In this document: in pieces, positions 1 through 64,000 of the stretch | Layout: each line of letters starts with the position of its first letter | Numbering within the stretch: position 1 is the stretch's first letter | Origin: Sphaerolaimus hirsutus | Taxonomy: Eukaryota > Nematoda > Chromadorea > Monhysterida > Sphaerolaimidae | NCBI GenBank assembly: GCA_964036195.1 | Contig: OZ038459.1 | Location: 25,479,206-25,543,205 of the forward strand | Length of the DNA stretch: 64,000 nt | Reading direction: 5' to 3' | The notes under the pieces: generated by a model | What the model was told of the DNA's origin: nothing | Database searches by the model: none | The model's input: the letters and a program-made list of their open reading frames with translations, nothing else | Program-made: the position numbers and the translations under genes

Positions 1-22
1 TTTTTCCGATCAGAATATACTC

Positions 23-209
23 CAGCGACATTACACCTTACAACGAAATCTACCAAATCCCATCCGAATAAAAGTACAAACATAACTAAATTTCATCATA
101 TTTATCAAATTGCTTTGATAAATATAATGAAAAAAGTTTTATGTGTGTTCTTTTATTCAGACAGGATATGGTAGATTGCATTCTAAGGTGTAATGTCGCC
201 GGCGTATAC
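23..209. mobile_element. Foldback element, family O
   Basis: Two arms of about 55 bp are inverted copies of each other (GCGACATTACACCTTA at the left, TAAGGTGTAATGTCGC at the right) around an AT-rich centre. Fragments of the same arm (a 'catctgaataa...ggta' motif) recur near 13405, 33240, 44615 and 52606. No coding capacity is seen. The target duplication could not be fixed. Confidence 0.6.
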
Positions 210-414
210 AATCGCAGTGCGTTGAACAAACATTCGAATAAAAATAAAAATCAGGTTTATGTTACAACTTTTTAGCGTTTTTTCCCGCCGGCGACACTCG
301 TGGCTTTGGAAACATTTTTGTAAAAGCTTTTTGAAATTGCTACATTCACCTAGCTTGGAGTATTTTTAAAATCAAAGTGCTTTATAAACAGGTGTGTATT
401 CGGACTTGTCTTTT

Positions 415-610
415 GGGGGCACTCCCACCCAAACCCTGTAAAAAGCCCTGTAAAATGTCAATTGTCATGCAAAGTGTCAAATGTCATGGAAAATGCCCTG
501 CAAAATGGCAAACGTACGTTTGTTATTTTGCAGGGCATTTTCCATGACTTTTGACACTTTGCATGACATTTGACATTTTACAGGGCTTTTTACAGGGTCT
601 GGAAGTGGCA
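415..610. mobile_element. Family A foldback element (copy 1)
   Basis: First of about 35 copies of the main family. The left arm reads CACTCCC...ACCCTGTAAA, AGCCCTGTAAAATGTCAA, CATGCAAAGTGTCAA, GTCATGGAAAATGCCCTGC; the right arm is its reverse complement, so the whole 150-200 bp can fold into one hairpin. The flanks of this copy have decayed and give no clear target duplication. Confidence 0.85.
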
Positions 611-1139
611 CTTTGGTGGGTTTTTTAATGTAAAAATTTTTTATAGTTAGTTTTGTGTGAAAAAGTTGTTGTTTTTATTATTTTTGAGTCCGGTTTAAAA
701 TACCGATGTGTAAATACTAGGTGTAAACGTAAATTTATTAATTTGTGTTAATCGTAAATTTACATTTTTTTCTGCGCATGCTGGAAGTAAGTTATTTTCA
801 TGCGCAACATTATAACTGCTTCTCAATATTGGGAAAATCCCTGGAAAGTAATATAAAAATATAGGAAACTTAAAAATTAGGGATTTTTCTATATTCAAGA
901 GTGCAAATTTTGCAAATCCCCGCAACAAACACAAACACCTAAATATGTTTCCAGGAAAAAAAATTGTGCTAAGAGCATGAAGTCATTCATTTCAGACTAT
1001 TTAGGTATTAAGCATTTCTTCTTAGTCAATTCAAAACTTAAATAATAGTGAAAGCGTTCACAGTTTGAATTGAATTGAAAACCTGGGCATTTTCTATCAC
1101 TGTCATTCGAAAGTGCGAAAGTAATTAGGTAGCTATTTA
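611..1139. other. No gene seen
   Basis: AT-rich sequence with no supported coding frame or repeat. The short open frames here are random in composition. Confidence 0.5.
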
Positions 1140-1333
1140 CCTGGTGCCAATCCCAGACCCTGTCAAAAGCCCTGTAAAATGTCAAATTTGTGAAATGTAA
1201 AATGTCATACAAAGTGTCAAAAGTCATGTCAAACCGAGTTGCCATTTTGCAGGGTTTGTTCCATGACTTTTGACACTTTGTATGACATTTTACATTTTAC
1301 AGGGCTTTTTACAACGCCTGGGAGTGGCACCTG
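1140..1333. mobile_element. Family A element with CCTG duplication
   Basis: The element runs 1144-1329 (GTGCCAATCC...GGGAGTGGCA) and is flanked by CCTG at 1140-1143 and 1330-1333. An exact 4-bp direct repeat with the core CWG is typical of this family. Confidence 0.85.
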
Positions 1334-1970
1334 GACATTTTCTATCACTGTCATTCAAAGTGCAAAAGTAATTAGGTAGCTATTTACCTGGCTGGAACTG
1401 GCACCATGCTGTGACATGTTCTATGGAGCTAGCGATGGTAAAAAAATTTCGAAAATTTTGAATACCTTTTTCAAATTTTTGACTTTTTTGAGTTTTCGAA
1501 TTTTCATTCCATTACGGCAGAATATTTGAAAAATAGGGAGTTTTTCTAGGGAAATTTGAAAATACTAGAATATAACTTTGTTTTTTTTGAAATTTTGGAA
1601 ATTAGAATTTTTTTGATACCCTATACATTCCAAATATTGTGATAGCGCAATGGCACCATATAAATACAGCACTATAAATAAGAAAAATTACCTAATATCT
1701 TACGTAATTTTGACACAATTCCGATTTTGTGACTCCCCTCAATTAATTGCGCGCATTACCTAGATTTTACCTCCGGAAATCTTGTGTGACTGGAAATTGG
1801 CTTGTGAAATGATTACGTATATGATTATGCGTGAATTTCTTTTATACTAGTCTAATTGAAGGCTATACAAAGAATATTACCGTATTTCGATGAATTAAGT
1901 CACGTTACGAAATTGTGCACCAAATAAAACCCTTAGTGATAGTGACAATAATAATAATAATTGTGACAGA
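1334..1970. other. No gene; TTCGAA-rich tract
   Basis: Bases 1431-1640 are a degenerate AAATTTCGAAAATTTT-type tract that resembles the interior of the family L element at 41412-42226. Nothing else is recognised. Confidence 0.4.
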
Positions 1971-2156
1971 CATGTGGGGGCACACCCAGACCCTGTAAAA
2001 TGCCCTGTAAAATGACAAATGTCATGCAAAGTGTCAAAAGTAATGTAAAATGCCCGGTAAAATGGCAACTCGGTTGCCATTTTGCAGGGCATTTTGCATG
2101 ACTTTAGACACTTTGCATGACATTTGACATTTTACAGGGTCTAGGGGTGGCACATG
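1971..2156. mobile_element. Family A element with CATG duplication
   Basis: The element 1975-2152 is flanked by CATG on both sides. The arms carry the standard CAGACCCTGTAAAATGCCCTG module and its reverse complement. Confidence 0.85.
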
Positions 2157-2361
2157 GACCCATATCTCTGTTACAATTATAATTATTAGTGAGAGTAATG
2201 TAATGTGACGAGAAAAATAATAATTTTCCTTTTTATTCAAATAGCGTATTGTATATTTTCACTGTTAAATTTGCGTTCCGTTGAGTGGACGTGTGATTCG
2301 GCATGTAACATTTCGTCATGGCGATATTAATTTGCCATGTGCGGCTACCATTTAATACTTT

Positions 2362-2570
2362 CGCACACTAGTTTGCGAAAGAAATCTAGAAAATTTAGTA
2401 AACTCGTAAATCAGCTTTGAACACAGTTGAGTTTACCTGAATGAGTTATTTTTGTCTCTGTCAACTGCAGTTGACGAAAACCAAATTCCGGTGTACTCAA
2501 ATAACATTCAAAGCTGATTAATGAGTTAATTTAATTTCTAGTTTACTTTGAGTAAACTAGTGTCAATATT
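2362..2570. mobile_element. Family F foldback element
   Basis: Ends CACACTAGTTT and AAACTAGTG face each other. Each half holds a 'gtaaactcgtaaatcagctttgaac' type arm, and the turn of the hairpin carries GTCAACTGCAGTTGAC, itself a perfect palindrome. Family F recurs about 16 times in the window. Confidence 0.7.
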
Positions 2571-3064
2571 TTCACTTGAACGCGTAAAAATTGTATTTTG
2601 GTTCAATTTATTTCAAATAGGAAATGTTTAGACTTTTCCATGCAAGTTGCCAGAAATGAATTTGCAAACGAAATTAATTTTTAGGGGAAAAAGGTTTTCA
2701 GCGGTTGAATGCTAATATTTTGGTAATATTGTGTTTTTTTATTAGAAAAGAGAACATCATATAAATATTTATCGTTTTCACATTCAGTTAATATGATTCG
2801 AGAAGAATTTAGCCGATTTTGCATGTGAAAACTAAATAGGCGAGCATTTTCACAATGCAAATAAAATGTAAAAACGGCTGAAATGACACGGGTTTGCAGC
2901 TTGTCTTAATCACATACGTGAATTCCATTCCATTCCTTTGACATTTCCCATTGGAACTTATCAAAATGTATCCATTTTTTATCCATCAAACTTATATTTA
3001 GTATTCATTTATGTACCACATGTAGACTATCACATGTTACTAGACATGTAACACATGTTCACAG
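2571..3064. other. No gene seen
   Basis: AT-rich sequence without a supported frame or known repeat. Confidence 0.5.
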
Positions 3065-3279
3065 TAGGTGCCAGACGCCAGTCCCAGACCCTGTAAAAAG
3101 CCCTGTAAAGTGTCAAAAGTCGTGGAAAATACCCTGCAAAATGGCAACCCAGTTGTCATGTCCTGCAAAATGGCAACCGAGTTGCCATTTTGCAGGGCAT
3201 TTTCCATGACTTTTGACACTTTGCATGACATTTGACACTTTACTGGGCTTTTTACACGGTCTGGACTCTGGGACTGCCC
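3065..3279. mobile_element. Family A element, slightly rearranged
   Basis: A-type arms with an internal partial duplication of the 'ctgcaaaatggcaacc' block near the tip. It abuts the B element at 3284, and the two share a CCTG junction. Confidence 0.75.
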
Positions 3280-3478
3280 CCTGGGGGCAGTCCCAAGCCC
3301 TGTAAAGTGTAAAGTAAAGTGTCAAATGTAAAGTCAAATGCAAAGTAAAGCGTCAATCAAAACAAAAAAGAAAAGATTTTATTACTGAACTTTGCATGAC
3401 AATTGACACTTTACTTTGCATTTGACTTTACATTTGACACTTTACTTTACACTTTACAGGGCTTGGGACTGGCACCTG
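3280..3478. mobile_element. Family B element with CCTG duplication
   Basis: Element 3284-3474 starts GGGGCAGTCCCAAGCCCTG and ends CAGGGCTTGGGACTGGCA. Its arms are built from AAAGTGTAAAGTAAAGTGTC repeats. CCTG flanks it at 3280-3283 and 3475-3478. The termini are those of family A but the arm body differs. Confidence 0.85.
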
Positions 3479-4062
3479 ATGACATTCACACAAACATGTG
3501 GCTTGAACAGCAGAAAAGCTTAAATAGCTCACTCTGTCTGAAGTCAAATTAACTTACCGTATTTTTTAGATAACCTCAGGGGGTTTAGTTTGATTGAAGT
3601 TTAGAGGCGGGGAGTTATTCAAGGTGATGTTATGAATTTTTGATCTGGCAGTGTGTTGATCTGGCGCCACTCCCAGACCCTGTAAAATGTCAAATGTTCT
3701 ATTTTTACCAGTGATTTGACATGACATATCATGCTCTGTAGTTTCACTTGTGTTTCATCAAAATTCCATTTGATCTAGGTGTTCAAACCTGAGTGTCTTC
3801 ACAATGCTTGGTTTTCTATTTGGGGGTTTTATTCATGAAAATACAGTAGTCAACTAGAGTGTTTTTCTTGAGTGAAAAACAAGAACTACAAAACTTTCTT
3901 TCCTATATTGCATTTGCATACACGTCTAAATAATATATTGAAATACACTCTCAGGTACAGCATATACTAGTGTTATTGTGAGTGACTGCGGTTAGTTTTT
4001 GTGCAGCTAAAGTGGAATGGCGCCATGGCGTTGGCGCTCATTCGGGTGCAGAGGGCACCGCC
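3479..4062. other. No gene; one A-element remnant
   Basis: A broken A-type arm sits at about 3662-3700 (GCCACTCCCAGACCCTG followed by unrelated AT-rich DNA). The rest has no recognisable feature. Confidence 0.5.
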
Positions 4063-4385
4063 CCAGGGGGCAGTCGCAAGCCCTGTAGAGTGTAAAGTAA
4101 AGTGTCAAATGTAAAGTCAAATGCAAAGTAAAGTGTCAATTAAAACAAAAAAGAAAAGATTTTATTACTGAACTTTGCATGGCAATTGAAAGTTTACTTT
4201 GCACTTGACTTTACATTTGACACTTTACTTTACACTTTACAGGGCTTGGGACTGCCACCAGGGGGCACTCCCAGACCCTGGAAAATGCCCTGCAAAATGG
4301 CAACTCGGTTTTCCATGACTTTTGACACTTTGCATGACATTTGACATTTGACAGGGCTTTTTACAGGGTCTGGAACTGGCACCAG
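4063..4385. mobile_element. Tandem B and A elements sharing CCAG
   Basis: CCAG (4063-4066), B element 4067-4257, CCAG (4258-4261), A element 4262-4381, CCAG (4382-4385). Three identical copies of the target site mean that one element inserted into the duplicated target of the other. This is the clearest evidence that the duplication is four bases. Confidence 0.9.
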
Positions 4386-4483
4386 GCTGCCATTGGCGTT
4401 TGGGTCATTTATCTCTGCTGCCTTTGGCGCATAGTGCCATTTTCTTTTGAAAGGCACTATTCGCTACTTTTATAATTGCCACT

Positions 4484-4667
4484 CGCATACCTAAAATGCC
4501 ATGTAAAATGTCAAATATTGTGCAAAGTGTCAAAAGTAATGTAAAATGTCCTGTGAAATGCTATGTTCTTTACTGATAAGTTAACATTTTTCATGACATT
4601 TTACATGACCTTTGACATGTTTCATGACTTTTCATTTTTAGGCATTCTACAGGGATGGGATTACACC
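4484..4667. mobile_element. Diverged family A element
   Basis: Recognisable arms (ATGTAAAATGTCAAAT...CATTCTACAGGGATGGGAT) with many substitutions. The tip is no longer complementary. Confidence 0.6.
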
Positions 4668-5534
4668 AAAAAGTGTCATTCTAGTGTAATAAACTGCGCA
4701 AATTATCCCCGGCGCCTTATTTTAATGACGCCAATATTTCGAAAGGCGCTGGCGCCATTTTTATTGCGTTTCTATCTCTAGTCGCTTGACTATGGAGCTT
4801 AGAGGCCTGGGCTTTGCTGTCTTTTCAGTGTCGCGTGCCGCGTTTTAAGCATGATTGCAAGAAGTTTGTGCCGGAAAATTGTCTTGTTTTTCTGGTCGCG
4901 GAAATTTTGATGTTTTTATATTTGTTTTGTTTAAAAAAATAAAAGTTGGCATGATGCCATGATGACGGTTTTATGTTTTTATTTTTATTTTGTCAACTTC
5001 TAAAAGTTAATTGAGTATTCAATTCAGGCTGCAAGTAAGCTGACTATATAAGCGTTGAACGTGGTTAAAAAGTTGTACATTCTCCCCACAAACATTTACA
5101 ACTATAACAACTATCCACAAGCTGTACTAACTGTAATTTTCTTTCATTTTTATTATAATTTTTTTGCCAGCGCCAGGTGCCATTTTGTCACAACCAGGCA
5201 TGACTCAATTTCACCCCCCCCCCCTTTATATATATGTATGCATATGCTTATATATAGAACAAAAGATTGCCATTTGCAACTGATTTATGACTGTCTCTCT
5301 GTTTCTGAAGGTGCATATCATGTGTTTTGTGCTTGGGTTTGTGATATTTTCCCCGTGTGTGTTTCAGATGGGCAGTTTTTCCATTTGAACTGTTTTTTTC
5401 TGCGTTTTGTGCAATGTGATAATTGTGAAGTGCGCCATTATGTTTACATTATTTTAATTAGGCACTGATTTCGAGAGCAACGAAAAAAAGTCTATTTCCC
5501 CTGAATATTTTAATACGGTGACACGCTGTCATCA
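4668..5534. other. No supported gene
   Basis: A 137-codon open frame at 5055-5468 (+) has a TTG start, runs over homopolymers and has no domain-like composition, so it is not called. Confidence 0.45.
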
Positions 5535-5717
5535 ACAGGGGCACTCCTAAACCCTGTAAAATGTAAAATGTCATGCAAAGTGTCAAAAGTCATGGAAAAT
5601 GCCCTGCAAGATGGCAAACGAGTTGCCATTTCGCAGAGCATTTTCCATGACTTTTGACACTTTGCATGACATTTGACATTTTACAGGGCATTTTACAGGG
5701 TCTGGGAGTGGCAACTG
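5535..5717. mobile_element. Family A element with mismatched target copies
   Basis: Element 5539-5713 has near-perfect arms. The left flank is ACAG and the right flank ACTG, so the copies differ only at the central A/T position. Confidence 0.8.
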
Positions 5718-5821
5718 GTGCACCAGAATGCTCCAGTCCCAAAAAGTGCCGCGTCATTGTCTTACAACTTCTTCGTGCAGTGCACAGCCTGCGTATCGCA
5801 TACAAACTTTTGAAGTGCGCT

Positions 5822-6288
5822 AGAGTTGGGCAACGGGTATCGGGTCCAAAAGCCTTCGGGTCCCGTATCGGTTCCGAAAATTTCACGGGTTTCGGGTTCA
5901 GGTTGTAGAGTCCGGGGGGCAGTCCCAGACCCTGTAAAAAGCCCTGTAAAATGTCAAATGTCATGCAAAGTGTCTAAAGTCATGGAAAATGTCCTGCAAA
6001 ATGGTAACCGAGTTTGACACTTGACCTTTGAAATTTTTACAGGGCTTTTTACAGGGTCTGGGAGTGGCACTTGGGGCCAGTTCTGCACGTGGAGAAGTAC
6101 GAAGTGAAATGGCAATGGCGAAGTGAAATAGGAAAAAAACGAAGTGAAATGGCAAAAGCGAACTGAAATTACTTTTATTTATTTATTTTTTTTACTCCGC
6201 ATTTGCCACTTCACTTCTCACTCCTCCACTTGCGGAACTGGCACCAGGCCAGGTATTTTATCGGGTTCGGGTCGGGTTCCCAACCCTA
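5822..6288. mobile_element. GGGTTCGG-rich element interrupted by A and C elements
   Basis: The left end TAGAGTTGGGCAACGGGTAT and the right end GTCGGGTTCCCAACCCTA are roughly inverted, with GGGTAT/GGGTTC arrays inside. An A element (about 5912-6070) and a C element (about 6071-6249, ending CACTTGCGGAACTGGCA) sit inside it. The termini resemble hAT ends, but no 8-bp duplication is visible. Confidence 0.55.
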
Positions 6289-6542
6289 CAGTTTCCCGAA
6301 TTTCCGCAGCGAGTGCCTTGATCCCGTTTATTTGATTGATGCCGGAACTTGGTTTGTGAAAGCGAAGTGCACTTTTCGATGAAAGTTCTAGTTTTAGAGT
6401 TTGCGACTTTGAGTTTTTGAGTTTAGTTATTGGTTGATACAGTGTTTGTTGGAATAGAACGGCAGCACTTGTATAAGGACAGTCTTCCCATCCCAGTAAA
6501 CTGAAAATTTGTAAACTCAAATCAACTTCGAATGGCATTTGA

Positions 6543-9500
6543 GTTGCAATTAGTGATGGAAAAGCGCCAGTAAAAATGGCGCCATGACGCCATTGAAAAT
6601 AATGGCGCCGGAGAGAAAATGGCGCCAGGCGCTAATGGCGCCACGGCATCATCTGAAAAATTGGCGCCAGGCGCCAAAGGGCGCCAGCAACAATGGCGCC
6701 AACGATAAAAGTCCTTGTTTCAGCAGGTATATGAACAGAGAAAACATCTGTAGAATAGCAGTGTGCTATACCACTTTGAAGCCGTCTACTATACCAGAGA
6801 CACTGCCTCTTATCATGAATATTATCTATACCGTATTACCCCTAATTATCCCCCCCCTTGAATTCACCCCCTCGAATTAACCCCCCCTCCCCTCAAAATG
6901 GGCTGGGGAAATAATACCCCCCCCCCCTCGAAATACCCCCCTCCGGAATGATGTACATAATGTTTGCAATGTACATGATGTATCAATTACTACTTATTTG
7001 CATCACAGCTACACTTACACGCTCATTTGTGTACAGATGTACTTCTATAGCCCCAATATAACCTATTTGCTCACGTTTATTACCGTTTTTGTGTAATAAA
7101 AAGCGTATTCTTAACTATGAATTTCACGAAAATTTCTGACGGAATAAAAAAGTATTTTACATGACACATGACACTTTACAGGTTCTTTTACATGATACAT
7201 GACATTTTACAGGGTCTTTGACACTTTACAGGGTCTTTAACAGGGTCTGAGAGTGCCCCCTGCCAAAATCTTCACAATTTTATATTAGGTATTCTAATGC
7301 ATTTTATGTCTAATGCATTTTGTCTGTTGTGGACATAGATTTGTCATGGTAGAGAGAGTACATCAGACAGCGTTTAACTGGCTATTTCTACAAATACAAA
7401 TCATTTTTAGTTGAATTGTTACTTTTTTATGCCAACTTCATATGAAAACTTTGTGACATACAAATGAAATAAATTAGACTAGGAATTGTTAACAATAGGT
7501 CAGCGGACAAGATGCATTGAGAGTGATATTTCAAATATTTTTTATGATCACTCATTATTACATGTTAGTGTACAGAAAAAGTTTTCACACTTCAGTGTCA
7601 CAAAACTATTCAAAACAATGGCGCCGGGCGCCAAATTGGCGCCAGCAAAAATGGCGCCAAGCGCCAAGGGTAGTGATGTAAAAGCGCCATGGCGCTGGCG
7701 CCTGGCGCTAGCGCCAAACCAAAAAGCGCCATGGCGCTTTTGGCGCTTGGCGCCTTTTTGCCGTGGCGCCATTGGCGCTTGGCGCCGACACCTCCAAAAG
7801 CGCCATGGCGCTTTTGGCGCTCGGCGCTAAAATGCCGTGGCGCCATTGGCGCTTGGCGCTCACAGTTTAAAAAGCGCCAAAAAAGCGCCATACCATCTGT
7901 GTTCGTTTTCGATTGGTGGCATCAAAAATGCCATCAAAATATGAGATGATTGCTTTTTTGTTCCATTCAATTCTTCCATCACCTAACACTTGTGGTTCAC
8001 ACATCCAAATTTCATTGATATAAATATAAATAGCACAACTTCACTTGCTTCACTAAGCTACTGAAACTTTCTGCAATCAGAAAAAAACTACCTACATATA
8101 TAGCATGCTGAATGTACACTTTACAATCTACCTAACTATCATCTCACATTTATTATTCAGACAATCCGTTGAATAACACTCACTGAATAACTCCGTTTGT
8201 TGACCAAGTGATAAAAAATACCCCCCTTGAATAACTCCCCCATCTGGGTATTTGATATGTACATATATCCATCAATGATTGAAATTCCGATGAAAACAAA
8301 TTTTTGCATCGATACCTTGTTTTTGTTGTCGTTGAACTATCAAATACCCGGATTACATGAGTTTAGGGAATGCATTCATAAAATGAATAACGTGCAAGTT
8401 CCGAGGGAAAAAACTCCTCCTAGAATAGCACCCTCTTGATTACCTCCTCAAAAACTTCTGATGAAAACATTACTCCCCTAGGGTCTTATTTGAGGATATA
8501 CAGGGGTGGGCATCTTCAGTTACCGCTGGGAAAATGCGATAGATTGAGCTACGGTTGAGCTATCAGAATGAAATTTTAACACAATGGAGTAGACTCCATA
8601 GGACACCTATTCTGAAGTTTGCAACCCAAACGGCCACATTTTGGGTGAGTTGTGGAACACACGGTTTTTAGTGTAATTTTGTGACTTGGCGTCACCCATA
8701 GGATAAATCGAGGGTGGCATTTGAGGGGGGGGGGCATCGGTCGTTGGTGTCGTCCCATTCTGTCGTACATCGGCCGATTTTGATGCCCTTTGAGTATGTT
8801 GTGGTCGCGCCTACTACCAAATTCTTTTTTTACTCGAATAGTCCCCCAGTCCCGAGATAAGGGGGGTTAAGTCACAAAATTACACTAAAAACTGTGTGTT
8901 CCGCAACTCCTCCAAACTGTGGCCGTTTGGGTTGCAAACTTCAGCATAGGTGTCCTATGGAGTCTACTCTATTGTGTTAAAATTTCATTGTGATAGCTCA
9001 ACTGTAGCTCAAGCTATCGCGTTTTTCCAGCGGTAACTGAAGATGCCCACCCCTGTACTATACGGTACTTGCATTCACTGCGAGTAAATGTTTTGCACAA
9101 ATTTTTAGGCAGCTTCATTCATAAAGTAGAGGAACAGCTTTGTGTATTTAATATCCAGATATTGATGTACATGGCTAATTAAAAATCGACCAAGAAATTT
9201 TTGGCGCTGGCGCTATTGGCGCTTGGCGCTATAGTCCTCTGGCGCCATTGGCGCTTGGCGCTACGGTCTGGAAAAGCGCCATGGCGCTTTTGGCGCTTGG
9301 CGCTAAAATCGTCTGGCGCCATTGGCGCTTGGCGCCGCAATGCGAAAAGCGCCATGGCGCTTTTGGCGCTTGGCGCCAAAACTCTGGCGCTTTTTACATC
9401 ACTAGCCAAGGGCGCCATGGCGCTTTTGGCGCTTGGCGCCAAAACTCTGGCGCTTTTTACATCACTAGCCAAGGGCGCCATGGCGCCATTTGAAATAAGG

Positions 9501-9569
9501 GCGCCAGGCGCCAGATGGCGCCATTAAAGGGCGCGAGCGCCATGGCGCCATTCCATCACTAGTTGCAAT
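6543..9569. mobile_element. 3-kb composite family H (hAT-like) element
   Basis: The left end at 6551 is TAGTGATGGAAAAGCGCCA, the right end at 9561 is ATTCCATCACTA, and GTTGCAAT is exactly duplicated at 6543-6550 and 9562-9569. Eight-base duplications and TAGTG-type ends are hAT hallmarks. GCGCC-rich arrays occupy 6580-6710, 7617-7890 and 9200-9550. Between them lie a polyG/polyC D element (6829 to about 9067), an A-type fragment (7150-7262) and the foldback at 8501-9055. No transposase is seen. Confidence 0.8.
8501..9055. mobile_element. hAT-like element with CAGGGGTGGGCA ends
   Basis: Inverted ends of more than 100 bp begin CAGGGGTGGGCATCTTCAG and finish GAAGATGCCCACCCCTG. The terminus is close to the usual hAT form. 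It interrupts the right end of the surrounding D element (gaggatata / ctatacggta). The flanks are only partly alike (AGGATATA and TACTATAC), so the duplication is imperfect. Confidence 0.65.
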
Positions 9570-10253
9570 AAGGTGTTCGTTAACTACAGTTGACGGAGAG
9601 TAACAATAACTCATTTCAGTCAACTCATCGCTCTTCTTAACTGAAAAATATGGTAAAAAGTGTTAGTAGTCCGTATTAAGTCTTTTTATTCAAAGCTTCA
9701 CCATTGGCGGAATAAGAATTGTCTTCAAAAATATATTGTTATTGACTATATTGTTTTGTCCCTTGGCACCTCACATTTTTCCCGTCCATGTATCATTTTA
9801 TTTTATGTTATCAATATGTATCCAGAGTTATTTTGTCTTAAACACAAAAATTGCATGACAAAATTAAGTTACTTTTTCGATTTTTCATTTTCTCAATATC
9901 TCAAAGTGTTGATGTAAATATTAATTGCGCTAGGGATAATAAATATTGGTGGAAGCGCCACAGATAATTGGCGACATTAACTGCACTTAAATGGCGCCAA
10001 CTCATTAAAAATATCCTTCTAATGGCGCCGCCACCACGAAAAAAGCGCCATGCGCCATTTTTCACTTTCTGATACTGATGTTTTCCCACCGATGTTCCAC
10101 CAAATGTGCAACTTTTCAATGGTGACTTGTAATCAAACGGAAGTGAATTTGTAGTGCAGTCAGCTAGATACTCGTAATCATGAAGTTCCTCGTATCTGGT
10201 AGTCTTATACTTTTGTGCTGCGAATTAGATTTGCTTGTTTGTTGTTTTATATT
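9570..10253. other. No firm gene; possible signal-peptide start
   Basis: Contains an F-type arm fragment (about 9590-9640) and GGCGCC fragments near 9955-10060. An ATG at 10180 opens MKFLVSGSLILLCC, which looks like a secretory signal. No clear donor follows and the frame soon enters the G element, so it is only noted. Confidence 0.25.
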
Positions 10254-11024
10254 GGCGCTCCACACACTGGATGTCAACTGTTTCGGTGTCAACTCGATTT
10301 TAGTGCGATTTAGATTGCAGGACAATTTTCCAGTGAATGTACGGCAAAGTCGGAGAGGAATTTACCCTCAATCCTCGAATAAGACCCCAGGGGAGTTATT
10401 TTTTCGTCAGACGTTTTGGAGGGGGAGTTATTCAAGGGGGGAGTTATTCGAGGGGGGGAGTTATTACTTCCTCAGGAAACTTGGACTTTATTCATTGTAT
10501 GGATGCAGTATGTAAACTCGTTAAATTCAGGTATTTCACCGTCCAATAACAACAAAACGATGTGTATACACTGCATACACATTATGTATCTGCTTTCGCT
10601 GTCATAGGCTACTATTATTTTATTGTTTTGTATTGTATCCTTGTCATAAGAGGGAGGAGTTTTTAAGAGGGGGGAGTTATTCAAGGGGGGGGAGTTATTT
10701 TTTCCTCACCCCGCCAGCAGGAGGGACTTATTCAAGGGGGGGGAGTTATTCGAGGGGGGGTCTTATTCGAGGATTTGCTATATTGCCATGTGCATTTGAA
10801 CATAATTTCTGTTGGACCAGTTCACATCCGGATGCCAACTGGGCCGTTGGTTTTTCATAAATTTCAGTTTATGGGCTGCAAAACCATGTTCAAATGCATA
10901 TGGCAATATAAATTCCGCTTCGACTTTGCCGCACCGCACCTGCACTTGAAAATTGCCCTGCAACCTAAATTGAACTGAAATCGAGTTGACACCACAACAG
11001 TTGACATCCAGTGTGTGTGGCGCC
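10254..11024. mobile_element. Family G foldback carrying nested D-type DNA
   Basis: Ends GGCGCTCCACACACTGGATG and CATCCAGTGTGTGTGGCGCC are inverted, and both arms carry GTCAAC motifs. The middle (about 10366-10778) is D-type: CTCGAATAAGACCCC at the left, GGTCTTATTCGAGG at the right, with several GGGGGGAGTTATTC units. Confidence 0.75.
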
Positions 11025-11138
11025 AAAGTGGGATTTGAAATAATTTTGGTATGTGCATTTGAATGGAGATAGGCGACCCGTCAACTAAAACCTGCTAGGA
11101 AACCAGTCGGCAGAGTTGACATTTTGTGCCATGTCAAC

Positions 11139-11389
11139 TACCGTATTTCCTCGAATTACCCCCCTCAAAATGGGCACTATGAATTTGTGGTCCTTGAAAT
11201 GCATAACAGACGTTCAAAACACTTACTGTGTTACGTTAGAACATCGTTTATACCATCTACATCCTTATAAAAGGCAAAGGCTGTAAAAACTTATAAATGG
11301 TGGTTATTGTTGCATTTTTCACGTTTTTCTCTCAAAATTGTCACTCTGAAAAAATAAACCCCCAGGGGGTAATTCGAGGAAATACGGTA
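11139..11389. mobile_element. Family D element (TACCGTATTTCCTCG ends)
   Basis: TACCGTATTTCCTCGAATTA faces GGAAATACGGTA. D elements have a C-rich left arm and a G-rich right arm, and their outer TA is compatible with TA-targeted insertion as in Tc1/mariner relatives. A near-identical interior ('aacgttcaaaacacttactg', 'cataaatggtggttattgttg') recurs at 13019-13160 and 30190-30340. Confidence 0.75.
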
Positions 11390-11640
11390 GTATGCGGGCC
11401 ATTGGCCGAGAATCGAAGTAAATGCAAGTTGGCAGGTATATTAGCAGTCATTTTTAGAACAGCGCTTATGATCCTTACCCGCCCGCTTAAAAACGCTGAG
11501 ACACGTAAAAATTTACCGCCTTCCAAATAACAACAACAAAACAGTAAAATATTTTTGTTTGGGTATATTCATATGACCTGAGCAATAAGCTCAAGCCTAG
11601 GCCGTGTAAGTAAAGTTGTGCCCTGCAAAACACACGCGTA

Positions 11641-12072
11641 TACCGTATTTCCTCGAAATACCCCCATGGGGGTTTATTATTTCGCCAGCAAATTTTGAGG
11701 GGGGGGGGGGGTTAATTCGAGGGGGGGTTATTTGAGGGGGGGGGGTCTATTATTTCGCCAGACATTTTACGAAATTTCCCGTACTCAGACGTAGAAAAAT
11801 ACCACATTGATCAGAGGCGTATGAGTGTTTATAGGCATATACTACTGCATATACACATAAACCTTTCCCTAACATCACTCAGTCATCGGTTTTAACGTGT
11901 GTTCTGCATAATACAGTTCACACACTGTGGTATTTGTTGTGTACATGCTGTTTACACAGTATTTGGGGGGGGGGGTATTTCAAGGGGGGGTTATTATTTC
12001 CCCAGCCCATTTTGAGGGGGGGTTAATTCGAGGGGGGGTTAATTCAAGGGGGTAATTCGAGGTAATACGGTA
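11641..12072. mobile_element. Family D element with long G runs
   Basis: Starts TACCGTATTTCCTCGAAATA and ends AATTCGAGGTAATACGGTA. G runs of 7-12 alternate with TTATTTCG or TTAATTCG spacers, a layout able to form G-quadruplexes on the + strand. Confidence 0.75.
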
Positions 12073-12743
12073 AGTTTATTCTGTGCGGAGCAATGCTTTC
12101 TGTCGTGTTTTCAGCTTGTCTATCTGCAATAAAACAGCTGGTCACGCGATATTTCTGCGTGTATTTATTTATTTGCCGCCGCGTAAGGTGGCAAACGAAA
12201 ATGTGAAATAATTTCGAATTTTTATTTCGCCGCTAAAAATAGCTAAATATCGATTTTTTACTGGAAACATTCGAAAATTATGAAACGTTTTCGAGTTTTC
12301 GAATTCATTTCAGTTATTTTGGTTCAAAATAAGTATGAAAAAAACCCATAAAAAACATCAAGTTCACATGAATATATTTCTACATAAATTTACATAAATT
12401 TGCAAATGTGTCTGCGGTCACACCTTGGATTGCCGTAAGACATAAATATCTAATCAAAATTCGAAAATGCTTTATTTTTAGAGGAAAAATTCGAAAATCA
12501 AACAAGTATTTCAAAAATATTCAAAAACTAGTCATTTTAGAGAAAAAACAACACGAAAAAGTTAAAATTTGCCATCGTAACTGCCGCGGCACATGTTGGC
12601 TAATGAAGCTGGCCATATTTTCACTTTATTCTTCCTTTTGCCTTCCATTTCGCATTAATTTTGTTTTGTATATGCATGCATATATACTAGTAGGTATTTT
12701 ATGTATTTTCGTATGCTGACTGAGTACACTTTGCAGCTATATA
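12073..12743. other. No gene; TTCGAA-rich tract
   Basis: Bases 12215-12560 hold TTTTCGAATTT-type repeats like the family L interior. An open frame at 12408-12719 is AT-driven and not supported. Confidence 0.4.
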
Positions 12744-13405
12744 TACCGTATTTCCTTGAAATACCCCCATGGGGTTTATTTTTTCAGAGTGGCAATTTAA
12801 GGGCGGTATTGCGAGGAGAGGCTTATTCGAGCAGGGGGTATTATTTCGCCAGAAATTTTCGCAAAAAGTGGTGGTAAAGGATGGGCTTTTACACACGTCA
12901 CCTAACCGTATATATTTAGACATATCAACGTAGTTCGGTACACATACTGTGTAGCTGCGATGCAAATACCGTATTTCATCGAATTACCCCCCGGGGGTTT
13001 ATTTTTTCAGAGTGAAAATTTTGAGAGAAAAACGTGAACAATGCAACAATAACCACCATTTATAAGTTTTTACAGCATTATAAATATATGGATGTAGATG
13101 GTATAAACGATGTTCTGACCCAACACAGTAAGTGTTTTGAACTTCTGTTATGCATTTCCCGGACCACAAATTCATTGTGCTCATTTTGAGGGGGGTATTT
13201 CGAGGGGGGGGGGGTATTTCGAGGAAATACGGTATACATCAATAAATGCATTATGTATTTACCTTGCATACATGGTGTACCTCATTCCAGACGGGGGTAT
13301 TTCGAGGGGGTGGATTATTTTTTCCTCAACTCGAAAACACCTGCGGGTATTTCGAGGGGGGGGGGGGGTTATTCAAGGGGTGGTGTATTTCGTGGAAATA
13401 CGGTA
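12744..13405. mobile_element. D element nested in a D element
   Basis: Two left ends (12744 and 12967, TACCGTATTTC) are followed by two right ends (13234 and 13405, GGAAATACGGTA), consistent with a 268-bp copy inside an older one. The inner copy shares its interior with 11139-11389. Confidence 0.7.
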
Positions 13406-13984
13406 GCATATTCCATCTGAATAATGGACCGAAATTGTGCGTGTATTTTTTCTGCCGATATAGTTTCTTCATACTGGGATAGCTTAGCAGGGAATTTATC
13501 TTGTCACTTTATTCATAAAATTATTATTGATAAAGTTCAGTGTAAAATAAAAGTTGTATAATACATACAAGTAATACAACCTGCATCGGCATAGATTAAT
13601 CCGTGGAAAAGCAGGTAGTATTTTTCACCAGATCAATACTTCTGTCAATGATATGTTCTGACAGCATATGTTTCACTTTTTCCTATATTTTTTTGTATTC
13701 ATAGCTTTGTTTTTGCGGACACAACATGGCGCATTACCCGTTTCTGTATAAGTGCACTCGCAGCTGTTGTGTAGAGTTGTGAAATAATCATGTTCTAAAA
13801 AATAGAAAAGTAAGTGTTTAATAGTTTTACTTTTTTAAAGTGACCTTGTATTTTTATGATATAATTTTTGGTATCAAAAGATCCCACTGTACTGAAACTG
13901 AAATGCTTTTATTGCTAATTATATCCTTCTATGCATTATGTATCTATCAAAGTAATGTTAGACAAAGACAACTCATCAGAAATA
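13406..13984. other. No gene seen
   Basis: AT-rich DNA. An O-family arm fragment lies at 13405-13435. Confidence 0.45.
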
Positions 13985-14160
13985 CACCATGCGGAAGTCC
14001 CGCACCCTGTGAAGTTTCATGTAAATTGTCAAGTATCACACAAACTTTCTATTAGAATAGAACAATTTTTAAAAGTGAACTTTTATAAGTGATTTGCATG
14101 ACATTGTTCAAATTTGACACTCAACTTTACACTTTACTGTTCACATAACTTGCCATTAAC
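13985..14160. mobile_element. Variant A element (CGCACC type)
   Basis: Left arm GAAGTCCCGCACCCTGTGAA. The right arm has decayed into TTTACACTTTACTG. It belongs to the CCCGCACC subtype also seen at 54703-54893. A tract of CACTTGCCACTTG repeats follows to about 14215. Confidence 0.5.
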
Positions 14161-14489
14161 CAATTACCACTTGCCACTTGCTACTTGCCACTTGTCAATT
14201 CTCTACCTGCCAAATGAACCTCAAATATTCACATACATTTCAAAATATACCTTTACCCTCCGAAAATAGGTATTGAAACCTTGCCAACTCTACCCAAAGC
14301 TCATGCATGTGTAAGCGAGCTGTGGCCTGTCAATCATCACGCTTGATTTTCTCACCCCACTGTATTTATGTATGTGTGAATGATGATAAATACAGTTTCG
14401 AGGATACACTGTACTTTTGAGGCTCACACAGAGAACGCCGTTTGACTACCTAAATAGACTATTGGGTTTAGGGTTTAGGGTGTGACTGG

Positions 14490-14684
14490 CCTGGTGCCAC
14501 TCCCAGACCCTGTAAAAAGCCCTGTGAAATGTCTAATGTCATGCAAAGTGTCTAAAGTCATGGAAAATGCCCTGCAAACTGGCAACTCGGTTGCCATTTT
14601 GCACTGCATTTTCCATGATTTTTGAAACTTTGCATGACATTTGACATTTCACAGGGCTTTTTACAGGGTTGAGAGTGCCCCCAG
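14490..14684. mobile_element. Family A element, CCTG/CCAG flanks
   Basis: Element 14494-14680 lies between CCTG and CCAG. The two target copies differ only in the central W base. A short telomere-like GGGTTTAGGGTTTAGGG lies just upstream at about 14464. Confidence 0.8.
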
Positions 14685-14804
14685 GCTCCAAATTCAAATA
14701 CAGAGTAAGGCGCATAAAACACCTGACACGCAAGTAAGCGCTAAAACGCTGTGGCGACTGGCGCCAGCGCCACAAACCATGGCGTTTTTCCCCATTACGC
14801 CTAT

Positions 14805-15012
14805 ATATGGGCGTTGCACTGACTGGTTTACTGCCAGTAAACTAGAAATTTTGTAAAATCATAAGTCTTGAATTTATTTGAATTCACTGGAATGGGTTAT
14901 TTCTACTCTCCGTTAATTGTAGTTGACGAACACTCTCTTCCAGTAAACTCAAATTCTATTCAAAGTTGATTTATGAGTTTACAGAATTTTTAGTTTACTG
15001 GCTGCAGCGCCA
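14805..15012. mobile_element. Family F element
   Basis: Ends GGTTTACTGCCAGTAAACT and AGTTTACTGGC, with the inner GTTAATTGTAGTTGACG tip. Confidence 0.7.
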
Positions 15013-15321
15013 TTATCTAGGTGTAGTGAGCAAAAAACGCCATGGTTTTTGGCGCTAGCTGCACTAACCACTGTGTGATGAAAATTTCAGTTTTCAATGG
15101 AGATATTTTGCAAGTAGCGAGTTTCAAATAATTTTACAAGGTACCCTTTTGTCTATTGAAATTTAAGGTTTTGGATTTCCTGTCAAGTGAAAAGTGACGT
15201 TTTAAAAGCCCGTTGAGAATTTTAGAGTGCCAAGTATTTGAAAGTGTCAGTGTTTGATATTTTGCCAATCATTTAGTTGTCAACTCTGAAATAATACACA
15301 GATTTACATCAATTTATGTAT

Positions 15322-15466
15322 TTACATACATAACTTTATGTACAGGTATATTTTAGGTCGTTCTAACATCAATCCATCAAACTTTATGGCATCAAACACT
15401 GCCCTAGCAAATTTCGCTGAATGTGTTTGTAATCCCATGTCAGCTAATACTTTACTACACGTCTGT
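15322..15466 (-). CDS. Candidate terminal exon, unknown protein
   Basis: On the minus strand the acceptor-like GAGGTTCATTGCAG is followed by 48 open codons ending in TAA at 15322-15324. The peptide begins QTCSKVLADMG and contains KFARAVFDAIKFDG and ERPKIYLYIK, which reads like a folded protein. The exon would start in phase 2. A frame of this length can arise by chance in AT-rich DNA, no partner exon was fixed, and no family is recognised. Confidence 0.25.
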
Positions 15467-15559
15467 CTGCAATGAACCTCACTCGTGTTTGGGGTGTGTT
15501 CCGAAATTAGTTGGACAGCATGATTTTGAAATATTTTTATTTAACAGAATTCAATGGTT

Positions 15560-15670
15560 CCGCCCACACTAGTACACACCACTGAAATTTTGGAAACTCA
15601 TAGATGGTTTTGAACACATTTAAGTTTACAAGAATGAGGAGTTTGTCAACTGCAGTTGATGATTGTGATA
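15560..15670. mobile_element. Family F fragment
   Basis: CACACTAGT end and 'tttggaaactcatagatggttttgaac' arm with the GTCAACTGCAGTTGA tip. The right half is missing. Confidence 0.5.
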
Positions 15671-15740
15671 AAAAATTCTTCATTCTGGATTAAATGCAAA
15701 TTACAAAAATGTTTTCAAAATAGATTTATGAATTTCCCAG

Positions 15741-15841
15741 TTTTCAACAGTGTACTAGTAGTGCCCATGGCCACAATCATTGTGCTGTGTATGTGCTTTG
15801 GATTAGTATACAGTGCCTGGAGCCAATCCTACAACTGGTGA
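15741..15841 (+). CDS. Candidate terminal exon, membrane protein tail
   Basis: A pyrimidine-rich acceptor (GAATTTCCCAG) at 15740 opens a frame ending in TGA at 15839-15841. The peptide contains MATIIVLCMCFGLVY followed by SAWSQSYNW: a hydrophobic helix of about 20 residues with a short polar tail, as in single-pass membrane proteins. It would begin in phase 1. Upstream DNA is F-element material, so the preceding exon is not found. The product is unknown. Confidence 0.35.
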
Positions 15842-15916
15842 TGTCTAAAAAGTGACAGAAAAGTTGCACGCGATTTGGTCAGCTACAGGTCTGTAGTCAA
15901 TCTTCAGATGAATCAC

Positions 15917-16010
15917 CGTATTACCTCGAAATACCTCCATGTGGGGTTATTATTTTTCCAGCAAAATATGAGGGGGAGCTTATTCGAGGGGGGTTATTAT
16001 TTCATCAGAA
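15917..16010. mobile_element. D element fragment
   Basis: CCGTATTACCTCGAAATACC at the left with GGGGGAGCTTATTCGAGG units. The right terminus is lost. Confidence 0.5.
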
Positions 16011-16481
16011 ACTTCCATTACATCACATATCCCACTGTCCCACTTCTTTTGAAACACACCCAATGCACATACCTAGCTCGTGTTTGGGCACGTGCTCGCA
16101 GTGCTCTACATGTGTATTTATTTGTATGATGAAATGCATGGCTGCAAAGAAAATTAGTGTGTACTCGAGTTGTTGTCTTATGTTTATAATCTGTTGTTTT
16201 TTAGTGTATTTTTAGGTGTTTGAAAGTGAATTGGATTTAAAAAGGACGAATGTTTTTGGCATGACAATTGAAAATTGTAGTTTTGATGTATACATGCACA
16301 TGTGTGACTGAATATAATCCTTGCTATGCCTACTATTCAATAAAAGATTGAATTATTCAATATATTTTGCTGTTGAGCTGCTAACTCAACATTCAAATTT
16401 GTAGGTACCACCTCTTAACTTATAAGCTAAGCTCTATCTTACTTTTAAGCGTGCATGATGCTAAATGCTAAATTTGAAGCC
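16011..16481. other. No gene seen
   Basis: AT-rich sequence, no supported feature. Confidence 0.45.
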
Positions 16482-16844
16482 TACCATATTTCTTCTAATA
16501 AAAGAGCGCCGTTCTATTTTTAACGTCAACGTTTTTTACCTGCCGTTCTATTGCAGTGGCTGTTCTATTGGATGCTGCCGTTCTATTTTTTTCACCAACC
16601 TTTTTCACACATTTTTCATTTGAATGAAGTGTTTTTAATGAAACATTAACAACATTTTAATATCAGAGTATCAATTCAAACAAAACCAAATGTGAAAACA
16701 TACCTGAATCATAGTTATGAATAGGTACTTTTGATGTTCTCACCACCTATTGTTCTAATATTATTGTCTTTTGGCTTCCCTCCAACGTAATTTCGACCTG
16801 CCGTTCTATTGGAGGTATGCCGTTCTATTAGAAGAGATACGATA
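16482..16844. mobile_element. Family K element ('gttctatt')
   Basis: Left end TACCATATTTCTTCTAATA, right end TATTAGAAGAGATACGATA. Inside are repeated GCCGTTCTATTGGAGG units. Terminal bases are shared with family D, so K and D are probably relatives that differ in arm content. Confidence 0.7.
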
Positions 16845-16937
16845 TTTACTTTCCAAAAAGCTTTAACAGTGGTAATTACAACACCAGACACGATATTTTA
16901 TATGCCCGCCGGGTTTTTGTTGGGCTACAAGATTCGT

Positions 16938-17483
16938 GTCGGGCTTAGGGTGTCAAAAAAATTTTTTTACGGGAAACGGAAACGGAAAATTTTTTTCAGT
17001 GGGCGGAAAACGGAAAAAGAGGCCGGGAAAACGGAAACGGAAAAATCAAATTTGCACAGAAATAGAAAAAATTGCTGAAATTTTGCTGGAAAACGGATAA
17101 AATTTGCTGAAATTTTGCTGGAAGTGGGAAAAATTTGCAGTAATTTTGCTGGAAACAGAAATTTTTTTACATCATTGACAATCTGCATGAATTTTTACCA
17201 GTTTGGCTGATCAGAAAACAGAAAGTTGAGCCAGAAAAAAGGTAAAATGAGGCGGAAAAATCAAAAATTGAGGTGGAAAATGGAAAAAAGGCAGAAAAAC
17301 TGGAAATTGAGGCGGAAAACGGAAAATGAGCCAGAAAAACGGAAACGAAAAAAAAGTTGCCGGAAAACCGAACGGAAAACGGAAAAAAAATTTCAGCAGC
17401 CAGAAAACGGAACGGAAAACGGAAAAAAATTTGCCTGCGGAAACGGAAAACGGAAAATGGAAATTTGACACCCTAGTCGGGCT
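16938..17483. mobile_element. Family J hAT-like element, purine-rich
   Basis: Element 16946-17475 has ends TAGGGTGTCAAA and TTTGACACCCTA. GTCGGGCT is duplicated exactly at 16938-16945 and 17476-17483. The + strand is almost entirely GGAAAACGG / GGCGGAAAAC / AAAATTTGC arrays. Long frames in it are artefacts of the repeat. Confidence 0.85.
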
Positions 17484-17792
17484 TACAAAAAATTGTCGGG
17501 CTTACAGAATTGCGTGCGTGCAGAATTTATGCAAAATGTTATTAAGCACACATTTATTATGAAAGTAGCCATTTGAAATATGAAGATAGATGTGTTTCAT
17601 GTGTATTCGAAGTTAGCTATGTCTTCATTGGCCGGAAACGCAGCGGCTTTTCATATGATGAATGGTTAGAAATGTGTTTATCTAAATATGTTTCTAAAGG
17701 TTTCTAAAGGATGGCAAATGCTGTATTTTGTTGCCAGAAATGGCCATGTAAAGTTGGATTAAGTTTTGTTTTTGTACGTAAAATCAAATACT
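17484..17792. other. No gene seen
   Basis: Contains the TCGGGCTTACA repeat flanking family J and otherwise AT-rich DNA. Confidence 0.45.
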
Positions 17793-17935
17793 GCTGGTGC
17801 TACTGCCAGACCTTGTAAAATGTCAAATGTCATGCAAAGTGTCAAAAGTTATGGAAAATGCCCTACAGAATGGCAAACGTCGGTTTGCCATTTTGCAGGG
17901 CATTTTCCATGGCTTTTGACACTTTGCATAGTGAC
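17793..17935. mobile_element. Truncated family A element
   Basis: Complete left arm from GGTGCTACTGCCAGACC and most of the hairpin. The right arm stops after GACACTTTGCAT. Confidence 0.75.
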
Positions 17936-18385
17936 TTTTGGATTTTAATTAATCAATACATTTAATTCAATGAGAAATAAGAAAAAAATTATATTGAATT
18001 GATTTTTGTCTGGTGTCATCTCAGCGTTATATTTGGTTATTCATCATTCCATAATTTTTGATCACTTTTTGGGTATCGAATTTGCAAAGGCTTTTTTCAC
18101 ATATTTACGGTGCAAGAAGTAAATATTTCTACAAGTCTATAAGTCTATTCTAGAAGTCTACTTCTATAAACACATTGTTAAACTTATCCTAATATTTCAA
18201 ATCTGATTCACTTGATTCCGACAAGAATACCTAGTTATTTTCTGTTTAATTTTTCTAGGCCAAAGTTCTTTAAGCTAAGATGAATTTTGTCCCGCTTCAA
18301 ATACCTTAATCCTTTCCAAACTGCCATATGATATTTTAATAAAATCGAAATGCGTAACAAAACTAATTTTCATGTATCTTTATCG
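17936..18385. other. No gene seen
   Basis: AT-rich sequence without a supported feature. Confidence 0.5.
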
Positions 18386-18393
18386 TTCTAGAT

Positions 18394-18731
18394 TAGCGAT
18401 ATAAAAGCGCCATGGCACTTTCGGTGTATTTTTACAGTGGAGCCTAGTACTAAAGTACCTGGTCCCAGACCCTGTAAAATGACCTGTAAAATGTCAAAAA
18501 TAATGTAAAATAGGTAAATGTCAGATTTTTATATTTTTACCGATCGCTTGACGTTTTACATAACACTTTACATGACTTTTGACACTTAGCATGGTATTTG
18601 AAGCTTTTACAGGACATTTTACAGGGTCTGGGAGTGTCCCCTGGCGCTGGCGCTAGCACCAAATCAAAAAGCGTCATGGCGCTTATGGCGGCTGGCGCCA
18701 AACCAAACTACTGGCTCTTTTTACATCACTA
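18394..18731. mobile_element. Family H element with an A element inside
   Basis: Outer ends TAGCGATATAAAAGCGCC and TTTTTACATCACTA. An A element at 18462-18639 is flanked by an exact CCTG duplication (18458-18461, 18640-18643), so it entered after H. The outer 8-bp flanks no longer match. Confidence 0.75.
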
Positions 18732-18739
18732 ATAAAGAT

Positions 18740-19349
18740 ATTCAAGATTTTTTCTTCTGAATTTTTTCCACTCGAAAAATCGTTTGATCGAAGTTTTGAG
18801 TTTTTACCACCCATTGAGAATGTGATTTTAGTCCCCCGCGGAGTTTGGAATTGTCATTGAACCTCGTTTTTTTATGGAAAAAAATGTCGAACAATCTATC
18901 ATTTTCTTGGAGATTTATCGTTTTTATGATGGCATTGGTATATATTCAAGGCGAGATTTTAGTGGGTATATTTATATTTATATAATGTGAAATATTCTTC
19001 CATTTTTTTTTTGAGAAGTCAACTAAATCTAGATGATGTGAATTTTACGGTGTGGCGACGGTTTTTAAAATAAAAAAAAATTTTTTTAATAAACATAAAT
19101 ACAAGTCGAAACACGCTCCATTTTTTTCAGAAGATATCAAATATTCGTATAAGTGCGCATTTACCACTTTGGCCCTGCATACACTAGTTGATAAGTACAT
19201 CAAATGTCAACTGGTTCCCATCTCAATTCAAAGCTTGCTCACGAGCCGACGAACGACGTTCAAATGCAAAAGTATCGAATCGTGGTGAAAATGAAGCTGT
19301 AGTGTTCAAACAAAATATTGGCCTATGCGCAATGTCAATACAAGGTCGG
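18740..19349. other. No gene seen
   Basis: AT-rich. It contains a TTTTTTCCACTCGAAAAATCG tract similar to other TTCGAA regions, and a G-like fragment (TGCATACACTAGTTGA) near 19170. Confidence 0.4.
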
Positions 19350-20196
19350 CCTGGGGCACTCCCAGACCCTGTAAAAAGCAGAGTTGTGAAAGTGTATTTA
19401 CACTTACTCTAAATACCCAGGTAAATGGGTATTTATATTTACACTTACAGTTACACTTTCATAAAACACCCATACACTTTTTTACCCTTTCCTGAGCAAA
19501 ATACCCGGGTACAGAAAGTGTATTTGTTACTTTCAGATGGCCCTGTTTTATGCTTTTGAGAAAGCATAAAATAAGGTAATGTACAAAAAATAACTGCACA
19601 GTGCACACATGCAGTGATGCGTTGAATGTAGAAAATATGGCAAATGTACAAACTAGCCTCTGATCTCCAACCTTTGATCAGTACTTATGGTATTCTACAG
19701 TTTCATCATACTTTTGTAAAAAGGACAAGATCAATGGAAATTCACCAGCTGGACACAAAGTCAACTGGCTTTTGCATTGACATTTGCTGCATGTCCATTC
19801 TTGCATTTAAACAGTGTATCGCATTGCTTAATCAGTAAAATATCAACATCGAAAAAGTGCCATTATTAGGGAACTTCATACCACTACAGTATTTCTTACA
19901 GTCTGAAATGTTTCATAAAAGGCAGTAAATGTGAAATAATGCATGAAAATGACGAATAAATTGATCTAAAGGTGAGAACAGCGGTGTTTTCTAATGCTCA
20001 ACAGTGAGAGCTCTTTCAAAAAAATTTTTTTTACACTTACACTTTTTTACACTTTCCTGGGTATTTTTAAAATACCTTACACTTTTGGTATCCATACTCA
20101 AAATTTGGAAAGTGTATTTACACTCACACTTACACTTTCCAAAAATACCAGTATTTTAACAACTCTGCTTTTTACAGGGTCTGGGATTGGCACCAG
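19350..20196. mobile_element. Family A element split by a family E element
   Basis: A arms (19354-19378 and 20168-20192) surround an E element at 19379-20167 with ends CAGAGTTGTG and CAACTCTG. A's flanks are CCTG at the left and CCAG at the right. The E copy is built on TTACAC / GTGTAA repeats. Its flanks are GTAAAAAG and CTTTTTAC, inverted rather than direct, so the usual 8-bp duplication is absent and the centre of A has gone. Confidence 0.75.
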
Positions 20197-20731
20197 AAGT
20201 ATATTTGTATATTAATTATGGTGCGTAGTGGCACTTGTGAGCAAGCTTTGAATTGGAATGGGAACCAGTTGACATTTGGGGTCCTCGTCAACTAGTGTGC
20301 GTTGGGCCTTTATTTCTACGCAGATCACATTAAATTAAACTGGGCGATGTACAAATTTTGGGCCTAACATCAATTTTATGCCGCTTAATTTTCGCTGCGG
20401 CGTTTTCATGCATTAGAGCGCCAAATCAGTATTTAAGGTTTAAAGATTTTTACTGTGTGAAAGGTTCCTCCCATATCATTAAACCGCACTTTTTACAGTG
20501 ATATCTACAGTAATCCATCTGAATTAAAAACATCAAAATTACTATTGTTCTCCTACTATTAAGAGTATTTCATTGGAGAATTCTAGTGTGAAATTTTTTT
20601 GCGTGACTTTATACATCAGATTACGGTATGACACTATGTTTAGCGAGAAATCCCCGAATACACCGTGAAAAAGTTATAGTCTTTGCATTTGTTTTTATGA
20701 GTTTTCATGCTGAATTTCTGACTGCCTGCTT
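20197..20731. other. No gene seen
   Basis: AT-rich DNA with a G-type fragment (AACCAGTTGACATTTGG) near 20262. Confidence 0.4.
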
Positions 20732-20883
20732 CCAGGGGGCCCCCCCCACCAGACCCTGTAAAAAGCCCTGTAAAATGTCAAATGTCATGCAAAGTTTCAA
20801 AAGTCATGGAAAATGCCCTTCAACAGTTTGCATGACATTTGACATTTTACAGGGCTGTTTACAGGGTCTGGGATTGGCATCAG
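20732..20883. mobile_element. Family A element, CCAG/TCAG flanks
   Basis: Short copy, 20736-20879, with full ends but a shortened hairpin tip. Confidence 0.8.
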
Positions 20884-21076
20884 GGGTTAAGTGTGCAAGT
20901 GAGAAGTAAAATGTAAAAGTGAAGTAAATTTGTAAGCGAGAATTTATATGGCAAGTAAAAGTCAAAAACGTTTTCAGCGTTTTCCTATCACTTACCATTT
21001 GTTTTAACTTTTTTTTTCTCACTTCTAAATGTTCATTGTTTTTTCTTTCTTCTCCACTTGCGGAATTGGCACCCGA
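20884..21076. mobile_element. Family C element
   Basis: Left arm TTAAGTGTGCAAGTGAGAAG, right arm CTCCACTTGCGGAATTGGCA. The arms are made of GTGAAGTAAA / TTTTTCTCACTTC purine and pyrimidine tracts. It abuts the A element at 20883. Confidence 0.7.
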
Positions 21077-22331
21077 TCAGAGTAAACTTTGTATTATTTT
21101 ACATTTTTTTCAGGGTAAAAAACTTTGTAAACAGTCGCATAAACACCCGTACTCACTATAGAATATTTTTGTGCCAAAATTCAGTTTAAATTTATATTAT
21201 TCAAACTATTCTGCTGCAAACACGATAGATTTTTTCAAATATCACGTTCCATAAATATTAATTATGATCATTCATCCTTATCAAATTTAATAATGTTTTT
21301 TTAAACAGATGGATAATTTGCGCGATTTACGGTTGGATGGCTGCAAAATGATATGTTTATTCCATTCGATTACATTTTATTATACACGAAATTTTCTATA
21401 ACAGTTCAACTTTGCAGCGATGTTGGACAGCTCAGGTTGGCTGAATATCGGTTTTTTCATTGTTTTTTTTTTAAATATATCGACAATATGACTTATCGAT
21501 ATCGATAGTTGATATTTTACATTGAGTGAAATTGTGAATGACCGTATCAGAGTAAATGTTTCCTTCATATCAAGATTGTGTCGATATTTTTTCGACATCT
21601 TTGGACATTTTTTCGACAAATTTCGGCATGGATATCGATGTGAAAAATGTTGATGTAAAAGTGCAATGTATGGAGCTTCTGGCGCTTGGCGCTAAAGCTT
21701 TGACGTTATTTGTTATATAGAGCACCTCATAAGTACTTTATGGATCGATACTCGTTTTTGGATTTTTCATACCTATTTAGTTGATGGATGGCCCCAAACC
21801 GAGTTTTTTATGTTTATTTTGTGTTTCGTTTATATTTAATTATTCACGTTTTTAATTGTTCAATTCGTATAAGTTCTGTGTATAAATATCTACTGTAACC
21901 AAAATATCGCCGTTCTCAAATGTTATTCCTCCATCTGTCATTTCTTTCTAACTTCCATAATCAATATTTCTTCATTTTTTTCCATTCCATTTGAAAAACA
22001 ACAACACAAAAAGTGTGTTCTAGCTTGCAGATGTAAATGCGTAAAAGTACCTCCCCTCACAATACCTTTTCTGGGCAAAATTTCTGAGCAGTTGTTGTCG
22101 AAAATCATATTTTGTAAATGTGTACAATGCTTATGTAGGTATTTTGGTTTCCTCCCAAAAACGTCGCGAATGTCAACTAAGTATTGACCTTGCTAACATT
22201 TTAGCTTTGTAGTCTACAGCTAAAACTGGAGAAAGTCCGCACTGAGACCTCATTTGTGCCCAAAAGTGCACAAAATTAAATGCGATAAAATTAAAACAAA
22301 AAAAATCGAAAAAGAATTGATCAACTAAAAA
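21077..22331. other. Upstream region of the 22.3-26.2 kb gene
   Basis: No repeat family is recognised. A TATAAATA sequence lies at about 21884, some 450 bp before the ATG, and may or may not be a promoter. ATCGATATCG clusters occur near 21490. Nothing else is supported. Confidence 0.35.
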
Positions 22332-25300
22332 ATGTCTAACAGAAGATTCATGCAGAATTTACCACAGCTGAAAAAAGTGTCTGCCAACCCTACACCGCGT
22401 CAGAAAGTCTCTACTGAACACAATGAACCTCCAAAAAAGGCTGCTGACTTGGCAACAGTCCAGAAAAAACCTGCTGACCGTCCAGCAGCCCAAAAGATGT
22501 CTGCTGAGCCGCAAGCACCACAGAAAGTGTTGACTGGACACTCTGAACCCTCAAAGATGTCTGTTGAGCAGCGGGCACCCCAGAAAGTTCCCACTGCACA
22601 TACCGAAGAACCAAAGATGTCTGTTGAACCTCAAGCGCCTCAGAAAGTGTCCACCGGACATCCTGAACCACCAAAGATGTCTTTTGAACCATCAAAACTA
22701 GAAATGTCTGCTGTGCATCAAAAACCAGAAATGTCTACTGTGCAACCAAAACCAGAAATGCCTGCTGGTCATGTATCACCCACACAAATGATGTCTTTTG
22801 AGCAGCCAGCTCCCATACTGATGTCTAGTGTACCAGCACCTTCTGAACAACAGACAGAGATGTCTAATGACCCACCAGGTGTCAATTCTGCAAATGGACA
22901 AGTGACAAGAAAAGTGTGGGTGGTTAGTACAGTTAAAGTGAGAAGTTGAGTGATACTGTAACTGATGACAAGTGACAGGTAAACATGTTGCTGAAAACTA
23001 GAGAAAACTTGTCACTTTTAAGTTAAATTGACAGTTTACTTCCCACTGGAAACTTTACACTTACCACTTTTTTGTCACTTGTACACTTTTGGAATTGGCC
23101 CCAGCAGCAGCAGCCCAGAAATCACCCACATTCTACAAATCCACTGGTGCAATGCAAGAATTGGCTTTTGTCTCAATTACTGTGATCGCCTGCGTAGTTT
23201 TACTGTCGCAAAATCCATTCTATCTGATTGTGACCCTTTTGGCTGCATATTTACTGGCTTTCTATAAATGTAGAGTGTGCAAAGTTTGTGGAAATCATAG
23301 AGGGAGTGAGAAACAAGGTGGGATTTATATGGGGCTGCTTGTATGGATTGTAAAATCAATACCTTGTTTTTTCTAATAGAAAGGCTATTCTTTTGTTGTT
23401 ATCTTCACATGTGAATGTAAAACTACTGGGGACATTCTTCTTTTCATTCACTTGTGTGAATTATTTTTCCCTAAAGGTGCTTTTTTCAAAATGAAATGTC
23501 ACAATTTAAATGGCTGAAACTGACAGTGCTAACAGACCACCACACATCAATAAATCTCTCTGATATCAGTATTTTGAATGCCACATTTGAACCTTTCACT
23601 AAGTTTTTTATTTTCAGGTATTCTGCTGATCATTTATACTTCGGTATTTCTTTTGCTTTGGCATAGTTCCAACAGAATTTCTGTAAGCCATTCAATTTGA
23701 GCTGCCCTTCCATTACGGGAATGCTCTTCTATTAGAAGTAATGGTCCACACACATACGTTCACTACCAGTCAACTGAACCAGTTCAGTGGTCAACTTAAA
23801 AAAAAACTGTCTGGAGCACACTTCAATTGACAGGAATATCATTTTTGGTCTAACTATTTAGTTGACAGTAACAAAACCGTGCTTTCCATTGATCAGATTT
23901 AATTTAAAAGTTATATTTTAAGTTACCGTGTTTCTTCTCATAGAAGAGCGATGTTTTATTTTTTCGTAAACTTTTTTACCTTCCTTTCTACTGGAGGCTG
24001 CCGCTCTATTTTTTTCACCACTTTTTCACAAATTTCTCATCTCAAAATAGCTTTATTTTGAATGAAGCTTAGCAATATTTGAATATCAGAGCATCAATTT
24101 GGGATTGAACGCCTATTTAAATGCTTTACATGTTCTCACCATCAATCTTTGATTCATTTTGTGTTGTGGAACACTGCCAACTAGGGTGCAGAGTTGCAAA
24201 AACGTATTTACGTTTACCCGAAATACCCGGTTATTCGGGTATTTATACTTACGTTTACGTTTACGTTTTCATAAAATACCATTACGTTTTGTTACGTTTT
24301 CCTGGCCGAAATACCCGGGTACCAGAGAAAACGTAAAAAACGTTGTGAGACCCAAAAATTTTTGGCAAAATGTAATTTCCGTCATAAATTTCCGACAACA
24401 TTAAAAATTTTGCGCGCCAGCGCACACTTTTCCTCCACAGAAGCCGTATTTTCAAAATAATATTCAAATTATTCTATAGTTAGACCCCACCTCTGTGCAG
24501 AGTATTACGTATTACTTCCCAAACTCGAATTGTGCCAAATGCTTATAAAAAAAGTCAGCGGATGCTGTTTTTTAGTGGCTTTCGTGGATTGATTTTGAGC
24601 TATTTGAAGATCAAATGTTTTATCAACTCTATGAATCGCCATAATATAAATTTTTTGTGACATAACACTTGGGAAAACGTTGACAGAACGTGAAAAATTG
24701 ATTGAAAAACCGGCGAAAATATAGAAGGGCAGCTTCCAAAAGACGGTGTCTCCATAATAGAAAGTCGGTGAAAAATAGAAGGGCGCCCTTCTATTAGATG
24801 AAACACGGTAATAATTTTTTTACGTTTACGTTTTATTTTACGTTTTCCCAGGTATTTTAAAAATACCTTACGTTTTAGTATTTATACTTTCATTTTGGAA
24901 AAGGTATTTACGTTTACGTTTACGTTTTCCAAAAATACCAGTATTTGACCAACTCTGCTAGGGTGTCAAAAATTTTTTTACGGAAAACGGAAACGGAAAC
25001 GGAAAAAAATTTCAGTGGCCAGAAAACGGAAAAAGGGGCCGGAAAAACGGAAACGGAAAAATGGAATTTGCATAGAAATGAAAAAATTTGCCGAAATTTT
25101 GCAAAAAAAAACGATAAAATTCACCGAAATTTTGCTGAAAACTAATTTGATTTTTTTACTTAATTGTTAATCTGCATGACTGTTTACCAGTTTGGCTGGA
25201 ACAGAAAACAGAAAGTTGAGCCAGAAAATGGTAAAATGAGGCGGAATGCAGAAAATTGAGGCGGAAAACGGAAAAAAGGCGGAAAAACTGGAAATTGAGC

Positions 25301-26165
25301 CGGAAAACGGAAAAAAGGCGGAAAAACTGTAATTTTAACCGGAAAACGGAAAATGAGCCGGAAAAACGGAATCGGAAAAAAGGTGGCCGGAAAACGCAAT
25401 GGAAAACGGAGAAAAAAATTTCAGCGGCCGGAAAACGGAACGGAAAACGGAAAAAATTTGCCTGCGGAAAACGGAAACGGAAAACGGAACTTTGACACCC
25501 TACTGCAAACGTAACTACTACCTGCCGTTCTATTGGAGGGAGAACCGTTCCGTTCCGTGAAGGTACCGTTCAATTGGACGCTGCCCTTCTATTGTTTTCA
25601 TGAGCGCAATAATGTGCCAAAACATGCCGTTCTATTGAGGGTGCCGTTCTATTGGAGGTGTGCCATTCTATTAGACGAGATACGGTACTTGCTAAATACG
25701 TTTTGCTAGAAACAGAATACACTAGCCGCTTGTCTCTATGCAATTTTTTTGTCGCACAGCTCCCCAATCTGATCAAGTGAATGTTCCCGAACGTGAGAAA
25801 CAACAACAACAACAGGACCCTGTAATTTGGCACAATACACCTCCATCGCAATTTGGCACAAAGCCAAGTCAAGGAGAAATGGTCAGGGGAAAATATGAAG
25901 GGAGACAGGACATTTATTACAATTGGCCGATGAATACTGAAATGGTAAATATGCAAGTTGACACATATTATGTCAATATTTTGATTGACAGGGTGTGTAT
26001 TGGCTGGTGTTTGTATTTAATATGTCTAATTTGAAGGGCAGTCCATCAAATTTGATGGCCAAATTTAATTGTGCCACTTTTATTGTAATTTTATTGCATT
26101 GGATGTGTTCTAAGGGCACTGCAGAGCGATGCATGAGTGCATATTTAATTTTGGACCTGTCATAA
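22332..26165 (+). CDS. Four-exon gene: repeat-rich membrane protein
   Basis: Exons 22332-22878, 23105-23317, 25760-25944 and 25992-26165 join in matching phases (1, 1, 0) into 373 codons including TAA. The start is AAAAATGTC. Residues about 24-116 are 20-residue units (60 bp period) with KMSxEPQAPQKV-type cores, rich in Pro, Lys and Gln. Exon 2 gives two hydrophobic segments, about 202-216 and 221-236, split by SQNP, then KCRVCKVC (Cys 238, 241, 244). Exon 3 has a QQQQQ run (268-272). Exon 4 holds a further hydrophobic stretch around 342-354. Intron 1 is a transposon (see 22875-23104), intron 2 (2442 bp) is filled with nested elements, and intron 3 is only 47 bp. The product is not recognised; a membrane location is inferred. 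Exons 3 and 4 are less certain than 1 and 2. Confidence 0.7.
22500..22680 (+). repeat. Coding 60-bp tandem repeat
   Basis: Three to four copies of a 60-bp unit in exon 1, each beginning AAGATGTCTG and containing CACCACAGAAAGT-like cores. They encode the 20-residue repeats. Substitutions favour keeping K-M-S-x-E and Q-K-V. Confidence 0.8.
22875..23104 (+). mobile_element. Introner: C-type element forming intron 1
   Basis: CCAG (22875-22878), element 22879-23100, CCAG (23101-23104). The element ends are GTGTCAATTC and GGAATTGGCC; inside them GACAAGTGACAAG at the left is inverted as CTTTTTTGTCACTTGTACAC at the right. The first two bases of the element are the GT donor. The second CCAG copy ends in the AG acceptor, preceded by a pyrimidine-rich arm. 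Excising 22879-23104 (226 bp) restores the codons CCA CCA GCA GCA without loss or gain of a base, so the empty site is an intact reading frame. Confidence 0.8.
24181..24965. mobile_element. Family E element (ACGTTT type) nested in J
   Basis: Element 24189-24957 has ends CAGAGTTG and CAACTCTG and an exact 8-bp duplication CTAGGGTG (24181-24188, 24958-24965), which is part of the TAGGGTG end of J. Arms are TTACGTTTACG arrays. It carries a K-type right end internally (ATTAGATGAAACACGGTAA near 24795). Confidence 0.9.
24958..25502. mobile_element. Family J element body
   Basis: Purine-rich GGAAAACGGAAACGG arrays ending TTTGACACCCTA, like 16946-17475. The left TAGGGTG of J is duplicated around the inserted E copy. 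Confidence 0.8.
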
Positions 26166-26589
26166 AGTTTACGTATGCACTTTCACTTACCTGCAGCATT
26201 TTATTTCACTTTCAAATGCACACATTTATATACACAAGTACATTTTACATAATTGATGTTTGTATTTATATTTAATCTACCTATGTAAATATTCCTGTAA
26301 TTGGTTGAAGTCCAAACCAGTGTTTAAAATCTTTAATTAGGTACTTATCAATTTTGACGTTGTCTGAAACTGTAACTGCATTTCCCTGTAATATCGTTAC
26401 AAATAAGTTTACACTATTTGATAATATTTTTATTTTGTGAAGATTTTGCAGATTATATTTTATTATATTTTCTCGAAATCGCACAGTTTTCCAATGCTAA
26501 TCACCATTCACCCACCAACATATAGGTAAGCACTTGCAAATCCCCTCGTAAAACGTGTCCCAATCATGTCCGATTCCTCCTGATCATGC
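26166..26589. other. 3' flank of the 22.3-26.2 kb gene
   Basis: AT-rich, with no canonical AATAAA close to the stop. Another acceptor-like TTACCTGCAG at about 26206 could define an alternative last exon of 19 codons. Confidence 0.35.
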
Positions 26590-26599
26590 CCATACCCAC

Positions 26600-26820
26600 C
26601 CAAAAGGACGGCGGTGAACCGTGGGCCGTAGAAAAGGCCGCCTCGTGGCTGTCGCACCAACTGGCCCAAGCTGTTCCCGCAGCTCAGCTCCGCCTTCATG
26701 GACTGCGAGCCAACCAGCGATCTGATCAGAGGCAGGCGCATGCGGCCGTTGAAAGCGCCGATGATAACGCCACTGCGAGATTTAGAGCGCAGAGACCGGT
26801 TTTTGGCAGCACGTTTTGAT
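26600..26820 (-). CDS. GC-rich exon-like block, strand uncertain
   Basis: A GC-rich island in AT-rich DNA, open in at least three frames. The minus frame is favoured because it puts the highest GC (about 80%) at third codon positions and the lowest at second positions; its peptide contains GVIIGAFNGRMRLPLIRSL and GGLFYGPRFTAVLLGG and could end at a GTGGGT or GTATGG donor. Plus frames give LFPQLSSAFMDCEPTSDL or EPWAVEKAASWLSHQLAQA. A TGA upstream means the minus frame needs an acceptor near 26835. No family is recognised. Confidence 0.35.
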
Positions 26821-26880
26821 TTGATGCTGGATCCGTTTTTTTTTTGTGAAAGTTGTCCCGTTGCCAAGACTTCGGTTCAA

Positions 26881-27009
26881 CCTGGTGGCGTTACCATGCC
26901 GTGTAAAATGTTAAATGTAATGGCAAACTTGCTTTTGCCATTTTATAGAGCGTTTTACAAGACTTTTGACTCTTGGCATGACATTTACACGGTCTGGTAG
27001 TGGCGCCTG
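26881..27009. mobile_element. Short family A element with CCTG duplication
   Basis: Element 26885-27005 is flanked by CCTG on both sides. On the minus strand it reads GCGCCACTACC...CCAG, so it has the form of a GC-AG intron. See findings for the reading frame that continues across it. Confidence 0.8.
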
Positions 27010-27395
27010 TGTGAAACCAACGGCAATGTGCAATTCGGACTTCAAATGTCTATATTTCATCTTGGCAATTTGCCAAAATCTCAATTTTTACCATTCATCA
27101 TTAATCCCATGTGCAAACTTGGTCAAACAGTAAACAAATCAATCTGGCGCAGTGCCAAAATCCAAACAATGTGCCATTCTTGTATTGTATTTCTGTGTGC
27201 TTTTTGGCTATTGAACCACTCAAGTGCTCATATGCATTTTCTGTGTTCATGTAGATATTAAAGATTTGATTTAGCGTATTCTGCTTGCACTATATGAGCG
27301 CAATATTCGATGCAAATGTGAATTGGTAAAATAATCTGAATACTAGATCGCCTTAGGCTTCCCATTATTGTAGTCAAATAATAGTGATTTTAATG
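27010..27395. other. No firm gene
   Basis: AT-rich. A minus-strand ATG at 27060 opens a frame that reaches the A element at 27007 (see findings). Confidence 0.35.
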
Positions 27396-27720
27396 GCGCC
27401 TTTGGTGGTACGCACACTGTTTGTCAACTGGTTTTCATGTCAATTCGGATTTTAGTTGACGGGTCGCAGGGAAATTTTCAAGTTTAATAGTGGGCCCACA
27501 TACTCTAGTTGACATCGTAAATTTGTGTCAACTGAATGTCAACTAAATAACAAAAAAAATCAAATTTTAAGCACTACACTTATCAGAAACAATGAAAAAA
27601 ATCAGTTTCATAATGTAAAAGAACTTATGCTCTATCAGATAGGAAAGTTGAAATCACATAATTCACTAAAATTTAGTTGACACTAATTCAGTTCACATCC
27701 AGCGTGTGTGGCGCCATTGA
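27396..27720. mobile_element. Family G foldback
   Basis: GGCGCC...CGCACACTG at the left and CCAGCGTGTGTGGCGCC at the right, with TTTAGTTGAC motifs and a 'caaattttaagcactacact' centre. A similar centre lies at 58590-58700. Confidence 0.65.
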
Positions 27721-27828
27721 GCCAATATTGAGCCAATAGGTATGCATTTCAACATCATCCGGCGACCTGTCAACTAAAATCTGAATGGAAACCACTATCG
27801 ACCCAGTTGACACTCGATTTCATTGTCA

Positions 27829-28024
27829 GCTGGGGGCTCTCCAAGACCCTGAAAAAAGCCCTGTAAAATGTCAAATGTCATGCAAAGTGTCAAAAGTCAT
27901 GGAAAATGCCCTGCAAAATGGCAACTTGGTTGCCATTTTGCAGGGCATTTTCCATGACTTTTGACACTTTGCATGACATTTGACATTTTACAGGGCTTTT
28001 TTAACGGTCTGGGAGTGGCACCTG
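27829..28024. mobile_element. Family A element, near-perfect hairpin
   Basis: Element 27833-28020 has two arms of about 90 bp with only a few mismatches and a loop of a few bases at GGCAACTTGGTTGCC. It is the best preserved A copy. Flanks are GCTG and CCTG. Confidence 0.9.
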
Positions 28025-28457
28025 GTGTGCGTGTAGGGCCTTTGGCGCCAGTGCCAAAAATTATGTCGCTTTTTCATGGCTATCCTTCAAAATTCTTCTC
28101 AAACGGCGCATGAATTAATTATTGTGCATTATGATGGGTCACACTGTAAAAAATTTATTCGTGTAGGGATCCATGAAAGCAAGTGGGTGACTATTTATTC
28201 ACTGTTAATGCATGTGTAAAACCATTTTTAGGCGCCAATAGATTGTCAATTATTTATTCATGTTTACTCTTTGTGATGTGTCGTAGAAATTTTCTTTGAT
28301 GTCATATTTCCGTATCAGGAGCAGTTTGCACGCATTTTTCTGTAGTATTTTTTATTATTTTAGGTCTTCAAAATAAAAAAATATAAATAATATTTATGTA
28401 TGTTATCTGTTACAAAGAGGAATAAATTCGGATCAATTCTAATTTAAAATATCACGA
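28025..28457. other. No gene seen
   Basis: AT-rich DNA without a supported feature. Confidence 0.5.
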
Positions 28458-28639
28458 CATGGTGCCACTCCCAGACCCTGAAAAAAACTCTGTAAAATGT
28501 CAAATGTCATGCAAAGTGTCAAAAGTTTGTCAAAAGTCAAGGGTTTGCCATTTTGCAAGGCATCTTTCATGACTTTTGACACTTTGCATGACATTTGACA
28601 TTTTGCAGGCCTTTTTACAGGATCTGGGAGTGCCGCATG
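28458..28639. mobile_element. Family A element with CATG duplication
   Basis: Element 28462-28635 (GTGCCACTCCCAGACC...GATCTGGGAGTGCCG) is flanked by CATG exactly on both sides. Confidence 0.9.
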
Positions 28640-28925
28640 ATTCCCATGCAAACATGCAATAACCTATACCAAATATCAAATGTCCAACGAAATATTTATC
28701 CAACAGAAATCACCATCCGACATTACCATAATTCTCCAATTATACCCCCAGGCTCTTGATATATCTTATATCTCTTAAGCGTTTCAAAGTTTCCATAATT
28801 TTCAAATAGAAAAAGCCTGGATATGAAGTTATTTTTGTATTTATTTGACGGTTTTTTAGGGTCAACTCAAATTAAAAAGTAAATCAGTTTTATGATGAAA
28901 AGGAGTTTTTATGATGAAATAATCA

Positions 28926-29866
28926 GTAGCTAATAGTGATGGAAAAGCGCCAGAAAAAAGGGCGCCAGGCGCCAATGGCGCCATGGCGCCATTCAGAAAG
29001 TGGGCGCCAAGCGCCAAGGGCGCCACAGAAAAAGGGCGCCAGGCGCCAAGGGCGCCATGGCGCCATTCGGAAAGCGGGCGCCAGGCGCCAAGGGCGCCAC
29101 GGAAAGAGGGCGCCAAGCGCAAAGGGCGCCATGGCGCCATTTGAAAAATAGGGCGCCAGGCACCAAGGGCGCCAGGATAAATAAGTGCATACAACACCCT
29201 GCATGTGCTAAAAGTGTTTCTACAGCACCCTAGCACATGCATTCACTACTTAATTTGCGTTCTCCAGGGTGTAATGAACAAAGACAACACTAGCAACAAA
29301 AAAATTCGAGTAAAATGCACATGACAATTCAAACACAATGGATATTGTCATTTGACAACAATCCATTCACTTCAAATTGACTTTTCCAATCAATGTTTCC
29401 TCGAAATGGACAAAAAAAAACGGAATTGCAACGATTTGAATATGTTAATTTATGTTTTGCAAGTTCAACGTTCCATCATTCTCGTCTTCTGATCTGTCAG
29501 ACACATCTGATGAACCGTTGCACAAAAGATTTATACCCACTCACACCACTACGTCCATTTTTCTGGCGAATTCAGATCATCCATGAATGCATTTTTCATT
29601 TTTTTTCCATTTATACAGCACTCACCTTGAAACCCTGCTGGCGCCTTTTTGGCGCCCTTTAAGAGCAGGGCGCCAGGCGCCAAGGGCGCCACGGAAAAAG
29701 GGCGCCAAGCGCCAAGGGCGCCATGGCGCCTTTCAGAATGTGGGCGCCAGGCGCCAAGGGCGCCACAGAAAAAGGGCGCCAAGCGGCAATGGCGCCATGG
29801 CGCGGCGCCCTTTGGCGCCCTCAAATGGCGCCAGCGCCATGGCGCCATTCCATCACTAGTAGCTAA
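28926..29866. mobile_element. Family H (hAT-like) element, 925 bp
   Basis: Element 28934-29858 has ends TAGTGATGGAAAAGCGCCA and GCGCCATTCCATCACTA. GTAGCTAA is duplicated exactly at 28926-28933 and 29859-29866. Arrays of AGGGCGCCA at both ends enclose about 450 bp of unrelated AT-rich DNA (29180-29635). Frames such as ALGAWRP are translations of the array, not proteins. Confidence 0.9.
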
Positions 29867-30144
29867 TCAAATTTGAAAACAACAACAGAACAGAAATGTG
29901 TACAACAGATTCGTATATTTCTGGTTACAAACAAAAATTGCGTGGAAAGCTAAGGCCTAATTAATTACTAAAGAATTAAATTAAATGTTTTTTTTGTTTT
30001 GATCTCACGAAATACATTAGAAGTTCCGTCTTGCGGGGATGTATTGATTACTGTATTCTGTCAAGTTCATTTTAATTAAAATGTTCCTAAAAAAGCAAAA
30101 ATGGCAAATGCGCTATGTTAAAATATTTCATGGTAAGATCACTA

Positions 30145-30406
30145 TAACTATATACCGTATTTCCTCGAAATACCCCCAGGGGGTTTATTTTTTCAGAGTG
30201 GAAATTTTGAGAGAAAAACGTGAAAAATGCAACAATAACCACCATTTATAAGTTTTTACAGGCTTATATAAGGATGTAGATGGTATAAACGATGTTCTAA
30301 CGTAACACATTTAAGTGTTTTGAACGTCTGTTATGCATTTCCCGGACCACAAATTCATAGTGCCCATTTTGAGGGGGGTATTTCGAGGAAATACGGTATA
30401 ACTATA
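30145..30406. mobile_element. Family D element
   Basis: Element 30153-30398, TACCGTATTTCCTCGAAATA to CGAGGAAATACGGTA. TAACTATA flanks both sides, but the site lies in a TAACTA tandem run, so this may be TA insertion only. Confidence 0.8.
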
Positions 30407-30764
30407 ACTATAGATACAGTATAACTAAGTATAAAACCAAACGACAAAATATTTACATGACTTGCATCAAACATTTTTCACTCGGATCCATGTGAACTCA
30501 GTTGACATCCCTGAGCAAACAAAGTGCGCAATCCATTAGCGAATGCATTTAAGTGTACTGTCACAGTTCAAAATATTTGTCATATGCAACATTTGCTTTC
30601 AATTTTGGCATTTCGGTTAAGATTGGGTCTGTTCGAAAAGTCGTGTCCTACCCCATTTTTCAGAAAATTTTGATTGGATTGTCATTTTTGTTGGGGCAGA
30701 TAACTTCTTGAAAAGATCGGCTGCAAATGACATGTGGGAAGTTCAAATGCCTATGCTCGGATAC
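30407..30764. other. No gene seen
   Basis: AT-rich DNA without a supported feature. Confidence 0.45.
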
Positions 30765-30930
30765 CGGGGCACTCCCAGACCCTGTAAAAAGCCCTGTAAA
30801 ATGTCAACTGTGATGCAATGTGTCAAACTCGGTTGCCATTTTGCAGGGAATTTTCCACGACCTTCGACACTTTGCATGACATTTGACATTTTACAGGGCT
30901 TTTTACAGGGTCTGGGACTGCCCCCAGTTG
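30765..30930. mobile_element. Family A element
   Basis: CACTCCCAGACCCTGTAAAA to TTACAGGGTCTGGGACTGCC with a shortened tip. Left flank ACCG, right flank CCAG. Confidence 0.8.
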
Positions 30931-30993
30931 ACAACCAGTGTGTAACGCCATTGACAAGTCGCAAGAAAGATGGTTGACAAGTTTAAAAAAATC

Positions 30994-31468
30994 TAAGGCG
31001 GCGTTTACACGGATTTGCTGTGACGACAAAAAACGAAATTTTTATAAATGTTCTTGTGCAATCAACGTGAAATATATTACATGTGTGATACCTCAATTGA
31101 TCGTGATTGTGCCAGCTTCACTGCCTGGGGCATACATCAAATTCCATAATTTCCCTAATCACGCACACTAAATCACACTTTTTTCATGTTGTCGTAGCTT
31201 TGTCGGAGGGTTTGTTCTATGTAGTCTCGCTAGCGAGGCCGCGTAGAACAAACCCTCCGACAAAGCTACGACAACAAGAAAAATACATTATCTGTTGTGC
31301 ATTATTGCATAATCTATAAAAATTAAATATTGTTCCATGCAATGGGGTCGATCAAATAATGATCAATTGAGTTGTCCAATCTCTATACTTATTGGTTTTC
31401 ACCCAAAAACATGGTTGACAAAATCACAATTTTTGTCGTCACAAAGAATCCGTGTAAACACCGCCTAA
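30994..31468. mobile_element. PIF/Harbinger-like MITE
   Basis: Element 30997-31465 has ends GGCGGCGTTTACACGGAT and ATCCGTGTAAACACCGCC, flanked by TAA on both sides (3-bp TWA duplication, typical of PIF/Harbinger). The inner arms carry GTGACGACAAAAA and TTTTTGTCGTCAC. Confidence 0.85.
31189..31274. repeat. Near-perfect 86-bp palindrome
   Basis: TTGTCGTAGCTTTGTCGGAG faces CTCCGACAAAGCTACGACAA around a CTCGCTAGCGAG centre. It lies inside the PIF/Harbinger-like element. Confidence 0.85.
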
Positions 31469-31597
31469 AGCTCATTACTCGATATTTTGTCAAATCTTAG
31501 AATATTTATCATCACTCGCAACTTTTCTGAACACTTTTTAAAGTGTGCATTCAAAGTGTCATTCATGTGCATTCCCCGGACAAACATAAATAACATT

Positions 31598-32222
31598 CCA
31601 ATCACCAGAGTTGTTAAAAGGTATGTACGTTTACTCGAAAAATACGCGTACGCGAGTACGCGGTAAATACATTTACATATACTTTTCAAAAAAATACCGT
31701 ACGCACTTGTACGCGTACACTTTCAAAGCGTACGCGTACGGAAAATGTATTTATCAAAATTCAATGTGGGACATATTTATAAAGTAACTACACTTGCTAC
31801 GTATTTACAGAAGTGGTTCCATTGAATATGTTAGATATGCGGGGGTAGTGCCTTGAAAAATTTCAAAATTCGCAACCAAATCGAAATGGTTGTGGAGACA
31901 ATGGATGTGGTAAACGAGTCGGGAGAACGATGATTTTTATCTCCTAGAAAAAAGAGACCTTGAAAACTATATAATCTGTCATTTGCTTATAGAAAAACAT
32001 ACGTTGTGCTGTACACGTATGAAAAAGTGCCCACTTTTACACATTCTATGAAGAAAAGTAGTCATTTCTACACTCACAAAAAAGTAACCACATTTACGCA
32101 TACGTACGAGTAAAAAAAAAGTATTTAACGTTTTCTATACTTTGTGGTGTGTAAAAAAAAATACTTTACGTTTACATATACTTTTAAAAAAGTTCAGTAA
32201 TTCTAACAACTCTGCCAATCAC
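31598..32222. mobile_element. Family E element (TACGCG type)
   Basis: Element 31606-32214, CAGAGTTGTTAAAAGG to TAACAACTCTG, with CCAATCAC duplicated exactly on both sides. Arms use GTACGCGTACGCG-type words. Confidence 0.9.
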
Positions 32223-32525
32223 AACGTCATGTTTGTCCTTCGGAGACATCTGTAAAATCAAACAATTTGCAACAATTTCACACTTCAGCATATTGTGGAA
32301 GTGTTGCTATTTACCTTACAAATTTACATTTGCGGACAGATTCCCAGATTTTACAATTAGAGGTCAAAAGGCAATATTACGACTAGTCATTTCCCAATAA
32401 ATTGTCGTATTGTTTTCGTGATTTTGAGCGGAATTTACATGTGCAGATAAAATCTGTTTTTCTAATCCCCAATTGAGCTGTTCAAAATCTGTGACGCAGA
32501 AATGATGTTTTGATTATTTTTGTTG
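32223..32525. other. No gene seen
   Basis: AT-rich DNA, no supported feature. Confidence 0.5.
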
Positions 32526-32528
32526 TTT

Positions 32529-32745
32529 TTGGGGTGCTGGTGCCACTCCCAGACCCTGTAAAAAGTACTGTAAAATGTAAAATGTCATGCAAAGTGTCAA
32601 AAGTCATGCAAAGTGTCAAAAGTCACGTAAAATGCCCTGCAAAATGGCAACTCGGTTTTCTTTTAACTTTTAATTTCGAAATTACTTTAAATATTTACTT
32701 CGCAATTATGTTTTTTTTACTTCCCCACTTGCGGAATTGGCACCT
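32529..32745. mobile_element. A/C hybrid element
   Basis: The left half is A-type (GTGCCACTCCCAGACCCTG) and the right end is C-type (CCCACTTGCGGAATTGGCA). Flanks are GCTG and CCTG. It may be a recombinant between families. Confidence 0.65.
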
Positions 32746-32950
32746 GAATACTTTTCTCAAAAAATGTCATTATAAAACAAGAGTTCAACGAAGCGACTTT
32801 TGAAACTGTCAATTTCACAGGGAAAATTCGCGCAATTTTCTTATTAAATTCCCTTTGAATCGGCCGCCAAACATCGATTTGATATAAAATCGACGCCCCG
32901 TTGTGCGAGATTTTCGCAACAATATTGCGGCAGATTTTGTCGCGTTTTAA

Positions 32951-32972
32951 GACCCCCCCCCCCCCCCCCCCG
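32951..32972. repeat. Poly-C run
   Basis: About 20 consecutive C bases; the length is likely variable between individuals and reads. Confidence 0.9.
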
Positions 32973-32994
32973 ATATTTTAAGGTTGCCGTGCAG

Positions 32995-33195
32995 ACTATT
33001 TTGTTTACTAATGAATAGGATAAAATTAGTAAACTAATAAATCAGCGTAGAACGCATTTGAGTTTACTAGAATTAGTTATGTTTACCGTCAACTGCAGTT
33101 GACAATCATCTAATTCCAGGAAACTCAAATCCCGTTCAAAGTAGAGTTAGGAGTTTACCAAATATTGAGTTTACTGGCAGTTGACTAGTGTGTGG
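32995..33195. mobile_element. Family F element
   Basis: Arms 'agtaaactaataaatcagcgtagaac' and reverse complement with the GTCAACTGCAGTTGAC tip, ending GACTAGTGTGTGGTGCGCC. Confidence 0.7.
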
Positions 33196-33397
33196 TGCGC
33201 CAAAGTGTGATTATAACCTGCAGAGAATTTACAATCAAATTTACCATATTCTATCTGAATAACGGGCCTATTTTTTATTATTTTAATACAATTACCTAGA
33301 TTGTTTCTAAATTTAGTATGAGTGAAGTTAGCATGATATCCTTATTATCCTGTCGCTTTATTTAACAAAATATGGTAAAACTCCGTGTAAAGCATCA

Positions 33398-33581
33398 GGG
33401 GGCACTCCCCGACCCTGTAAAAAGCCCTGTAAAATGTCAAATGTCATGCAAAGTGTCAAAAGTCATGGATGATGACCTGCAAAATGGCAACTCGGTTGCC
33501 ATTTTGCAGGGCATTTTGCATGACTTTTGACACTTTGCATGACATTTGACATTTTCCAGGGTGTGGGACTGGCACCAGTAT
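33398..33581. mobile_element. Family A element, TCAG/CCAG flanks
   Basis: GGGGCACTCCCCGACCCTG to GGTGTGGGACTGGCA with well preserved arms. Confidence 0.85.
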
Positions 33582-33874
33582 ACATCACCGATCAGCGTAC
33601 ATTTGACATGATTGATGGTTGTGGCGAAATTTTTGCAAAATCTTTCACGCAGGAATCTTATTGTATTCGTTTGACCCGGTAGCGATTTTGGATAATGCTA
33701 AAGTTATAATTTTTTTACTATTTTAAAAGTTTAAATATTGACGAAAAACGAGCCGGCAAAATGCTTTTCATGCCAGGTATGTTTATTTTGAACGTTTTAC
33801 AGTGTTTATGCAAATTTTTAATTGTCAATTTCTATTGTTTGCCTTTTTATTGCGTAAAATGTGCCACAGACACT

Positions 33875-34045
33875 ACTTTTCCAACTGAAATTTGGGAAAC
33901 TCAAAATCAGCTTTGAACACATTTGAGTTCACCGGAATGAGTTATCTTTGCTGTCAATCAACTGCTGTTGACGGCCATCTCATTTCAGGGAACTCAAATG
34001 CGTTCAAAAGCTGATTTGTGAATTTTCAAAATTTCGGTTTAGAAG
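33875..34045. mobile_element. Family F element
   Basis: Arms 'gggaaactcaaaatcagctttgaac' and reverse complement, tip TCAACTGCTGTTGACGG. Confidence 0.65.
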
Positions 34046-34053
34046 TATAGTCA

Positions 34054-34299
34054 GCGTACATGATACTCTGCCCTCGCACTGATTTATGTCTCGTGTTGGA
34101 AGCGTGCCAATGATGATCAAATCACGCGATTTCTGTAAAAAGATGAAAAAAGTCATCGATGTGAATAGGTATGTTAATGAATAAAATTATAACAACAATC
34201 AATTTTATCATGTTTTTATGAAACTTGCACGCGTTAACCATCGTTGGCACACTTCCAGCGGGAACCACGCGTGCAGGGTGTATAGTAACCGGAGTATAG
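34054..34299. repeat. Dispersed repeat I, copy 1
   Basis: About 245 bp nearly identical to 44001-44243, from GATACTCTGCCCTCGCACTG to GCAGGGTGTATAGTAACCGG. It does not fold on itself and has no obvious pol III boxes or polyA tail. Both copies lie downstream of an F element. Confidence 0.8.
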
Positions 34300-34717
34300 T
34301 GTGTGTTTTTCTGCTAAATTTTTCGATGTTCAAACGTATCGTTCGATGGTAGATGTAATAAATATTTTTAATGATACTTTTCAATTACTGAATTAACATG
34401 TTGCGCTATTAAATTCCACTAACCGTTTACTTACTCATTATCTTGTTCTCATTTTTTAAATCTTTTCGCCACTTTTTTCGACATTTTTCCCAACGAAGTG
34501 AATATTTTTTGTGCATTCGGGCGAAATAAACACTATTTTACTATTTAGGAATCTATTTATTGACTCAAACGTGTGAAATTTTTGTAAATTATTACACTAA
34601 ATTTTTCGAGGATTGTTAAACTGACGCTTCAGGTTTTTTCAAGTCAAGTTCACATTTAGATTTTTGTTTAGTACAATACGAGTCATCTTTGATCTTTTAC
34701 AGCTACTGTTTTATGGA
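34300..34717. other. No gene seen
   Basis: AT-rich DNA without a supported feature. Confidence 0.5.
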
Positions 34718-34885
34718 CTGGTGCCAATCCCAGCCAGACCTCTAAAAGGCCCTGTAAAATGTCAAATGTCATGCAAAGTGTCAAAAGTCATGGAAAATGC
34801 CCTGCTCAATGGCAACCGACTCCATGACTTTAGACACTTTGCATGACATTTGACATTTTACAGGGCGTTTTATAGGGTCTGGGAA
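34718..34885. mobile_element. Family A element
   Basis: GTGCCAATCCCAGCCAGACC to TATAGGGTCTGGGAATTTGG. The right terminus is degraded. Confidence 0.75.
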
Positions 34886-34936
34886 TTTGGGCCGTAACAA
34901 GTGACAGTGACGAGGGGTAAAAATGGTATTTCTGAA

Positions 34937-35417
34937 TACCGTATTTCCTCGAAGTACCCCCCGGGGCCGGGGGTGATTGTTTCATAGTGCTCCCGAGAGG
35001 GGGGGGGGGTGTTAAACGAGGGGGGGGGGTATTTCGAGGAGGGGGGAGTTATTATTTTACAGGAAATTTTTTGAAATCCTAGTACAAAATCGTGGTTTGT
35101 GATGTGCGCTGGGGTAGAAAATTGCATCAATAACTGACATGTATCAACTCCTGTATACTAATATTAGTACGTAGATGGTATAAACACTGTTCTAACGTGA
35201 TTCCAACATTGTTTTAACGTGTCTTCTGCACTACGCAGAACACACACTGCTGTATTTGTCATGTACGTTCTCTTTACACTCAATCTGGGGGGGTATTTCG
35301 AGGGGGGGGGGTGATTGTTTCATAGTGGTCTCGAGAGGGGGGGGGGGTCAAACGAGGGGGGGGGTATTTCAAGGGGGGGGTATTTCAAGGGGGGGGGTAT
35401 TTCGAGGAAATACGGTA
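34937..35417. mobile_element. Family D element with G runs
   Basis: TACCGTATTTCCTCGAAGTA to TCGAGGAAATACGGTA. The two G-run clusters (34990-35050, 35285-35400) flank a unique middle. Confidence 0.75.
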
Positions 35418-35649
35418 CATTTTTTCAACATATATTATTATTTGTTTCAGGTTTTCGTTTTCCACACGCATTTTCCAAAAAAAAAACTTACATTCCTGCA
35501 CTTTCTATAGTATGGGCGTTTCCTGAAATTTCATTCGTTGAATATTTTACGCGTGACTATACTCTCTTCGAAACCGAAATGACTTTGATTTACAAAAATG
35601 CAGATTTTTCATTGGTATACGAAATCCAGTCACTTATTGATCTGAGGCC

Positions 35650-35855
35650 ACTGCCGAACGCTGTAAAGTGCCCTGTAAAATCTAAAATGTCATGCAAGCG
35701 AAGTGTAAAATGTCATGTAAAATGTCTTGAAAAATGTCAAATTAACTCAAAAAAGAAAACATAATATTTGACATTTTACAGGGCATTTTACAAGACTTTA
35801 GACACTTTGCATGACATTTTACATTTTACAATGTATTTTACAGAGTCTGGGAGTT
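35650..35855. mobile_element. Diverged A-type foldback
   Basis: GCCACTGCCGAACGCTGTAA to CAGAGTCTGGGAGTTGCA; arms GTAAAATGTCATGTAAAATG and reverse complement. Confidence 0.65.
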
Positions 35856-36414
35856 GCAACTGTTATGTAAATACAATCCCTAAGCCATTAACCCACCGAT
35901 CTTACATACGTATTTTCATTCACTACCATAAATTTACAATTAAATATTTTCACACCAGTCAAGTAGTTTTAAACATAACTTAAATCGGGTCGCAAAATTT
36001 GAACTTCACAGAAATAATTTTGCACATTAAATTTTGCACAGGCAAATAAACATAAGCGCGCTGAATTCTAAAAAATACAATTTATTCCCATAGAATAAGC
36101 ACCCGCAAAGCCGCAGCAAATGTATGCAGATGTGACGACGAAATAAAAAAAATACAAATAAACAGACCAAGCCAATTGAAATAAGTCCTTATTTCAAAAG
36201 CTGTCAAGTGACAAACAAGACTTTTGTCAACAATAATAGAAAATTGCAAATAGCTATAATATAAATATAAAGTACAAGTCAAAAAAACTGCGTGAGGGCG
36301 AATTTTTGGTTGACACTTTGAGACAACTCTTATCGATTCCTGACTCTTGTCAGTTGACAGAAATCTTGTCAGTTGACAAAAATCACAATTGCTTCCAGGC
36401 CAAGCCAATTGCTT
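35856..36414. other. No supported gene
   Basis: AT-rich. A doubled CTTGTCAGTTGACA motif lies near 36348-36385. A 108-codon minus frame is not protein-like. Confidence 0.4.
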
Positions 36415-36598
36415 TCAGTGTTCAGTTGACTTCAGTTTCAACATTTTTAGCTCAAAAGCTTCTATGTGTCCAGCTACAATAGTGGAAAGTATAGCTGCGT
36501 TTTTGACACCAGCAAAACCCAGATGTTTTTTCCTGGATATGCAATTTGGGGGGGGGCTATTTGAGGCCATACTTGACACTTGTCTTCGGTGAATGGTG
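36415..36598 (-). CDS. Candidate exon, unknown small protein
   Basis: On the minus strand a T-rich acceptor (TTTTACAAATTTCTAG) precedes 36598, and an ATG at 36570 starts a 51-residue frame ending TGA at 36415. The peptide begins MASNSPPPNCISRKK and contains NAAILSTIVAGHIEAF. A competing plus frame covers the same bases. The product is unknown and chance is a real alternative. Confidence 0.25.
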
Positions 36599-36949
36599 CT
36601 AGAAATTTGTAAAATTGTTGAAACAGGAAATGATTTTATTTTAGGTAACAAGGAACTAGTTTTTCAAAAATAATTAAAAAGTAAACATGTCATTCAGCAT
36701 TATGGTAAGTTGAGCCCCCCAGCATCCATTGACAAATTTTTATGTTACTTTTCTTTATCTGTCATTTATCAGTCCACTTGTCAGCTCACATATCACTTGA
36801 CATCTCTCTCATCACTTTATATTCACATGTAAAATACCAAAAGTGTCCTTTAAATTTACAAAAAAAAATGCACAGTTAGCATAGGGATCTGGAATGTTTA
36901 CCTTAAATCCTCTATGTCCCCAGGCCCAGAGACTTATTTTCTCATCAGA

Positions 36950-37015
36950 GTTTTTAAGAGGGGAGTTATTCAAGGGTGGGGGGGATTTTTTCGTTCAGGA
37001 AAGTTTGAGGAAAAC
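36950..37015. mobile_element. D-type G-rich fragment
   Basis: GAGTTATTCAAGG with G runs; no terminus remains. Similar fragments are at 37390-37500. Confidence 0.4.
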
Positions 37016-37141
37016 AGGGACTTAATTCATTGTATGAATGCATTCCATCAACTCATGGAATCCAGACATATAACAGTTCAACAACAACAAAAACAAAGTA
37101 TCCTTTATAAAATTCATGTTCATCAGCATCCGATTCAGAAA

Positions 37142-37330
37142 CTCACAGACCCTTTAAAAGCCCTGTAAATGTCAAATGTCAAGCAATGTGACAAAAGTCA
37201 TGGAAAATGCCTTGCAAAATGACAACCGAGTTGCCATTTTGCAGGGCATTTTCCATGACTTTGACGCTTTCCATGACATTTGACATTTTACGGGGCATTT
37301 TACAGGGTCTGGCTGGGATTGGCACCAGGC
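37142..37330. mobile_element. Family A element
   Basis: Standard arms; the left terminus has decayed and the right terminus is GGCTGGGATTGGCACCAGG. Confidence 0.8.
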
Positions 37331-37499
37331 GTAGCTTAATTTTGTCTGTCTGACTTCATCGAATTGTTTTTTTTGCTGCATCGTTTCCAGGGGGAGTTTT
37401 TCAAAAGGGGGAGTTTTTCAAAGGGGGGGGGCAATTTTTCCTCACCTGGCGAACGGGGGGAGTTATTCCAGGGGTTACTTATTCGAGGATTTGCGGTAT

Positions 37500-38165
37500 C
37501 TTAAAAAAAATCTTTTTCTAAATCACACATTTTTTTATGCTCTGAACAATCTGCAACCCCCTCCATTGACACATCTGTGCGGTGAAAGCAGCCGTTTTTG
37601 AGAACCGGGCGCCGAGCAATTTTTCAGCTGTGTTCAGCGTTCCCTTCATCCATCTTGAGTGATATTGTTTTTGTTTTGTTTCAGCGTTTTTGGAATTCAT
37701 TTCTTGTTTTGTCTGCGGCACCGTGGGAAATGGTGGGAAATGGTTCGGCATTTATTTAGATTTTTATCGCGTCGTTTGTGTCTGGATAAATATTTGAAAA
37801 TTATTTTTTTTGGGCAAACATCCACTTTTATACGCATTTGGATCAGTGCCAACAATTCTACCAAGGTTTATATTTCACTTTTTATACATTTGTCCGTTCA
37901 TTCTGACACCAGTTCAAGCAAGTAAAGCATCTTTTCAATGATTCTCTCCCACAAAATGAAAGGGCGCAATCATGCATTAGCAAAACCGCGGGGAAAAAAG
38001 TTAAGCCCCCCCCCCCCCCAATTTTAGCAGTGGTAAATGCGCCATGGATTTTGGCGTTGGCGCCTTGGCTGTGGCGTTTTTCTGCGACATATTTACCTCT
38101 AGATTCAATGGTGAAATACCATTTTTCGAGTAGCCAGTGCAGTTGGTGCTGATCATTACCAGTGG
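37500..38165. other. No firm gene
   Basis: A minus frame at 37518-37751 starts with ATG (MPNHFPPFPTVPQTKQEM) and runs 77 codons over a locally GC-richer block. Composition is plausible, but no splice sites or family could be fixed. A C run of about 12 is at 38007. Confidence 0.25.
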
Positions 38166-38240
38166 GCACTCCCAGACCCTGTAGAATGTCAAATGTCATG
38201 CAAAGTGGCAAAAGTCATGGAAGGTTGCCATTTTGCCAAC
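38166..38240. mobile_element. Family A half-element
   Basis: Left arm only (GGGCACTCCCAGACCCTGTA to AAGTCATGGAAGG). Confidence 0.7.
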
Positions 38241-39049
38241 ACTATGGCACATGTTATGTATGTACGTATGTTAATATAACTTGACTGTGCAAGCTTGCTC
38301 GACTTTCTGTAAGCTTTCTGTGCCGCATAAAAAATTCTTTAGCTGCAGCTACTTTTTAGCGCACGTGATGCTGTGCATTTTGCTGTGAGCCGTGAAGTTG
38401 TCAACTTTTGACGCCTGTTTTGGGGGGAAAGTGGTAAAAATATGGAAAATCTATTAAAATTTGTTTAAATCTTCTTTCTAACACACTAGTTTTCACCATG
38501 ACTTGGGTGAAAACTGAAATGGCCACATGGCCTACTCTTATTGTATGCTTTATGTGTTTTAGTTTTCAAATTTTCATATTTATACTCTCATAAATTAAAT
38601 TTCAAATTGAAATTAAATTAAATCATTCCACCGTGATGATTTATTTGCATTTGAATAACATTCAGTTTGCATCGAAGTCACGGTGAAAACTAGTGTTTGT
38701 AGGCACAATGTGACGTCATAATTTTTACTCCTAACATGCCCTACACCTCTCCAAAAATTACCACCTACATCAGTAAAAATATAAACATTCTTACTTGTCC
38801 CACTTCAAAAAAGCACTTCAGCCATGAGCACTTCAACTTGAGCACCCTGCATTTTGCATGTTTCTAAGCGTTTTTGCGCCATAATTTATCAAAACGATAG
38901 CCCATATTTCACTGTATTTGGATGGGGGGGGGTGATGGAAAATAAATGGTTTTTGGTTTGGGAAGGAAGTTGTTTTTCATTGTTGGCTGGGGTAACTCAA
39001 CGTGATGTTTAAAGTGGCATTTGTGAGGTTTGTCATGCAGAGGCTACTC
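38241..39049. other. No gene seen
   Basis: AT-rich DNA. An inverted pair GTTTTCACCATGACTTGGGT / GTCACGGTGAAAACTAGTG (about 38490 and 38680) may mark a decayed foldback. Confidence 0.4.
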
Positions 39050-39270
39050 TCAGATCTTAAAGTGCCCTGTAAAATGTCCTGTGTCATGCAAAGTGTCTCA
39101 AGTCATGCAAAATGTCAAATATCATGAAAAGCTTCATGAAAGTGTGTAATGGCCCGCCAAAATCACAAAATAAAAATATTTTGTCATTTTACATGACTTT
39201 TGACACTTGCATGATATTTGACATTCAAAAGTTTACAGGGCATTTTACAGGCTTTGTAGTGCCACTCAGA
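39050..39270. mobile_element. Diverged A-type element
   Basis: GGCTACTCTCAGATCTTAAA to CAGGCTTTGTAGTGCCACT. CAGA flanks both sides. Confidence 0.6.
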
Positions 39271-39357
39271 TGAATTCTGCATGTGTACAAGTGACTAGAA
39301 AAGTGACAAGTGATAGTCAAATCATCTGTGGTCGGTCAAGTGACTTATTACGCGTGC

Positions 39358-39550
39358 ACACGCTAGTTTACCGCCAGATTTGGTTAACTCATGATGTTAA
39401 CCAATTTGGTTAACTCACTTGGCTTTGCATGCTTTTGAGTTCACTGGAATGAGTTATTTGGAATTCCCATCAAATGCAGTTGACAGATACGTCATTCTGG
39501 TAAACTAAGATGCGTTCACAGCTGATTTATGAGTTTACCAAAATCTGACA
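39358..39550. mobile_element. Family F element
   Basis: CACACGCTAGTTTACCGCCAG start, tip near ATGCAGTTGACAG, right arm 'tgatttatgagtttaccaaaa'. Confidence 0.65.
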
Positions 39551-40007
39551 GCAAATTATTTTATGTTCTTTTTATGTGAAAAGAGAAAACAAGGAAATAA
39601 ATTTCAATCAATTTAAATACCTACATGACACTTTTTCGTTGTTTAATTAATTGAAAAGTGTTTTAAAAACTGACAACTCTCATTGATGACACGCTAGTTT
39701 ATTGCTGGCGAGGGAAATGCGCTTTTATGTGAACCTTTATTGTTTCCTGCAGACTGTTCTAGCTCATTTGACAAGATTTTGCCAACTGAAGTTAGGTGAT
39801 GATAAAGAGAAAAAAACACTGTATTCAGTCAACAAAATGAAATCTAACCGACATTTTTTATGCAGTCCAATTTATTGTATCATTGGGTAACTTAGTTATA
39901 TGCTGCGCCATCAATTAAAATACTTTAATTAGATGAGAAATTTAGAGAGATGATCACAGTTACCCGGGCGCGACAAAAAAGGTGTATGACGGCTAAATTT
40001 ATTTGGT
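39551..40007. other. No gene seen
   Basis: AT-rich DNA. A 62-codon plus frame at 39702-39890 is not convincing. Confidence 0.4.
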
Positions 40008-40072
40008 CCCAGACCCCATTTTACCTGGCATTTTACAGGGTCTGGGACTGCCCCTGGTGCGTAATCTTACCA
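40008..40072. mobile_element. Minimal A-type element
   Basis: Only the outer arms remain: GGTCCCAGACCCCATTTTAC and TACAGGGTCTGGGACTGCCC. Confidence 0.65.
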
Positions 40073-40268
40073 CCATCTAGTCATGGCGCCAGCTCCAAAA
40101 CATAAATAGCACCCTTGTACATTTTACTGCAGGTTGGGTTATACATACAGTATTTATTAAGTTCCAAATTTATGAGATCACTCAGTTGAGAAGAAAACGC
40201 CATTTTTGAGTTCAGTTAGCATTGGAAACCATATTTTTATCTAATTACATAAAAAACGTTGTCGTTGC

Positions 40269-40456
40269 ACACACTAGTTTACTATCGAAATTTTACAAAA
40301 ATCAGTTCACTCATCAATCCGTCTTGAGTGTATTTGAATTCACTGGAATTTGTTTTACTCTCGGTCAACTGCAGTTGACGAAAATCTGATTCCGGTAGAC
40401 TCAAATGCCATAAAGTTGATCTATAAGTCTAAAATTTTTTAGTTGACTGGCAGTCA
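40269..40456. mobile_element. Family F element
   Basis: CACACACTAGTTTACTATCG to GTTGACTGGCAGTCAACTG, tip GTCAACTGCAGTTGACG. Confidence 0.7.
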
Positions 40457-40811
40457 ACTGGTGCCAGTCCCAGACGCTGTAATATGTCAAACGTCATGCA
40501 AAGTGTCACATGTCAAGCAAAGTGTCACATGTCATGCAAAGTATCAATAGTCATGTAAAATGCCCTGTAAATGGCAAACGTACGTTACCGCAGAGTTGTT
40601 AAAATACCGGTATTTTTTGAAAGCGTAAGCGTAAGCGTAAATACACTTTCCAAATTTTGAGTATGGATACTGAAAGCGTAAGGTATTTTTAAAATACCTA
40701 GGAAAGCGTAAATAAAAGCGTAAGCGCAAAAATGTTTTAGATGCTTTTTGCTCAGTGAATTCTTTCCAAATCAAGCTCTCTGTGACATTCTATGGATGCC
40801 CACTTAGTATA

Positions 40812-41385
40812 GTCTGACCCAGAGTTGCGAAAGCGTATTTACGCTTACCCAAAATACCCGGGTAAATGGGTATTTATACTTACGCTTACGCTTACGCTTT
40901 CATAAAATACCCGTACGCTTTATTACGCTTTCCCGGCCGAATTACCCGGGTACTAAAAGCGTAAAAAAGCTTTTCACACGGTACGGTTTTACGGTTTTGA
41001 AGAAGTAGGTACCAAAAATACTGTGTAGCAAAAAAAGTGACTGCGTGTGCGCAAAAATGCACTGAAATTGTGGCAATGCCTCTGCCTTAGTGAACTCTGC
41101 CTGCGGCAATGACTTAGTGTTTCTGCCGATGAATTGCCAATGAATTGAATGAATCTAAGGGCAAACAACCAAGTGGGCGTCAAAAAATTTCGCTTGGAGC
41201 CTGATTTTGTAAGAATCCTCTGAACAACGACTCTGTTAAAATTGTTTACGCTTACGCTTTTTTTACACTTTCCCAGATATTTTAAAAATACCTTACGCTT
41301 TGAGTATCCATACTCAAAATTTGGAAAGTGTATTTACACTTACGCTTTCCAAAAATACCGGTATTTTAACAACTCTGGTCTGACC
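40812..41385. mobile_element. Family E element inside another E element
   Basis: Element 40820-41377 with GTCTGACC duplicated exactly at 40812-40819 and 41378-41385. Its arms mix AAGCGT and AAGTGT words. Confidence 0.9.
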
Positions 41386-41403
41386 TCATATTTTGTTTGG
41401 TTA

Positions 41404-42234
41404 CTCATCGGTAACGATGGCAAACCTCCCAGAAAAAAGTATTTAAATTTTTAAGTGTTTTTTCTAAAATGAATTTTCGAATTTTCGAATTTTTTCCCAA
41501 ATTAATTTTCGAATTTCGAATTTAATTTTCGAATTTTCAAATCTTTTTTTGGCAATTTTCGAATTTTTTTAGAAAAAGATTGAATTTGAAGCTTAAAACA
41601 CAGTATTTAGACTGTTTTCATGTTTTGAGCCCCTTTTAACCTTAATTCCACTGTAAGTGAAGCATGACATGACAATTTCACTTCACTTTAACATGACAAA
41701 TGGTAGAAACATTTATGTGGATCAGTTTGCACCATTTTCACTAGGGCAGAATGCATTCCAAAAACGTTTGTGTGACTGCCCCTCGGAGTCGGAATACCCG
41801 CAAGCGATTTTTTTGATGGACCGGAGACTCTATCCACGGAAGTAGAGCGCCGCGGTTCTAATTGTTTGGGCGGCTCCCTGGCCCTGCATTCCTAAATAGA
41901 TGGAGTCCGCCGCTGCCGCCGCGGATGCCATTTCAATGTTTTTTTGTTTTTTTTTTCATTACATTAGACTTTTTCAGACCCACCGCCTATCAATTGTCGC
42001 TTTATTTAGCACGCTGAACTTAAGATAGCTTTTTGTCACCTTGAATTCCCTGAAAAATTCGAAAACTATTTTCGAATTTTTGAATTTTCGAATTTTCGAA
42101 TTTTTTAAAAAATAAATAGATTTTTAAGTGTTTTTTCCAGGTGTGAAATAAAAATTCGAAAATTATGAAAAAATTCGAAAATTCGAAAATATTTTCGAAT
42201 TTTCGAATCTTTTTTTGCCGTCGTTACTCATCGG
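41404..42234. mobile_element. Family L hAT-like element with captured GC-rich DNA
   Basis: Element 41412-42226 has ends TAACGATGGCAAA and TTTGCCGTCGTTA, with CTCATCGG duplicated exactly at 41404-41411 and 42227-42234. TTTTCGAATTT arrays lie at both ends. The middle (about 41740-41950) is strikingly GC-rich and on the minus strand begins ATGGCATCCGCGG, encoding MASAAAADSIYLGMQGQG and continuing to a stop after 34 codons. This looks like a captured host 5' exon. Confidence 0.85.
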
Positions 42235-43044
42235 CAGCAACACTTAAGTCATCCTCATCTTCTAACGTGGAGTTAGTGCTGTCAACGGCGATAAAATCGT
42301 CATCGGGATCCATTTTCAGCAACAAAATTTATAATCTGAAGCCACGATTTTGCTCGATGACACAGTACATATTCACAAGACATTCATATTGCGACACAAT
42401 TTGTACATGTGCCACTATTTCCAGTGCATTACTGCACACACGCAGTTTTTTTTTTTGGTACGCAGTCTCGTTCACTCTGTGTGTTTTTTGTGGTTTTACG
42501 AATTTCAAAAGCGTAAAACTAAACTGTGTGAAAAGCTTCTTTACGCTTTTAGTACCCGGGTATTTTGGCCGGGAAAGCGTAAAAAAGCGTACGGGTATTT
42601 TACGAAAGCGTAAGCGTAAGCGTAAGTATAAATACCCATTTACCCGGGTATTTCGGGTAAGCGTAAATACGCTTTCGCAACTCTGCGTTACCGGGCATTT
42701 TCCATGACTTTTGCCACTTTGCATGACATTTTATAGGACATTTTACGCGGTCTAGGACTGCCCCCTGGCCATTGAAAAACGCGCCAGCAGCTGGTGTATC
42801 TGGCGCCCTTGAAATGCGGTTATCTCATGAATTCATCTGTGCAGTTTTGCATGCTTAGCACTCGCGAAACGGGCGCCGAAAACATTTGCGCACATTTTTG
42901 ATGTTTTTCTTCATTTTGTTTGGGATGTTTTAAGGTGCTTCTGATGGGATATTCACTGTTATTTTTGTGTGAAATGTAAAATAATGTTTATATGATATAG
43001 CATTGATGTCATTGTTATAATTTTGAAATACACAACGTTATTAA

Positions 43045-43300
43045 TGGCGGCCCACACACTAGTTGACACGCGTGTGTCAACTTGTCTGTGTCAACTTGTC
43101 TGTGTCAACTTGTCTGTGTCAACTCAAATTTTAGCTTCACTGGTCGCAGAGAAATTTTCCAATGCACTTCCCGAAATATTTGTTTTTAAACATTGCCGTA
43201 TGTGCATGTGAAAAACGCTCTGTCACACGTGAGGCCGAAATCTGAGTTGACATAAAAAAGTTGACGCATGTGTGTCAACTAGTGTGTAGGTCACCAATGA
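43045..43300. mobile_element. Family G element
   Basis: GGCGGCCCACACACTAGTTG to CAACTAGTGTGTAGGTCACC. The left arm has a tandem of GTGTCAACTTGTCT (four units, 43074-43125). Confidence 0.65.
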
Positions 43301-43593
43301 GGTGTAGATTTCTCTAAAATGAATTACCATTTAATGGAATCCATAAGGCCATTTGGTGGAATGTAAACGCATTTACCTCAGTGATTCCAAATTCTACTGT
43401 GCACAGTAACGATTTTGCACTCTATTTTTTTACTCCCGCAAATTCCATACACGATTATTTTTGTCTGTATTCTCAAGGTCAACGTATAATAATAGACGAT
43501 TACAATATTGGCACTTTACAAGCGTGAAAATACACCACTTTTTCACCATGGCAATATGCTGTAAAATGTCTACATATTGATTTAAATATTTTG
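43301..43593. other. No gene seen
   Basis: AT-rich DNA. Confidence 0.5.
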
Positions 43594-43787
43594 CCTACAC
43601 ACACTAGTTTTCAATTGAAACTGTTAAAACTCGTAAATTAGGTTTGAACGCATTCGAGTTTACTGGAATGAAATATTTTTATCCCCATCAACTGTAGTTG
43701 ACGGACATTTCATTTCAGTAAACTCAAATGTGTTCAAAACTAATTTTTGAATTTTCAAAATTTTGGTTGAAAAATAGTGTGTGTAGA
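43594..43787. mobile_element. Family F element
   Basis: CTACACACACTAGTTTTCAA to TTGAAAAATAGTGTGTGTAG, arms well paired, tip TCAACTGTAGTTGACGG. Confidence 0.75.
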
Positions 43788-44000
43788 GCAATTTTTCCGC
43801 TGCGATAAGGTCAATTTGCATTTTACGATGCGTCCGTCGGTATTTTTTCTCATGCAAAATAAATGCGATGAAAATTGCGAACTGCACTTTTTATTGGAAC
43901 CCCGGCAGGAAATCTATGCCGTTTTGGTGTATTGTAAATTGCCGATATGTATTGTATTTTTAACAATTTTGAGTCATACATAAATATATAGGTATACTCG

Positions 44001-44243
44001 GCGTACGTGATACTCTGCCCTCGCACTGATTTATGTCTCGTGTTGGAAGCGTGCCAATGATTATTAAATCATGCGATTTCCGTAAAAAGATTTAAAAAAT
44101 TCATCGATGTGAATATGTTAATGAATAACATTATAACAACAATTAATTTTATTATCTTTTTATGAAACTCGGACGCGTTAACCATCGTTGGCACACTTCC
44201 AGCGGGAACCACGCGTGCAGGGTGTAAAGTAACCGGGGTATAG
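44001..44243. repeat. Dispersed repeat I, copy 2
   Basis: Partner of 34054-34299, about 90% or more identical by eye. It ends just before the first exon of the 44.3-46.2 kb candidate gene. Confidence 0.8.
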
Positions 44244-44265
44244 CCATGTATACGCAGCGTACTTC

Positions 44266-46157
44266 ATGCTTTGCACAGAGTATAATCGTATTTTGGTGAA
44301 TAAAATGGTGCGTTCAAATATTTATCGAGTCAAAACAGCCGTGAATGGTGATGTACCTAGTTTACCAATGAAATTTTCAAACGTTGGTAAACTCATCATA
44401 AGTCAAAGCGTCAAACGCATTTTGATTTACTGGGAATGGTTATTTTTACTTCCCGTTCGCTGTAGTTGACGGGCATATCATTCCAGTAAACTCAAATGCC
44501 TTTCAAGTTGGTTTATGAGTTTACCCAATTTTGAGTTTACTGGCGTTAAACTAGTGTGTGCAGCACCAACTCAATCTTCTTTCGTGAATAATCACGGAAA
44601 ATATTTATGTTTATTATTCAGATGGGTTATGGTAGATGTCTATGCAAAGAATGCAATCGGTAGAAAATAAATGCTGTATTTTTATTACAATACCATAGGT
44701 GAACAATACATTTAAACCTTGCTGCAGCGGTAGTAGAGTGAATTTCATTTGAGAGCAAACGCAATATTTGCACTCGAGTACCTATTTACTCGCAATGTAC
44801 CTGGTGTGTTCCAGAAATAGTGAGGCAGCGATTCGAATTTTTGAAGAATATTCTAAAATGTAAGTGTGAGAAATTTTAAAATGTATGACATCAGTGCTTT
44901 TGTATCAGTACCCACGCACATTACTTTTATTCTCATTCTCATATTCTCATTTCCAGTTTTTAAATTTTTATCTGTGTTAATGTTCCAGTATTGTTTGTAA
45001 CCCCTGGTGTCAAGTAATCCACCTTTTAAGGTACAAATTAATATTGTAAGTGTTAATTCTTGTCATAATCAAGTTTACTTATCACTTAAAACTTGACTCA
45101 TCATTGCCACTTGCCACTGCCTGCTGATCACATCATGAAAGCGATTCCACAAGTGAAAAATGATAAGAGGAGTGATGGGAGATAAAAAGTATACCAACAC
45201 AACCTCTAAGTGACACGTATTTGAATTCAGAAAGGTGATTGTAACCTTTCTTACCGCCATAAATTAACTTATCACTTTTTGGCCCTAGACACAAACATTG
45301 TCAATAACATGTGATGTCTACTGGGCTGAATGGTTTACATTCAGATTTTAGTTGATGGGCCACAGAACAATGTTCAAATTCACATACCAAGTTCAATTCA
45401 TTTTCAACAATGCATGCACGTGCACTTGAAAATTGCACTGCGACCTGTCAACTAAAATGTGAATTGACATGGAAACCAGTTGACAGCCCGCATGCGTAGC
45501 ACCTTTGTCACTTACTCACTTGTCAATTTACACCATTGGCACCACCATCCCACTAATTCCTGTACAGACCTTGTACTAAAAAGTATGGCATTATGCGGTC
45601 AAACTTTAAAGCCCAAGTACAATACAATGGCGCAATATTCTAAAACCATAAAACCAGCGAAAATCGAACTTGCCGCTGCTAAAATTGCACCGCGCCAAAG
45701 GTATTGTTTGTTTACGCTTAAAGTTGGCTGGGGCAATTCTTGGCTGTTTGTGTAGTTATGTTATGCATGCAAAGGAAATAAAATATTCTATGGCTTTTGT
45801 ATCATGCTGACAATAATTGATAAGCGTTGTAGATTTTTTTTTTTGGGTGGAATAACTTAGAAGTTTACGGCTGAAATTTTGGAAACTGATAAATCAGCTT
45901 TGAACGCATTTGAGTTTACCGGGTGAAGAGTCGGTCAACTACAGTTGACGGAGATCGCGAATGATTCATTCTGGTCAACTCAAATCTGTTCACAGCAGAT
46001 TTATCAGATTACGAAATTTCAGGCGTGTAGAGCCGTGATAGATATTATGACCTTTCCGTATTTTCAATATTTAAATATCATGTTTCATGTTCATTTTTAT
46101 TTGCCCAGCTACACCGGCTTAATATATTTTGAACTGAAAAAGTGGCTGTGTTCATAA
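44266..46157 (+). CDS. Candidate three-exon gene, small unknown protein
   Basis: Exon 1 44266-44347 (ATGCTTTGC start, donor G|GTGATG), exon 2 45568-45700 (acceptor AATTCCTGTACAG, donor AAAG|GTATTG), exon 3 46109-46157 (acceptor TTTTATTTGCCCAG, stop TAA). Phases 1 and 2 match at both joins, giving 87 residues. The middle part contains KTIKPAKIELAAAKIAPRQ and the end YTGLIYFELKKW. Exon 1 could instead be internal, with an acceptor at TGCACAG (44278). Intron 1 holds F and G elements. I do not recognise the product. All exons are short, so the model rests on phase agreement and splice-site quality. Confidence 0.4.
44352..44566. mobile_element. Family F element
   Basis: CCTAGTTTACCAATGAAATT to GCGTTAAACTAGTGTGTGCA inside intron 1 of the candidate gene, tip TCGCTGTAGTTGACGG. 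Confidence 0.65.
44567..45279. other. Intronic DNA without recognised feature
   Basis: AT-rich; O-type arm fragment at about 44605-44640. Short ACTTGCC tracts near 45110 recall C-element arms. Confidence 0.4.
45280..45505. mobile_element. Family G element
   Basis: Arms 'attcagattttagttgatgggccacag' and 'ctgcgacctgtcaactaaaatgtgaat' face each other. Confidence 0.6.
45850..46035. mobile_element. Family F element
   Basis: AGTTTACGGCTGAAATTTTG to 'gattacgaaatttcaggcgtg', tip GTCAACTACAGTTGACGG, lying in intron 2 of the candidate gene. Confidence 0.65.
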
Positions 46158-46189
46158 ACCTATATTTTTGCATATAAATAACCAAGTGT

Positions 46190-46375
46190 CAATCTCAGAC
46201 CCCGTGAAAAGCCCTGTAAAATGTCAAATGTCATGCAAAGAGTCAAAAGTCATTGAAAATGCCCTGCAAAATGAGAACTCGGTTTCCATTTTGCAGGGCA
46301 TTTTGCATGACTTTCGACACTTTGCATGACATTTGACATATTGCAGGGCTTTTTACAGGGTCTGGGACTGCCCCA
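46190..46375. mobile_element. Family A element
   Basis: GTGTCAATCTCAGACCCCG to CAGGGTCTGGGACTGCCCC with good arms; no clear duplication. Confidence 0.8.
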
Positions 46376-46616
46376 AATCACTGAGTTTCCACCCGCGCAA
46401 AGGATATTGGTTGACTGTGTAATTTTCACGTTCGCCCACGCACCAAATTTTTTTGTGTTGCCAAATCTCAGCTGTAGCTGTGCAAACAAAAGCAGTAGTT
46501 CATGTAAACAAAAGTTTGTATGTTTTTCATATCATCATTTTTAGCTGAGCAAATTTTTGCGCCCCATACGGGAGTTTTTGTGCAATAGTTCCAACATTGT
46601 AAGTGGATACTTTCTA

Positions 46617-46813
46617 CCAGGGGGCTCTCCCAGACCATGTAAAAAAACCCTGTAAAATGTCAAATGTCATGCAAAGTGTCAAAAGTCATGGAAAATGCCC
46701 TGCAAAATGGCAACTGGGTTGTCATTTTGCAGGGCATTTTCCACGACTTTTGACAGTTTACATGACATTTGACATTTTACAGGGCTTTTTACAGAATCTG
46801 GGATTGGCACCAG
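46617..46813. mobile_element. Family A element with CCAG duplication
   Basis: Element 46621-46809 is flanked exactly by CCAG. Arms are near-complete. Confidence 0.9.
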
Positions 46814-47414
46814 GATGCTCAATATCCACACCTAACAAAAGGCGACATTTCAAGTGCAAAAACTTATATTGTGAACATATTGTGAACTCCGAAAATGGCG
46901 CTTTTTGCTGACTTGAGCTACCTACAGAATTTTCCCGAAACGTTTTTTACCTCACTTTCAACTTTTGGCGTTTTTATGGCAAATTTTTGCGTAGTCAATT
47001 TTGGGGCTGGATAAACAAACTTGAAAAATGTAAATAATACACAAATCCTAGACAAATTTATTTTTATTTGTTTTATTTATGAGTCACTTGTTCAATGTAA
47101 CATTTAATGGACTACCTGTTTTTTTTTCTTTGTTATATTTTACTTCTGAGAATTTTTCTTAAATATTGCCGCAGTCATCAAAATCGACAATTTTTACCGA
47201 CTCTCACATTTTTAAGTTTCCATTTCGCGCTTTTGAGTCTCGCAAGCTTTTAATTTGCACATGTAAAATCTGATTTGCAAATTAATAAATCACACTAAAT
47301 CACAATGCACAGTGGTTCTTTTTCCTTTTATCACAGTGACAAATATTTGCTGCTAATTAGCGCCAGCGGCTTTAGTTGGCTTCGCGCGTAAATGGCTCCA
47401 CGCGCGCACACAAA
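46814..47414. other. No gene seen
   Basis: AT-rich DNA without a supported feature. Confidence 0.5.
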
Positions 47415-48492
47415 ATACCGTATTTTTTCTAATAGAAAAGCGCCGTTCTATTTTTCTCGTCAACTTTTTACCTGCCGTTCTATTAGAGGTGCCGTTCTAT
47501 TGGAGGCTGCCATTCAATTCTTTCACCAATTATTTCACACATTTCTCATTTCAAAATATGTAGCTTTATTTTGAATGAAGCTTGAGCAGTATTTTAATAA
47601 TGTGAGAGTACCAATTTCAGATTTAACACCTATTTGAATGCTTTGCATGTTATCACCATACATTTTCGAATCATTTTTGTGTTTTGGTACACTCCCAACA
47701 TAATTCCTACCTGCCGTTGGAGGCTGCCGTTCTATTGTTTTCATGAGTGCGAAAATGTGCCAAAACCTGCCGTTCTATTGGAGGTAGGGTTGGCCGATGT
47801 TTTTTTAAACGTTTTTTTTTAACATGACGTCCGAAATGTGTTTTTTTTTAAAACATCGACCAAAACTTTTAGTAATAAGCACTAGGTATTTTGCAAAAAT
47901 TTTTGCGCGCAAGCGCGCAATTTCACGCACAAATTTACATTTGTGGTTGTTTTCATTGGTTTTGTGGCATTTTTGGTGTAAAAGCATCCATTTCTTTGTG
48001 CTAACATGCGTTAATAAGCCGTCGTATGTTGCTGTAGTATATAATATTGAGGTAATGCACTTCCATGTACCTCCATCCACAGTGGATAACTTCACTCCCA
48101 AAGTAACAACCTCCTTCTTATAACCTTGTTTGATCACTATTCCGTGCCAAACTTCACCTGAAGTCACGAACATTCGACTATAAGGCGATATACGAACATG
48201 TCGACGAAAAAATGGATATTTTTGACACAAATCACCACTTATAATGCTATCACATGGCTCCACAGCCATCATATAGTCATATATAACATCACTGAGTATT
48301 GCCACTGTAATATATACCTAGGTATATATGTTGACACAAGGTCATATCTGGGAGCTTTAAAAAAAACGTTTTTTACTAAAAAACCGTTGTTTTTTAAAAA
48401 AACATCCAGTTAAAAAAAAACGTTTTTTTCCAACCCTAATTGGAGGTGCCGTTCTATTGGAGGTATGCCGTTCTATTAGAAGAAATACGGTA
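47415..48492. mobile_element. Family K element hosting a hAT-like element
   Basis: TACCGTATTTTTTCTAATAG to CTATTAGAAGAAATACGGTA with GCCGTTCTATTGGAGG units. The insertion at 47785-48438 splits one of these units. Confidence 0.8.
47777..48446 (-). mobile_element. hAT-like element carrying a 166-codon open frame
   Basis: Element 47785-48438 has ends TAGGGTTGG and CCAACCCTA, with ATTGGAGG duplicated exactly at 47777-47784 and 48439-48446. The minus strand is open from about 48305 to 47805, far longer than chance allows at this base composition. The frame follows an acceptor-like TATATATTACAG, and the first in-frame ATG is about 12 codons in. Recognisable peptides include KYPFFRRHVRISPYSRMF and VKLSTVDGGTWKCITS. 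It matches no family I know, and may be a transposase exon or captured host sequence. Confidence 0.75.
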
Positions 48493-48494
48493 AT

Positions 48495-48670
48495 TCACGG
48501 CCGAACTTTCGGCAACTGATAAATTAACTTTGAAAGCACTTGAGTTTACGGGAATGAGAAGACTGTCAAATAGTGTTCGCAGAGATCGAAAATTATTCAT
48601 TCTAGTAAACTCAAATGCGTTTAGAACAGATTTATCAGTATCGTGAGTTGAGGCCGTAAACTAGATAAGA
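48495..48670. mobile_element. Family F element, decayed
   Basis: 'actttcggcaactgataaattaactttgaaagc' and its rough inverse. Confidence 0.5.
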
Positions 48671-49369
48671 TTGTGTAGGCAGACTTTTGAAAAAAATCGG
48701 TCAACTTGGGTTGACATACAATCAATCGAGTTGCCGAAATTTTTCTCTCTTTATTTTATCAAATATTTAGCCCCTGCACTCGGTCAATTATCTAAGTAAA
48801 CTGGTGTGATGTTTCAATCTTTTCCGTACAATGTTCTGTTGTCCACTTAGCGTCATGCAATCTATTTGATATCGGTTTTCTCATGGCCGGAAAATTGTGT
48901 CTATTGTAGAAACTGATTTGTATTTATTTAAAATCTATTAACTCGAGATTTGGATACGCTTGATTGTGTAAATATATATTGTTATTTTATATTTAAAATC
49001 TTGTGCCCATTAGATAAATGACAAGTTTCAAAGAAAGTTTCGAGTACTTTGGTCAAATCCTCACAGAGAATCTGAAACTTTACCTATCACAACACACATT
49101 TGAAACTTTTTCAGGAGTTTTTTGTTTTTAACTTGTCACTTTCCAGGATGTAGTGTTGGCGCCAGGGGCCAATATCACACCTTGAAAATGTCTGGTTACA
49201 TGTCAAGTAATACTTGTCAAATGCCATGTAAACTGTAAAATGCAACAAAAAAACATTCAACTGAACGCTTTGCCTTGCACTGCACATGCCATTCGACCTA
49301 TTTGTGTTACACTTTCCATTTTCCAAGACATTTTACACACAAATTATGATTGCAAGCAGATGATGACCA
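48671..49369. other. No gene seen
   Basis: AT-rich DNA without a supported feature. Confidence 0.5.
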
Positions 49370-49372
49370 GTG

Positions 49373-49545
49373 CCACTCCCAGACCCTGTAAAAAGCCCTG
49401 TAAAATGTCAAATGTCACACTAGTGTCAAAAGTGAGGAAAACACGGTTGCCATTTAGCAGGGCATTTTCCATGACTTTTGGCACTTTGCATGACATTTGA
49501 CATTTGAAACGGCTTTGACAGGGTCTGGGAATGTCCCCTAGACAC
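49373..49545. mobile_element. Family A element
   Basis: GTGCCACTCCCAGACCCTG to GACAGGGTCTGGGAATGTCC. The right arm has GAAACGGC in place of ACAGGGC. Confidence 0.75.
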
Positions 49546-50239
49546 TTTTGCGGCGCTGCAAAAAGCAGTGCGACGCGATGTCTCGCTGCGAGAATTGCCT
49601 GGTTTCGGTTTGATGCCAATCTCACACAATGGGGGGTGTAGAAGCGAAATACAAGGCGCTTGTTATATAACTGATAAATTACGATTTGGATTGGCTTGGG
49701 GGTTTATTTGGGGGTATATTCGTGGGGTTATGGTATTTTTGGTTTGGAATTGAATCTGCCCGACTGGTTTGTTTGTCGGGCAGCCCGATTTTTGACCGAT
49801 TGTCTTCATATCGTTTTCTTCTGATACTGGTTGGATGTGTGCCAATTCCTTAGGTAGAAACAGAAAGTGACAAGGAAAGTGGTAAGTGACATAAAAATAG
49901 ATCAAGTTGCATCCAGAAATTGTGGTAAACTTTTTCACGGTTAGATGGCAAATATTTTTGATTCGACTTTAGTATCAGTTGCAGCTTAAGCCCACTTGCG
50001 GAATAAGCTCCGTATAACTGTCCGACAATTTTAATCAATTTACCTGATAATATTTCCACGCTCGAATTGTGTGTACGCGTGCAATGTCATGTTAAAAGTG
50101 CTTTTCATTGTTTCAAAATTTCGGTAAAAATCCATCCAATAAATACCATAGACATCCCCCACAGGGGGCACATTTCCCCGCCGCACACATTTCCTTGCTG
50201 CAACTTTATTGCTTTGGTATATATTGGCGAATGCAGAAA
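49546..50239. other. No gene seen
   Basis: Contains CCCGACTGG...GTCGGGC inverted words (49758-49792) like the TCGGGC elements elsewhere; no supported frame. Confidence 0.4.
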
Positions 50240-50247
50240 GTCACGCA

Positions 50248-51414
50248 TAGTGATATAAAAGCGCAAACAGTTTGGCGCCATGGCGCTGTTCCAACACTCA
50301 GCGCCAAGCGCCAATTGCGCCAGAGCACAATGGCGCCATGGTGCTTTTTTGGCGCTGGCCATGCGCCAGTGTCTGGTGCCACTCCCAGACCCTGTCAAAA
50401 GCCCTGTAATATGTCTAATGTCATGCAAAGTGTCTAAAGTCATGCAAAATGGCAACTCGGTTTTTGACACTTTGCATGACACATGACATTTTACAGGGCT
50501 TTTTACAGAGTTGTTAAAATACTGGTATTTTTGGAAAGCGTAAGCGTAAGCTTAAATACACTTTCCAAATTTGAGACTGGATACTGTAAGCGTAAGGTAT
50601 TTTTAAAATACCTAGGAAAGCGTAAAATAAAGCGTAAGCGTAAATTTCTTTTAGAAAGTGCTCTTGCTTTTGAGCGTCAGAAAACACCTTTGCTTTCACT
50701 ATTAGATGAATTTATACACAAATACACCATTGTCTTTCATATTTTCACATTAAATTAGTACACGGTTGCATACTTATTATACATAAAGTTTCTGTATGCA
50801 TTCACAATCAAGTAAATATGGATACCAGGTGAACATATACTCACATACAGTGGTGGCAAAGGTAATGCATCCAGGAATCTGTCTGTTTTTGTTTAGTGAA
50901 CTGTTTCAAAATAAAGCTCTCAGCAACAGTTTTCGGAATACATTTTCACCCCCAAAATTTCTAACCTGAAGCTACGATATTGCTAGGCAACACAATTTTA
51001 ACGAGACATTTGTATTTCAACAGAATTTGTACATTTGCTGCTGTTTTTGTAATTGTACATTTGCACGCAGTCATTTTTTTGTACACGTTTTCGTTCATTT
51101 CCTTTTTTGTTGTTTTACACGTTTTCAAAAGCATAAAACTGGACTGTGTGAAACGTTTTTTTACGCTTTTAGTACCCGGGTAATTCGGCCGGGAAAGCGT
51201 AAAAAAGCGTATGGGTATTTTACGAAAGCGTAAGCGTAAGCGTAAGTATAAATACCCATTTACCCGGGTATTTCGGGTAAGCGTAAATACGCTTTCGCAA
51301 CTCTGGCTTTTTACAGGGTCTGGGACTGGCACCAGGCGCTATTGTTGCCTGCGTCGTGGAAACATAGCGCCAGGGCAAAATGGCGCCGCACGCCATGGCG
51401 CTTTTACATCACTG
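50248..51414. mobile_element. Family H element hosting A, which hosts E
   Basis: Outer ends TAGTGATATAAAAGCGC and CGCTTTTACATCACTG. The 8-bp flanks GTCACGCA and GTCGGGCC match at five positions. Inside is an A element (50376-51331, flanks TCTG/CCAG). Confidence 0.7.
50498..51313. mobile_element. Family E element (AAGCGT type)
   Basis: Element 50506-51305, CAGAGTTGTTAAAATACTGG to GCTTTCGCAACTCTG, with GCTTTTTA (part of the A arm) duplicated exactly on both sides. The interior resembles the E copy at 40591-42685. Confidence 0.9.
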
Positions 51415-51560
51415 GTCGGGCCGCTCCAGTTTTAATAGCTTTGTGATGCTATCGCCAATTCACATTGACCGCGTCTGCAAGATTTAAAGTTTTGATAGTG
51501 GACAGTGGGCAGTCTGAGTTGGGTATTCGATTTTATTTCCGCTTTGGGAGTATAAAATAG

Positions 51561-52294
51561 GATACATTGAAGATAGATTTTGATCGATTAAATGTGCTGG
51601 AATTACATGTGCCGTTGGCAAGATTCCAAGAGATAGGTATGTAAAAAATGTGAATATTTGTGAAATATACTTGTTGTTTGTGAGTGCAATGACACTAGAA
51701 TACCGTATAGACTAGAATAGGAGTTACTGCTTATTCTTGAAAAAGCCCTCGGTTTGTCACACTTCTATCCGATACTTTTGAAGGGGGTATTCAAGGGGGG
51801 GGGGGGGCTTGACGCATTGAAGTTTACGGAAAGAGTAATTTTTTATCTCGGTCAACTGTAGTTGACGAACACTTAATTCTAGTATACTCAAATGTCATTG
51901 AAAGTTGATTTATGAGTTCACCAAATTTTTAGTTTACTGGCAGTCAACTGGTAACAGTCCCAGACCCTGTAAAATGACCTGTAAAATGTCATTCAAAATG
52001 TCAAAAGTCATGTAAAATGCCCAGTTAATATTGCAAACGTACATTTGCCATTTTACCGGGCATTTTACATGACTTTTGACACTTTTCATGAAATTAGAGT
52101 TGATTCAGTTGACTCAGTTGATTCACGAGTTTACTGAATTTTCAGTTACTCGCAGTAAACTAGTGTGCGTAGCGGCAACAACTGCAGATGCCCAGTGGCG
52201 AATAGCCAGACTTCTATGCAAATTTCCGGCCTCGCATCCGCATTGGGGAAGTGGGAGTAAATGCGGCCATTTTGCGGCCATTGTGAATGGGTAA
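51561..52294 (+). CDS. Candidate two-exon fragment, unknown protein
   Basis: Exon 51561-51636 follows TATAAAATAG and ends ATAG|GTATGT. It reads DTLKIDFDRLNVLELHVPL then ARFQEI in phase 0 to 1. A phase-1 partner is 52188-52294 (acceptor ACAACTGCAG), which ends in TAA and contains AQWRIARLLCKF and SKCGHFAAIVNG. The acceptors are weak and other frames across the second exon are also open. The intron between carries D, F and A remnants. Confidence 0.25.
51815..52165. mobile_element. Family F element with an A element inside
   Basis: F arms at 51815-51956 and 52095-52165. The A copy starts after ACTG at 51957-51960 and lacks its right terminus, joining F directly. Confidence 0.6.
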
Positions 52295-52299
52295 ACAAG

Positions 52300-53751
52300 C
52301 TTGTAAATAGTCGCAAAGCGAAAGAAAGAGACAAGGCAAAAGTGTCCTCTACTCATCCGATTGGAGGGTGTATAATACAAACATCTCTACCGTAGTTTGG
52401 TGAATATAGTCGCGTGACAAAATGTGCTATTTCCGCAAACTAGTTGACAATCGAGATTCGAAATCTGTTTGAAACACATCAGAGTTTACTTGAGTTTTTC
52501 AACTACTGTTGCCAGAAATCAGAACTTATTCATTATGGTAAACTCACATGTATTTAGGCATAATTAATCACACATTTTGTAATGATAAAAATTGGGGGGG
52601 GGATTTATTCAGATGTAATATGGTAGATTCCATTGTAAAGTGTGCAGTCAGTAAACTACATGCGTACTTCTGGTTCCTTTGGCGTCATTACGCTTTGGCA
52701 CATGTCACATCGCTTCAAAGATATTCTCTTGTTGTTGAAACTTTCGAGGGTTATGTAAAGTTGAACTGGCGATGAAATGGCCAAAATTGGCAAAGCGCCA
52801 AGCGCTAAGCGTGAAAACGTTCCATATTTGCTCGTTTTTAACACTGACACTGAAAATTCTCGTCACATATTTATTAATTGGGCGCTATGATATGAATTTT
52901 CGTTGGAACTTGATAGTTTCAATATGAAACTTTTTTCGATTTCTCTTCTTTTGACGTTATTTTTTCACTTTACAATTGGAGTTTTTAGCTATTTTCTAAC
53001 TAGGTAAATTTGAATATTTCGAAGTTTTCCCTAATTTTCAGCTTTCAGCGAAATCTGTACTCAGTACAGAAAATACCGCAAAAATACATCACAACAGTTA
53101 CCACAATGCGACATAGCTGGAAAATCGCTCTTTCTCTCGATGTTCACTTTCACCCATTAAAAATGAAAAGAAAGCCCTAATTTTCACCCAAAATTGTGTC
53201 AAGTTTTGGGTGAAAATTTGCCGCCGCTCTGTGAAAACTGTCAAAAGTGAAAATTCTATTGCACATGTCAGGAAGATGTAAGTAAATCTATTATTCTATT
53301 TGGAGCTTTTCAGAGTTTACAGCTGACTTTTGAGGTTTTGAAGCTCGAAAAGCAATTTTGCGCTAAGATCTGTGCTGCTAAACTTGGCTTCTTTCGTTTT
53401 TTTGTGTGCAACAAATGACATTTTGCGCAATTTGAATGAGATGGAAAGTTTGGGAGAAATTCTTTTACAACTTTCTACATTTTTTGAGCTTTGTGGAAAC
53501 TTTTACATTCGATCATTCCCTTTTGCTTGATTATTTTACTCATTATGTTTACGTCTTTTTATCATAAATGTGTGATTGGATTTCATGGGGGTTCTTCATT
53601 TACTAAGTTATTTCCTTTACAGGATTTCTTGAAAATACCATAATCTGTAAATAAAATTTAACATGAAATCTAAAATGAAACAATGTTAATTTTTTCTGTT
53701 TTAGGTTCAGCTAAATTATTTTGTGAACCCATACACAACTTTTTGTATATT
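52300..53751. other. No supported gene
   Basis: F remnant at about 52436-52545, O-type fragment near 52606, GCGCC fragment near 52795. The rest (52860-53750) is AT-rich, and I see no frame or repeat in it. Confidence 0.4.
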
Positions 53752-54182
53752 TACCGTATATCCTCGATTGAGTCTCTCCTCGATAACCCCCCCCCCCCCC
53801 TCGAATACCCCTCCCCCCTGTTAGCTGACTTAGGAAAAAATAACTCCCCCCCTCGAACAACTCCCCCCTCTTTAATGGGTGACAAAGACGTCCATGTATG
53901 AAATACGTTTTTATGTATGTTTTCTTCAAAAGCCATGTATATTTTGCAGCTAATGTTCACTAGCATTGATTTCATTGCATGAATTCTGGAATTTCGACCC
54001 TTTTCGAACAACATATTGATCACGCACGTTACTTAATATTCTGACGAAAAAATAACTCCCCCTCGAATAAGTCCCCCTCAAAAAGTTCTAACGAAAAAAT
54101 ATCTCCCCCTCGAATAAGTCCCCCTCAAAAATTTCTGACGAAAAAATAACTCCCCGGGGGACTTATTCGAGGATATACGGTA
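53752..54182. mobile_element. Family D element, C-rich on + strand
   Basis: TACCGTATATCCTCGATTGA to ATTCGAGGATATACGGTA, inverted in polarity relative to most D copies: the C runs dominate. A D-like remnant follows to 54292. Confidence 0.75.
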
Positions 54183-54401
54183 CATTGGTCGTTACGATAG
54201 CATAATCAAGTCTTGATGCATTCCAGACTGGGACTTATTCAAGTTATGCCCTCCGATCACTTTTACAGGGGGGGTATTCAATGCTATACGGTATCCTAAG
54301 TCATAATTCAGCTAGACAAAATGGTTGACTGGCACCATTTGTCGACAATACTTTTGGGACCATTTAAAAATTTGAGCACAAGTTAACTCGAATTTTTCTA
54401 C

Positions 54402-54570
54402 ATCTACACACTCTATTTTTCAACCAAAATTTTGAAAACTCATAAATCCGCTTTGAACACATTTGAGTTTACTGGAATGATGAGTGTGTCAACTGCGTTG
54501 ATGGGGATAAAAATAACTCATTCCCGTACATTCAAATGAGTTGAAAGCTAATTCAGTTTAGAGCTAAAAT
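54402..54570. mobile_element. Family F element
   Basis: CACACTCTATTTTTCAACCA start, arms 'aaaactcataaatccgctttgaacac' and inverse. Confidence 0.6.
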
Positions 54571-54698
54571 TTCTTTCTTTCTATAATGCAGCCTTTACGT
54601 TTTTTGGGGCGCCTGTGCTTTACTTTCTCGTAGCATTGAAATAGCGCCAAGAATTTGTGACCTGTAAACTTGTGTTTCGGGCAGCCTGATTTAAAAAG

Positions 54699-54897
54699 TC
54701 AGGTGCCAGTCCCGCACCCTCTGAACATGTAAAGCCACGTGTCAAATGTCATATGAAATGTCACACGAATTTGTCAAGTGCCATGCGAAATGTCAAAATT
54801 TCAGTGATAAAGTCATTTCTCGTTGTTGTTTTTACAGACATTTTACATGACATTTAATACTTAACTTTACAATTTACAAGGTGCGGGACTGCCCCCG
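54699..54897. mobile_element. Variant A element (CGCACC type)
   Basis: Element 54703-54893, GTGCCAGTCCCGCACCCT to AGGTGCGGGACTGCCC, flanks TCAG/CCGG. Confidence 0.75.
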
Positions 54898-54934
54898 GTG
54901 CTACGGACTGTGACTACGTGCACAAGTTTTGTAG

Positions 54935-55120
54935 CAAACTTTCGAAACTCAAAAAGTTTCGAAAACTCGTAAATCAGGTTTGAACACAAAACAGTTTACA
55001 AGAATGAGTCATTTTTAATTTTTGTCAACTGATGGAAAATGACGGAGAATTCACTCCGGTAAACTCAAATGCGTTCAATACTGATTTATGAGTTTACGAA
55101 ATTTCGGTTGAAAACACAGA
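54935..55120. mobile_element. Family F element
   Basis: 'gaaaactcgtaaatcaggtttgaacac' and 'ctgatttatgagtttacgaaatttc' arms. Confidence 0.6.
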
Positions 55121-55196
55121 GAATGGTGTAGGCACAAAAAACTTGTCACTTTCCATCACTAGATTTCACTTTCCCTGTCTCAGTAAGTAACAATAT

Positions 55197-55710
55197 TACC
55201 GTATTACCTCCAATATAAGGTATACCTCCAATTTAAGGTATACCTCCAATTTAAGGTATACCTCCAATTTAAGGTATACCTCCAATATAAGGTACCCTCT
55301 ACTATAAGGTATACCTTTTGGCTTTTTTGAACATGACGAAATAAATATAAGGCATACCTCCAATATAAGGCATACCTCTAATATAAGGTATACCTCTAAT
55401 ATAAGACAGCTGGCTGCATGCCAAAATGCTTAAAATCGTAAAAACCGTTGCCAAAAATAGCAGAGAATGATAAAAATGGAGTCGAAGAGCACCAGGACAA
55501 CTCTATATCAACTTGTATTAGGCCTGGTTCACCATTTTGTTACATTCCAGTTTGATCAAATGAATTGTGTTGTTGTTCACTGTTGGTAATGTGTTTGCAA
55601 AATCTGTCAAAAACAATATAAGGCACCCTCTAATATAAGGTATATCAAAACACCAAAAAAAGCTGACGAAATCAATATCAGGTATACCGAATATTGGAGG
55701 TAATACGGTA
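55197..55710. mobile_element. Family Q element ('TAAGG' repeats)
   Basis: TACCGTATTACCTCCAATAT to ATTGGAGGTAATACGGTA. The left arm has a 20-bp tandem (TATACCTCCAATTTAAGG units) repeated about five times, and more ATATAAGG units follow. Ends are shared with families D and K. Confidence 0.75.
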
Positions 55711-55944
55711 GCTACCTATTTATACTGTTTGTCTTTGTGTCGGCTGGGCGAATTCATTCCAAGCATAACGTTAGCAAAATGGGACCCGCCTAAAATGGCA
55801 GCTGAATTATTCATTTTGTCTGCTCTGCTGCCAAAGTTCACACAATTATAAAGACGTTGGGCGAGATTTTAGTTGCCCGACCTTTTTTCGGGCTACCCGA
55901 TTTTTTGGAGCGATATTTATAGCTGTATGCTGATCAATTCATTG

Positions 55945-56520
55945 GCGCTGCGCACACTGTTTATGCCCAGTAAACTTGAAGTTTAGTAAACTCAAATCAT
56001 AATTCAACTTTGAATCACAGTTGTTAAAATATACGTACATTTACTCGAAAAATACGTGTACGCGAGTTCACGGTAAATAATACATTTACATATACTTTTT
56101 ACAAAAGTAATCTACTCACTTTTACGCGTACATTTAAAAAGTACACGCGTACAGAGAAAATGTATTTTTGTTGCATAAAACCCAATTATCTGTTGCTAAA
56201 ATAAGGTTACTCGGTTTTACATTTTCACCGAAAAAAGCATTTTTCTCACATTTACGCACGAGTACGAGTAAAAAATAGTATTTTAAATTTTCTATACTTT
56301 TTGGTGAGTAAAAAATAAATACTTACATTTGCATATACTTTAAAAAAGTTCAGTAATTCTAACAACTCTGCCTTGAATGTCATTTGAGTTTATTGGAATT
56401 GGTGTTCGCCAACTATAGTTGAAAATAACAAGTGTAAAAATAACACATTCCAGTAAACTCAAATTCGTTCAAGGCTGATCGATGAGGAGATTACTAAATT
56501 TTAAAAATTTCGTGAAAGTT
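55945..56520. mobile_element. Family F element split by family E
   Basis: F arms outside. The E element 56016-56370 (CACAGTTGTTAAAATATACG to CAACTCTG) has flanks CTTTGAAT and CCTTGAAT, matching at 7 of 8. Confidence 0.8.
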
Positions 56521-57126
56521 CAGCTGGGCAGTTTTTCCAGATATTAAAGTGCACAAATAAAATACAAAAAATTGGATTGCCCGGGTTAACGTGTCGGGCG
56601 AATTTAATTACTCACCTGTACATTCATATTCGATGAATAAATGACACATGTTTTCGAATAATTCGAGCCCTTTGGTTCCTCGGTTATTGCTTCCCATTCC
56701 CAGATGCTTCCAATTTTTTCTTATTTTTACATAAAATTACACTTTTTTTAAAACAATTTTCCAGTTTGTTTAGAAAAATTACATTTTGTTAAGCAAATGT
56801 ACACTTTATTTCAAAAAATAGCTTTTTATGAAGACAAATTCGCACTTTATGAAGTACACTTTATATTTATTTGCACATTTAATCAATTCGTGTCACACCC
56901 AAATTTATATTAATTAATGTCTTATCATTTTTTCAGATGACGCAGTTCACTGAAAAGATATAAATTTGCTTTTGTCTGTACGACGTAACAGAATTTATCA
57001 TTTTGTCACATAAAACACACTTAATAATGTCCCAATTCCGTACTTTGTCAAGTGTCAGGAATGTCTGTTTAATTACTGAAAAAATCCCTGCAACTTGTCA
57101 CTTGCAACTTTTTTGTCACTTGAAAG
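56521..57126. other. No firm gene
   Basis: Mostly AT-rich. The last 60 bases (CACTTGCAACTTTTTTGTCACTTG) resemble a C-element right arm and would serve as the pyrimidine tract of the next exon. Confidence 0.35.
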
Positions 57127-57351
57127 GACAACCAGGTTCCGCGGGACAAAAAAACCCAGAAGAATCGGCACCCAGTGAATCGGAAATCATATCATATTCC
57201 ATTTTCCAGTGGCAGTTTTACATCTTCTACATATACACATCATATCTAAACATTCGCAAAGTAATGTAAAACAAGTATGTATACATTCTAGGTATTTCAG
57301 TACAACAAGCCCACGTACGATGTATCAATTTTCTTCCAAGTACCCACTTAA
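57127..57351 (+). CDS. Candidate exons with a 40-bp intron
   Basis: Exon 57127-57260 reads QPGSAGQKNPEESAPSESE then FYIFYIYTSYLNIRK and ends CGCAAA|GTAATG. The intron 57261-57300 ends TATTTCAG, and the next exon continues in phase 0 as YNKPTYDVSIFFQVPT and stop. Downstream of the same acceptor, two other frames are also open: one encodes KCYAQCCHRLCALC and ends TGA at 57463, the other stays open to a GGCAG|GTACCG donor at about 57559. The true reading is unresolved and the product is unknown. Confidence 0.35.
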
Positions 57352-57557
57352 GCTGCGTCCAGAAAAGAAAATCCCACCCACACGCCAAAAAGGAATCAAG
57401 TGCTATGCGCAGTGCTGCCACCGACTGTGTGCACTTTGCATCCTGGGGCCTGTTCCAATTTGAGACAAATGTGAGTGCATGTGAAACTAGAGCGAGTTAT
57501 TGCTGGGGAAACTGTAGATTTTTTGACTTGTTGACTGATCTATCTGAATCCCTGGCA

Positions 57558-57786
57558 GGTACCGCATTTCCTCAAAATACACCCCCTCAAAATACCCCTC
57601 TTCAAATAACCCCTCTTCAAAATACACCCAGGTCTGAGCAGGCTTGTAAAAAAACTGGGTGTTAAAAAAACTAAAACAAAATAGTGAACCCCCCCCAAAG
57701 TACCTACACCCTCGAATTGCCCCCTCGAAACTTGTGCCGCTCTGAAACAATAAAAGCCCTGGGGGTATTTTGAGGAATATGTAGAT
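57558..57786. mobile_element. Family D element
   Basis: TACCGCATTTCCTCAAAATAC to GGGTATTTTGAGGAATATGTA, with degraded ends. Confidence 0.6.
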
Positions 57787-58549
57787 ACTCAATTATTCCT
57801 CCAGTGGGATATATAGCTGAAACTTTTTTTGGGGGTGGTTGGTTGATTTGTGGAGGTAGGTAAAAATAGCCAAAATAGCATACAAAAATACCTAGATAGT
57901 TTGAAAAATGTCTGTGTGTATATACACTTGTAAGTCATGTTTTGATCCGTTTTGTGTTTGTCACTTTCATTTGTGTTTGTCACAAATTGGAACTGGGCCC
58001 TGGATTTAGTGCAGTGCATCTATCCGCAATGTCACATGCAGGGCCAATGCATTTCTGATTGGTGCTGCGTCTACAGATGTTTGAACTAAATGAATGGTGG
58101 TATTTTCGGAAAATGTAAAATTGGATTGTAAGTGCCCTTTGATGTATAATTTATGAAAAAGATATTTTTGGAAAAGCAAAATTTATAGGTTGAGAAGTTT
58201 GGCGTTGATTAATACCGAAAACTATGATTTCATAAGGGATATAAATTTTTGTACCAGAAAAAAAAATTATTTTATATTTTCCCTCGAATAAAAAGTATTT
58301 TTTGAGTATCCTAGCCTTTTCCAACGAAAACTAATAGGTAAATACAAAGGTATCAGCAGAGAAAAAGTATTTTTCCGATACTCGAAATAAAATTGCACAC
58401 TGCCATCTTTGACGCGTCATGGAATTGTTGGGAGGAAATAAATCTTGATAGGCAGTCAGCTGGCTTGTAAGCTGATTTGCATAGATAAGACTATATAGGG
58501 CTGTATAAATATTTATCTACTTTGAATCACGTTTGCATTTCGGTACCAC
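57787..58549. other. No gene seen
   Basis: AT-rich DNA without a supported feature. Confidence 0.5.
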
Positions 58550-58770
58550 ATTGGCGCCATACACGCTGAATGTCAACTGAATTGATGTCAACTAAATTTT
58601 AGTGAATTATGTTATTTTAACTTTATTATCTGATAGAGGATAGTTAATTTTACATCATGACACTCAATTTTTATGGTTTCTGTTAAGCGTGACGCTTTAA
58701 AAAATATTTTTGTGTTATACTGTTGACATTGAGTTGACACGAATTTGCGATGTCAACTAGCTAGCTTGTT
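58550..58770. mobile_element. Family G element
   Basis: TTGGCGCCATACACGCTGAA start. The interior 'aatttttatggtttctgtt' matches the G copy at 27540-27680. Confidence 0.6.
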
Positions 58771-58801
58771 GCTAGCTTCATTTGCCCAGTGTGCCTTCGT
58801 C

Positions 58802-58985
58802 CTACACACACTAGTTTTCAACAGAAATTTCGAAAACTCATAAATCAACTTTACGCATTTGAGTGAATGAAATGAGTTAGCGTTCATCCCCATACACTGT
58901 AGTTGATGCACATCTCACTTCAGTAAACTCAAATATGTTAAAAATTGTTCTGTGAGTTTCCAAAATTTGGATTGGAAACTATTGT
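58802..58985. mobile_element. Family F element
   Basis: CTACACACACTAGTTTTCAA start with paired arms; the right end is decayed. Confidence 0.65.
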
Positions 58986-59251
58986 TAAGAGCCATTATTG
59001 TCTTTGGAGCTAGAATTATTATCTAAAAAGTTGTTTCATGGACTTAGGTAATTTTAGATAAATTAGCCCGACATGTTTTTTCGGGTAGCCCGAATTTTAG
59101 CTTGTTGATATTTGTTTGCTGCCTTATTGGAACGAGGTTCTGAAATTATGATTGACTGCAAAGCGGTTGTTTATTCACGCTTGCATAATTGTTTTACTTT
59201 TAACGAGACTACTCATAATACGTTTACTTTTCTGACGCATATTTACGTTTA

Positions 59252-59425
59252 CCTGTGGGCACTCCCAGACCCTGTAAAATGCCCTGTAAAATGTCAAATC
59301 TCATGCAAAGTGTCAAAGTCATGGAAAAACCGAGTGCCATTTTGCAGGGCATTTTCCATGACTTTTGACACTTTTGACATTTTACATTTTACAGGGCTTT
59401 TTACAGGGTCTGGGAGTGGCACCTG
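59252..59425. mobile_element. Family A element with CCTG duplication
   Basis: Element 59256-59421 (TGGGCACTCCCAGACC...GGGAGTGGCA) is flanked exactly by CCTG. Confidence 0.9.
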
Positions 59426-60846
59426 CCGTGAACTGTAAAAAAAAACGATTTCCGAAAAGTATTTGCTTGCAACAACTGATGACTGTTACAAATACAGTAA
59501 TTTACAATAGTACTTTACCTATTTTACTTATAATTACGCAAATTTCTGATGTATTATTTGTAATTTGTTCAATTTTTTCATTGTAAAAATGTCCACTTGA
59601 GGAGTTTGCTTCCGAAACTCGATAACTCCACGTTTTTCAGTTTTGTGAAAATTGCATTTGAAACTTTGAGAGTGGCCTGAGCGGGCACGCTTTGAGTGAC
59701 AAAATTTGCCCAATACTTATTGAAAAGCCAACGAATTTCTCTATATTTTCCATATTTACAATCCTCTGGCCGTCAAATATGGCTAGAGTTAGGTCCATTT
59801 GACTGTCATTACGGCAACAAATTTAACGAACAAAATTTTATAACGAGTTTCGGATGCAAACTTAATTTTTGTATGGGATTTGAGCCATTGTCGTATAAAT
59901 TTATAACGAGGTTCGGATGCAAAGTTTTTTCAGTAGAGATATCGAGTTTCGAGTGAAAATTTACATTTTTTTCAAAAATCGGTTTCTCTATATCTCGGGA
60001 ATGGTGTGATATGTATTTATATTGAGCTGATTTTTCACTATCATATACAGATATGTACGCTTATTTAAGATCCACACCTAACTCAATTTTTTCACTTTGG
60101 TTTTTATCGAGTTATGGAACCAAACGCCTCACTTGTTTTCCAACCCATCCAATCCAACATTTCCATCAAATTTTCCATCGCATAAAAAAAATGAAAATAC
60201 TCTGACAAAATCCTCCTAAAAATAACCCCCAAATTCTCAGACCCCCACAAACCGCCGATAGCGCCGAGTGGCGCCAAGCGCCAGGGGCCGAAATCAACGA
60301 AACCAAAACCCAAGGCTCAAACGCCCACGCACGGGCAAAAATCGGGCAATTTTCAACATCAAAGTCGGGCGTCGGGCAATTTTATAAGTCACTCGCAATC
60401 GCACTCCAATTGTTTGAGTGACCAGATATTGGATAGGGATAAGCACATTGTTGTGGTGCGTTGGGGGCTTCTATTTTTTGCATGTGCAAACTTGAATTTG
60501 CATTATCGGATGAGTGTTGGAAATTTAAAGTGATAAAATTGCTAAAATTTCTACAGCAAAAAGCTTAGCTTTTTGTGGAAATGTGTTTTTGAAGGGAGCA
60601 TGTTTAATGCATAAAGGGCATGCATGCATATTTGCACACTTCAGAGCTTGGTTATCAAAAAAATTTGGACTACAGTTTTAAGCAAATTCTAAAAAATAAG
60701 CAAAATAAAGTTTCAATTTTATTTCAATTGTTTTTGAGCAAAATACTGATACTGAATAAAAATATCGAAAAAATTATTGCAAATAGCCTTCAACTCCAGT
60801 AATTTGTGTCGCTGGATGCCATTCGAAATTTTGTAACAAAACCCAG
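59426..60846. other. No firm gene; upstream of the right-hand gene
   Basis: An imperfect repeat 'ttataacgag(g/t)ttcggatgcaaa' occurs at 59839 and 59899. GCGCC remnants are at 60256-60285, and TCGGGCAATTTT words at 60345-60385. No supported frame. Confidence 0.4.
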
Positions 60847-63452
60847 TGTGTCCACCCCAAAACCCCCAAAACTAAATCAAAACCCGCAAAAGCAGCCGCG
60901 CCACCGGCGCCCGTCAATCGGCCGTCAACTGCGCGCCGCTGCCAAACGAGCGTCGCTGCACCTGCCGCTGTTCGGTCAACAGCGCGACAAGAGTCCGGCG
61001 CACCAGTGCCGCTGCATCCAGTGCAGCAGTCAGTGCAGCGGGCCCAGACGCGCCGCCGGCTGGCCCAATTCGTGCAGTTTTAGTGCGCTGCATTTGAGCG
61101 CGAATGAGGTGGGTTGTGGGGGGGGGGGGCTGGGCTAGGGGGGGGGGGTAAAGGAGCCTGTGGGCACTCCCAGACCCTGTAAAAAGCCCTGTAAAATGTC
61201 TAATGTCATGCAAATTTAAAGAATAATTCTCACCACGACAGAAAAAAACGTGGATTCGGAGTGGGGAACTTTTATCCCCGCACTGGAAAAAATGTAAGGG
61301 GTTGGCAGCCCGCCAAAATTCTAAGTTTGGAGGGTGTGTTCCAGTGGTGCCTCGCAGTACCCTGAGCGCTTCTTCCGAACTATAATTTGCCACTAAATGT
61401 CACTTTCTCCCAAGCAAACCAAAAATAAAAAAGTTTAAACGTACGTTTGCCATTTTACCGGGCATTTTACATTACATTAAACTAGTGATGGAAAAAGCGC
61501 CAGGGTTTTGGCGCCAAGCGCCAAAAGCGCCATGGCGCTTTTCAGACCCCGGCGCCAAGCGCCAATGGCGCCAGAGCAAAATGGCGCCAAGCGCCAAAAG
61601 CGCCATGGCGCTTTTCTGAACCTCAGCGCCAAGCGCCAATGGCGCCAGGGGGTGACGGCGCCAAGCGCCAATGGCGCCAGCGCCAAAAAATGTATCTGCA
61701 ATTTGATGGTAGAAACAACCGTGCATAGCTGTGAGTGGCGTACCGCTGAGGTAGTAAATAGTAGTCTGTTTAACTTTTGCCAGTTCAAACAAGCACTACA
61801 TCTTTTATAAATTGTTTAAATACCCAGAGATATATTTTGTTCGTCAAACATCATGACTTCATTTGTTAGTCAAACCTCTTATTTAACGGACATATAAAGC
61901 CATAAACAATTGAAAATTGTGATAATTCACATGAATAATGATTATTTGTGAGGTGAACAACTATTTTAAAAGTTTGAAAATCAGCAATTCTTTATGAAAG
62001 TAGGTGCAAAAATTTTCAAAAATCGCTCCTGATCTGGTCGATTTTGGGGTTGGGGTGGGTTTCGAGGGATAGTAGCCTAGAATTTTGCCTCAGGATAGAT
62101 TGCTTGAGAATTCAGGAGTAACATCCCCCTACCCACCCTCCCAACCCCCGCCATACTCAAACTTGATTTAGACTGCAAGAAAGAATTGGAAGCAAAGCAT
62201 AAAATGCCATTTTCTAAAAATCAGCTTTTGGGGTGACCTATCAATGTTTATAAGTTCAAGCTTAAAATGAAAAAGGTGGGTACAACACGAGTACGTTTTG
62301 AAGCGAACAAAAACACTTGTTCCACATTCAAATATGAGGACATCTTAAGTAAAATTAAACACATTTTATATCGAATAAATGCAGAGGTGTTAAAGTCTAC
62401 CCCAATATTAATCAATTTATTAAGTCTTTCTCAAAATTGATCAACTGGACTGCCAATTTCACTGTATTATATTATTTTTATATTATCATGGTTGGCGCTT
62501 TTTTGGCGCCATTTTTAATGCTGGCGCCAGGCGCCAATAGCGCCACCAGAAAATGGCGCCAAGCGCCAAAAGCGCCATGGCGCTTTCTCAGACCTCAGCG
62601 CCAAGCGCCAATGGCGCCATTGCGTTTTAGCGCCAAGCGCCAAAAGCGCCATGGCGCTTTTTGCTTTGGCGCTAGCGCCAGGCGCCAGCGCCATGGCGCT
62701 TTTCCATCACTACATTAAACACTTTGCATGACATTTGACATTTTACAGGGCTGTTTACAGGGTCTGGGAGTGGCATCAGAAGGGCAGCGGCAGTCACCAG
62801 GGCAGTAAGCACCTACCGATGCATTTGATTTTTTACAGGGGATTTTACAGTGTCTGGGATTGCCCCAAGGTGTGATGCAGAAAGTCAAAGTTTAGTAATG
62901 AAATCTTTTATTTGACTTGACATTTCACATGATATTTGATCCTTTACAAATTGAGGGTGCGGGGCACCCGGCAGTAAAATGCCCTGCTTAATGTCAAGCA
63001 AAGTGTCAAAAGTTATGTAAAATTTCACAAAAAAATGTCAAGCATCAAGTAGAAAATTGAATTGAATTTCACATTGACCGGGAATTTTAAAGGGTGCAGT
63101 GTTACCGCCAGGTATTTACCACCCCAAAAACCTCCACACAAAGTACCCTTTCACAACCAGCTACATTAACCCCCCCCCCTCTCAGCCCGGCTTCAATCCC
63201 TCCATGGCCAGCTCGGGCTCGCAGCACGCGTTCGGCACGCCCGGCACCAACGCGTCCACCGGTTTCTTCCGCCACCACATGCCCAAGGGACTCAACAGCA
63301 TGTTCGGCGGCAGCGAGAAGAGAAAGTCCACCGGTGGGCGGGGCTTAGCCGACTTCGACGCTGATTGGACCGATGGACCCAGGGGTATGGGAGATGGCAG
63401 TTTGAAGAAGAATAGGGCTGCGAGGAGGGTTGGCGAGGGGTTTATGGAGAAG
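60847..63452 (+). CDS. GC3-rich multi-exon gene, partial
   Basis: Exon 60847-61107 (donor GAG|GTGGGT) and exon 63186-63452 (acceptor CCCCCCCTCTCAG, donor AAG|GTGCGT) join in phase 0. The second exon could instead begin at 63115. Both exons are far more GC-rich than their surroundings, with about 76% and over 90% GC at third positions, which is good coding evidence. Peptides: RPSIGRQLRAAAKRASLHLP and CRCIQCSSQCSG in the first; GFFRHHMPKGLNSMFGG and GLADFDADWTDGPRGMG in the second. Low-complexity, probably cytoplasmic or nuclear; I do not recognise the family. A further acceptor (TTCAATTCGCCCCAG) at 63989 suggests the next exon runs off the window. The first exon's own acceptor is weak, and a rival frame there is discussed in findings. 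Confidence 0.55.
61157..62779. mobile_element. Family A element split by family H, in the intron
   Basis: A arms at 61161 onward and to 62775 (flanks CCTG/TCAG) enclose other DNA and an H element. Confidence 0.75.
61475..62720. mobile_element. Family H (hAT-like) element, 1230 bp
   Basis: Element 61483-62712, TAGTGATGGAAAAAGCGCC to GCGCTTTTCCATCACTA, with CATTAAAC duplicated exactly at 61475-61482 and 62713-62720. Arrays of AAAAGCGCCATGGCGCTTTT occupy 61490-61690 and 62490-62705. The 800 bp between them is unrelated AT-rich DNA with no supported gene. Confidence 0.9.
62790..63114. mobile_element. A-type remnants before the last exon
   Basis: A right arm (TTACAGTGTCTGGGATTGCCCC) ends at 62872, and a CGGGGC-type variant (62960-63113) ends GGGTGCAGTGTTACCGCCAG. 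This last CAG could be an alternative acceptor, since the frame is open from it into the exon. Confidence 0.55.
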
Positions 63453-64000
63453 GTGCGTTTTGGGGGTGAGGGATTTTTTAAAATAAGTTTTGATGGATTT
63501 TCAGTTTAGTCTTTGGTTGGTTTAGTTTAGATTTAGATCATATCAAACTTTTGGAATATTTCCTACCCCGCCCACATTGGATTGCAATATACTCCGTGGG
63601 CTGAATGGTATGCAATTTTATGAATGAAACACTCCATCTTGACGTCATCATTGATAAAATAAAAATGATGCCAAAAAGGGGGAAAAATAATTTCAGGTAC
63701 GAACCATACGTTTGTACTCACCTCACTATCTTTTTTTGTGAAATTGTTTGCATCAGTCTCCTTCTCGCGCAGTATTGACTAAGACATAAGTAACTTTGGG
63801 CGGAGACTTTGTCCGCTCAGTAAAACTACCACTATATTGGTCAAATCCATCGAGACAAAATTTGAAACTTTTCCACTTCGCAATTCGCAACTTATCACAC
63901 TACCCCCCCAGTCTGCGTGGGACGGTATAAACGAACGTGAGCAGCACAGAGCGAACAGACAAGCCACGCCCCCTTTCAATTCGCCCCAGTGCGCCCCAAC
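63453..64000. other. Intronic DNA after the 63.2-63.5 kb exon
   Basis: No repeat family recognised. A pyrimidine-rich acceptor (CCCCCTTTCAATTCGCCCCAG) ends at about 63989, so the last 11 bases may be coding. Confidence 0.35.

Follow-up and report, generated by a model that had tools for sequence, protein, structure and literature searches.

The window analysed here, a stretch of 64,000 nucleotides (64 kb) of contig OZ038459.1 of the nematode Sphaerolaimus hirsutus, carries on its plus strand a putative gene whose reading frame is interrupted by an inverted-repeat element. The element with its two arms, the target duplication at its borders, the reading frames on either side and the hairpin predicted for it are all present in the DNA as given below, and the exons and introns named along with them are putative features proposed from the same sequence:

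22332-22878, plus strand: putative exon 1, 182 codons and 1 base, with repeats of about 10 residues of the KMSxEPQAPQ and KVSTGHPEPP types
22876-22878, no strand assigned: target duplication, first CAG copy, which is also the end of exon 1; CWG is usual for the family
22879-23101, no strand assigned: C-type MITE-like element of 223 bp, with the ends GTGTCAATTC and GAATTGGCCC
22879-22918, plus strand: left terminal repeat, opening with the proposed donor GT
23062-23101, minus strand: right terminal repeat, identical to the left one at 28 of 40 positions ungapped and in 31 of 41 columns gapped
23102-23104, no strand assigned: target duplication, second CAG copy, containing the AG proposed as acceptor
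22879-23104, plus strand: proposed intron 1, 226 nt, phase 1, composed of the element and one target copy
22938-23034, plus strand: rival intron, phase 0, donor at the 98.6 and acceptor at the 86.7 percentile
23105-23317, plus strand: putative exon 2, with two hydrophobic segments and the motif CRVCKVCGNH; alternative end at the TAG of 23374-23376
23318-23617, plus strand: possible intron 2, GTGGGA...TATTTTCAG, each splice site at the 99.2 percentile, joining in frame to a hydrophobic end
23549-23554, plus strand: AATAAA, candidate poly(A) signal if exon 2 is the end of the gene (TAG 23374)
23618-23700, plus strand: possible exon 3, with the stop TGA at 23698-23700, for a product of 280 residues

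A preliminary description of this sequence had placed an inverted-repeat element at 22879-23100, between two copies of CCAG inside an open reading frame, and had noted a GT at the start of the element and an AG at the end of the second copy. Most of this stands: CCAG is literally present at 22875-22878 and 23101-23104, GTGTCA begins at 22879, the second copy closes with the CAG of 23102-23104, and between the arms (22878-22912 and 23068-23102) complementarity is 77%. The end at 23100 and the duplication of 4 bp are the parts to be revised, since the ends of the family favour an element of 22879-23101 with a 3-bp CAG duplication: the fourth flanking base is unequal in 2 of the 9 pairs with identical flanks (27833-28021 and 33399-33575) and all 9 elements end in C, so that a 4-bp CCAG duplication is disfavoured, with the caveat that these nine pairs were chosen by the 3-bp register, itself set from the family ends. 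With the element removed, the empty target site would read CACCAGCAG, the insertion point being the CAG of CACCAG. A hAT identity of the element, which would imply an 8-bp duplication and CAGG ends, was considered and dropped, as the octamers that precede 22876 and follow 23104 mismatch by eye. A separate element of 769 bp at 24189-24957, with the ends CAGAGTTG and CAACTCTG, has identical 8-bp flanks, CTAGGGTG, at 24181-24188 and 24958-24965 (24181-24965 in all), a duplication such as a hAT-type insertion would have.

Folded as RNA, 22879-23104 reaches -72.9 kcal/mol (z -4.48, with none of 200 shuffles as stable), the two ends being paired in a predicted, nearly end-to-end hairpin, in contrast to the RNA of candidate intron 2 (folded from 23320), which is unremarkable (z 1.09); such a hairpin is a consequence of the inverted repeats and, alone, no evidence for splicing. 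The similarity of the two arms gives no insertion date, because among the 13 elements compared below 7 exceed the focal one (28/40) and 5 fall below it, some of these 5 owing their lower values to shifted ends or to ends of different type.

Related elements are abundant in the window, and 12 of them were compared with the focal one. Their ends are of an A-type (GTGCCACTCCCAGACCCTGTAAAA or GGGGCACTCCC...) or a C-type (GTGCCAATTCCGCAAGTGG or GGGCCA..., also GTGCCAATTCC...), and the two types are tied together by the element at 32540-32743, which has one end of each with CTG on both sides. None of the 12 has a strand assigned:

1144-1330: family member, A-type, flanks CTG/CTG, GT-AG borders on the minus strand
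1977-2153: family member, A-type, flanks GTG/ATG in the register used, GT-AG absent
3284-3475: family member, A-type, flanks CTG/CTG, arms identical at 38 of 40 positions, GT-AG borders on the minus strand
4262-4382: family member, A-type, flanks CAG/CAG, GT-AG absent on either strand
6074-6244: family member, C-type at both ends, flanks TTG/CAG, GT-AG absent
20884-21072: probable family member, right end C-type, left end poor, flanks CAG/CCG, GT-AG absent
27833-28021: family member, A-type, flanks CTG/CTG with the fourth flanking base unequal, GT-AG borders on the minus strand
28462-28636: family member, A-type, flanks ATG/ATG, GT-AG absent
32540-32743: family member, left end A-type, right end C-type, flanks CTG/CTG, GT-AG borders on the minus strand
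33399-33575: family member, A-type, flanks CAG/CAG with the fourth flanking base unequal, GT-AG absent
46621-46810: family member, A-type, flanks CAG/CAG, GT-AG absent
59256-59422: family member, A-type, flanks CTG/CTG, GT-AG borders on the minus strand

The flanks of the family point to a CWG target. Of the left A-type ends 17 of 30 are preceded, and of the right ones 21 of 31 followed, by CAG or CTG, against a trinucleotide background of 2.6% in the window, and among the 25 element pairs that the end models yielded the 3-bp flanks are identical in 9 (CAG or CTG in 8, ATG in 1) and unequal in 16, several of the latter being poor or doubtful pairings that were still counted. Shuffled pairs have a mean of 2.8 identical flanks, and at least 9 are reached in a fraction of 0.0001 of 10,000 shuffles. 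Several further arrangements were seen in the window. Within 20740-21072 two elements, one A-type and one C-type, are placed back to back, seemingly with one common CAG (20881-20883), and in the A-type cluster of 3284-4383 the element ending at 4258 and that starting at 4262 seemingly share the CAG of 4259-4261. A C-type end piece at 39260-39312 (88% identity with the left arm of the focal element over 33 bases) directly follows an A-type-like right end (by eye), and no partner end was recognised nearby. Degenerate C-like ends at 57029-57172 (CCCAATTCCG... and GAATCGGCACCCAG, by eye) lie within a 101-codon open frame (56964-57266) and possibly represent an older element in coding sequence; matching flanks were looked for there and not found.

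These features invite comparison with NuwaI of the PHIS superfamily which, in the available text of its description (PMC4482050, Mob DNA 2015), is defined by CWG duplications, usually has ends starting with GGG and was found in animals only, and which has terminal repeats of 12-61 bp and autonomous copies with a DDE transposase and a Myb/SANT protein. As far as that text allows, the window family resembles NuwaI in its CWG target duplications and perhaps, in part, in its ends and repeats (about 35-40 compared here): in 8 of the 13 elements, among them the focal one, one end starts with GGG and the other with GTG, and the remaining 5 show other combinations. It may also depart from the account of NuwaI given there in that its copies measure 121-223 bp and that none of the 30 window ORFs scanned against Pfam proved to be a transposase, three sub-threshold matches being the only ones obtained. 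The end patterns of the family, compared with the collections genome_contigs and viral_contigs, gave a sole match of 21 bases in a Lachnospiraceae contig (L001), which was set aside as chance, and plasmid records gave none. The rest of the window holds GGCGCC-like repeated units at 7483-9524, 28865-29866 and 61475-61815, where several frames are open on both strands (with GALGAWRP-type translations), and two 122-codon frames that overlap on opposite strands at 26511-26997 and have no Pfam match; searches for Rfam families and tRNAs found none.

Removal of 22879-23104 joins CCA CCA G to CA GCA GCA with the frame kept, as the preliminary description had maintained, and gives an uninterrupted frame of 273 codons. 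The keeping of the frame is weak evidence for the exact borders, because 36 in-frame GT-AG pairs that bridge the stops (donors from 22800 to 22947, acceptors up to 23159) keep it as well. Nor do a GT and an AG at the borders prove an intron, an argument that was rejected because such borders occur on one strand in 6 of the 13 elements and on both strands in none (6 of 26 strand cases); apart from the focal element, the 5 that have them lie outside any known frame, and exact GT-AG borders are to be expected in about a quarter of the strand cases of this family. On scores from generic metazoan frequencies, with percentiles over all GT or AG sites in the window, the exact donor CAG|GTGTCA reaches -0.21 (88th percentile) and the exact acceptor, the AG of 23102-23104, -0.58 (77th percentile), and the GTs at 22914, 22923, 22938 and 22979 within the element score above the former and the AG at 23034 above the latter. 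Behind the exact acceptor, further AGs in the same phase stand at 23107, 23110 and 23113.

The weakness of the exact splice sites, together with the stops that the frame of exon 1 meets within the element (22947, 22959, 22980, 22992 and 23019), speaks for an insertion that breaks the gene, in which case transcripts would continue into the element and the protein would end at the TGA of 22947 without its membrane part, or the copy would be a dying allele. The downstream frame is nevertheless still open and hydrophobic, an argument whose weight depends on the uncertain age of the insertion, and such a breakage is considered unlikely, if the least unlikely of the alternatives. An intron lying within the element, with AAA|GTGAGA (22938) as donor and GACAG (23034) or else CCCAG (23118) as acceptor, and with both arms or the left one translated as new protein, comes next in probability and is improbable as well. 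Both 22938 and 23034 outscore the exact borders, both arms are open in frame, and G at first codon positions is coding-like in the left arm (0.42, in 19 codons only); against this, the right arm in frame has just 0.17, the alternative acceptor at 23118 stands at the 46th percentile, arms of 20 and 24 codons are by estimate frequently open by chance, and 44 element-coded residues (20 with 23118) would be added inside a repeat unit.

The DNA of exon 1 has a self-identity of 0.43, 0.49 and 0.41 at lags of 30, 60 and 90 bases, a value that does not exceed 0.32 at lags other than multiples of 3. In its best-kept part (22470-22700), the proposed frame has a pN/pS of 0.52 at the 60-base lag, the alternative frames having 0.92 and 0.97; with all of exon 1 included, no clear difference between the frames is left (0.86, 0.81 and 0.98 at lag 60; 0.85, 0.84 and 0.88 at lag 30), so that the synonymous signal is confined to the best-kept part. 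An excess of third-position changes was not significant either in that part (binomial P 0.06 at lag 30 and 0.18 at lag 60) or in the whole of exon 1 (0.42 and 0.65, respectively). To the right of the junction the joined frame has 89 open codons (P 0.016 with frame and position taken at random), a stretch as hydrophobic as the strongest one of exon 2 occurs in 2 of 90 other ORF ends (0.022), and the frequency of G at first codon positions is 0.30 in exon 2 versus 0.14 and 0.19 in its other frames, with 0.27 in exon 1. The first 60 bases past the junction weakly match exon 1, with a score of 25 that 3.9% of random 60-mers attain (null percentiles: 24 for the 95th, 28 for the 99th), and the same comparison gives 22 for exon 3, 20 and 16 for the first and last 60 bases of the element and 18 for the rival exon start. 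By eye, the CAGAAA part of this match lies in codon frame, and the joined protein EMSNDPP-AAAAQKSP resembles units of exon 1 such as RPAAQKMSAEPQAPQKV; the insertion may thus have split a repeat unit. Against exon 3 stand a first-position G of just 0.11 and the position of the first AATAAA past 23600, at 28372, with an ATTAAA at 24400.

The least probable alternative, that of two chance open frames beside an ordinary intergenic MITE, could draw on the joined product and its C-terminal part having no relative in the protein collection searched, on neither ORF flanking the element matching Pfam, on the exon-2 frame having no match among solved structures and on the uncut length of 206 codons (plus-strand frame 22329-22946, open until the TGA of 22947) being reached in 6 of 100 simulated windows, and it is disfavoured by the in-frame repeat structure of exon 1, by the pN/pS of its best-kept part and by the 273 codons that continue once the element is exactly removed, a length found in 0 of the same 100 windows (longest 228), which were first-order Markov sequences of 64 kb to which no excision was applied.

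The explanation that we favour is that the element is spliced out exactly, as a 226-nt phase-1 intron, and this estimate, based on the anatomy of the locus, gives it about an even chance of being right. A non-autonomous NuwaI-like element (CWG-target, PIF/Harbinger-type) would have entered the CAG of CACCAG in an exon of a putative repeat-rich membrane-protein gene, where the staggered cut of the transposase would have doubled the CAG. The GTG terminus beside the first CAG would then form the donor CAG|GTG and the second copy of CAG the acceptor, the spliceosome would remove the element together with one target copy, and the former coding sequence would be regained; the paired terminal repeats would draw both splice sites together in the RNA. 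The anatomy in this way supports the earlier suggestion that a transposon and its target duplication may be removed at exact GT-AG borders, with one splice site supplied by each, and we infer from it that the gene is probably real and expressed and that the exact borders may be the ones used.

Splicing of DNA transposons is familiar from maize, where Ds and dSpm elements are spliced out of RNA as introns near the element ends, using several cryptic sites and rarely restoring the exact frame; the focal element is similarly proposed to be spliced near its ends, and would differ in restoring the frame exactly. Short inverted-repeat elements are an established origin of introners, the element giving one splice site and the target copy the other (PMC9860276, PNAS 2022; PMC7789003), and the focal case is like those in the available part of the PNAS paper in being a short non-autonomous inverted-repeat element with a target duplication in a reading frame, removable without effect on the frame, and in having element borders that coincide, by sequence alone, with GT-AG. 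It is unlike them in being one candidate known from DNA sequence, without a set of similar introns, and the duplications named for introners in that part of the paper are of 4 and 8 bp, with no CWG target, as against the 3-bp CAG favoured here. Recently gained fungal introns contain remains of Kolobok-H, PIF/Harbinger, TcMar-Fot1 and LTR elements (PMC8476143, Mol Biol Evol 2021), which places a related transposon superfamily within gained introns; the text of that paper, as available, states superfamilies only, without a match of element to splice site or a CWG target, and in the corresponding part of PMC4902974 PIF/Harbinger and gained introns are not linked. The introner elements of Amoebophrya, as described in the accessible sections of PMC7789003 (BMC Biol 2021), share with the focal element the inverted repeats at the intron ends, the direct repeats across the borders (3-5 nt in Amoebophrya) and the predicted hairpin, and differ in their mostly non-canonical borders and in having no family-specific inverted repeat, in contrast to the GT-AG borders and recognisable family end seen here.

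The preliminary description had gone further and regarded the family as a live or recent source of introns in this genome, which the window does not bear out. Among 18 elements whose empty-site frames were restored (a test that left out those at 32540 and 20884), the focal one gave 273 codons, followed by 167 (6074-6244, minus strand), 144 and 111; it is the only one above 167 codons, and there is therefore no sign of a series of introns in the window, where matches to the focal element elsewhere are pieces of at most 48 bases. That a CWG-target, NuwaI-like family might act as a ready-made maker of introns, yielding a frame-neutral intron in any exon whenever orientation and target fit, is put forward as a doubtful, tentative generalisation. 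The introner type and the presence of PIF/Harbinger remains in gained introns are already known, and the CWG target as a reason would be the new element; in the open-licence literature, as judged by titles and the starts of abstracts, a link between a CWG target and intron gain was not found, and novelty is not claimed firmly.

In summary, if the element is spliced as proposed, the whole origin of an intron would be legible at one place, with target, duplication, donor and acceptor side by side. The favoured exon context of splice sites is CAG|G, and the generalisation, if true, would link the target choice of a transposase directly to this proto-splice site and to intron gain. The overlap of the CWG target with the CAG|G context may thereby offer a simple, testable explanation of why intron making is confined to certain transposon families.
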